Source of the DNA: Acidobacteriota bacterium
Lineage (GTDB): Bacteria; Acidobacteriota; UBA4820; DSQY01
Length of the DNA stretch: 33,680 nt
Direction: 5' to 3'
NCBI GenBank assembly: GCA_040752915.1
Contig: JBFMHB010000027.1
Location: forward strand, 1-33,680
How positions within the stretch are numbered: the first letter of the stretch is position 1; each line of letters opens with the position of its first letter. The position numbers were made by a program, and so were the translations under genes. The notes under the pieces are model-generated. The model made no database searches. It was not told where the DNA came from and saw only the letters and a list, made by a program, of their open reading frames with translations. Below, one piece after another: positions 1 through 33,680 of the stretch.

Positions 1-1074
1 CTCGCCGAACACCTCGAGTGGCAGGTGGGCCTGAGCCGCCTCACGGAGAAGGAGCGGGAGATCGCCCGGACCCTCATCGGCAACCTGAGGGAGGACGGCT
101 ACCTGCTGGTAACCGTGGAGGAGGCGGCCGCCGCCTCGGGGACCTCGCCCGCCGAGGTGGAGGCGGTGCTCGCCGTGGTCCAGGTCATGGACCCCGTCGG
201 GGCCGCCGCGAGGGACCTCCGCGAATGCCTCCTCGTCCAGCTCCGGGCCCTGGGGAGCCCCAACCCGCTGGCCTCCCGCCTGGTGGCCGACCACCTGGAG
301 CGGCTGGGAGTGGACACGCCTGCCCAGATCGCCTCGCGGCTGGGCGTGAAGAAGGAGGAGGTGGAGGAGGCCCTCGCCCTCATCCGGCACCTGGACCCGA
401 AGCCGGGCCTGCGCTTCAACAACCCCGTGAACCCCACGGTGGTTCCCGACGTCATCGTGGAGAAGGACGCCGACGGGTACCGCGTCCTCCTCAACGAGGA
501 CGGTCTGCCCCGCCTGAGGATCAGCCGCCAATACCGCACCATGGCGGAGGAGGGATCTCCCGAAGCCGGGGAGGAAGCCCTCGCCTACCTGCGCGACAAA
601 GTCCGCTCGGCCATGTGGTTCCTCAAGAGCATCGAGGAGCGCCAGCGGACGATCTTCAAGGTCGCCCGGGAAATCGTGGACTTCCAGAGGGACTTCCTCG
701 ACCGGGGGCCCTCCTTCATGCGCCCCCTGGTCCTGCGCGACGTGGCCGAGCGGGTGGGCGTCCACGAGTCCACCGTGAGCCGCGTCGTCTCGAACAAGTA
801 CATGCAGACCCCGCGGGGGATCTTCCCCATGAAGTACTTCTTCAACACGGGCATCAACACCCTGGACGGGGCCGACGTGTCCGCTCTTCGCGTGAAGGAG
901 CGCATCAAGGCCCTGGTCGAAACGGAGCCGCCGGGCAGGCCACACAGCGACCAGCAGATCGCGGACCTCCTTCGCCGGGAGGGGATCCTCCTGGCCCGCC
1001 GGACGGTGGCCAAGTACCGAGAAGAGATGAACATCCCCACCTCCGGGCGGAGGAAGGGGCGCGCCCATTCGTAA
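1..1074 (+). CDS. rpoN: RNA polymerase sigma-54 factor (RpoN), 5' truncated by window edge
   Basis: Sigma-54 directs core RNA polymerase to -24/-12 promoters that need an enhancer-binding ATPase to open. The reading frame is open from base 1 and begins in mid-protein (LAEHLEWQVGLSRL, the usual start of the core-binding region). About 357 residues are present, so roughly 120-140 N-terminal residues (the activator-contacting region I) lie outside the window. A helix-turn-helix is visible at partial residues 245-267 (LRDVAERVGVHESTVSRVVS) and the diagnostic RpoN box ARRTVAKYRE at 332-341, followed by a short basic tail. The GTG at 25 is internal, not the true start. The gene is followed after 15 bases by hpf, the usual rpoN-hpf-PTS arrangement of many Gram-negative bacteria. 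Confidence 0.97.
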   Translation, partial: LAEHLEWQVGLSRLTEKEREIARTLIGNLREDGYLLVTVEEAAAASGTSPAEVEAVLAVVQVMDPVGAAARDLRECLLVQLRALGSPNPLASRLVADHLERLGVDTPAQIASRLGVKKEEVEEALALIRHLDPKPGLRFNNPVNPTVVPDVIVEKDADGYRVLLNEDGLPRLRISRQYRTMAEEGSPEAGEEALAYLRDKVRSAMWFLKSIEERQRTIFKVAREIVDFQRDFLDRGPSFMRPLVLRDVAERVGVHESTVSRVVSNKYMQTPRGIFPMKYFFNTGINTLDGADVSALRVKERIKALVETEPPGRPHSDQQIADLLRREGILLARRTVAKYREEMNIPTSGRRKGRAHS

Positions 1075-1089
1075 CGAAAGGAGCGAGCG

Positions 1090-1656
1090 ATGCGAGTCGA
1101 GTACTCGGGAAGGAACCTGACGCTCACCGACGCTCTCAAGACCAAAGCCGAGAAGAAGCTGGCCAAGCTGGAGCGCTTCACGGGGCCCATCCTCTCGGCC
1201 CACGCCTCCTTCGAGGTGGAGAAGAACCTCCACCGCGTGAACCTGGTGGTCCACTGCGCCAAGGAGCGGATCTACAAGGCCAGCGGCCTGGCCGAGGACA
1301 TGTACATGGCCATGAACGACGCCGCAGACGCGGTGGAGCAGCAGGCCCAGAAGGACAAGACCCGCCGCCTCTCCCGTCGCACGAAGGGCGCCTCTTCCGC
1401 GGCGGAGGCCTCCCCGGAAGAGGAGGAGGAGGAGGAAGGCCCACCGCGGCGGGCCCGTAGAAGGGGCCCGCCCGTGGCCGTACGCGACGACCTCTTCCAT
1501 CCCAAGCCCCTCGCCCCGGAGGACGCGGTCCTGCTCCTCCTGGAGGGAGACGGGCCCGTTCTGGTCTTCCCCGAAAAGGGGACCGGCCGGGTGGCGGTGA
1601 TCTTTCGGGACGCCAAGCAGGGCCTGGGAATCGTGCGACCGCCGGGGAAACCATGA
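1090..1656 (+). CDS. hpf: Ribosome hibernation promoting factor, long form
   Basis: Binds idle 70S ribosomes and, in its long form, dimerises them into inactive 100S particles during starvation. The 188-residue protein has the N-terminal S30AE/YfiA domain (residues 1-95, MRVEYSGRNLTLTDALK), a charged linker with a run of glutamates at 110-116 and an arginine patch at 120-125, and a C-terminal dimerisation domain (about 129-184, LFHPKPLAPEDAVLLLLEG and VAVIFRDAKQGLGIV). That length and domain pair identify the long form rather than the short HPF/YfiA. ATG at 1090 is preceded by AAAGGAG. The stop overlaps the hprK start (ATGA, 1653-1656), so translation is probably coupled. Confidence 0.95.
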   Translation: MRVEYSGRNLTLTDALKTKAEKKLAKLERFTGPILSAHASFEVEKNLHRVNLVVHCAKERIYKASGLAEDMYMAMNDAADAVEQQAQKDKTRRLSRRTKGASSAAEASPEEEEEEEGPPRRARRRGPPVAVRDDLFHPKPLAPEDAVLLLLEGDGPVLVFPEKGTGRVAVIFRDAKQGLGIVRPPGKP

Positions 1657-2618
1657 AAGTCCTCACGGGACAAGAGACCCACCCTCGGATGACCGTGCGG
1701 CAGTTCCTGGACGCTTTTCCCCAGCTCGCCATGGAGGTCCTCGCCGGCAAGGGCGGGCTGTCCAAGTTCATCTCCAGCCCGCGGATTCAGAAGCCGGGCC
1801 TGGCTCTGGCCGGGGTGCCCGAGTTCGTTCACTCGGAGCGGATCCAGATCCTCGGAAGCACCGAGATCTCCTACCTGAGCCGCCAGGACCCCAAGGCGAG
1901 GCGGAAGGCCCTGAAGCACATCTTCGAGAAGGAGGTGAGCTGCTTCCTTCTCACGAAGAACCTCACCCCCCTGCCCGAACTCCTGGAGCTTGGCGAGGAA
2001 ACCCAGACCCCCATCCTGCTCACCCGGGAGGCCTCCTCCATCACCATCGTCACCGTCACCGACGGGCTCGCCGCCGCCCTCGCCCCCTGCCTCACGGTCC
2101 ACGGGGTCCTCGTGGACGTCTATGGGGTGGGTCTCCTGCTCATCGGCCAGGGCTCCATCGGAAAATCCGAAACCGCCCTGGACCTCGTGATCCGAGGCCA
2201 CCGGCTGGTCAGCGACGACCTCGTGGAGATCCACCGCCGGGGCGACGTCCTCACGGGGGAGGCGCCCGAGCTCCTCAAGCACCACATGGAGCTGAGGGGC
2301 CTCGGGATCATCAACGTGAAGGAGCTTTTCGGGGTGGTGGCCACGCGGGACCGGAAGGACGTGGAACTCGTCGTGGAGCTCGAGCACTGGCGGGAGGACG
2401 GCGTCTACGATCGGCTGGGACTCGACGAGCAGACCATCCGCATCCTGGGCGCGCCGGTCCCCTACCTGCTCATGCCCGTGGCGCCCGGCCGCGTCATCGC
2501 CATCCTCCTCGAAGTGGCCGTTCGAAACCTCCTCCTGAAGAGGAAGGGCATCCATACGGCGCGCACCTTCGCCGAGAGGCTTCAGCAGGCCATGGGCGGG
2601 AGGCCCGGCGATGAGTGA
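1653..2618 (+). CDS. hprK: HPr kinase/phosphorylase
   Basis: Phosphorylates and dephosphorylates a serine of HPr (Ser46), linking metabolite state to PTS flux. It has 321 residues, the normal family length. The N-terminal regulatory domain covers about residues 10-135. The catalytic domain has a P-loop GQGSIGKS at 165-172, the following GHRLVSDDLVEI with the acidic pair at 188-189, and the HprK signature HMELRGLGIINVKELFG at 211-227. The P-loop reads GQGSIGKS where GESGIGKS is more usual, a mild variation that keeps the Gly-Lys-Ser. Its substrate is encoded three genes downstream: that HPr carries Ser46 in the right context. The gene overlaps hpf by 4 bases and rapZ by 8. Confidence 0.96.
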   Translation: MKVLTGQETHPRMTVRQFLDAFPQLAMEVLAGKGGLSKFISSPRIQKPGLALAGVPEFVHSERIQILGSTEISYLSRQDPKARRKALKHIFEKEVSCFLLTKNLTPLPELLELGEETQTPILLTREASSITIVTVTDGLAAALAPCLTVHGVLVDVYGVGLLLIGQGSIGKSETALDLVIRGHRLVSDDLVEIHRRGDVLTGEAPELLKHHMELRGLGIINVKELFGVVATRDRKDVELVVELEHWREDGVYDRLGLDEQTIRILGAPVPYLLMPVAPGRVIAILLEVAVRNLLLKRKGIHTARTFAERLQQAMGGRPGDE

Positions 2619-3480
2619 GCGCGCCCTCTTCATCGTGACGGGCCTCTCCGGGGCCGGCAAGTCCCAGGTCATCAAGACCCTGGAGGACCTGGGCTTTTAC
2701 TGCGTGGACAATCTCCCCCTGGCCCTTTTCCCCAAGTTCCTCGAACTCCTGGAAGGCGCGGGAGGGGACGTGGGGCCCCGGTTCGCCCTGGGACTGGACC
2801 TGCGGGAAGGCCATCTGGACACCCATTTTCCGGTGGTTTACGAAGCCCTGCGCAAGTCCCCCCTGAAGGTCCGCATCCTCTTCGTGGACGCCCGGGATCC
2901 GGTCCTCGTGCGCCGATTCTCCGAGACCCGGCGCCCCCACCCGTTGACCCCCCGGGGCTCAGTGGAGGAGGGCATCGCCCTCGAGAGAGCCCGGCTGGCG
3001 GCGATCCGGGAGCGGGCCGATCTCGTGCTGGACACCTCCGACACCACGATCCACCAGCTCCGGGCCGCCGTGGAGCGCGAGGCCGAATCCTTCGCCGAGC
3101 CCCGCACGCTCACCGTGAACCTGCTCTCCTTCGGCTTCGCCTACGGGGTTCCCCCGGAGTCGGCGCTGGTCTTCGACGTCCGGTTCCTTCCCAATCCCCA
3201 TTTCGTTCCCGAACTCAGGCCCCTCACGGGGGAGGACGACGCCGTCTTTGACTTCGTGTGCCGGTCCCCCGAAGGGTCCGACTTCATCGAGCGCCTGTGG
3301 TCCTTTCTCCAGTACCTCCTCCCCCAGTACCAGCGGGAGGGGAAGTCCTACCTCACGGTGGCCGTGGGATGCACCGGGGGACGCCACCGGTCCGTTGCCG
3401 TGGCCAGGCGCCTGTATGATATGCTCCGGGCCGAGGGGGGGCTCTCGGTGAACCTCCTCCACCGCGACCACAAGAGGTGA
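2611..3480 (+). CDS. rapZ: RapZ/YvcJ family nucleotide-binding protein (RNase adapter protein family)
   Basis: Family of P-loop proteins. In enterobacteria RapZ senses glucosamine-6-phosphate and delivers the small RNA GlmZ to RNase E; elsewhere its target is often unknown. The 289-residue protein has the Walker A GLSGAGKS at 11-18, followed by the family-typical DLGFYCVDNLP, a Walker B-like ILFVDARD, and the C-terminal CTGGRHRSVAVA and HRD motifs of the RapZ C-terminal domain. Its place between hprK and PTS genes is the classical context and suggests a role in carbon or cell-envelope precursor control. No GlmZ-like RNA is recognisable here, so the enterobacterial RNA-adapter role should not be assumed. 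Confidence 0.95.
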   Translation: MSERALFIVTGLSGAGKSQVIKTLEDLGFYCVDNLPLALFPKFLELLEGAGGDVGPRFALGLDLREGHLDTHFPVVYEALRKSPLKVRILFVDARDPVLVRRFSETRRPHPLTPRGSVEEGIALERARLAAIRERADLVLDTSDTTIHQLRAAVEREAESFAEPRTLTVNLLSFGFAYGVPPESALVFDVRFLPNPHFVPELRPLTGEDDAVFDFVCRSPEGSDFIERLWSFLQYLLPQYQREGKSYLTVAVGCTGGRHRSVAVARRLYDMLRAEGGLSVNLLHRDHKR

Positions 3481-3482
3481 CC

Positions 3483-3902
3483 ATGCTAGGAATCCTCGTC
3501 GTCAGCCACGGCAACCTGGCCAAGGAATTCGTGGACGTGGCCTTTCGCATCCTGGGGGAGGAGGATCCCCTCGTCGTCCCGCTGTGCATCGAGTGGACCC
3601 TCGATTCGGCGGCCGCCAAGGAGCAGATCCGGAAAGGCCTCCGGAAGCTCCAGGAGTCGGCCGGGGCGGTCCTGGTCCTCACGGACCTCTTCGGGGGGAC
3701 TCCCACAAACCTGGCCATGACTTTCTACGAGGCGGGCAAGGTGGAGATCCTTACCGGCATGAACCTCCCAATGCTCATCAAGGCCATCCTCCTGCGGAAG
3801 GGTGGGACGGCCCTGGGGGACGCCCTCCCCATCCTCAGGGAAAAAGGGCAGAGCGCCATGGTGTCCGTCAGCGAGGTCCTGAGCCCCGAGGAGGGGGCAT
3901 GA
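3483..3902 (+). CDS. PTS system mannose-type EIIA component
   Basis: Phosphocarrier of the mannose/fructose/sorbose PTS family, phosphorylated by HPr-P on a histidine. The 139-residue single-domain protein starts MLGILVVSHGNLA, with the presumed phosphorylated residue at His9, and has the conserved TDLFGGTPTNLA (67-78) and TGMNLPML (91-98). I chose ATG 3483 because GAGG at 3474-3477 lies 5 bases upstream; an in-frame GTG at 3477 overlapping the rapZ stop would add two residues. No EIIB, EIIC or EIID domain is fused or adjacent. It is therefore probably a regulatory phosphate acceptor rather than part of a transporter encoded here. Its stop overlaps the HPr start (ATGA). Confidence 0.92.
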   Translation: MLGILVVSHGNLAKEFVDVAFRILGEEDPLVVPLCIEWTLDSAAAKEQIRKGLRKLQESAGAVLVLTDLFGGTPTNLAMTFYEAGKVEILTGMNLPMLIKAILLRKGGTALGDALPILREKGQSAMVSVSEVLSPEEGA

Positions 3903-4165
3903 TCCGGAGGGAGATCCTGGTGAGCAACCGGCTGGGGCTCCACGCGCGGGCCGCCGCCAAGCTCGTCCAGCTCGCCAACCTGTTCCGGTCCCAGGTCTCG
4001 CTCTCCACCGCCCAGATGTCCGCCGACGCCAAGTCCATCCTGGGGGTCCTCACCCTCGCCGCGGGCAAGGATACGCCCGTCACCCTCGAAGTCCACGGGC
4101 CCGATGAGGAGGAGGCCATGGCGCGAATCGAGGGGCTGTTCCGAGACAAGTTCGGGGAGGAATGA
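3899..4165 (+). CDS. ptsH: Phosphocarrier protein HPr
   Basis: Small PTS carrier that passes phosphate from EI to EIIA. It has 88 residues, the standard size. His15 lies in RLGLHARAA, the EI-dependent phosphorylation site. Ser46 lies in AKSILGVLTLAAG, the residue phosphorylated by HprK. Both sites are intact, so this HPr can be controlled both by the relay and by the HprK encoded upstream. ATG 3899 overlaps the EIIA stop by 4 bases; its stop overlaps the start region of ptsI. Most of a longer open frame upstream of this start (from 3584) lies over the EIIA gene in another frame and is not coding. Confidence 0.96.
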   Translation: MIRREILVSNRLGLHARAAAKLVQLANLFRSQVSLSTAQMSADAKSILGVLTLAAGKDTPVTLEVHGPDEEEAMARIEGLFRDKFGEE

Positions 4166-5874
4166 TGCGCCTCCACGGCACCGCCGTCTCTCCAGGCATC
4201 GCCATCGGCACCTCGCAGGTGGTGCTGGCGCACGAGATCCCCGTGGTCAAGGTCTCCCTCTCGGAGGAGGCCGTCCCGGGGGAGGTGGAGCGGATGACCG
4301 CGGCTCTCTCGGCCACCGTCTCCGAGATCGAGGCCCAGAAGGAGCAGGCCCGCCCCAGGTTGAGCGAAGAACTCCTGGCCATCTTCGACGCCCACGCCAT
4401 CCTCCTCAAGGATCCTTCCCTCCTGCGCGGTGCATGCGACCGCATTCGCACCGAGCGGGTCAACGCCGAGTACGCCCTTCAGGAGACCATGCAGGTCCTG
4501 ATCAAGGCCCTCCTGGCCTCGGACGACCCTTACTTCCAGGACCGCTCCGCCGACGTGGAGGACCTTCAGCGGCGCATCCTGATCCACCTGTCGGGGCCGT
4601 CGCGGGAGAGCGCCGCCTGGTCGGGGGACAACCTCGTCATCCTCGCGGACACGCTGACTCCCTCGGAGACAGGCACCCTCCACGAATCTCCCGTGGTGGG
4701 CTTCGCCACGGAGCGGGGCGCCCGCACGTCCCACACGGCCATCATCGCCCGCTCCCTCGAGATCCCCGCGGTGGTGGGGGTGAAGGGGCTCATGGACCTG
4801 GCCGATTCGAGGCGTCCGGTGATCGTGGACGGCCTCAACGGTGACGTGATCCTCGACCCCACGCCCGAAGAAACCGAGGAATACCGGTCCAGAGCGGAGG
4901 CCTTTTCACGGCACCGCGCCCGCATCCTGGCCAAGGCGCGGGAAGAGGCCCGAACCGTCGACGGCCACAGGATCCTGGTGACGGCCAACGTGGATCTCCT
5001 CGATGAGATCGAGACGGCGCTCTCGGTGGGGGCCAGCGGCGCGGGCCTTTACCGGAGCGAGTTCCTCTTCCTCACCTGCTCTCCGGCCCTCCCCACGGAG
5101 GAGCAGCACATGGAGACCTACCTCCGCCTGGCCGAGGGATTCTTCCCCCACAAGGTGGTGATCCGGACCCTGGACCTCGGCGGGGAAAAGTACTTCCATT
5201 CCGTGCTGGACCGGACCGAGCGCAATCCGGTTCTCGGAGTCCGGGCCATCCGCTTCTGCCTGAAGCATCCGGAGCTCTTCAAACCCCAGCTGAGGGCCAT
5301 CCTGCGAGCCTCCCGGCGGAAAAACGTGGCCGTCCTCTTTCCCATGATCACCACCTTCGAGGAGTTTCAACAGGCGGCGGCCCTTCTGGAGGAGTGCAAG
5401 CGCGAACTGAGGGAGGCCGGAGACGAGTTTGACGAGGCCCTGCCCGTGGGGATCATGGTGGAGGTCCCCAGCGTGGCCCTCACGGCCGCCGCGTTCGCGC
5501 CCCATGTGGACTTTTTCTCCATCGGCACGAACGACCTGATCCAGTACCTCCTGGCCATCGACCGGAACAACGACGCCGTGGCCCACCTCTACGACCCCAT
5601 GCATCCAGCGGTCCTGAAGTGCATCGCGAGCGTTTGCGACGCCGCGGCCTCCGCCGGAAAGCCCGTTTCCGTGTGCGGGGAGGCCGCCGCCGATCCCGCC
5701 ATGGTCCCGCTCCTGGTCGGGCTCGGCGTGGAGGAGCTCTCCATGACCCCTTCCTCCATCCTGGAAGTGAAGGAGCGCGTCCGGGGCCTCTCGTATCGGA
5801 CGTGCCACCGGATGGCTCGCAAGGCGCTTCGGGCCCGCACGGGAGCCGAAGTGGCCGGGTTGGCGGCGGAGTAA
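4165..5874 (+). CDS. ptsI: Phosphoenolpyruvate-protein phosphotransferase (PTS enzyme I)
   Basis: Takes phosphate from phosphoenolpyruvate onto a histidine and transfers it to HPr. With 569 residues it is full length. The phosphohistidine motif is GARTSHTAIIARSLEIPAVV with the active histidine at about residue 190. It has Ala where the usual GGRTSH has the second Gly. The PEP-binding barrel has GLYRSEFLFL, the conserved TLDLGGEK, and VCGEAAADPAM with the catalytic cysteine near the C-terminus. Two adjacent ATG codons (4162, 4165) are possible. I prefer 4165 because GGAGG at 4156-4160 is 4 bases away from it and only 1 from the other. This is the last gene of the operon; the next gene starts 64 bases later. 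Confidence 0.96.
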   Translation: MRLHGTAVSPGIAIGTSQVVLAHEIPVVKVSLSEEAVPGEVERMTAALSATVSEIEAQKEQARPRLSEELLAIFDAHAILLKDPSLLRGACDRIRTERVNAEYALQETMQVLIKALLASDDPYFQDRSADVEDLQRRILIHLSGPSRESAAWSGDNLVILADTLTPSETGTLHESPVVGFATERGARTSHTAIIARSLEIPAVVGVKGLMDLADSRRPVIVDGLNGDVILDPTPEETEEYRSRAEAFSRHRARILAKAREEARTVDGHRILVTANVDLLDEIETALSVGASGAGLYRSEFLFLTCSPALPTEEQHMETYLRLAEGFFPHKVVIRTLDLGGEKYFHSVLDRTERNPVLGVRAIRFCLKHPELFKPQLRAILRASRRKNVAVLFPMITTFEEFQQAAALLEECKRELREAGDEFDEALPVGIMVEVPSVALTAAAFAPHVDFFSIGTNDLIQYLLAIDRNNDAVAHLYDPMHPAVLKCIASVCDAAASAGKPVSVCGEAAADPAMVPLLVGLGVEELSMTPSSILEVKERVRGLSYRTCHRMARKALRARTGAEVAGLAAE

Positions 5875-5938
5875 CGACCCACCCGGGGAGGTCCCCCACG
5901 TCCCCCCGCGCCTTCGGGGGACCGGAAGGCAGGCGCCC

Positions 5939-7045
5939 GTGGATCCCAGCGACCGACCCAAGAATCAGAAGGCCTTCCTCCTCATCCTCGCGGGAGGCAT
6001 CACCCTCCTCTTCCTCAAAATGATCCAGGGGTACCTCCTGACCCTTTTGGCCGCGGCCGTCTTCGCGGGCCTGTCGCATCCCGTCTACCTTCGCCTGTTG
6101 AAGGTGTTCCGCGGCAGGGCCGCGTGGGCCGCCGGCGCCACCGTCCTGCTGGATCTCCTCCTGGTGATCCTGCCTCTCCTCGCTTTCCTCGGCGTCCTCG
6201 CGGGCCAGGCGGTGGACGTGAGCCAGACCCTGGTCCCCTGGGTCCAGGAGCAAGCCCGGGGGGGCCACGCCTTCGAAGACCTCCTGGCGAGGATTCCGGG
6301 AGGGGACCGCCTGGCCCCCTACCAGGACCAGATCCTCGAAAAGTCCGGAGAAGTGGCCGCCCGCGCCGCGGAATTCGCCGCCGATGCACTGGCGGCGGGG
6401 GCTTTGGGCACAGCCCGGTTTCTCCTCCTTGTCTTCGTCATGCTGTACGCCATGCTGGCGTTCCTGACGTCGGGGCGCGCGATCCTGGACCGCGCCTACG
6501 CCGTGCTGCCCCTCGCGTCCCAGAACCACCGGCGCATGGAGGAGAGCTTCATCTCCATGGCCCGGGCGGTGGTCAAGGGAACCCTTGTCGTGGGGGCCGT
6601 GCAGGGGGCGCTCGTGGGCCTCGCCTTCGCCGTCGCCGGAATCCAGGGCCCCGTCTTCTGGGGCACGGCCGCCGCCGTGTGCTCGGTCATCCCCAGCGTG
6701 GGCACGGCCATCGTTTGGGTTCCAGGCGCGGCGTACCTGCTCCTCTCCGGGCACCCGGGCGCGGCGGTGGGCCTCACAATCTGGTGCGTCGCCGTCGTGG
6801 GCTCCGTGGACAACCTCCTCCGGCCGCGCCTTGTGGGGAAGGACACCCGCCTCCCCGACCTCCTGATCTTGTTGGGTACCCTCGGGGGGCTTTCCCTCTT
6901 CGGACCCATCGGGCTCGTCCTGGGCCCCATCGTGGCGGCCCTGCTGGTTACGGCGTGGGACCTGTACGGTGCGCAGTCCTTGCCGCGGGCGGAGGGCCCC
7001 CCGGGGGAGGCGGCAGGGGGCGGGGGCACGGTTTCGGGCGCCTAG
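5939..7045 (+). CDS. AI-2E family transporter (PerM/YdiK-like membrane protein)
   Basis: Inner-membrane protein of the AI-2E transporter family (PF01594). Members include E. coli TqsA, proposed to export autoinducer-2, and several Na+/H+ antiporters, so the substrate cannot be told. It has 368 residues with about seven or eight hydrophobic segments: two near the N-terminus (residues 13-45), one around 65-90, one around 150-180, and a C-terminal set from about 205 to 350. The family hallmarks are in the C-terminal half: VCSVIPSVGTAIVWVPGA, then the VDNLLRPRLVGK motif and GPIGLVLGPIVAAL. The start is GTG 5939 with GGAAGG about 9 bases upstream. The C-terminal 20 residues are low-complexity Gly/Pro/Glu. 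Confidence 0.88.
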   Translation: MDPSDRPKNQKAFLLILAGGITLLFLKMIQGYLLTLLAAAVFAGLSHPVYLRLLKVFRGRAAWAAGATVLLDLLLVILPLLAFLGVLAGQAVDVSQTLVPWVQEQARGGHAFEDLLARIPGGDRLAPYQDQILEKSGEVAARAAEFAADALAAGALGTARFLLLVFVMLYAMLAFLTSGRAILDRAYAVLPLASQNHRRMEESFISMARAVVKGTLVVGAVQGALVGLAFAVAGIQGPVFWGTAAAVCSVIPSVGTAIVWVPGAAYLLLSGHPGAAVGLTIWCVAVVGSVDNLLRPRLVGKDTRLPDLLILLGTLGGLSLFGPIGLVLGPIVAALLVTAWDLYGAQSLPRAEGPPGEAAGGGGTVSGA

Positions 7046-7129
7046 GGAGTTGGTCTATCATTCAGTGAGCGCGCCCCCCGGGCCGGCGCTCCACCGCGAG
7101 ATCGAGTTTCGGAGGGAAGGAGACCGTTC

Positions 7130-7696
7130 ATGACCAACCACACCATCAACCCCGACACCAAGGCCCTGGAGGACGCCTTTTTCGCCCGCGAGAGCGAGCG
7201 GCTGCTCAGGGAGCTGCGCGCCAAGGCCGAACGGGAGCAAGAGCGCGCGGCACTGAAGGAGGCCATCCACGGGGCCGACGACGCCCTCCTCGACCACCTC
7301 CTGGATCTGGGGGTGAACTCCCGCACGGTGCTGGCCCTGGGGATCGTGCCCCTGGCCGCCGTGGCCTGGGCGGACGGAACCTTGGAGCCCAAGGAGCGGG
7401 AGGCCATCCTGCGCGCGGCCCGGGAGAGGGGCGTGATCCAGGGCGGATCGGGCCAGGAAATGCTGGAAGTCTGGCTCAAGGAGAAGCCGGGGCCGGTGCT
7501 GATGGAGGCGTGGAAGAGGTACGTGAGCAGCTTGTGGGCCCAGCTGGGCGAGGCGGAACGGCGAGAACTCGCCGGCGAGATCCTTGGAGGCGCGCGGGCC
7601 GTCGCGGAAGCCGCCGGCGGGTTTCTCGGCCTGGGCAAGAAGGTCTCCGAGGCCGAAGCCGCCGTACTGGACGACCTCGCCGGCGTCCTGAAGTAG
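7130..7696 (+). CDS. TerB-like helical protein
   Basis: Predicted soluble protein of 188 residues. The middle part (about residues 75-105) resembles the TerB/DjlA-like helical domain, whose mark is an acidic motif after a conserved Ala-Trp-Ala-Asp-Gly: here AVAWADGTLEPKEREAILRAA. The N-terminal third is a charged helix (about 10-45), and a Gly/Ala-rich stretch (about 155-172, GGARAVAEAAGGFLGLG) lies near the C-terminus. TerB domains occur in tellurite-resistance and stress proteins and may bind metal, but most members have no known function. ATG 7130 has a GGAGGGAAGGAG ribosome site. A TATCAT at 7056-7061 could be a -10 box, with no convincing -35. It converges on epmA with an 18-base gap. 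Confidence 0.7.
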   Translation: MTNHTINPDTKALEDAFFARESERLLRELRAKAEREQERAALKEAIHGADDALLDHLLDLGVNSRTVLALGIVPLAAVAWADGTLEPKEREAILRAARERGVIQGGSGQEMLEVWLKEKPGPVLMEAWKRYVSSLWAQLGEAERRELAGEILGGARAVAEAAGGFLGLGKKVSEAEAAVLDDLAGVLK

Positions 7697-7714
7697 GCCG
7701 CCGGTTCGCGTCCG

Positions 7715-8725
7715 TCACCCTGGAGCGCCGTGGCGGATCCGGGGCACGGTCTCTCCCAAGAGAAGGGCCAGGAGGCGGTCGGCGCCCAGCGCGATGCCGG
7801 CGCAGGGACCGAGCCGGTCCACCGCCTCCACGAACTGTCCGTCTTCGGGATGGGGGTCCTTTCCCGAAGCCCGCCGCTCCTCCTGATAGGCCGCGAAGCG
7901 TCGGCGCAGTTCGGCGCCGTCCGTCAGCTCCTCGTAGGCGTTGGCGATCTCCACGCCCCCCACGAACAGCTCGAAACGGCGGGAAAGCCCGGGGTCCGCC
8001 GCGTCCAACGAGGCCAGGGCCGCCTGAAAGGCCGGGTATCCCACGAGGGCCACGGGCCTGGCGTAGGCACGGAGAGCCGGCTCCACCTCGGCGATCATGA
8101 GGTAGGAAAAGCAGTCGTTGGCTGTCCAGTCATCGCCGACCGAAGCGCCCCGGGCCCGAGCCGCGTCCCGCCAGCCTTCGACCGACCCGATGCGCCGGAA
8201 ATCCCCTCCGGCGTGCCGCTCGAAGGCCTCCCCCAGGGTCATGACCTCGATCCCGCCGCAGAGGTCCACGGGCGTTTCCCCGCTCCGGTGGATCTTCCCG
8301 CCGGGGAGGTCCCCGCCCAGGTGGCAAAGGAGCGCGGAGGCGTCCCGGATCAAATCGGGAAGCGTCCCACCCGCGCGGTACCACTCCAGCATCAGGAACT
8401 CGGGGCTGTGGGACCGGGAGGGCGTCTCGTCCCGGAAGGACGGGGCCAGGGAAAAACAGCGCCTGACGCCCGCGGCGAGCAGTTTCTTGAGATAAAACTC
8501 GGGGGAGGTGGGAAGAAACGCGGTTCGTCCCGTCTCCCACCCCCTCGCCACGAAGGGATCGAGGTGGGGCTCCATCCCCGCGGCCGGAACGAGCAGCGGC
8601 GCGTCCACCTCCAGGAAGCGCCGGCGGCGGAAGAAGGCTCGGATGCGGGCCAGAAACCGGTCCCGCGCCTCAAAGAGCGGGACCCGCGAGGCGAGGTCCG
8701 CGAGAAAGAAGGGCGTTGGCCGCAT
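7715..8725 (-). CDS. epmA: Elongation factor P--(R)-beta-lysine ligase-like protein (EpmA/GenX/PoxA)
   Basis: Class II lysyl-tRNA synthetase paralogue without an anticodon-binding domain; in E. coli it attaches beta-lysine to a lysine of elongation factor P. It has 336 residues (E. coli EpmA about 325) and starts directly in the catalytic domain. Motif 1 region FLEVDAPLLVP is at 37-47, SPEFYLKKLLAAG at 74-86, and the motif 2 loop FRDETPSRSHSPEFLMLEWYR at 97-117, the last part closely matching the EpmA HNPEFTMLEWYR. Further on are ELFVGGVEIANAYEELTD and the motif 3 GIALGADRLLALLLG. The partner aminomutase (epmB) and efp are not in the window, so the donor could be beta-lysine or lysine. Starts at ATG 8725; divergent from the amidase. 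Confidence 0.9.
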   Translation of the reverse strand: MRPTPFFLADLASRVPLFEARDRFLARIRAFFRRRRFLEVDAPLLVPAAGMEPHLDPFVARGWETGRTAFLPTSPEFYLKKLLAAGVRRCFSLAPSFRDETPSRSHSPEFLMLEWYRAGGTLPDLIRDASALLCHLGGDLPGGKIHRSGETPVDLCGGIEVMTLGEAFERHAGGDFRRIGSVEGWRDAARARGASVGDDWTANDCFSYLMIAEVEPALRAYARPVALVGYPAFQAALASLDAADPGLSRRFELFVGGVEIANAYEELTDGAELRRRFAAYQEERRASGKDPHPEDGQFVEAVDRLGPCAGIALGADRLLALLLGETVPRIRHGAPG

Positions 8726-8740
8726 GGCGCCTCCGCCGTC

Positions 8741-8769
8741 ATTGTGCCCGAGCCGAGCGCCCGTGGAAA
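8741..8769 (-). promoter_or_regulatory. Candidate sigma-70 promoter of epmA
   Basis: On the minus strand, a -35 TTTCCA (8764-8769, four of six) and a -10 CACAAT (8741-8746, four of six) are separated by 17 bases. Transcription would start about 8-10 bases upstream of the epmA ATG at 8725. That leaves almost no leader, so the start point or promoter may be slightly different. Judged by eye only. Confidence 0.35.
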
Positions 8770-8804
8770 CCGGGAGACCCGTTGGAAGGCCTCTGCATCC
8801 CTCC

Positions 8805-8813
8805 TGCTATACT
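8805..8813 (+). promoter_or_regulatory. Extended -10 promoter of the amidase gene
   Basis: TGCTATACT matches the extended -10 consensus (TGnTATAAT) at eight of nine bases counting the spacer. A weak TTGGAA at 8782-8787 lies 20 bases upstream of the hexamer, too far for an ideal -35, but extended -10 promoters depend little on it. Transcription from about 8820 would give a leader of roughly 43 bases before ATG 8863. It lies in the 137-base divergent region shared with epmA. Confidence 0.5.
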
Positions 8814-8862
8814 GCACCAGGAGGCGCTCGTCCGTGGAACGAAGCACTCGGGAGCCCGAGTC

Positions 8863-10686
8863 ATGAGGCCGGTTCGGCGGGGTTTCTCCGCCGCCGTCGC
8901 GGGTCTCCTGGCCCTGTGTGCCTTGGCGGGCGCGGCCCCGCCGAAGGCCGTGCCCACGCAGCAGGGCCGCCGCGCCGTGGTGGAGGGCCCGGTTTTCCTC
9001 CGGGTCCCCCTGACGGCCCAAGGCGGGCTCAATGCCGCCACGGTCACCTTTACGGGATCTGCCGGGAACCTCGCCGCCGTGCAGAAATACAATCCGGTTC
9101 GGAAGGGCCGGAGGCTGCGGGAGGCCCGGATCCCCCTCTCCCTTCTCCGGCCCGCCTATGCCCGGGAGGCCCTGATTGGGCTGTTTCCCGACGACCGAAG
9201 GACGGCGGGTGGGTGGGAGCACGTCTGGGCCACGGGCCCGAAGGGGGCCCAGGAGACCTGGGCCGACCTGGCGCGCTGGTTCACCGAAGGAGCCAAAAAC
9301 GCAGGGGCCATCGAGGCCGCGAACCGCGCGGCGGGACGCCGGCCCAGGAAGGGCGCCAAGGTCCTCATCCCGGACGGCCTACTCCTCCCGTCCATCCGCG
9401 CCCTGGACGCGCCGGCTCCACCGGCGGGCCCCGGCCTGCCGGGTTCGTCGGGCCCGGAATCCGCCACCCCTCCGGATGCCCCTTCGGAGGTCGCGCCTTC
9501 GCCCGGCCCGGAGGCAGCCGCATCGGGCCCGGAGGATCGGCCTGCCGCCGCTCCTGTGCCCACCCTCGAGTACGGATCGGACGGAGAGGGCCCCTACGCC
9601 CTCTACCGGCTCCAGGCGGGGGAGGCCCTGTACAGCGCCGTCGTGGTCCGGTTCACGGGCAACGTGAACGCCGAGGACGTGAATGCCCTGGCTCGCGAGG
9701 TGGCCCGAAGGTCCGGCATCGCGGACGTCACGAGCATTCCGGTGGGTTTCTCCGTCAAGATTCCCCTCGACGACCTCCTGCCCCAGTTCCTGCCCCCCGA
9801 GGACCCGCGCTTCCGTGCCTGGGCGGAGAACCAAGCCGAGTTGAAGGGCGTGACCAACACCTACAAGAGCGCCGTGCTGGACGGCGTCGTGGTGGTCCTC
9901 GACCCGGGCCACGGGGGGCTGGACCGTGGGGCCATGAAGCACGGGGTCTGGGAGGACTCGTACGTCTACGACATCTCCTGCCGCATCCGGGAGACCCTGG
10001 AGCGGCGCACCAAGGCGAGGGTCCTCATGACCCTCCTCGTTCCCGAACTGGGCCACCGGCCTCAGGACAAGACTCGCCTGAGCCCGAACACAACGGCGGT
10101 CATCCTGACCCACCCCTGGTTCAAGCAGACCTCCCGGGAGGAAACCAAAGTGGAGGTGAACCTCCGGTGGCACCTGGCCAACCAGTATTTCCTGCGGCTC
10201 CAGAAGGAGGGGGTAGACCCCCAGCGGATCGTCTTCACGTCGGTCCACGCCGATTCGCTCCACCCCTCCCTGCGCGGCAGCATGTTCTACATCCCCGGGG
10301 ATTCGTACCGGTCCACCCGGTGGTGCTCCTCGGGGCCCGCTTACGAGAAGTTCGAGGAGTTCCGAGCCGGGCGGTGCTACGAGGCGACGAAGAAGGACCT
10401 CCGGCGGAGCGAAGGCCTCTCCCTCCAATTCAGCCGGCAACTCGAGGCGGCTTTTGCGGCCCGAGGGCTTCTCCTGCATCCCTTCAACCCCACCCGGGAC
10501 CACGTCATCCGGGGAAAGCGCTCCTGGGTTCCCGCCGTGCTCCGGAACAACCTGGTCCCCTGCTCCGTCCTCATCGAGGTCTGCAACCTCGCCAACCCGA
10601 AGGACGCGGCCCTCATCGCCGATCCCGCCTTCCGCCAGCGCCTGGCCGAGGCTTACGTGGACGCCCTGATCCGGTATTATTCGTAA
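8863..10686 (+). CDS. Secreted N-acetylmuramoyl-L-alanine amidase (Amidase_3)
   Basis: Zinc hydrolase that cuts the bond between muramic acid and the peptide stem in peptidoglycan, acting in the periplasm. Starting at ATG 8863 (GGAG 8 bases upstream) the protein has 607 residues with a signal peptide (basic MRPVRR, hydrophobic core to about 24, AGAA cleavage site). The frame is open upstream, but an earlier start would bury this signal. Residues 45-175 and 240-305 look LysM-like (the second contains YRLQAGEALYSAVVVRFTG), separated by a Pro/Ala/Ser-rich linker at 183-235. The Amidase_3 domain starts at about 340. Zinc ligands are His350 (DPGHGG), Glu364 and His462 (SVHADS), and the catalytic residue is Glu572 (LIEVCNL). 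All are present. The large insert between His350 and His462 is longer than in AmiC-type enzymes. Confidence 0.92.
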   Translation: MRPVRRGFSAAVAGLLALCALAGAAPPKAVPTQQGRRAVVEGPVFLRVPLTAQGGLNAATVTFTGSAGNLAAVQKYNPVRKGRRLREARIPLSLLRPAYAREALIGLFPDDRRTAGGWEHVWATGPKGAQETWADLARWFTEGAKNAGAIEAANRAAGRRPRKGAKVLIPDGLLLPSIRALDAPAPPAGPGLPGSSGPESATPPDAPSEVAPSPGPEAAASGPEDRPAAAPVPTLEYGSDGEGPYALYRLQAGEALYSAVVVRFTGNVNAEDVNALAREVARRSGIADVTSIPVGFSVKIPLDDLLPQFLPPEDPRFRAWAENQAELKGVTNTYKSAVLDGVVVVLDPGHGGLDRGAMKHGVWEDSYVYDISCRIRETLERRTKARVLMTLLVPELGHRPQDKTRLSPNTTAVILTHPWFKQTSREETKVEVNLRWHLANQYFLRLQKEGVDPQRIVFTSVHADSLHPSLRGSMFYIPGDSYRSTRWCSSGPAYEKFEEFRAGRCYEATKKDLRRSEGLSLQFSRQLEAAFAARGLLLHPFNPTRDHVIRGKRSWVPAVLRNNLVPCSVLIEVCNLANPKDAALIADPAFRQRLAEAYVDALIRYYS

Positions 10687-10781
10687 GTCCGGCCGGGGGA
10701 TCCGCGGCCCGCCTCCCGGGGCTTTCGAATCCGCGCGCCCGCCTCTCGGTCCGACTTTCCCGGTCTCGCCCCACCCTTCCC

Positions 10782-10811
10782 CTGGCGGCGCGGCTTCCCT
10801 TCGTCCATAAT
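10782..10811 (+). promoter_or_regulatory. Weak candidate promoter of the ABC exporter operon
   Basis: CATAAT (10806-10811, five of six to the -10 consensus) stands 18 bases after CTGGCG (10782-10787, three of six to the -35). It lies in the 145-base gap between the amidase stop and the exporter start, giving a short leader that still contains the AGGAG ribosome site at 10820-10824. I see no terminator hairpin with a T tract in this gap. Confidence 0.3.
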
Positions 10812-10831
10812 GGTCCGGAAGGAGAGGCACC

Positions 10832-12667
10832 TTGGGCTTTCAGGCCATGGCCCGCATCTGGCGGGAGTACATGATGCGCCACAAGGGCACTTTTCTGGCC
10901 GGCGTGGCTGCCCTGGCCGTGGTGAGCGTGCTGTACGCCCTCGAGGTGTACATGGTGCGGTTCATCTTCGACGGCCTGCTCAATCCCAAGGGGGGCGCGC
11001 AGGCGACGGGCGACTTCTTCCGGTACCTCTCCTTCTTCGGGCTGAACCGCTTGTTCGACCTCGATTCCACGAGCCTTTTTGTGGCCATCCCTCTGTCCCT
11101 CGTGGCCATCTTCCTGGTGAAGGGGATCTTCGGCTACTTCGGGAAATACTGGTTGGACGGGGTGGGCCTTTCCACCATCACCGACCTGAGGGACGACCTG
11201 TACGCCCGCATCGTGCGTCAGGGCCAGGACTTCTTCGCCGACTACCCCACCGGAACCCTGATTTCGCGGCTGCTCTCGGACATCGAGCGGATCAAGACCA
11301 GCGTGAGCGAGAAGCTCACCGAACTCCTGAAGGACTCCTTCGCCCTGCTGGCCCTTGTCGTCAGTGCCTTCTGGCAGGATTGGCGGCTGACCCTGCTCTC
11401 CTTCGTCACGATCCCTCTGGTGGTCCTGCCCCTGGCCCGCTTCTCCCGCAAACTCAGGAGTTCGGCCCACAGGAGCCAGGAGGCCATGGCCCGCCTGGCG
11501 GATTTGATGAAGGAGACGGTCACGGGCGTCCGCGTGGTGCAGATGTTCCAGATGGAGGAATCGGAGACCGCCCGCTTCCGCAAGCACAACAAGGAAGTCC
11601 TGCGGGCCAACCTGAAGGCCACTCGGGTCATGGCCCTGACGACGCCCCTCATGGAGCTCATCGGGGGGGCGGCGGTGGCGGGGATCCTGTATTACGGGCA
11701 CTTCCGCATCCTGAGCGGGCAGACGACCATGGGGGCCTTCAGCGCGTTCCTGGCGACGCTCTACGCCATGTACGTGCCGGTGAAGAAGCTCTCCCAGGCC
11801 AACAGCATCGTCCAGCAGGCCGTCTCGGCCGCCGAACGCTCCGTGGAGGTCCTGGACCGCCCCCTGCGCGTTCGGGAGTCGGTTGGCGCCCCCGACCTTC
11901 CCCCATTCAGCCGGGACATCCGCTTCGAGTCCGTTTCCTTCGCCTACGATGGCGACCGGCGGGTCCTCAGCGACCTGGATCTCGTGGTGCCCAAGGGGGA
12001 GGTGGTGGCCCTGGTCGGCCCCTCCGGCGCGGGGAAGACGACCCTCGTGAACCTCCTGCCCCGCCTCTTTGACGTCACCGCGGGCCGCATCACGGTGGAC
12101 GGCGTGGACGTCCGGAACGTAACCCTGAGGAGCCTGCGGGCACAGATCGGCATGGTCACGCAGGAAACCGTCCTCTTCGACGATACGGTGGCCGCCAACA
12201 TCGCCTACGGCCGGCCCGGGGCTTCCCGGGAGGAGGTGGAAGCGGCCGCCCGGCAGGCCCTGGCCCACGACTTCATCCTCGAGATGCCCCAGGGCTATGA
12301 GACCCGCATTGGAGAGGGGGGGTTCTCCCTTTCTGGAGGCCAGCGACAGCGCCTGGCCATCGCCCGGGCCCTCCTCAAAGACCCTCCCATCCTCATTCTG
12401 GACGAGGCCACGTCCAGCCTGGATTCAGAGAGCGAATACCTGGTCCAGGAGGCCCTCTTCAACCTCGTCCAAGGGCGGACCACCCTCGTCATCGCCCACC
12501 GTTTGGCGACCATCTTGAACGCCCACCGAATCGTGGTCCTCGACCAGGGGCGGGTGGCCGAGGAGGGAACGCACCAGGAGCTCCTGGGGCGCGGCGGACT
12601 CTACTCCCAGCTCTGCGCCCTGGAATTTCGCGCGGGAACGGCCCTTGAAAGCCCCGCCACCGGGTGA
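10832..12667 (+). CDS. msbA: MsbA-like ABC exporter (fused membrane and ATPase domains)
   Basis: Half-transporter that works as a homodimer in the inner membrane. The closest recognised function is flipping of lipid A core, though drug and lipid exporters of this type look alike. It has 611 residues, with a six-helix ABC membrane domain (about 20-320) then the ATPase: Walker A GPSGAGKT 396-403, Q-loop Gln444, signature SLSGGQ 499-504, Walker B ILILDE 520-525 and switch His556. The start is taken as TTG 10832 because AGGAG at 10820-10824 lies 7 bases upstream; an ATG at 10847 would shorten it by five residues. Its stop overlaps the possible GTG 12664 of the next frame, so the downstream genes are likely co-transcribed. 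Confidence 0.88.
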   Translation: MGFQAMARIWREYMMRHKGTFLAGVAALAVVSVLYALEVYMVRFIFDGLLNPKGGAQATGDFFRYLSFFGLNRLFDLDSTSLFVAIPLSLVAIFLVKGIFGYFGKYWLDGVGLSTITDLRDDLYARIVRQGQDFFADYPTGTLISRLLSDIERIKTSVSEKLTELLKDSFALLALVVSAFWQDWRLTLLSFVTIPLVVLPLARFSRKLRSSAHRSQEAMARLADLMKETVTGVRVVQMFQMEESETARFRKHNKEVLRANLKATRVMALTTPLMELIGGAAVAGILYYGHFRILSGQTTMGAFSAFLATLYAMYVPVKKLSQANSIVQQAVSAAERSVEVLDRPLRVRESVGAPDLPPFSRDIRFESVSFAYDGDRRVLSDLDLVVPKGEVVALVGPSGAGKTTLVNLLPRLFDVTAGRITVDGVDVRNVTLRSLRAQIGMVTQETVLFDDTVAANIAYGRPGASREEVEAAARQALAHDFILEMPQGYETRIGEGGFSLSGGQRQRLAIARALLKDPPILILDEATSSLDSESEYLVQEALFNLVQGRTTLVIAHRLATILNAHRIVVLDQGRVAEEGTHQELLGRGGLYSQLCALEFRAGTALESPATG

Positions 12668-12702
12668 TACGCTCGTCCCAGACTGGGGGGATAGGAGGCG
12701 CC

Positions 12703-13143
12703 TTGGAGGATCAGGGGAAGTCTAGGGTGAAGGTCCTGGACCGCAGGCACTTCACCGCGGAGGGTCAACGCCGCGAGGCGGACGTCCCGGAGAATCCCGA
12801 GGCGAAGGCCGCGGCCGCTCCCGCGCCGGAGCCCCCGCCCCCCCCATCCGCCCAGGAGGGTCCGGGACAGGAGGGCCCCTTCGCCGAGTTCCTTCTCAAC
12901 CTCACTTCCTCGGCCTTCATGAGCCTGGGGCAGGTGCCCAACCCGCTCACGGGCCGGCCCGAGCTGGACATCCAGTCGGCCGCATCCATCATCGACATCC
13001 TCGAGATGCTGCAGACCAAGACCCGGGGGAACCTCTCGCTCACCGAAAAGGATCTGCTCGACCAATCCCTCTACCAGCTCAAGATGTTGTATGTTCAAAC
13101 CCTGAAGAAGGCGGAAGGTGGAGGAAGGGAGCGGGGATCGTGA
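12703..13143 (+). CDS. DUF1844 domain protein
   Basis: Small cytoplasmic protein of unknown function, 146 residues from TTG 12703. I chose this start because a perfect AGGAGG (12693-12698) precedes it at 4 bases. A GTG at 12664 overlapping the msbA stop would add 13 residues that do not look conserved. The N-terminus has the family-typical VKVLDRRHFTAEGQRR, then a Pro/Ala/Glu linker. The DUF1844 domain follows (about residues 60-140): FAEFLLNLTSSAFMSLGQVP and SIIDILEMLQTKTRGNL. The family is found mainly in Acidobacteriota, deltaproteobacteria and relatives and is one of the hints to the host. Stop and next start overlap (GTGA, 13140-13143). Confidence 0.87.
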   Translation: MEDQGKSRVKVLDRRHFTAEGQRREADVPENPEAKAAAAPAPEPPPPPSAQEGPGQEGPFAEFLLNLTSSAFMSLGQVPNPLTGRPELDIQSAASIIDILEMLQTKTRGNLSLTEKDLLDQSLYQLKMLYVQTLKKAEGGGRERGS

Positions 13144-15122
13144 AGACGACGCCTTGGATCCGCGCACTGCTCACAGGCGCCCTCCTGGCTTCCTTGGGCG
13201 CCTGGGCGGCGCCCGAGCCGCGTCAGGACGGCCCGGTCCTGCGGTTGGACCCGGACCTCATCCGGCGGCAGGTCGCCACCTCCAGGGAAGAGGTGGTGGA
13301 CGTCAACAACCAGACCACTCTGGCCAGCTATTTGAGAGCCTTCCGGGCGGCCGCCGATCTGAGCGACCAGGACCAGATCGCTTCCGAAATCGCGGACTAT
13401 TGCGTGGAGCGCGGGCTTCGGCCTTCCCCCGACGTGGCGGAGGTCTTCCTCTCCATGGCTCTGGAGGCCAAGGAAAGCGGAAACCAGGAAGCCTATCGCC
13501 GCCTGGCCCGCTTCGCGGCGGGGTTCGCGCCGGATCACCCCGCCGCCCACCTGGCCCTGGCCGACGCCGCCCGGAGCCAGGAGGGGCTTTTCTCCGGGGA
13601 GTTCCTTTTCGAATCCCTGATGGCCATTACCTCGGCGGCCCGCAATCCCGAGACCCGGTGGGTCACCCTGGCCAATTTCACCATGTGGCTCCGATTCGCC
13701 TCCCTGGCCCTCCTCTCGGTCTTGACCCTGATCCAGCTTTCCAAGTACCAGGGGCTCCTCCGCCACGACGTTCGGGAGTGGCTGGGAGGGGGCGACTCCA
13801 AGTGGATCGAGGTGACGGGGCTGGTGGTCCTCTTTCTGCCCTCCCTCCTCTTCCTCTCCGGCTTCTGGTGGATCGTGTACTGGTCGGCCCTGGTTCTCTT
13901 GTACGCCCGTTGGTCCGAACGGGTGGTGGGAATCCTGGCCATGGCCCTGGTCGTGGCGGCGGGGGCCCTCCACCTCCACGCCCTCCAGCGGGTCTACCTC
14001 GGACAGTCTCCTCCCCACGTGAGCAACGTCCGTTGCTACGCCAACCGGATCCAGGTGGGCCTGGACGGCTACCTGGGCGAGCACATCGCCCCCACCGACC
14101 CGAAGAGCGGGACCTACGGCTACCTCCTGGCCTGCCGGTACATGCTCCACGGCAGCTACATGAAGGCGGAAAACCTCTTCCGAGGATTGCTCAACGAGAA
14201 CCCCTCGGACGCCAGGATCTTCAACAACCTGGGTTGCCTCTACTACTATCAGAACCGCTACCAGGAGGCCATCCAGCAGTTCAGCCGGGCCCTGGAGAGC
14301 CGGCCGGACATGGCCGTGGCTTACCTGAACCGGGCCCTGTCCAAGAACAAGGTCTTCGATTTCTCGGGCGCGGAGGACGATCAGGCCCAGGCCCGCAAGT
14401 TGGATCCGGGGCTCTTCCGGACCGCGAATTTGAGCCAGTCCGACGAGTGGTCGCCGATCCCCGCCTGGATGCCCCTGGAAACCAGCCTCGATGCCGCGGC
14501 CCGCGCGGCGGCCGGACACCCCGACACCCCCTTCGCCAGCGGCAACCCCGGAGGAATCGCCCCCCTCCTCCTTCGCCCGGCCTTTTCTCCCTGGCTTGTC
14601 CTCTTGCCGGTTCTGTTCCTGTCCTTGGCGCTGTTCAAGAAGCGCGATTTCTTCGCCCGGGCGTGCTTCAAGTGCGGCCAACCCTTCTGTTCCCGCTGCA
14701 AGACCTCTCTGGAGTTCGAGTCGTTCTGTTCCCAGTGCGTCCATCTGTACATCAAGCAGGACGGGGTTTCTCCCGAAGCGAGGCTCAAGAAGAACTACGA
14801 GGTGGAGAACTACCAGAAGCACCAGCGGGTCAAGCGCGTGGTCCTCGCCCTCGTGGCGCCGGGAACGGCCCACTTCACGGAGGGGAGGCCTTTTTCCTCA
14901 TCCATCCTTCTCTTCCTGTGGTTCGGCGCTCTTTCGAGCTTCTTCCTGAAGGGCTTCCTGATTCCTCTCGCCTTTCCCGTTCCCGTGTCCACGGCCCCCT
15001 TCCGCTCCCTCCTGTTCCTCTTCGCCGGCGCCTTGCTCCTGATCCTCTGGGGTCTTTTCGGCATCCCGTCGGCTCTTCGCGCCCCCGCCCCCCCGCAGGG
15101 CTGGGCCCGCACGAGAGAGTAG
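13140..15122 (+). CDS. Multi-pass membrane protein with TPR repeats and a six-cysteine zinc-cluster-like segment
   Basis: 660 residues, not recognised as a named family. In order: an N-terminal signal-like segment (about 5-24), an alpha-helical region (35-175), four hydrophobic segments (about 178-198, 222-242, 244-258, 262-282), two or three TPR-like repeats (about 327-425, e.g. AENLFRGLLNENPSDARIFN and NNLGCLYYYQNRYQEAIQQF), another membrane segment (482-500), a cysteine cluster, and two final hydrophobic segments (about 586-608 and 622-645). The cluster is C509-x2-C512-x4-C517-x2-C520-x9-C530-x2-C533, which could bind one or two zinc ions. GTG 13140 overlaps the DUF1844 stop by four bases, and the PATAN gene follows after two bases. 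A role in assembling or sensing the envelope is possible but unproven. Confidence 0.8.
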   Translation: MKTTPWIRALLTGALLASLGAWAAPEPRQDGPVLRLDPDLIRRQVATSREEVVDVNNQTTLASYLRAFRAAADLSDQDQIASEIADYCVERGLRPSPDVAEVFLSMALEAKESGNQEAYRRLARFAAGFAPDHPAAHLALADAARSQEGLFSGEFLFESLMAITSAARNPETRWVTLANFTMWLRFASLALLSVLTLIQLSKYQGLLRHDVREWLGGGDSKWIEVTGLVVLFLPSLLFLSGFWWIVYWSALVLLYARWSERVVGILAMALVVAAGALHLHALQRVYLGQSPPHVSNVRCYANRIQVGLDGYLGEHIAPTDPKSGTYGYLLACRYMLHGSYMKAENLFRGLLNENPSDARIFNNLGCLYYYQNRYQEAIQQFSRALESRPDMAVAYLNRALSKNKVFDFSGAEDDQAQARKLDPGLFRTANLSQSDEWSPIPAWMPLETSLDAAARAAAGHPDTPFASGNPGGIAPLLLRPAFSPWLVLLPVLFLSLALFKKRDFFARACFKCGQPFCSRCKTSLEFESFCSQCVHLYIKQDGVSPEARLKKNYEVENYQKHQRVKRVVLALVAPGTAHFTEGRPFSSSILLFLWFGALSSFFLKGFLIPLAFPVPVSTAPFRSLLFLFAGALLLILWGLFGIPSALRAPAPPQGWARTRE

Positions 15123-15124
15123 CC

Positions 15125-16342
15125 ATGGCCCTAGCCGGAACGTTGAGGGATTTCAGCCTCGCCGACATCTTCCAGCTCATCGCCCTTCAGAAGAAGACGG
15201 GATACCTCACGCTCAAGAGCGAGGCGGACGTGGTGACCGTCACCTTCTTCGAGGGGAGCGTCGTGGGCGCCGAGTCCCTCAACAAGCGCATCGAGGATCG
15301 GCTCGGCCACGTCCTGGTCAAGACGGGGCGCATCTCCAAGGAAGAACTGGCCAAGGCCCTGGAGATTCAGAGGCAGACCCTCCAGCGCCTCGGGTACATC
15401 CTCGTGAGCGAGAACTTCATCGACGCCGAGAGCCTGAGATCGGCCCTCGCCACGCAGATGCAGCAGACCGTTTACCGGCTCTTCCGTTGGAGGGACGGGG
15501 ATTACAACTTCGAGGCCCGGGACGCCGTGGAGTACGACCGGGGCAACGTGGTCCCCATGTCCGCCGAGAGCATCCTCATGGAAGGCATCCGGATGCTCGA
15601 CGAGTGGCCCCTCATCGAGAAGAAGATCCCCTCTTTCGACAAGATCTTCGTCAAGATCCCGTTGCCCACCCCCCCCGTCCTGGAGACCCGCGCCGAGATC
15701 CCCTCCATGGACGACGTCTTCGGGGAGGCCACGGGAGCCGGAAAGCCCCTACAGGACGACCACGTGGTGCGCCTCTCCCAGGAAGAGATGGCGGTCTACC
15801 AGCACGTGAACGGCGTTTTCACGGTTCAGGAGATCATCGACCGCAGCGGCCTGAACGAGTTCGAAGCCTGCAAGGCCCTTTTCGAACTCTTCAACCGCCA
15901 GCTCATCGGACCGGTTCTTCCCGTGGAGCCCGAGGCCCCGCCCGAGGAGAAGCGGTTCGCCTTCCCGGCGGCGGCCCTCGAAACCCTGTTGATCCCCCTC
16001 TTCTGGGGCTGGATCGCCGTGTCCGTGGTCCTCTTTCCCTTTCATCCCCTCAGCCACCTTCCGTGGACCGACGGGCCCGCCAAGCGCGACCGAATGACGC
16101 TCCTGACGCGCACGACGCTCCAGCGCGTGGCGTCGGCCATCGACCTCTACCAGTTGCAGACGGGAAAGATCCCGCCGTCCCTGGAGGTCCTCGCCCGGGA
16201 CGGTTACCTGCCCATGCGGAGCCTGGCCGACGCCTACGGACAGCCCCTCATCTACCAGGCCACGGAAAACGGCTACACCCTCGCCGCGAGAAGCCTTCAG
16301 GGGGCCCTCCAGGACAACCTGGTGATCACGGGCACCCAGTAG
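15125..16342 (+). CDS. PATAN (DUF4388) protein with a transmembrane segment and a pseudopilin-like C-terminal domain
   Basis: 405 residues. The N-terminal 160 residues are a PATAN/DUF4388 domain (MALAGTLRDFSLADIFQLIA, TGYLTLKS, FFEGSVVGAE), usually found in regulatory proteins of gliding or twitching bacteria. A helical, winged-helix-like part follows (about 215-265, VNGVFTVQEIIDRSGLNEFE). One hydrophobic segment covers 285-306. The last part (325-390) resembles the soluble domain of type II secretion pseudopilins of the GspG type: ASAIDLYQLQTGKIPPSLEV, then DGYLPMRSLADAYGQPLIYQ. The order implies a cytoplasmic PATAN and an exported tail. The frame is open far upstream over the TPR gene, but ATG 15125 is the start that gives the conserved PATAN N-terminus. 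It converges on lon with a 15-base gap. Confidence 0.82.
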   Translation: MALAGTLRDFSLADIFQLIALQKKTGYLTLKSEADVVTVTFFEGSVVGAESLNKRIEDRLGHVLVKTGRISKEELAKALEIQRQTLQRLGYILVSENFIDAESLRSALATQMQQTVYRLFRWRDGDYNFEARDAVEYDRGNVVPMSAESILMEGIRMLDEWPLIEKKIPSFDKIFVKIPLPTPPVLETRAEIPSMDDVFGEATGAGKPLQDDHVVRLSQEEMAVYQHVNGVFTVQEIIDRSGLNEFEACKALFELFNRQLIGPVLPVEPEAPPEEKRFAFPAAALETLLIPLFWGWIAVSVVLFPFHPLSHLPWTDGPAKRDRMTLLTRTTLQRVASAIDLYQLQTGKIPPSLEVLARDGYLPMRSLADAYGQPLIYQATENGYTLAARSLQGALQDNLVITGTQ

Positions 16343-16357
16343 ACAGATCGGCCCCTC

Positions 16358-18751
16358 TCAAGCCTTGGATTTTCTCGGAGGCGTGTCCGCCGCCTCCTTC
16401 TTCCGCTTCGCCCGCCCCACGCGCAAGCCCGGGAAGGCCAGACGAAACACCTCGGACACGTCCTTCACGTAATGGAGGGTCATCCCGCGGCGGATGGACT
16501 CGGGCAGCTCCCGCCGTTCGGGGCGGTTTCCGAAGGGGAGGACGGCCGTCCGGATGCCGGCCCGCCTGGCCGCCAGGAGCTTCTCCCGCAGGCCGCCCAC
16601 CGGCAGGACCTCTCCCCGGAGGGTGATTTCGCCGGAAAAGGCCAGGGAGCGGGATACGCTCCGGCCCGTGAGGGTGGAGAGGAGCGCCACGGCGATGGTG
16701 ATGCCCGCGGAGGGCCCGTCCTTGGGGATGGCCCCCTCGGGCACGTGGATGTGAATGTCCTTTTTCGCCAGGACCTTCTGGTCCAGCCCCCACTCCTCGA
16801 GGTGCTCCTTGATGTAGGTGTGGGCCGCCTGGGCCGACTCCCGCATGACCTCGCCCATCTGCCCCGTCAGGGTCAGGACGTTGGAGCCGGGCGTGGCGGT
16901 CACCTCCACGAAGAGGAGTTCACCTCCCGTCTCGGTCCAGGCCAGCCCCGTGGCCACTCCCGGAAGGTCCCGCCGCAGGCGGAAGTCCTCCGGAAATCGA
17001 GCGACGCCGAGCATTCGCGGGATTTCCTTTGGGTCCACCTCGAAGGGACCCGTCTTGCCCTCGGCGAGCCCTCTGGCCACCTTCCGGAAGACGGCTTCGA
17101 TGGCCCGGTCGAGGTTTCGGACGCCCGCCTCCCGCGTGTAGCGCCGGATCAGAAGGCGGAGGGTCTCGTCGGGAAGGGACACCTGATCTTCCCGCAGCCC
17201 CTGGGCGACGTACTGCTTGGCCAGAAGGTGCCGGCGCGCGATGGCGAGCTTCTCTTCCTCCGTGTACCCAGGGAGTTCGAGAATCTCCAGCCGGTCGAGA
17301 AAAGCCGGCTGGATGTTCTCCAGGGTGTTGGCCGTCGCGATGAACATGACCCGGGACAGGTCGAAGGGGAACCCGAGGTAGTGGTCCACGAACTCCCGGT
17401 TCTGCTCGGGGTCGAGGGCCTCCAGGAGGGCCGACGAGGGGTCGCCCCTCCAGTCGGACCCCATCTTGTCCACCTCGTCGAGCACGAAGACCGGGTTCAT
17501 GGAGCCCGCGTTCTTGATGCCCTGGATGATCCGTCCCGGCATGGCGCCGATGTAGGTCCGGCGGTGGCCGCGGATTTCGGCCTCGTCCCGGACCCCGCCC
17601 AGGGACATGCGCACGAACTTGCGCCCCAGAGTCCGGGCGATGGCTCTCCCGAGGGAGGTCTTCCCCACTCCGGGCGGCCCCACGAAGCAAAACAGGGTCC
17701 CCGTGTGTCCGCCCTTGAGCTTGCACACGGCCATGTACTCGAGGATCCGGTCCTTGACCTTCTTGAGCCCATAGTGGTCCCGGTCCAGGTTTTTCTGGGC
17801 GGCGGAAAGGTCCAGGACGTCCTGTGTGGTCTTTCCCCAAGGAAGGTCGAAGACGAGGTCCAGAAAGGCCCTCAGGTGGCTCAGCTCCTCCGAAAAGGGG
17901 CCGAAGCGCGAGAGGCGGGAGATCTCCTTCTCCAGCACTTCCCGGACAGGGGGGGGGCAGTCCAAGGATTCCAGCCGTTTCCTGTACCCGGCCTCCCCCG
18001 AATCCCCGCCGTCCCCTCCCGACAGCTCCGCCTGGATGGTCTCCAATTGCTGGCGCAGGAAGTACTCCTTCTGCCTGCGGTCCATCTCCTCCCGCGTCTG
18101 GCGGTTCAGCTTGTCTTGGAGGGACTGGATCTCCACTTCCGAACTGAGCTCCGACAGGAGGAGGCTCAACCGTTCCACCACGTCCGGGGTTTCGAGCAGG
18201 CGCCTGGCCCGCTCGAAGGACAGGTCCAGCTGGGACGCCACCAGGTCCGCCAGGCGTCCCGGCTCCTCGATGGTGGACAGGAATTCGCGGGTTTCCGGGG
18301 GAATGCCCCGCCCGCCGCCGGAGAGCTGGTCCAGCCTCTGGAGTACTCCCCGCATTTGGGCCGTGGCCGTGAGCCGGGCGGCGGGGTCGAGGGAGTCGGG
18401 GAGCGGCTCCACTCGGGCGAAGCGCACGTCCCCCCGGCGGCGCTCCAGGGTCAGCCTTGCCCGGCTCACGCCCTGCACGAGCAGAAGGTTGACGCCCGCC
18501 GCGTCGCTCGGGGCGAGCCTGAGGACCAGCACCACGGTCCCCACGGTCCTCGTGGATACGCGGCCTCCTTTGGGCGCGGGGCAGATGACCATGTAGTCGC
18601 CGCTTGCGTGGGCCTCCTCGAGCAGGGCCTTGCCCCCCTGAAGGGGAAAGGCGAGGGTGGAGAGGGCCAGGGGAAAAACCACTCTCTCCTCCACCGTCCA
18701 AACGGGGAGCCGGTCCGGCGCCGCCGGCCTGGGGGCGGGTTCTTTGGTCAT
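16358..18751 (-). CDS. lon: ATP-dependent protease La (Lon)
   Basis: Cytoplasmic AAA+ protease that degrades damaged and short-lived regulatory proteins. At 797 residues it is full length. The N-terminal LON substrate domain starts around residue 15, followed by a coiled-coil region (about 205-245). The AAA module has Walker A GPPGVGKT at 358-365 and Walker B VFVLDEVD at 421-428. The protease domain has the catalytic dyad Ser681 (PKDGPSAGITIAVAL) and Lys724 (GGLREKLLAA). The C-terminus ends in a lysine/arginine-rich tail of about 20 residues. ATG 18751 follows the hsp20 stop by 10 bases; it is the last gene of nrdR-hsp20-lon. Confidence 0.97.
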   Translation of the reverse strand: MTKEPAPRPAAPDRLPVWTVEERVVFPLALSTLAFPLQGGKALLEEAHASGDYMVICPAPKGGRVSTRTVGTVVLVLRLAPSDAAGVNLLLVQGVSRARLTLERRRGDVRFARVEPLPDSLDPAARLTATAQMRGVLQRLDQLSGGGRGIPPETREFLSTIEEPGRLADLVASQLDLSFERARRLLETPDVVERLSLLLSELSSEVEIQSLQDKLNRQTREEMDRRQKEYFLRQQLETIQAELSGGDGGDSGEAGYRKRLESLDCPPPVREVLEKEISRLSRFGPFSEELSHLRAFLDLVFDLPWGKTTQDVLDLSAAQKNLDRDHYGLKKVKDRILEYMAVCKLKGGHTGTLFCFVGPPGVGKTSLGRAIARTLGRKFVRMSLGGVRDEAEIRGHRRTYIGAMPGRIIQGIKNAGSMNPVFVLDEVDKMGSDWRGDPSSALLEALDPEQNREFVDHYLGFPFDLSRVMFIATANTLENIQPAFLDRLEILELPGYTEEEKLAIARRHLLAKQYVAQGLREDQVSLPDETLRLLIRRYTREAGVRNLDRAIEAVFRKVARGLAEGKTGPFEVDPKEIPRMLGVARFPEDFRLRRDLPGVATGLAWTETGGELLFVEVTATPGSNVLTLTGQMGEVMRESAQAAHTYIKEHLEEWGLDQKVLAKKDIHIHVPEGAIPKDGPSAGITIAVALLSTLTGRSVSRSLAFSGEITLRGEVLPVGGLREKLLAARRAGIRTAVLPFGNRPERRELPESIRRGMTLHYVKDVSEVFRLAFPGLRVGRAKRKKEAADTPPRKSKA

Positions 18752-18761
18752 GGGTGGTCCC

Positions 18762-19205
18762 TCAGGGGTTCACGGGGATACGGGCCATCCGGCCCCGGCG
18801 CTCGGACACCCGGGGGAGGCGGACGCACAGCACCCCCTTTTCATAGGTGGCCGTGGCCTGGTGGGTATTCCAGGCCCCGTCCAGATGGATCGTCTTGCGG
18901 AAGGGTCCCCGATCCCGTTCCAGGAGGTGGTAGGCCTGGAGTTCGGGATTCAGAAAACGTGGTCGCTCCCCCTGGATCACGAGGGTTCCCCCGCCTCCCA
19001 AGACCGACAGGCTCTCGGGGGCCATACCGGGAACGTCCACGTAGACCAGGAGGTGGTCCTTGCCCTCCACCACGTCATAGGGGGCCGTGAAGCCGACGTC
19101 CGCCTGGCTCTCGTCCTGTTGGATCGACTGAAGGGCCTCGAAGAGCTGGTTCATCTGGGACTGCAGTCTGACCACGTCCAGGAAGGACGAGAGCATCTTT
19201 CGCAT
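18762..19205 (-). CDS. Hsp20/alpha-crystallin family small heat shock protein
   Basis: ATP-independent holdase chaperone that keeps unfolding proteins soluble. It has 147 residues. A short helical N-terminus is followed by the alpha-crystallin domain (about 40-135): YDVVEGKDHLLVYVDVPGMA with the GTLVIQGER strand, and the domain-closing KGVLCVRLP. Near the end RIPVNP provides an I-x-V type anchoring motif. Its ATG (19205) shares one base with the nrdR stop codon and lon follows 10 bases after its stop, so chaperone and protease are co-expressed, which fits joint handling of damaged protein. Confidence 0.93.
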   Translation of the reverse strand: MRKMLSSFLDVVRLQSQMNQLFEALQSIQQDESQADVGFTAPYDVVEGKDHLLVYVDVPGMAPESLSVLGGGGTLVIQGERPRFLNPELQAYHLLERDRGPFRKTIHLDGAWNTHQATATYEKGVLCVRLPRVSERRGRMARIPVNP

Positions 19206-19675
19206 CAGGGTCCGCCCTCCCTCTTGGTATCCAGGAGGTGCCGCACCTCTTCAAGGAATTCGCTGATGTCTCCGAACTGCCTGTAAACCGAGGCGAATCG
19301 GACATAGGCCACCTGGTCCAGGAACCGGAGCCGCTCCATGATGAGGTTGCCGATCTGGGTCGTGCTGATCTCCCGATCGGGGCTGTTGTGGAGGATGGAC
19401 TCGACCTCCTCCACGATGGCGTTCAGGGCCGCCGTGGCCACGGGCCTTTTCTCGCAAGCCTTGAGAATGCCGAGAAGGAGTTTCTCCCTGTCGAACTTCT
19501 CGCGCCGCTCGTCCTTCTTGACGACCCGGTACGGAACGGTCTCGATCGTCTCGTAGGTGGTGAAGCGGCGGTGGCAGGAGAGGCACTCCCGGCGCCGGCG
19601 GATGCTGTCGCCCGCCGAAACCTCCCGGGAATCCACGACCTTGTCCTCCAGGTGGCCGCAAAATGGACAGCGCAC
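19205..19675 (-). CDS. nrdR: Transcriptional repressor NrdR
   Basis: Zinc-ribbon, ATP-cone repressor of ribonucleotide reductase genes, sensing ATP/dATP. At 156 residues it has typical length. Zinc ligands are Cys3, Cys6, Cys31 and Cys34 (CPFC and CLSC), followed by RRFTTYETIE and the ATP-cone domain (about 49-139, VVKKDERREKFDREKLLLGI). The start codon is GTG at 19675, with AAAGGAGG about 5 bases upstream. No ribonucleotide reductase gene is in the window and I see no NrdR box here; the gene heads an operon with hsp20 and lon instead. Confidence 0.97.
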   Translation of the reverse strand: MRCPFCGHLEDKVVDSREVSAGDSIRRRRECLSCHRRFTTYETIETVPYRVVKKDERREKFDREKLLLGILKACEKRPVATAALNAIVEEVESILHNSPDREISTTQIGNLIMERLRFLDQVAYVRFASVYRQFGDISEFLEEVRHLLDTKREGGP

Positions 19676-19692
19676 AGGGCCTCCTTTCCGGC

Positions 19693-19721
19693 AGTGTATC
19701 GGAGGGATGCGGCGGCTTCAA
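19693..19721 (-). promoter_or_regulatory. Candidate promoter of nrdR-hsp20-lon
   Basis: Minus strand: -35 TTGAAG (19716-19721, four of six) and -10 TACACT (19693-19698, four of six) with a 17-base spacer. The -35 overlaps the stop codon of the preceding flippase-like gene. The sequence also reads CCTTGAA, which equals the -35 core of sigma-32 promoters, but a CCCCATnT-like -10 at the right distance is not clear. No CIRCE-type inverted repeat (HrcA) is visible. Confidence 0.42.
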
Positions 19722-20800
19722 GGACCCTCGTCCGGGAGTTGGGAGGACGGGAGGTTCCTGAGGCGTTTCCGCTCCTCTTCCGCACGGGCGGCATCCTTCA
19801 GCTCCTGGAGCCGCACCCGGCCGAGGGCCAGGTACAGGAGGCCCCACAGGATGCCGGGAAAGAACATGACCGCATGGCCCACGATGCCCGCCGTCACCGC
19901 CGGGTCTTCAGAGATCCCGTAGAAAAGCGTGAGGCAGACCTGAATGGCCTTGTGGACACCCCCGATGCCTCCAGGGGTCGGGATCGCCGCCCCGAAGGAC
20001 ACGAACATCAGCAGCAAGAGGCCCGCGGAATGAGGGAGATCCAGGTGGAGGCTCTGGAGAAACGCCCAGCAGGCCCCGGCGATGCAGAGCCAGATGGCCA
20101 CGGAGAGAAAGGTAACGTAGAGGATGGTCCGCTTTTTCCGGAACGTGGACAGCCCTCCCGTGAAGGCCAGCAATGCCCGGACCGCTTTGAGAAGGAGGGG
20201 ATAGCGCCCGAGGCGCTCGCTGCGGCGCGCCATCCGGTCGAAGATCCGGCGGCGGGGCATGAGCCAGAGAAGGAACAGCCCCGCCGGGACGGCCGCCGCC
20301 ACGAGAACCCAGGAAAGCCGCGTGAAGTAAGTCAGGAGCCCCTCGGCTTCGGGGGCGAAGCCCTCCGTCGGAAGGATGAGGTATCCAAACCAGAGGATGG
20401 CGAGCGCGATGAGGTCCATCCCCCTCTCCAGGACCGTGGATCCCAGCACCTGGGTGAAGGAGAGGCCGTGCCACCGGGCCAGGAGAAAGGGCTTCCCGAT
20501 CTCGCCGATGCGCCCCGGCATGGCGCCCGAGAGGGTGTAGGAGACCACGGTGGCCTTCAGAAGGCTGGATAGGGGCAGCCCCTCCCGCACCCCCGCGAGC
20601 ATGACCCTCCACCGGAAAGCCCGCAGAAACACCGACAGGACCTCCAGCGCCAGGGCGGCGCCGAGGTGGGGCAAGGAGGCCCTTCGCGACTCCTCCAGCA
20701 CACGGTGGAGATTGGCTTTGTGGAGGAAGAAGTACAGGAGGACCCCCGTGAGAAGGAGCGTGAAGACCCAGAGGATGGCTTTTCGGGCTCGGGGCGTCAC
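19718..20800 (-). CDS. Lysylphosphatidylglycerol synthetase/UPF0104-type integral membrane flippase-like protein
   Basis: 360-residue polytopic membrane protein of PF03706 (the membrane half of MprF and the UPF0104 family); members are thought to move lipids or lipid-linked sugars. GTG 20800 overlaps the upstream stop (GTGA). It has about eight hydrophobic segments. Recognisable conserved positions are FLRAFRWRVML, SGAMPGRIGEIGKPFLLARW, GSTVLERGMDLIALA and, near the end, AAIPTPGGIGGVHKA, where many relatives have Glu after GG-IG. There is no aminoacyl-transferase domain, so it does not make lysyl-PG. The frame stays open far upstream over the preceding gene, but that part is not membrane-like. 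The tail is charged and helical. Confidence 0.86.
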   Translation of the reverse strand: MTPRARKAILWVFTLLLTGVLLYFFLHKANLHRVLEESRRASLPHLGAALALEVLSVFLRAFRWRVMLAGVREGLPLSSLLKATVVSYTLSGAMPGRIGEIGKPFLLARWHGLSFTQVLGSTVLERGMDLIALAILWFGYLILPTEGFAPEAEGLLTYFTRLSWVLVAAAVPAGLFLLWLMPRRRIFDRMARRSERLGRYPLLLKAVRALLAFTGGLSTFRKKRTILYVTFLSVAIWLCIAGACWAFLQSLHLDLPHSAGLLLLMFVSFGAAIPTPGGIGGVHKAIQVCLTLFYGISEDPAVTAGIVGHAVMFFPGILWGLLYLALGRVRLQELKDAARAEEERKRLRNLPSSQLPDEGP

Positions 20801-21453
20801 GGGGTCGGCTCCACCAGGGCCTCCGGACGGAACACCGTCAGCGAATCGGCCCCCGCCGCCAGAAGGGCCTCCGCCTCGTCTCGGGAGGCGGGATCGCACA
20901 GGACCTGGAGGCGCACCTTTCTGGGAATTCGGGCCCTGAGCCGCCGAACTCCCTCCAGGGCTCCTCCGTCCCCCAAGGCGCTCGCCGGCAGGACGACCCC
21001 GGCGGGCCGGCGTTCCCGGAGAAGCCGCGCGAAACGGTCCAGTCCTTCGGGAGGAAGGGCACAGGGGGGGAGAAGAAAGCGGACTTCCAGCTCCGGTGCC
21101 GTGGCGAGCAGGGCCGCGACCTCCTTCCCGAGCGCCTCTCCCGAACGGCCGAGCAGGAACCCCGGCGTGAGGGCCACCAGCGCCCCACGCGCGCCCAACC
21201 GGAGGCACTCGAGGAGTTCCATCCTTTTTGTGGAAAGGGTGGATCCCCCTTCGGGATAGGCCACCGCCCCAGAGAGCAAGGCGCCGGACCGGGTCTCCGC
21301 CTCCAGTTCCTCCAGGAGGTAGGGATGGACCAGGGCCCGGGCGACTCCCGCCGCCTCCCACGTCCGAAGGCGGGACGACGCCTCGGCCGGGACGACGGCG
21401 GGCCCGAGGAGGGCGCCCTCGATTTTCGACGCGAGCGGTTCGGCGGGTGTCAT
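20797..21453 (-). CDS. DeoC-like TIM-barrel protein lacking the aldolase catalytic residues
   Basis: 218 residues, with a by-eye resemblance to deoxyribose-phosphate aldolase. The strongest stretch is about 60-95 (SGAVAYPEGGSTLSTKRMEL followed by LECLRLGARGALVAL), which parallels the DeoC signature V-x-F-P-x-G-x-x-x-x-x-x-K-x-x-E with GA(D/N)E-I-D. The later barrel strands can be lined up too: AGVVLPASALGDGG where DeoC has the Schiff-base KTSTG, and LQVLCDPASRDEAEALLAAG where DeoC has KASGGI. Neither lysine nor the earlier aspartate is kept, so aldolase activity is unlikely. It sits between cheW (6-base gap) and the flippase-like gene (4-base overlap). It may be a repurposed or ligand-binding barrel. 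If the alignment is wrong, this is simply an unknown alpha/beta protein. Confidence 0.6.
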   Translation of the reverse strand: MTPAEPLASKIEGALLGPAVVPAEASSRLRTWEAAGVARALVHPYLLEELEAETRSGALLSGAVAYPEGGSTLSTKRMELLECLRLGARGALVALTPGFLLGRSGEALGKEVAALLATAPELEVRFLLPPCALPPEGLDRFARLLRERRPAGVVLPASALGDGGALEGVRRLRARIPRKVRLQVLCDPASRDEAEALLAAGADSLTVFRPEALVEPTP

Positions 21454-21459
21454 TCGGTC

Positions 21460-21972
21460 TCAGGCGTCCTTGGACCAGGTCCGGCGTTCCAGGGATGCGA
21501 CCTCCTCCGGGCTGAACAGGACGGTGGGCTGGAGGATCAAGTAGAGGCGATCCTCCTGTCGAACCATGGCCTCGATGAAGCGCAGGTCCTGCTGTCGGAT
21601 CATGTCCGGAGGCGGCTTGAGGTCTCCCGGGGCGGCCGAGAAGACCTCCACCACCGCGTCCACGAGGAATCCCACGGGCGTATTCTGGATCACCGCCACC
21701 ACCACGCGGCCCTTCTTGGGGTCCACGGGGCCGTACCCTAGCCTCTCCCTGAGGTCCACCACGGGAAGGATGGTTCCCCTCAGATCCAGGACCCCTTTGA
21801 GAAACGCGGGCACTTTGGGCAGGGTGTAGATGCGGGGGATCTTCAAGATTTCCCGGACGGACTCCACGGCGAGCGCGTAGGACTGCGTCTCGACTGTCAT
21901 GCCGAGGTACAGCCGGGCCTCCTGCGAGGGCTTTTCCTTTTTGGCCTGGAAAAGGCTCGGGGCGTCCGCCAC
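21460..21972 (-). CDS. cheW: CheW-like chemotaxis coupling protein
   Basis: Adapter linking chemoreceptors to the CheA kinase. It has 170 residues from GTG 21972. After a short N-terminal extension of about 20 residues the CheW domain shows the usual landmarks: LYLGMTVETQSYALAVESVREIL, then IPRIYTLPKVPAFLKGVLDLRGTILPVVDLRERLG and VGFLVDAVVEV. The gene follows the chemoreceptor with a one-base gap, so the pair is made together. No CheA, CheY, CheR or CheB gene is in the window; the kinase must be elsewhere or the pair works differently. Confidence 0.93.
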   Translation of the reverse strand: MADAPSLFQAKKEKPSQEARLYLGMTVETQSYALAVESVREILKIPRIYTLPKVPAFLKGVLDLRGTILPVVDLRERLGYGPVDPKKGRVVVAVIQNTPVGFLVDAVVEVFSAAPGDLKPPPDMIRQQDLRFIEAMVRQEDRLYLILQPTVLFSPEEVASLERRTWSKDA

Positions 21973-21973
21973 G

Positions 21974-24133
21974 TCAGCCTTCCTCGATGCGGAAGCGGCT
22001 CATGGAGCGCGACAGGGCCTCGGCCCTCTGGGAGAGGGAGGCGGCCAGGTCGGAGGACTCCTGGACCCTGCGGGCGATGGCCTGGCTTTTCTCGGCCAGG
22101 CTCCCCATGGCCCGCTCCACGGCCCGGCCCGCGTTGCTTTGCACCTGGTTCTGGGCCATGACGTCGGCCACCGCGGAGGTGAGGCGGTCCATGGCCTGCC
22201 GGATGAGAGTGGAACCAGCGCTTTGCTCGGAGGTGGCCCGGCGGACCTCCTGGGAGAGGGACCGGATCCGGTTGACGGCCTCCAGGACCTGCTCCGACCC
22301 GACGGTCTGCTCCTTCGTGGCCTGGCGGAGCTGGTGGGCAAGGTCCCTCAGCCGCTCGGTGGACCGCACGATGCCGGCGGCCCCCCTGGACTGCTCGGAG
22401 GTGGCCCTCGCGATCTCCTGGACCATCTGGAGGGATGGCTTCACCGCCTCCTGGATCCGGGCGAAGACGCCGAGGCCCTCCCGGGCCACCGCCACCGTCT
22501 CGTCCACGATGGCGCGCTGGTCTTCCACGGCTTGGACGGCCTGCTGGACGTCGCGCTGGACCGCATCGATGATGGTCGAGATCTCGCGGGTGGAAACGGA
22601 CGTCTTCTCGGCAAGCCCTTTGATTTCCCCCGCCACCACCGCGAAGGGCTTGCCGTGTTCCCCGGCCTGCGCGGCGATGATGGCCGCGTTGAGGGCCAGC
22701 AGGTGCGTCTGTTCCATGACCTCGTCGATGACGGCCAGGATGTTCCCCACCTCCTGGCTGCGGCGTCCCAGCAGCTTCATGACCTCCGTGGTGGAGGCAA
22801 AGGAGGACCGGAGCTGATCCACGCTGGAGCGAGAGTCCTCCATGGCTTTCGCCCCGGCTTGGGCCTCCGAGGCCACGGCTTCCGTGGCCTTCCGCGTCTT
22901 CGCGGCGTTCTCCTCGATCTGGCGGATCGAGCCCTCCATCTCGGTCATGGCGGCCGAGGTGTCCTCCACGAAACGGTTGAGGGTTTCGGTGGAGGCGTCC
23001 ACCTCCCGGTTGGCCGCCACATTCTGGGTCATGGTGGTGGCCACCGTTCCCACCGCGTCGTTCAGGCCCTGGGTGTTGGCGGCGATCTGGTCGATGCTGG
23101 CCGCCATCTGCAGGACCGAGGAGCTGACCTCCTCCGCCAGTTCCGAAAGACCCTCCATGAGCCGGGAAACCTCCCCCACGGCCCCTTGGATGGCCTTCAC
23201 CTCGGCCCCCGCCTCGCGCGTCGCGCTCTCCTGAGCCTTGGCGTCCTCCAGGGCCAAAGCGAGCTGGCGTGCCTGTACCGAGGCCCCCTCCTCCACCCGC
23301 CGCATCCCGTCCCGGGCTTCCCGGACCATCCCGGCCAGGCTGGCGCCCATTTCGCGGAAGGTGGCCGAGAGCTGTCCCAGCTCGTCGCTCCGGCGGATTT
23401 CCTCCCGAAATCCCGTCAGTTGTCCGCCGGCGATCCTCCGTGCGTCCGCCGAGAGGACCTCCAGGGGCGCCACGATGAAGCGGGCAACGGGAAGGGTGAG
23501 AAGGGTGCCGGCGACGGTTCCGAGGAGCACCACCAGAGCGCCGAAACCGATGAAGCCCCTCCGCAACGCGCCAAGGGATTCGAGGCCCACGACCATCCTC
23601 AGCTCGCCCAGGCGACGCACGCGGTGCTCGCCGGCGGTGGGCTGGGGCGCCTCGAAGCCGATCTCCCCGATCCCCGAGGAGGCGGCTTCCGCCACCAGGA
23701 TCGGAACCCGAAGAAGGAGCCCCGATCCCAACGGCGTATCCACGCGGCTCCACAAGGCCGACCCTGGCGAGCCTTCCGGGCGCGCGTAGGGGGCCTGTTT
23801 CAACGCCCCTCCCGCCTGGACCACGGCGCCCTTCTCGTCGGCGAATTCCACCCAGTACAAGCTGGCGTCCGCCTTCACCAGCTGGTCCACCGTGTCCTTC
23901 AGGCCGCTCTTGTTGAACTGCAAGTTGTAGGCCGACAGCCCCGACACCGTGGCGCCGAGGTTCGAATAGGAGTTCCGCAGCTGGCCCAGGGCCACCCTGC
24001 GGGTGTGGAAGTAATACACGAGAGCCAGGAGGAGGGATCCCACGAACAGGCATCCCACGAGGACGGTGAGGATCTGTCCCCGGACGCTCCCCCGCAGGAA
24101 GGCGAGGGCGCGCCCAAACCAGCCCTTATTCAT
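21974..24133 (-). CDS. Methyl-accepting chemotaxis protein
   Basis: Membrane chemoreceptor of 719 residues. TM1 is at about 21-42, a periplasmic sensor at 43-192, TM2 at 193-216, a HAMP domain at about 217-270 and a long cytoplasmic coiled coil. The signalling tip (472-500) reads EQTHLLALNAAIIAAQAGEH followed by GKPFAVVAGEIKGLAEKTS. It has His for the usual Asn after QT and Ile for the usual Glu in AAIEAA, a variant known to me from deltaproteobacteria-like receptors. The periplasmic domain (about 150 residues) matches no sensor family I can name. The start overlaps the end of the binding-protein gene by 8 bases, suggesting that protein presents the ligand. No CheR-tethering pentapeptide is seen at the C-terminus (FRIEEG). 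Confidence 0.94.
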   Translation of the reverse strand: MNKGWFGRALAFLRGSVRGQILTVLVGCLFVGSLLLALVYYFHTRRVALGQLRNSYSNLGATVSGLSAYNLQFNKSGLKDTVDQLVKADASLYWVEFADEKGAVVQAGGALKQAPYARPEGSPGSALWSRVDTPLGSGLLLRVPILVAEAASSGIGEIGFEAPQPTAGEHRVRRLGELRMVVGLESLGALRRGFIGFGALVVLLGTVAGTLLTLPVARFIVAPLEVLSADARRIAGGQLTGFREEIRRSDELGQLSATFREMGASLAGMVREARDGMRRVEEGASVQARQLALALEDAKAQESATREAGAEVKAIQGAVGEVSRLMEGLSELAEEVSSSVLQMAASIDQIAANTQGLNDAVGTVATTMTQNVAANREVDASTETLNRFVEDTSAAMTEMEGSIRQIEENAAKTRKATEAVASEAQAGAKAMEDSRSSVDQLRSSFASTTEVMKLLGRRSQEVGNILAVIDEVMEQTHLLALNAAIIAAQAGEHGKPFAVVAGEIKGLAEKTSVSTREISTIIDAVQRDVQQAVQAVEDQRAIVDETVAVAREGLGVFARIQEAVKPSLQMVQEIARATSEQSRGAAGIVRSTERLRDLAHQLRQATKEQTVGSEQVLEAVNRIRSLSQEVRRATSEQSAGSTLIRQAMDRLTSAVADVMAQNQVQSNAGRAVERAMGSLAEKSQAIARRVQESSDLAASLSQRAEALSRSMSRFRIEEG

Positions 24134-25049
24134 ACACGACCTCGATGCGCTGGGAGGAGGGTATCTTCAGGCGAAGGGCGTCGGCCGTGTTCTTGTTGGC
24201 GGCGGAAGCGGACACGGCCGGCTGGACGAGCTTGTCCGTGGGGATGTTGACCCCGTTGAGGATGGCCTGCGCCACCCGGGCCGCTTCGTTCCCCACGGCG
24301 TCCGGCGCGAAGAAGGAGGCGCAGAGGGCGCCGCTCGCCACCAGGTTTTCCGACAGGGCCACCGGTACGACGCGGTTCTCGATGCACGTCGAAATGATGT
24401 ACCGCAGGGCGTCGCCGTTGGCCGTAAGGGGGTCCGGAAGGAGAAGAACGAGCCGAGCCTGCTCCTTGACCTCGCCGAGGATGGCCGCGAGGTCCGCGAC
24501 GTTGCCCACGGAACGCCCCTGGGCGTCGAAGCCGTCCGCTCCGAGCCGGCTGATGAGGCCCCCCACGGCGGGTCCCACCGCCGGGCTGTGGAGGATCACG
24601 CAGGACTTCCCTTTGGCGCCGAAGGCCTTCACGAGGTTGGAGAGCCCTTTCGTGGAGCCCAGGGAAGCAATCCCCACCATTTTCGGGTCCTGGAAGAACC
24701 CTTCCACCTCGGGATAGTAGACCATGGCGTAGATGATCCAGACGTCCGGGAGCGCCTCCCGCACCTTCTTGGCGGCATAGGTCCCCACGCAGAAGACGAG
24801 CTGGGGGGACTGGCCCTTCAGGGTCTGAAGAGCCGCGTCGTCGGCCGCCGTGCCCTGCAGGTCGATGGCCTTGGGGTTGAAGGCGGGGAGCTGGAGCGAG
24901 TACGCCACCTGGATGAACCCGGCCTTGGCGTCGGCGTAGGCCTCCACTCCCGAGCGCGAGACGATGAAGACACCGGCGGCCGCCGCCTCCACCGCGACGA
25001 CCAGGAACACCGCCACTGCCAACGCCGTCCATACTTTGCGCTTTCCCAT
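24126..25049 (-). CDS. ABC-type substrate-binding protein of the PF04392 kind, exported
   Basis: 307 residues from ATG 25049, which has GGGGAGGTG about 4 bases upstream. An N-terminal signal or anchor (MGKRKVWTALAVAVFLVVAV, AAAAG) precedes a two-lobed periplasmic-binding fold like the uncharacterised ABC_sub_bind family: AYSLQLPAFNPKAIDLQG, LVFCVGTYAAKKVREALPDV, the MVGIASLGSTKGLSNLVKAF hinge region, and a C-terminal lobe with AARVAQAILNGVNIP and PAVSASAANKNTADALRLKI, the typical ending of this family. There is no permease or ATPase gene beside it. It leads a unit with a chemoreceptor and CheW, so ligand sensing rather than uptake is the likely job. The ligand is unknown. Confidence 0.85.
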   Translation of the reverse strand: MGKRKVWTALAVAVFLVVAVEAAAAGVFIVSRSGVEAYADAKAGFIQVAYSLQLPAFNPKAIDLQGTAADDAALQTLKGQSPQLVFCVGTYAAKKVREALPDVWIIYAMVYYPEVEGFFQDPKMVGIASLGSTKGLSNLVKAFGAKGKSCVILHSPAVGPAVGGLISRLGADGFDAQGRSVGNVADLAAILGEVKEQARLVLLLPDPLTANGDALRYIISTCIENRVVPVALSENLVASGALCASFFAPDAVGNEAARVAQAILNGVNIPTDKLVQPAVSASAANKNTADALRLKIPSSQRIEVVYE

Positions 25050-25080
25050 GCGCACCTCCCCATGAACCTCAAGTTCAGTC

Positions 25081-25109
25081 AGACTATCACCGGCCCTTCG
25101 GCAGGTCAA
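25081..25109 (-). promoter_or_regulatory. Promoter of the binding protein-chemoreceptor-cheW unit, inside the end of the NFACT gene
   Basis: Minus strand: -35 TTGACC (25104-25109, five of six), exactly 17 bases, then TGA-TAGTCT (25081-25089), an extended -10 (TGn plus a three-of-six hexamer). Transcription would begin near 25074, 25 bases before ATG 25049, with the ribosome site GGGGAGGTG in the leader. The -35 lies within the last codons of the NFACT gene, whose stop (25087-25089) overlaps the TG of the extended -10. This is the best-looking sigma-70 site in the window. Confidence 0.62.
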
Positions 25110-26424
25110 CGAACAAGGTCCGGGGTGAGGCCACGGTCACCCTTCCAAGCGCCCCAGGAACTCTTCGAAGTTGGTGACACCGGGCCACGGTCACGGCCAC
25201 TCGGTCCCCCGCGGGGGCCCCGCTGTGGGCGGCGGCGTAGGCCGCGGCGGCCTGTTCGACGGGAAAGGGCAGCGCGTCCAATCTGCGCGGGTTGCGGACC
25301 ACCACGTGGCACCCTGGATAGTCGGAGGCGTGGAACCAGAAGTCCTGACCCCGGCCCAGCCGGAAGGAAACGGTGTCATTCCCGGCCGCGCTCTTGCCGG
25401 CATAGCCCACGAAATCCAGCGGAAGGGCCACCTGGGCCACCCCTGGGGGGAGGGTCCGGCGGCGCTGGGGAGGGGGCTCCCGGCGCACCCGCTCCCCTTC
25501 GGGGAAGAGGCGCCCCAGGTCCGCGCTCCCCGCCAGCTCATCCCTCTCCGTTTGCAGGGACCGCGCTTCTTCCTCCAGAAGCCGCATCCTCTCGGCCAGC
25601 TCCCTGCGCCTCGTCTTGGCCTTCCGCACTTTCCGGAAGAGGGCCTCCGCGTTTTCGAGAACGCTCTTCGAAGGGTCCAGGGGGACCTCCGCTTCCGACG
25701 GGGGATCGGTGCGGAAGTCCGTCACCCGCTTGGAGGAAAGGCCCCTTCTCCGCAGGTCCCCCGAGGCCATGAGCGCGTTGGCCCAGGCTTCCTGCGCCTC
25801 CCACGCTTCACCCTCCCGCTGATCCTCGAGGATGGCCTGCCTGCGGCGCTCCAGCGCCGCCGCCCGGCGGCCCAGGGCGCGCAGGGCGGCGGCGCGGCCC
25901 CTTTCGAGAAGGCCCGCCCGGAGGCGCTCGGAAAGCCCCGAGGGGTCCTCCTCCCCCGACGGTGGAGGGACCATCCGGGGCAGAGGGGGCGTCCACTCGG
26001 AGCCGCACGCGCCCGAGCGTCTTTCTCCCGACAGCACTCTTCCCGCCCAGATGACTCGCTCCCCCTCGTCGAGAAGAAGCAGGTTCCCGGACCGTCCCAA
26101 ACCTTCCCAGACGAGGGCCCGGACCAGGCCGCCCCGGAACGCCACCCGGAGAAGCGGCTCCTGGGGAAACGGGGCGCTCACGTCCTCCACGCGGGCCCCC
26201 GTCAGGTGGACCCGGAGAACGTCCTCCGGCGCGCCCCGGGGCCAAGTCCAAGAGCACAGGCCCGCGGCGAGGTGGGTCGGGTGCCAGCAGAAACCGAGGG
26301 TCTCTCCCCGGCGGAACTCCAGGCCGAGGCTCCAGGCGTCCGGCCGGGCCACGCGGGCGACGGGCCGGCCCGCGAGGTCCGCGGCCAGTTCTCGGGCGAG
26401 ACGGGCAACGGTTCCCGGGGTCAT
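25087..26424 (-). CDS. Short NFACT family protein (Rqc2/RqcH/FbpA-like)
   Basis: 445 residues, against about 560-580 for RqcH-type proteins. In bacteria RqcH binds the 50S subunit of stalled ribosomes and adds alanine tails. The N-terminal NFACT-N part is recognisable (LAGRPVARVARPDAWSLGLE, LVWEGLGRSGNLLLLDEGER), then a charged coiled coil (about 165-310, with LDPSKSVLENAEALFRKVRK). The C-terminal NFACT-R part follows (about 338-440): YAGKSAAGNDTVSF, QDFWFHASDYPGCHVVVRNP, RRVPGALGRVTV. Where RqcH has the Asp-Arg pair needed for tRNA binding (around 97-98), this protein appears to read Glu89-Pro90 (PQEPLLRVAF). The function may therefore differ. Starts at ATG 26424, overlapping the rhomboid stop by four bases. 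Confidence 0.85.
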   Translation of the reverse strand: MTPGTVARLARELAADLAGRPVARVARPDAWSLGLEFRRGETLGFCWHPTHLAAGLCSWTWPRGAPEDVLRVHLTGARVEDVSAPFPQEPLLRVAFRGGLVRALVWEGLGRSGNLLLLDEGERVIWAGRVLSGERRSGACGSEWTPPLPRMVPPPSGEEDPSGLSERLRAGLLERGRAAALRALGRRAAALERRRQAILEDQREGEAWEAQEAWANALMASGDLRRRGLSSKRVTDFRTDPPSEAEVPLDPSKSVLENAEALFRKVRKAKTRRRELAERMRLLEEEARSLQTERDELAGSADLGRLFPEGERVRREPPPQRRRTLPPGVAQVALPLDFVGYAGKSAAGNDTVSFRLGRGQDFWFHASDYPGCHVVVRNPRRLDALPFPVEQAAAAYAAAHSGAPAGDRVAVTVARCHQLRRVPGALGRVTVASPRTLFVDLPKGR

Positions 26425-27059
26425 TGGAGGCGCCTGAAGCGGCGGCGGCGGAACCGATAGATCCAGTCCTTCCCAAGCCGAATGGGATTCCAGGCTCGAT
26501 TCACGTAGGCGAAAGCGAAAACGGCTCCCCCGAAGTGCGCCAGGTGCGCGATTCCCCCGCCCGATCCGAAAACGGAGAAGAACAGGCTTGCCCCCACCCA
26601 GGCCACCACCAGGAGCCAGATCTTCACGGGAAGGACGAACCAGAGGAGGACCTCCGTGTGCGGAAAATACAGGGCGTAGGCCGTCAGGATTCCGTACACC
26701 GCCCCGCTGGCGCCGATGACCAGGACGGGCCCCTTGAGGAAGAGCGCCGCGGCCAGACCGCCGGTCAAGGCAGAGCCCCCGTAGAGGAGCAAGAACCGGC
26801 GGGTCCCCATGAAGACCTCCAGGTCCCCGGCGAAGAAGTACAGGGTGAGCATGTTGAAGAACAGGTGGCCCATGCCGCCGTGGAGGAACGAGTAAGTGAA
26901 GACGGTGTGGACGTGGCCGGGCCACACCCGCCCCGGCACGAGCCCGAGCATTTCGGTGAAGGGGGGAAGGGCGGCCTGCAGAAGGAATGCGGCCACGTTC
27001 AGTCCCACGATCCACCCCAGGGTGGCGGTCCAGCGTCCACCGAATCGAATCTGCGGCAT
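26421..27059 (-). CDS. Rhomboid family intramembrane serine protease
   Basis: Cleaves transmembrane segments inside the membrane. It has 212 residues and about six hydrophobic segments, the basic rhomboid core. Catalytic Ser118 lies in GASGAVYGI and the likely catalytic His175 in IAHLAHFGGAVFAF. The HxxxxHxxxN motif of the second helix is at His60, His65 and Asn69 (LHGGMGHLFFNML). It has a basic C-terminal tail (WIYRFRRRRFRRLQ). ATG 27059 is chosen since a ribosome site GGGGAG lies about 7 bases upstream and the promoter is just beyond; the frame is open further upstream over the divergent gene. The substrate is unknown. Confidence 0.93.
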   Translation of the reverse strand: MPQIRFGGRWTATLGWIVGLNVAAFLLQAALPPFTEMLGLVPGRVWPGHVHTVFTYSFLHGGMGHLFFNMLTLYFFAGDLEVFMGTRRFLLLYGGSALTGGLAAALFLKGPVLVIGASGAVYGILTAYALYFPHTEVLLWFVLPVKIWLLVVAWVGASLFFSVFGSGGGIAHLAHFGGAVFAFAYVNRAWNPIRLGKDWIYRFRRRRFRRLQ

Positions 27060-27078
27060 GCCACGCTCCCCGGTGACC

Positions 27079-27107
27079 ATTATAGGGGAGGGCCGCCGTC
27101 CCGTCTT
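27079..27107 (-). promoter_or_regulatory. Promoter of the rhomboid-NFACT unit
   Basis: Minus strand: a perfect -10 TATAAT (27079-27084) with AAGACG (27102-27107; three of six, keeping the GAC core) 17 bases upstream. Start near 27072 leaves about 13 bases before ATG 27059. It lies in the 147-base region shared with the divergent polyprenyl synthase gene. Confidence 0.55.
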
Positions 27108-27159
27108 GATCGAAACGCGGGGTCCACTGGCCCTCGATGTGGCCTCCCCACCTTTGCGT

Positions 27160-27188
27160 TTGGCTGGGGGAGGCATCTGCGGTATTCT
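27160..27188 (+). promoter_or_regulatory. Promoter of the polyprenyl synthase gene
   Basis: -35 TTGGCT (27160-27165, four of six) and -10 TATTCT (27183-27188, four of six) are separated by exactly 17 bases. Start near 27195 gives a leader of about 12 bases before ATG 27207. It is oriented away from the rhomboid promoter, the two -35 boxes lying 52 bases apart. Confidence 0.48.
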
Positions 27189-27206
27189 GGAGAGCCAGGT
27201 AGAGAG

Positions 27207-28229
27207 ATGGGTCCGCCGAAGCTGAGGGTGCTCGCCAAGAATCCGGAGCTGGCCAGGATCGGCCAGCGGGTCCAATCGCTCGTGGGAGAAGACCTCCAGC
27301 GGGTGGAGGCGACCATCGCCACGCACCTCCGCTCCCCCTATGCCCCGGTGGCCGAAATGGGCGCCTACCTGGCCGCCAGCCGGGGCAAGCGCCTTCGGCC
27401 CATCCTCGTCCTCCTCTGTTCCCGGCTCATCGGCTACGAGGGGCAAAAGCACATCCTGTACGCCGCGGTCCTGGAGTTCATCCACACCGCCACCCTCATC
27501 CACGATGACATCGTGGACCAGGCCCTCCTGCGGCGCGGCCGCGCCTCCCTCACCTCCCGCTGGGGCCCCGAACTCGCCGTCCTCATGGGCGACCGCGTCT
27601 TCATCAACGCCATGCACCTCGCCGTGAAGGACGGCTGGAACGACGTCATCCCCGTGATCTCCGACACGACCCTGAGCCTCATCGAGGGTGAGCTGATCCA
27701 GAGCCACCGGAAGTGGGACCTGACCCTCCAGCCCGAAGACAACCTGGAGATCGTCAAGAGGAAGACCGCCCACCTTTTCTCGACGTGCTGTTCGACCCCC
27801 GCGTACCTCTCCGGGGCCCCCCAGGACGTGAGGGAGTCCCTCGCCGCCTTCGGCCTGAACCTCGGCATCGCCTTCCAGATGGTGGACGACTGCCTGGACT
27901 TCATCTCCGACGAGGCGACCCTCGGAAAACCCGCGGGCCACGATCTGAAGGAAGGCAAGATCACTCTCCCCCTCCTCCTCCTCCTGGAGCGGGGCACGCC
28001 CGACGACAAGGCCTTTCTGGAGGCCGTCGTGGCGGCCCGCCGCTTCGACCCCGAGACCCTCCGGGAGGTGGCCGCCCGCGTCGTGGAGTCGGGCATGCTC
28101 GAAGAGGCCCAACGGATCGCCTCCTCGTACGCCGACGAGGCCCGCGCCCACCTCCGAGGATTCCCGGAGAGCCCCTACCGGGAGGTCCTCGCCCTGATGC
28201 CCGAATACATCATCCGCCGGCATTTCTGA
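27207..28229 (+). CDS. All-trans polyprenyl diphosphate synthase (octaprenyl/IspB-like)
   Basis: Joins isopentenyl diphosphate units to an allylic starter, normally making the side chain of quinones. It has 340 residues, as in IspB-type enzymes. The first aspartate-rich motif is DDIVD at 100-104 (LIHDDIVDQALLRRG) and the second DDCLD at 227-231, followed by GKPAGHDLKEGKITLPLL, typical of long-chain synthases. The region upstream of the first motif has GGKRLRP-like SRGKRLRPILVLL. Start ATG 27207: the frame is open far upstream, but this start lies just after a good promoter and gives the usual N-terminus. The product chain length cannot be fixed from sequence here. A HAD gene follows with a one-base overlap. 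Confidence 0.93.
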   Translation: MGPPKLRVLAKNPELARIGQRVQSLVGEDLQRVEATIATHLRSPYAPVAEMGAYLAASRGKRLRPILVLLCSRLIGYEGQKHILYAAVLEFIHTATLIHDDIVDQALLRRGRASLTSRWGPELAVLMGDRVFINAMHLAVKDGWNDVIPVISDTTLSLIEGELIQSHRKWDLTLQPEDNLEIVKRKTAHLFSTCCSTPAYLSGAPQDVRESLAAFGLNLGIAFQMVDDCLDFISDEATLGKPAGHDLKEGKITLPLLLLLERGTPDDKAFLEAVVAARRFDPETLREVAARVVESGMLEEAQRIASSYADEARAHLRGFPESPYREVLALMPEYIIRRHF

Positions 28230-28930
28230 TGGCCCCCTTTTCCTGGATCTTTTTCGACCTCTTCGACACCCTGTGCACCGTGGACGAGACCGTCTACTAC
28301 GCCGGGAAGCGCGCCGCCGCCGAGGCCGCGGGCGTGGACCCCGAGGCTTTCCTGGGGGCCTGGGCATCCACTTCCGCCGAGGCCAGCATCGGACGAATCA
28401 AGACGCCCTTCGACCGGGCCGCCAAGGCCCTCGCCAAGCTGGGTGTGTTCGACCGCACCGCGGTGGGAGAGGTGGCGAGGCGGGACGTGGAGACCATCCT
28501 GGCCAGCGTGGTCTACTACGAAGGGGCACCCGAATGCCTCGCTGCGCTCCGATCCCGGGGCTTCCGCCTGGGCCTCATCAGTAACGCCACGGCCACCACG
28601 GCTTTCGTCGTGGGCCCCCTGAAGCTCCGGGAGCGTCTGGACCTGTTGGTTTTTTCCTACGAGGCGGGGGTGGTGAAGCCCGATCCCGCCATCTTCCGGA
28701 AGGCCCTGGAGCGCTCCGGGGCCGATGCCTCCCGGTCGCTCTTCGTGGGGGACGGAGCCAACCACGAACTCGACGCCGCGCGGGCACTGGGCTGGTCCAC
28801 CCTGTGCATGGACCACCCCCGGAAGGCCCTCTCTTTCCGGGACCCCGACGGCCTCTCCGGGCCCGATCACCCGCGGGTGACCTCCTTCCCGGACCTCCTG
28901 GCCTGGATCGGGGACGCCCCGGCGGGCTGA
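28229..28930 (+). CDS. HAD family hydrolase (haloacid dehalogenase-like phosphatase)
   Basis: 233-residue phosphatase-like enzyme. Motif I FFDLFDTLC has the nucleophile Asp10 and general acid Asp13. Motif II is the serine of LISNAT (about 118), motif III Lys150 (VVKPDPAIF), and motif IV GDGANHELDAARALGW with Asp175 and Asp182. A helical cap domain lies between motifs I and II (about 18-95), as in the HAD-IA class. The motif-I second residue is Phe (DLFDT) rather than Gly (DxDGT), common in this class. The substrate is unknown; linkage to the prenyl synthase (TGATG overlap) may mean a prenyl-phosphate-related role, but this is inference. It converges on the next gene with a 27-base gap. Confidence 0.9.
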   Translation: MAPFSWIFFDLFDTLCTVDETVYYAGKRAAAEAAGVDPEAFLGAWASTSAEASIGRIKTPFDRAAKALAKLGVFDRTAVGEVARRDVETILASVVYYEGAPECLAALRSRGFRLGLISNATATTAFVVGPLKLRERLDLLVFSYEAGVVKPDPAIFRKALERSGADASRSLFVGDGANHELDAARALGWSTLCMDHPRKALSFRDPDGLSGPDHPRVTSFPDLLAWIGDAPAG

Positions 28931-28957
28931 AATTCGGACCGGCGAATCCGCGAGGTC

Positions 28958-30268
28958 TCAGGCCCTTCGGAGGGTGAGGATCACCGCAAGACCCTGTCCG
29001 GGGCGGTTGTCCAGGTCCAGTGATCCTCCCAGGCGCCGCGCCAGATCCCGGCACAGGACGAGGCCGAGACCGGTCCCGCCGGGCTTCGTGGAAAGGTAGG
29101 GGGTGAAGGGAGAAGCCGCCACCTCCTCCGGGAGCCCCCCGGCGTCGTCCTCCACCCGGATCCGGGTCCAGCCGCCCTCCTCCTCGACCTTTACGCGGAT
29201 CGTTCCGGAGGCCCCCGAGAAGGCCTCCACGGCGTTTCGGAGCAGGTTGAAGAGGATCTGGTAGAGGGAGGCCTCGTCGGCCTTCACGAGGCGCTCCGGC
29301 GTGCGTGGAACGTGAAACCGGACCCCTCGCGAGGAAGCCAGGGGTTCCAGGGTCGTGACCGCTTCCTGAAGCAGGGCATCGAGGCCGACCTCTCCGACCT
29401 CGGCGAGGAGATCGGATCCGAGGGTCTGGAAGCGGTTCACGAGCTCCATGAGGCGGTCCACCTGGCCCTTCAGGACCGTGGCCGCCTTGGCGGCGGTGGC
29501 GGCAAAATGCGGGTCCGAGGGATCCAGGGCGTCCAGCTCCTGGAGCCACAGCCGCATGGGGGTCAGGGGATTGCGGATCTCGTGGGCCAGGTACCGCGCC
29601 ATCTGCTTGTGCGCGGCCAGCCGCTCGCGGTCCAGGGCGGCCGTAAGGTCCAGCCAGTGGAGGAGGACCCTCTGGCCGGCGGCGTGGCGCTGGAGCTCGT
29701 AGGTTCGACCCTCCCGGCTGACCCTCGCCCCCTCCTCGGCTTCCCCCTCCTCGGTCAGGGCTCGCCCCAGGGTGTTGGCGAAGAGGATTTTTCCGGCCGG
29801 GTCGGTCATGACGAGGCCATCCGGCATGAGTTCGAGGACGCGCCGGAAGAGCTCCGCCGACGTGCGCAGGGTCCGGCGGAGCCGGTATTCCCGCGCCAAT
29901 TGCCTAAGGACAACCAGCAGGTACGAGAGGTCCAGTGGCTTCTCCACGAAGTCCAGGGCCCCCGTTTCCCGGGCGCGTCGCGCCGTTTCCGCCTCCCCGT
30001 AGCCGGTCATGACGATGGCCATGAGGTCCGGCTGGGAGGCCAGAAGGCGCTCGAGGAGCTGGAGCCCGCTCATTCCCGGAAGCCGCAGATCGAGAAGGGC
30101 CAGGTCCGGCGGGCGAGAGGCGACCTCCTTCAGAGCCTCTTCGGGCGAGGCCGACGGGACGACCAGGAAGTCCTCCTGGCGCGCCAGAATCCGCGACAGC
30201 TCCTCGAGGGTGGCCCGTTCGTCGTCCACCACGTACAGGACCAGCCGGTCCCCGTCCGGGGAAGTCAT
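28958..30268 (-). CDS. Receiver-PAS-histidine kinase protein
   Basis: 436-residue cytoplasmic signalling protein with an N-terminal response-regulator receiver: acidic pair Asp15/Asp16 (VVDDE), phospho-acceptor Asp60 (LALLDLRLPGMSG), Thr88 and Lys110 (VEKPLD). A PAS-like domain follows (about 138-210, ELMPDGLVMTDPAGKILFAN). The kinase has His229 (ARYLAHEIRNPLTPMRLW, as in NtrY-like kinases), N-box Asn345 (LFNLLRNAVEAF), Asp376 (VEDDAGGLP) and GGTGLGL at 398-404. It has no transmembrane segment and no DNA-binding output. The ATG (30268) shares a base with the stop of the upstream kinase (TAATG), so the two are translationally coupled. The receiver is a likely target of that kinase. Confidence 0.93.
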   Translation of the reverse strand: MTSPDGDRLVLYVVDDERATLEELSRILARQEDFLVVPSASPEEALKEVASRPPDLALLDLRLPGMSGLQLLERLLASQPDLMAIVMTGYGEAETARRARETGALDFVEKPLDLSYLLVVLRQLAREYRLRRTLRTSAELFRRVLELMPDGLVMTDPAGKILFANTLGRALTEEGEAEEGARVSREGRTYELQRHAAGQRVLLHWLDLTAALDRERLAAHKQMARYLAHEIRNPLTPMRLWLQELDALDPSDPHFAATAAKAATVLKGQVDRLMELVNRFQTLGSDLLAEVGEVGLDALLQEAVTTLEPLASSRGVRFHVPRTPERLVKADEASLYQILFNLLRNAVEAFSGASGTIRVKVEEEGGWTRIRVEDDAGGLPEEVAASPFTPYLSTKPGGTGLGLVLCRDLARRLGGSLDLDNRPGQGLAVILTLRRA

Positions 30269-31932
30269 TACCTGTCTCCTCCTCCCGTGTCCACGGGCCT
30301 CAGCGTCACTCGCACCGAAGTCCCTCCCTGTGCCCGGTCCCCGATCTCCACCCGGCCTCCCATCCTTCTCACGAGAGCTTCCACCACGTACAGGCCCAGG
30401 CCGGTCCCCTGGGCCTTCGTCGTGACGAAGGGTTCGAAGGCCCGGCCTCGCACCTCCTGAGCCAGGCCGGGCCCGTCGTCCTCCACGACCAGCATCGGCT
30501 CTCCCCCGGTGCTCATTTCGAAGCGCGCCCAGATGCGACCGCCGTCGGCCCGCACCGCATCCAGCGCATTGAACAGGAGGTTGACGGTGACCTGGACCAG
30601 GGATTGGGCGTCTCCGAGCACGACGGGTCCGCTTTCCGCGCCCTGGGCCTCCAGGGCCACTCCCTTTCGCTCCGCCGCCGGTTTCACGAGGGAAATCGCG
30701 GCGGCCAGCCATTCCCGCGGCTCCACGGGGCGGTCGGGACCCGGGGCGCCGCGGGTGGCGGAGGCAAAATCCCGAAGGACCCGTTGGGCCGCGCGCAGGT
30801 AACCCCGAAGGACCTCGGCGTCCTCCCGGCTGGGGGGGCGCGCTTCGAGGGAAAGGGCGTCCAGCCTCAATACCGCCGGATTCAGGGCGTTGTTGATCTC
30901 GTGGGAGAGGGCCGCCCCGAGCCTTTCCAGGAGCGCCAGGCGCTGGACCCGCAAGAGCTGCTCCTGCTGGTCGCGGATCCTGAGCGTCATCCGCTCGAAC
31001 ACTTCCGCAAGTTGCGCCGGCTCGTCAAAGTGCCTGGAAGCCTCCCCCTCTCCTTCGGTCCCGGCCCATCCCTCCATTCGCGCCGCCAGGTCGGCCACGG
31101 GGCGGACCACATCCAGGCGGAGGGCCCGGATCAACAGAGACCAGCCCGCCACGAGGAAGCAGACGAAGACCCCCAGCAGGACGATCAGGGCCGCCAGGCT
31201 CCAGCGAAAGGTGGCCGCCGTTTCCGCCGCGAGCGAGGCCAGCCGGCGCTGGTCCATGAGGAGTTCGGCGCGCCCCCATCTCTTGGCATGAACGTAGAGG
31301 GGAAGGGACACCAGGACGCGGTCGCCAGGAAGGTCCACGACGGGCTCCTGTTCCGGCGAAGCGCTCCCCCACGCCCAGCGCTCTCCGGCCTCCACCTCGA
31401 TGATCCCGCCGGCGGAGGAGAGCCGGACCCCCCGCAAGTGTTCGGAGAAGGAAATGCGGGCCGACAGATCCTCCCGGAGCGACCGCTGGGTGGCCTCCAC
31501 TTCTTCCCGGTAGCACTGCGCCCGGGCGGCCTCCACATCGGGGAGGGCCGCGGGAATCCCCGCCTCCGACGCCATCTCCCAGACGCGCGTGTCGGGAAGC
31601 GACGGGTGAGCCCGGACCAAGTCCACGAGATCCGGGTTGGGAGCCGCCCCCTGCGGGACACGCAGCTCGAGCAACCGGGATTCCAGCAGGTGGACCTTGA
31701 GGACGGATGGATCGGCCGCCAGGTCGTACAGAAGGGTCCGCGCCACCGCCAGCCCTTCAGAGCGGGCGTATCGGCCTACCTCCTCGCGGATCTGCTGGAC
31801 CTGGCGCTGCCAGGCCGTGACCACCAGCGCCAGCGTCACGGCCGCCGCGACGGCCACAATGGCCAGCCCTCCGCCGGCCCTCCGTCGCAGGCGAGACTCG
31901 AGGCCGCCGCCTCCCGCCCCCTTAGACCTCAC
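30268..31932 (-). CDS. Membrane sensor histidine kinase
   Basis: 554 residues from GTG 31932, which overlaps the lipoprotein stop (GTGA). TM1 is at about 22-40, an extracytoplasmic domain of about 200 residues (41-243), TM2 at 244-268, a HAMP-like linker (about 270-325) and then the kinase core. Phosphorylated His344 lies in LGAALSHEINNALNPAVL, Asn455 in VNLLFNALDAV, Asp486 in VEDDGPGL and the GTGLGL glycines at 509-514. The sensor domain matches no family I can name. Between a lipoprotein and a receiver-kinase, it probably reads the lipoprotein or its ligand and passes phosphate to the receiver of the next gene. Confidence 0.93.
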   Translation of the reverse strand: MRSKGAGGGGLESRLRRRAGGGLAIVAVAAAVTLALVVTAWQRQVQQIREEVGRYARSEGLAVARTLLYDLAADPSVLKVHLLESRLLELRVPQGAAPNPDLVDLVRAHPSLPDTRVWEMASEAGIPAALPDVEAARAQCYREEVEATQRSLREDLSARISFSEHLRGVRLSSAGGIIEVEAGERWAWGSASPEQEPVVDLPGDRVLVSLPLYVHAKRWGRAELLMDQRRLASLAAETAATFRWSLAALIVLLGVFVCFLVAGWSLLIRALRLDVVRPVADLAARMEGWAGTEGEGEASRHFDEPAQLAEVFERMTLRIRDQQEQLLRVQRLALLERLGAALSHEINNALNPAVLRLDALSLEARPPSREDAEVLRGYLRAAQRVLRDFASATRGAPGPDRPVEPREWLAAAISLVKPAAERKGVALEAQGAESGPVVLGDAQSLVQVTVNLLFNALDAVRADGGRIWARFEMSTGGEPMLVVEDDGPGLAQEVRGRAFEPFVTTKAQGTGLGLYVVEALVRRMGGRVEIGDRAQGGTSVRVTLRPVDTGGGDR

Positions 31933-33047
31933 GGAGCCGCCTCGTGCGCGATTCGGGCCTGCGCCCGGCGAAGCGCCTCCTCCGCGGAGAACTCCGCGTC
32001 CAGCGCATCCATCAGCGCCCCCTCGAGGATCTCCTGGCCGCGCGGCCCGAGGTCCGGAGGCGCCACGAGCCGCGTTCGCGAAAGGGCGCGCTCGGCCTCG
32101 ACATTCTGGGCGGGAAGGCCGGCCGCGGCGGGAAGATGGCCCGCCAGCGCGAGGGTCTCCTGCACGGCGGGCCCCAGGAGCGCCACACCGTCCCGGGGCG
32201 CGACCACGGAGGAAGGACACGCCCACACGTACCCGCCGTACAAGGTCCGGGCGGTTTCCCCGCGGTGGGGCGCTTCGGTCACGCGGCACGAGACTCCGGC
32301 GGACCGAGCCCGGGCGACGAGATCCTTGACCTCCGAAGCCCACACGAAGACCCCTTTCCGGCGTCCCTCCAGGAACGCGTCCACGGCCTCCTGCGGGTCC
32401 GGCGGGGGCTCGAGGCCGTGCCGCTGAAGAAAGGCCAGCGCGCGAATTTGCGGAGCCCCGTACACGGCTTCACCAGGAAGGTCCGAGACGCCCTCCCCGT
32501 GGGCGAGGGCCCAGAAGAGCTCGAGTGGCGGAACGGTGGATCCCAAGGTCGGCTCCCCTTCTCCATGGAAAGCCCGTGCCCCAGCCCAGCGGTCCAGAGC
32601 CTCCAGCGTCATGCGTTCCGGCACCCCGTCCTCTTCTCGCGATGCGAACGCGACCGCGTCCACGGTCAGGGGCAGGGCGAGCCACCGGCCGTTCTGGACC
32701 GGCACGCACGCGCCGAGGCCCTCTCGAAGGGCTCCCGCCGCCACGGGCTCCACGGGCCGCAGCCAGGGCCTGAGCACGGAGAGGGACGAGGCCCGCAGAA
32801 CATAGCCGTCGTAGGCCGTAGACCCGCTTGAAAACAGCAGGACCTCGAGGTCCCGCGCCCGGGCGCTCGGAGTGAGGGGCGCGAAGGTCCATCCGAGGCG
32901 GCCATGCGCCGACGCCGCCTCCAGCGTGCGCGTGAGGCCCGCTGGCGTCGCCACCCGCGGAATCTGCGGCGGCCCGGCCTGGCGCGGCCCGCACGAGGCG
33001 GCCAAGAGGGCGGTCGTGAGGGCCCAGGCCCCTCTTCTCCCGTTCAT
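31929..33047 (-). CDS. Solute-binding-protein-like lipoprotein
   Basis: 372 residues with a likely lipoprotein signal: MNGRRGAWALTTALLAASCG, lipid-modified Cys19 (lipobox AASC, with Ala rather than Leu at -3, so somewhat weak). The mature part resembles family 1 extracellular solute-binding proteins (maltose-binding-like): LPLTVDAVAFASRE (the strand that often holds the ligand side chain), LEALDRWAGARAF, RRKGVFVWASEVKDLVARAR, and a C-terminal PRGQEILEGALMDALDAEFSAE ending with a helix like EEALRRAQARIAHE. Similarity is by eye and partial. No permease or ATPase is nearby, so it is likely a sensor for the kinase it overlaps. Confidence 0.72.
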   Translation of the reverse strand: MNGRRGAWALTTALLAASCGPRQAGPPQIPRVATPAGLTRTLEAASAHGRLGWTFAPLTPSARARDLEVLLFSSGSTAYDGYVLRASSLSVLRPWLRPVEPVAAGALREGLGACVPVQNGRWLALPLTVDAVAFASREEDGVPERMTLEALDRWAGARAFHGEGEPTLGSTVPPLELFWALAHGEGVSDLPGEAVYGAPQIRALAFLQRHGLEPPPDPQEAVDAFLEGRRKGVFVWASEVKDLVARARSAGVSCRVTEAPHRGETARTLYGGYVWACPSSVVAPRDGVALLGPAVQETLALAGHLPAAAGLPAQNVEAERALSRTRLVAPPDLGPRGQEILEGALMDALDAEFSAEEALRRAQARIAHEAAP

Positions 33048-33053
33048 GCGTTC

Positions 33054-33082
33054 ATCCTACCGCAAGCGAATGACCTTGCGAA
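33054..33082 (-). promoter_or_regulatory. Candidate promoter of the lipoprotein-kinase unit
   Basis: Minus strand: -35 TTCGCA (33077-33082, four of six) and -10 TAGGAT (33054-33059, four of six) with a 17-base spacer. The predicted start falls at about the ATG (33047), so the transcript would be leaderless, or the AGGA within the -10 would instead act as a ribosome site from an upstream start. Low confidence. Confidence 0.28.
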
Positions 33083-33092
33083 AAGGGGGTGG

Positions 33093-33125
33093 AAAAAGAG
33101 CGAGGGCGGGCCGAAGCCCGCCCTC
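33093..33125 (-). terminator. Rho-independent terminator with UUCG tetraloop, after the PKD gene
   Basis: On the minus strand, a perfect 10-base-pair stem (33102-33111 with 33116-33125) encloses the loop TTCG closed by a C-G pair, the extra-stable UUCG type. It is followed after three bases by TTTTT (33093-33097). It lies 25 bases beyond the stop of the PKD/IPT gene and separates it from the lipoprotein-kinase unit. Confidence 0.88.
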
Positions 33126-33150
33126 CGAGAAGCGCTTTCCCAGGCTGTGG

Positions 33151-33680
33151 TTACCTGGTGAACTGATAGGGGTTGGAGACGCCGGTGTCGGGGTTCGTGA
33201 CCACGATGGTGACGGGCACGCCCTTGGGGCAGAGGCTCTTGGCGTTGAGCAGCTTGATCTTTCCGCTGCTCACGAAATTCACCGTGACGCCCGTGCCGTT
33301 GATGGTCGCCGTGCAGCCGCTCTGGAAGTTCGTCCCGTAGAGCACGATCCGGAAGGGCTCCGTGAGCTTCTTCGAGGACAGGATCTGCGGCGGAACGGGC
33401 TTCACGATGACCGTGAGGTTCTGGGTGGTGGTGTTGCTGGCGAGCAGGTTGTCGGTCACGGTCACGGTCACGTTCTTGGTGCCGATCGTGGTGTAGGTCT
33501 TGTTGGCCGTGGCGCCCGTGCCGGTCGTGCCGTCGCCGAAGGTCCAGGCGATGGTGTAGTTGCCGCTGCCGCCCGAAGCGAGGGCCGTGAAGGTCACGGA
33601 GTTGCCGAGGATCACGGTGCTGGGCGTGGCGGAGGCCGCGACGGTCACCGGGCTGAGGACGCGGATGACCACGTCGTTGC
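33151..33680 (-). CDS. PKD/IPT-domain surface protein, C-terminal part (5' end outside window)
   Basis: The frame is open to the last base of the window, so the start is missing; about 176 residues are visible. A PKD domain (residues 10-90 of the visible part) shows the typical WTFGDGTTGTG and KTYTTIGTKNVTVTVTDN. A second beta-sandwich, IPT/TIG-like, follows: PPQILSSKKLTEPFRIVLYG, TNFQSGCTATINGTGVTVNF and VTIVVTNPDTGVSNPYQFTR, ending the protein at the very last strand with no sorting signal or anchor. Two cysteines in this domain may form a disulphide. A 6-base repeat GGTCAC at 33453-33470 encodes part of the VTVTVT strand. Asn/Thr-rich content suggests an extracellular adhesin- or peptidase-like protein; its N-terminal domains cannot be seen. 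Confidence 0.88.
   Translation of the reverse strand, partial: NDVVIRVLSPVTVAASATPSTVILGNSVTFTALASGGSGNYTIAWTFGDGTTGTGATANKTYTTIGTKNVTVTVTDNLLASNTTTQNLTVIVKPVPPQILSSKKLTEPFRIVLYGTNFQSGCTATINGTGVTVNFVSSGKIKLLNAKSLCPKGVPVTIVVTNPDTGVSNPYQFTR

Follow-up and report, generated by a model that had tools for sequence, protein, structure and literature searches.

Three codirectional minus-strand genes fill the last 4 kb of the window (the whole 33,680-nucleotide stretch analysed here), encoding a lipoprotein, a membrane histidine kinase (HK1) and a protein that joins a receiver and a PAS domain to a second histidine kinase. We propose that they probably form a two-tier kinase cascade gated by a binding protein, with an output that is not linked to the locus. 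From its distribution among sampled genomes, the lipoprotein-HK1-receiver-kinase block looks like a fixed module within one Acidobacteriota order.

Organization of the locus

The three genes are tightly packed (Table 1). The lipoprotein and HK1 genes overlap by 4 bases, and HK1 and the receiver-PAS-kinase by 1 base at a TAATG junction; both overlaps had been reported in the earlier note and agree with the minus-strand coordinates. Given the terminator-like hairpin upstream, the module probably starts at the lipoprotein gene. Two terminator-like sites were found in the region, compared with 1.9 expected from shuffles, so the hairpin is weak evidence of such a boundary. The downstream neighbour in the window is a HAD hydrolase gene, convergent with the module.

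Table 1. Features of the three-gene block and its upstream flank, in window coordinates.
Feature	Position	Strand	Details
Lipoprotein, family-1 (sugar-type) solute-binding-protein kind	31929..33047	-	372 aa; by profile against PDB sequences and Pfam on 11 members
Lipobox Cys19 codon of the lipoprotein	32993-32991	-	Cys in 10/10 readable members, including the window
HK1, membrane histidine kinase	30268..31932	-	554 aa; GTG start
HK1 extracytoplasmic sensor region	31208..31812	-	~200 aa; conserved A-R-V/I-T/S-F-S core; without family match
Receiver-PAS-histidine kinase	28958..30268	-	436 aa
Receiver of the third protein	~30232-29912	-	Asp60
PAS of the third protein	~29854-29753	-
HisKA of the third protein	~29608-29438	-	His229
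HATPase_c of the third protein	~29278-28967	-
Terminator-like hairpin	33102..33125	-	10 pairs then T-run; after the upstream PKD-repeat gene

Conservation of the block across the phylum

We searched 396 sampled genomes of the phylum with profiles of all three proteins. The lipoprotein, HK1 with its sensor region and the receiver-kinase gave strong matches in the same 11 genomes, all belonging to the window's order, where they account for 11 of the 13 sampled genomes and span two families. The three genes are contiguous and in unchanged order in every one of these loci, and the genes that flank them vary between genomes. This joint occurrence in 11 of 396 genomes, together with contiguity throughout, argues that the block did not arise by chance, and conservation of the gene order, which the earlier note had named as something to check, is thereby established. 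The 4-base overlap of the lipoprotein and HK1 genes is kept in ten of the loci (with starts as chosen by script); in the exception, G006, the two genes are separated by a 331-base gap containing short repeats. Identity to the window's proteins ranges from 24 to 33% for the lipoprotein, 29 to 46% for HK1 and 34 to 55% for the receiver-kinase, and the G+C content of the module-bearing stretches runs from 36% to 74%. This wide spread in identity and composition suggests that the block has survived much divergence.

Two of the 13 sampled genomes of the order lacked the module, G008 (64% complete) and G010 (90% complete). The count of members leaves out three weak partial lipoprotein matches outside the order (E 1.3e-5 to 1.7e-4) and two HK1 matches lacking the sensor region, whose alignments begin at about position 235. 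Over 80 further listed loci, the lipoprotein profile matched L037 alone among the loci listed. A locus labelled Chloroflexi (L038) was considered as a homologue outside the phylum and rejected because the contig looks chimeric: the end of an HK1 and a receiver lie within the first 650 bases, after which the similarity ends and apparent purine-biosynthesis genes follow on the opposite strand.

The lipoprotein and the sensor region of HK1

On the strength of its family profile, the lipoprotein can be placed, as a diverged member, among the family-1 (sugar-type) solute-binding proteins. The window's copy alone had no Pfam or NCBIfam match at E<=1. A profile built from the 11 lipoproteins and searched against PDB sequences found the trehalose/maltose-binding protein 1eu8 as its best match (E 7.1e-8), along with MalE3 (6dtq, E 5.7e-7) and a sugar ABC binding protein (7c1b, E 5.9e-7, covering positions 105-362 of 371). 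At E<=10 the profile matched 44 distinct PDB sequences, of which 43 bear the names of binding proteins or of ABC-transporter components, and the sole differently named match was a USP-like protein at E 0.45. Pfam on the 11 members recovered SBP_bac_8 in two (best 1.1e-5) and SBP_bac_1 in two (best 3.8e-5); the SBP_bac_1 genome scan picked up the lipoprotein in G006 and in G011, with scores under the curated cut-off. The binding-protein-like character proposed for this lipoprotein from the window alone is thus upheld by the 11-member profile. The fold assignment rests on sequence profiles because a two-sequence structure prediction (window and L037) returned a mean pLDDT of 39 for the lipoprotein (52 for HK1).

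Read by eye, the N-terminus of the lipoprotein is a hydrophobic leader ending in LLAASC19, and the lipobox cysteine is present in all ten members that can be read there, the eleventh having an N-run at this site. Conservation is densest in one contiguous block at about residues 58-79, in which Pro60, Arg63, Leu67, Glu68, Leu70, Ser76 and Ala78 are invariant. Further along, where an LPLT-x-D segment can be aligned with sugar binding proteins, Pro126 and Asp130 are retained in all 11 members.

In each of the 11 loci, the binding-protein gene adjoins a kinase with an extracytoplasmic region. Two hydrophobic helices were read by eye in HK1 (TM1 at residues ~22-44, TM2 at ~243-270), and 195-203 residues lie between the helices, placed in this way, across the 11 loci. 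Conservation of this sensor region is strongest around the consensus ARVTFSDHLRG. A sensor profile covering 10 of the 11 members found no credible match in Pfam or among PDB sequences (best PDB E 0.029), and the idea that the region is a Cache/PDC domain was dropped, as these searches gave it no support. The kinase part of HK1 comprises HisKA at residues 336-386, with the H-box His344, and HATPase_c at 440-545. Pfam recognised HATPase_c at 4e-22 and HisKA at 0.029, the latter below the cut-off; neither His344 nor any of the ATP-binding residues checked varies among the 11 members. Matches of HK1 in NCBIfam were generic (AtoS at 109 bits, with a cut-off of 646).

The receiver-PAS-kinase

Pfam resolved the third protein into Response_reg (4e-23), PAS_8 (6.9e-5), HisKA (4.2e-9) and HATPase_c (2.9e-22), and the gene aligns as REC-PAS-HK in all 11 loci, the G002 copy being cut by an N-run before the ATPase part. 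Asp16, Asp60, Thr88, Lys110 and His229 are invariant in all 11 members and residue 15 is acidic throughout, while the ATP-binding residues Asp374, Gly378, Gly398, Gly400 and Gly402 are invariant in the ten members readable there. A single chain therefore carries an intact receiver phospho-site followed by a whole kinase core, with ATPase motifs that could be read in 10 of the 11 members. The kinase, receiver, kinase layout in two tiers that the earlier note had described withstands this comparison, the phospho-acceptor residues of both kinases and of the receiver being invariant. Its suggestion of an NtrY-like H-box fares less evenly: the likeness stands at the level of the class, but the specific assignment does not, since the best NCBIfam matches are AtoS and ZraS, both far below their cut-offs.

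The distances between the domains of this protein are also conserved. From the receiver lysine to the PAS aspartate there are 39 residues in all 11 members, and from a later PAS aspartate (in a DLT motif; glutamate in one member) to the histidine there are 21 residues, or three times seven, again in all 11. The stretch between the two PAS reference positions varies from 55 to 57 residues. The fixed spacers fit the expectation for a receiver that drives its kinase mechanically, which would need fixed helix registers.

Neighbouring genes and candidate outputs

Neighbouring genes could be read downstream in 6 of the 11 loci and upstream in 8; elsewhere the end of the contig came first. Downstream neighbours were HAD hydrolase and polyprenyl synthetase in four loci (typed in part by Pfam and otherwise by similarity), a TPR protein in G012 and, in G006, a 340-aa protein without Pfam match whose gene overlaps the module by 4 bases. 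On the upstream side were PKD, Ig-like or kumamolisin-like secreted proteins (G000, G001, G004 and G007), a protein without Pfam match (G002), glutamate-cysteine ligase (G003), NadA (G012) and a cyclic-nucleotide-binding/TPR protein with a 4-base overlap (G011). Among the typed neighbours in these 6 downstream and 8 upstream flanks we found no permease, transporter ATPase or response regulator, so that the reported lack of an adjoining permease or dedicated regulator extends to the flanks that can be read, and homologous loci of the kind that the earlier note said would refute its reading were not seen there. The upstream secreted repeat proteins were considered as a regulated target and rejected, being absent beside the second-family loci in which an upstream gene was called.

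We also searched the window's genome for an importer that the lipoprotein might serve. A profile search found eight permease domains. One pair neighbours an SBP_bac_5 protein and another a PstS-type one, a fused permease adjoins an ATPase gene, and the last pair (C58) lies at the edge of its contig with a KdtA-like gene beside it. SBP_bac_8 gave no match in the genome, SBP_bac_1 returned two proteins (the PstS-type one and another on C33), and no maltose-type importer was recognised by these permease, SBP_bac_1 and SBP_bac_8 searches. An importer needing the lipoprotein is thus not evident in the genome, which favours a sensing role for the protein.

No regulator with an output domain was linked to the module, either as the third gene or among the typed neighbours checked. 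Genome-wide, profile searches gave 67 receiver matches and 22 matches to PF00158, 17 of them strong; all 14 control genomes also match PF00158, and weak matches mean little. The 40 stretches examined around these matches covered 14 of the 17 strong PF00158 genes and contained ten receiver+AAA genes. A neighbouring kinase was detected with our own profile for five of these and none for the other five (C8, C16, C37, C49 and C105), none of which was tied to a module kinase. Nothing resembling a complete kinase was present among the neighbours viewed around these five; beside C49 lies a kinase-core-like protein apparently without an ATP-binding part. For kinases of the third protein's class a sigma-54 output would be reasonable, and we would credit a sigma-54 activator as the output of the second kinase at about one third. 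The target could be one of the five regulators listed above, or a different kind of regulator, LvrC of Leptospira being an example. In that system the kinase LvrB, the best studied of this type that we know of, acts on an anti-sigma-factor regulator, not a sigma-54 activator (PMC13269768).

Proposed mechanism and alternatives

From these features we infer the following chain of events. The lipid-anchored sugar-type binding protein would bind a small ligand, probably a saccharide, in the cell envelope. The lipoprotein would dock on the extracytoplasmic region of HK1 and alter its autophosphorylation on His344, and the phosphoryl group would pass from HK1 to Asp60 in the receiver of the co-encoded protein. 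Acting through a fixed-length helix to the PAS domain and the 21-residue spacer to the core, the phosphorylated receiver would switch autophosphorylation of His229, and the second kinase would in turn phosphorylate the receiver of a regulator whose gene lies outside the locus. We advance more tentatively a stricter version, which may well hold but falls short of being probable: an importer-independent binding protein controls HK1, the main substrate of HK1 is the receiver of the second kinase, the sensor domain is of a previously unclassified kind, and the arrangement is order-wide with a global unlinked output.

Other readings give the same proteins different roles. The lipoprotein might have lost ligand binding and act as a co-sensor for HK1, either structural or responsive to the state of the envelope, with the downstream flow as in the cascade. 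Its low identity across the order and weak Pfam scores would be consistent with this, and the contiguous conserved block at residues ~58-79 would suit a docking surface; the invariance of Pro126 and Asp130, in a segment aligned with sugar binding proteins, nevertheless makes it an unlikely reading. That the lipoprotein chiefly captures substrate for an ABC importer whose genes lie elsewhere, its adjacency to the kinases reflecting co-regulation only, seems highly improbable. No permease occurs among the readable neighbours of the 11 loci and no maltose-type importer was recognised in the genome, against which stand the protein's membership of a transport-associated superfamily and the C58 permease pair, whose own binding-protein gene is out of sight beyond the contig edge.

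The relation between the two kinases can likewise be read differently. HK1 and the second kinase could work in parallel or as a brake, with the receiver serving as a phosphate sink or for feedback and HK1 having an unlinked regulator of its own. A branched pathway was suggested by the authors of the Lvr study (PMC5863495). Yet HK1 and the receiver protein are co-encoded in all 11 loci, and the receiver-PAS-kinase spacers never vary, as expected if the receiver drives the kinase, so we consider this arrangement quite unlikely.

Comparison with known systems

The cascade favoured here combines elements that are known separately, and we compare it with reports on such systems. Binding proteins that signal through kinases are an established class, in which 10 of 11 characterised couples are encoded adjacent or very close to each other, so the input half of the module appears ordinary (PMC11113362). 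The nearest likeness on this side is CuaD-CuaS-CuaR of Ruminiclostridium cellulolyticum, in which the gene for a lipid-anchored sugar binding protein lies beside that of a two-TM kinase; CuaD has been shown to bind its kinase CuaS, and the extracytoplasmic part of CuaS is without a predicted domain, like the unclassified sensor of HK1 (PMC10384115). Unlike in our module, the locus also encodes an AraC-type regulator, CuaR, which induces an operon for a transporter (PMC10384115), whereas the third gene of the module encodes another kinase and a regulated gene is not evident nearby. The arsenite system AioX-AioS-AioR is similar in that a periplasmic binding protein, a kinase and a third signalling gene are cotranscribed (aioXSR), but AioX is described as belonging to a separate periplasmic-binding-protein subfamily sensing arsenic oxyanions, and the third gene encodes a transcription regulator where that of the module encodes a kinase. 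AioR is an NtrC-type sigma-54 activator.

Kinases that follow a receiver in the same chain also have precedents. The sensor kinase PhcS pairs with PhcR, and we know of no binding protein in this pair. Its input is quorum sensing, unlike the module's binding protein. PhcR of Ralstonia is a Rec-HK, a receiver followed by its own kinase, like the third protein of the module (PMC13269768). In LvrA-LvrB-LvrC of Leptospira, an upstream kinase and a receiver-controlled kinase share an operon, as they do here (PMC5863495, PMC13269768). Phosphorylation of the LvrB receiver raises kinase activity through a switch seen in structures, and LvrC, encoded outside the two-gene operon, was picked out of 50 regulators by modelling together with phosphotransfer profiling (PMC13269768). 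LvrA differs from the membrane-bound HK1 and its lipoprotein in being a predicted cytoplasmic hybrid kinase (PMC5863495, PMC13269768), for which we know of no described binding protein.

The second kinases differ as well. Helix 5 of the LvrB receiver runs straight into the kinase core (PMC13269768), whereas the module protein has a PAS domain between them. The residues of the inverse Y-T switch of LvrB (S84, T86, Y87 and Y103; PMC13269768) are absent from the module's receiver, which at that spacing has Thr, Tyr/Phe, Gly and Phe (alignment positions 89, 91, 92 and 108, equal to protein numbering plus 1); the positions were matched by spacing from the text of the paper, and the feature may be special to LvrB. 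With an intervening PAS domain and switch residues of the ordinary type, the detailed mechanism should differ from that of LvrB. Our searches of the open-licence literature found no report of an operon combining a binding protein, a kinase and a receiver-kinase. The gene order that the earlier note called unusual is so as a combination, but not in its halves, for which Cua and Aio on one side and Lvr on the other provide precedent. What looks new is the placement of a binding protein on top of a kinase-to-kinase relay with no linked output, each half being known elsewhere.

Significance

To our knowledge, the outside signal that starts a chain with a receiver-controlled kinase is seldom known. 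Such kinases are described as frequent (PMC13269768). Here the operon itself contains a candidate input, the sugar-type binding protein, so that screening ligands against a single soluble protein could show what sets such a cascade going. The matched occurrence of the three genes in 11 diverged genomes also provides a clean data set for studying how the binding protein and the sensor region dock. If the proposed cascade is correct, these Acidobacteriota would use a form of signalling in which one kinase gates another in response to an external ligand, which acts through a sensor domain that had not been classified.

Sensor Region and Module Loci

The extracytoplasmic region of HK1, the membrane histidine kinase of the module, represents an unclassified sensor domain, whose core motif is strongly conserved across the window's order. 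Among the 11 module loci, only that of G006, another genome of this order, is missing the 4-base overlap between the lipoprotein and HK1 genes; there, the two are separated by 331 bases holding short AACTCAAAAC-type repeats. In G001, of the same order, two secreted proteins with a near-identical leader in common are encoded 5' of the module. Both share with one protein of G002, also of this order, a C-terminal module (LYDMSFKDDYGRS or close) that found no match in Pfam. A Chloroflexi-labelled contig (L038) starts with the HK1 end and receiver of the module's system; similarity ends past position 650, giving way to unrelated genes on the opposite strand, and the contig is probably chimeric.

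Features discussed, with their positions
Feature	Sequence	Position	Strand
HK1 extracytoplasmic region	Window	31208-31812	-
Chemoreceptor and ABC_sub_bind-like gene	Window	21974-25109	-
Lipoprotein-HK1 gap, G006	L030	1204-1534	
G001/G002 proteins with shared leader or C-terminal module	L027	13695-16402	-
G001/G002 proteins with shared leader or C-terminal module	L032	3425-4480	+
HK1 end and receiver	L038	1-650	
NtrC-type regulator, kinase-core-like protein and lone receiver (4-base overlap)	L198 (G000 contig C49)	13191-15624	

Other Putative Signaling Genes

The window also encodes a chemoreceptor (HAMP and MCP signalling domains) overlapping by 8 bases an ABC_sub_bind-like gene, whose product matches PF04392 below cut-off (E 2.2e-5; 24.3 bits vs. 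25.9). These would constitute the window's second binding-protein-plus-receptor pair, in addition to the lipoprotein and HK1. Elsewhere in the window's own genome (G000), the kinase-core-like protein of L198 carries an H-box-like motif and apparently lacks the ATP-binding part, and our kinase profile detected no kinase among the neighbouring genes. This gene set looks like a relay awaiting a kinase encoded at an unlinked site.
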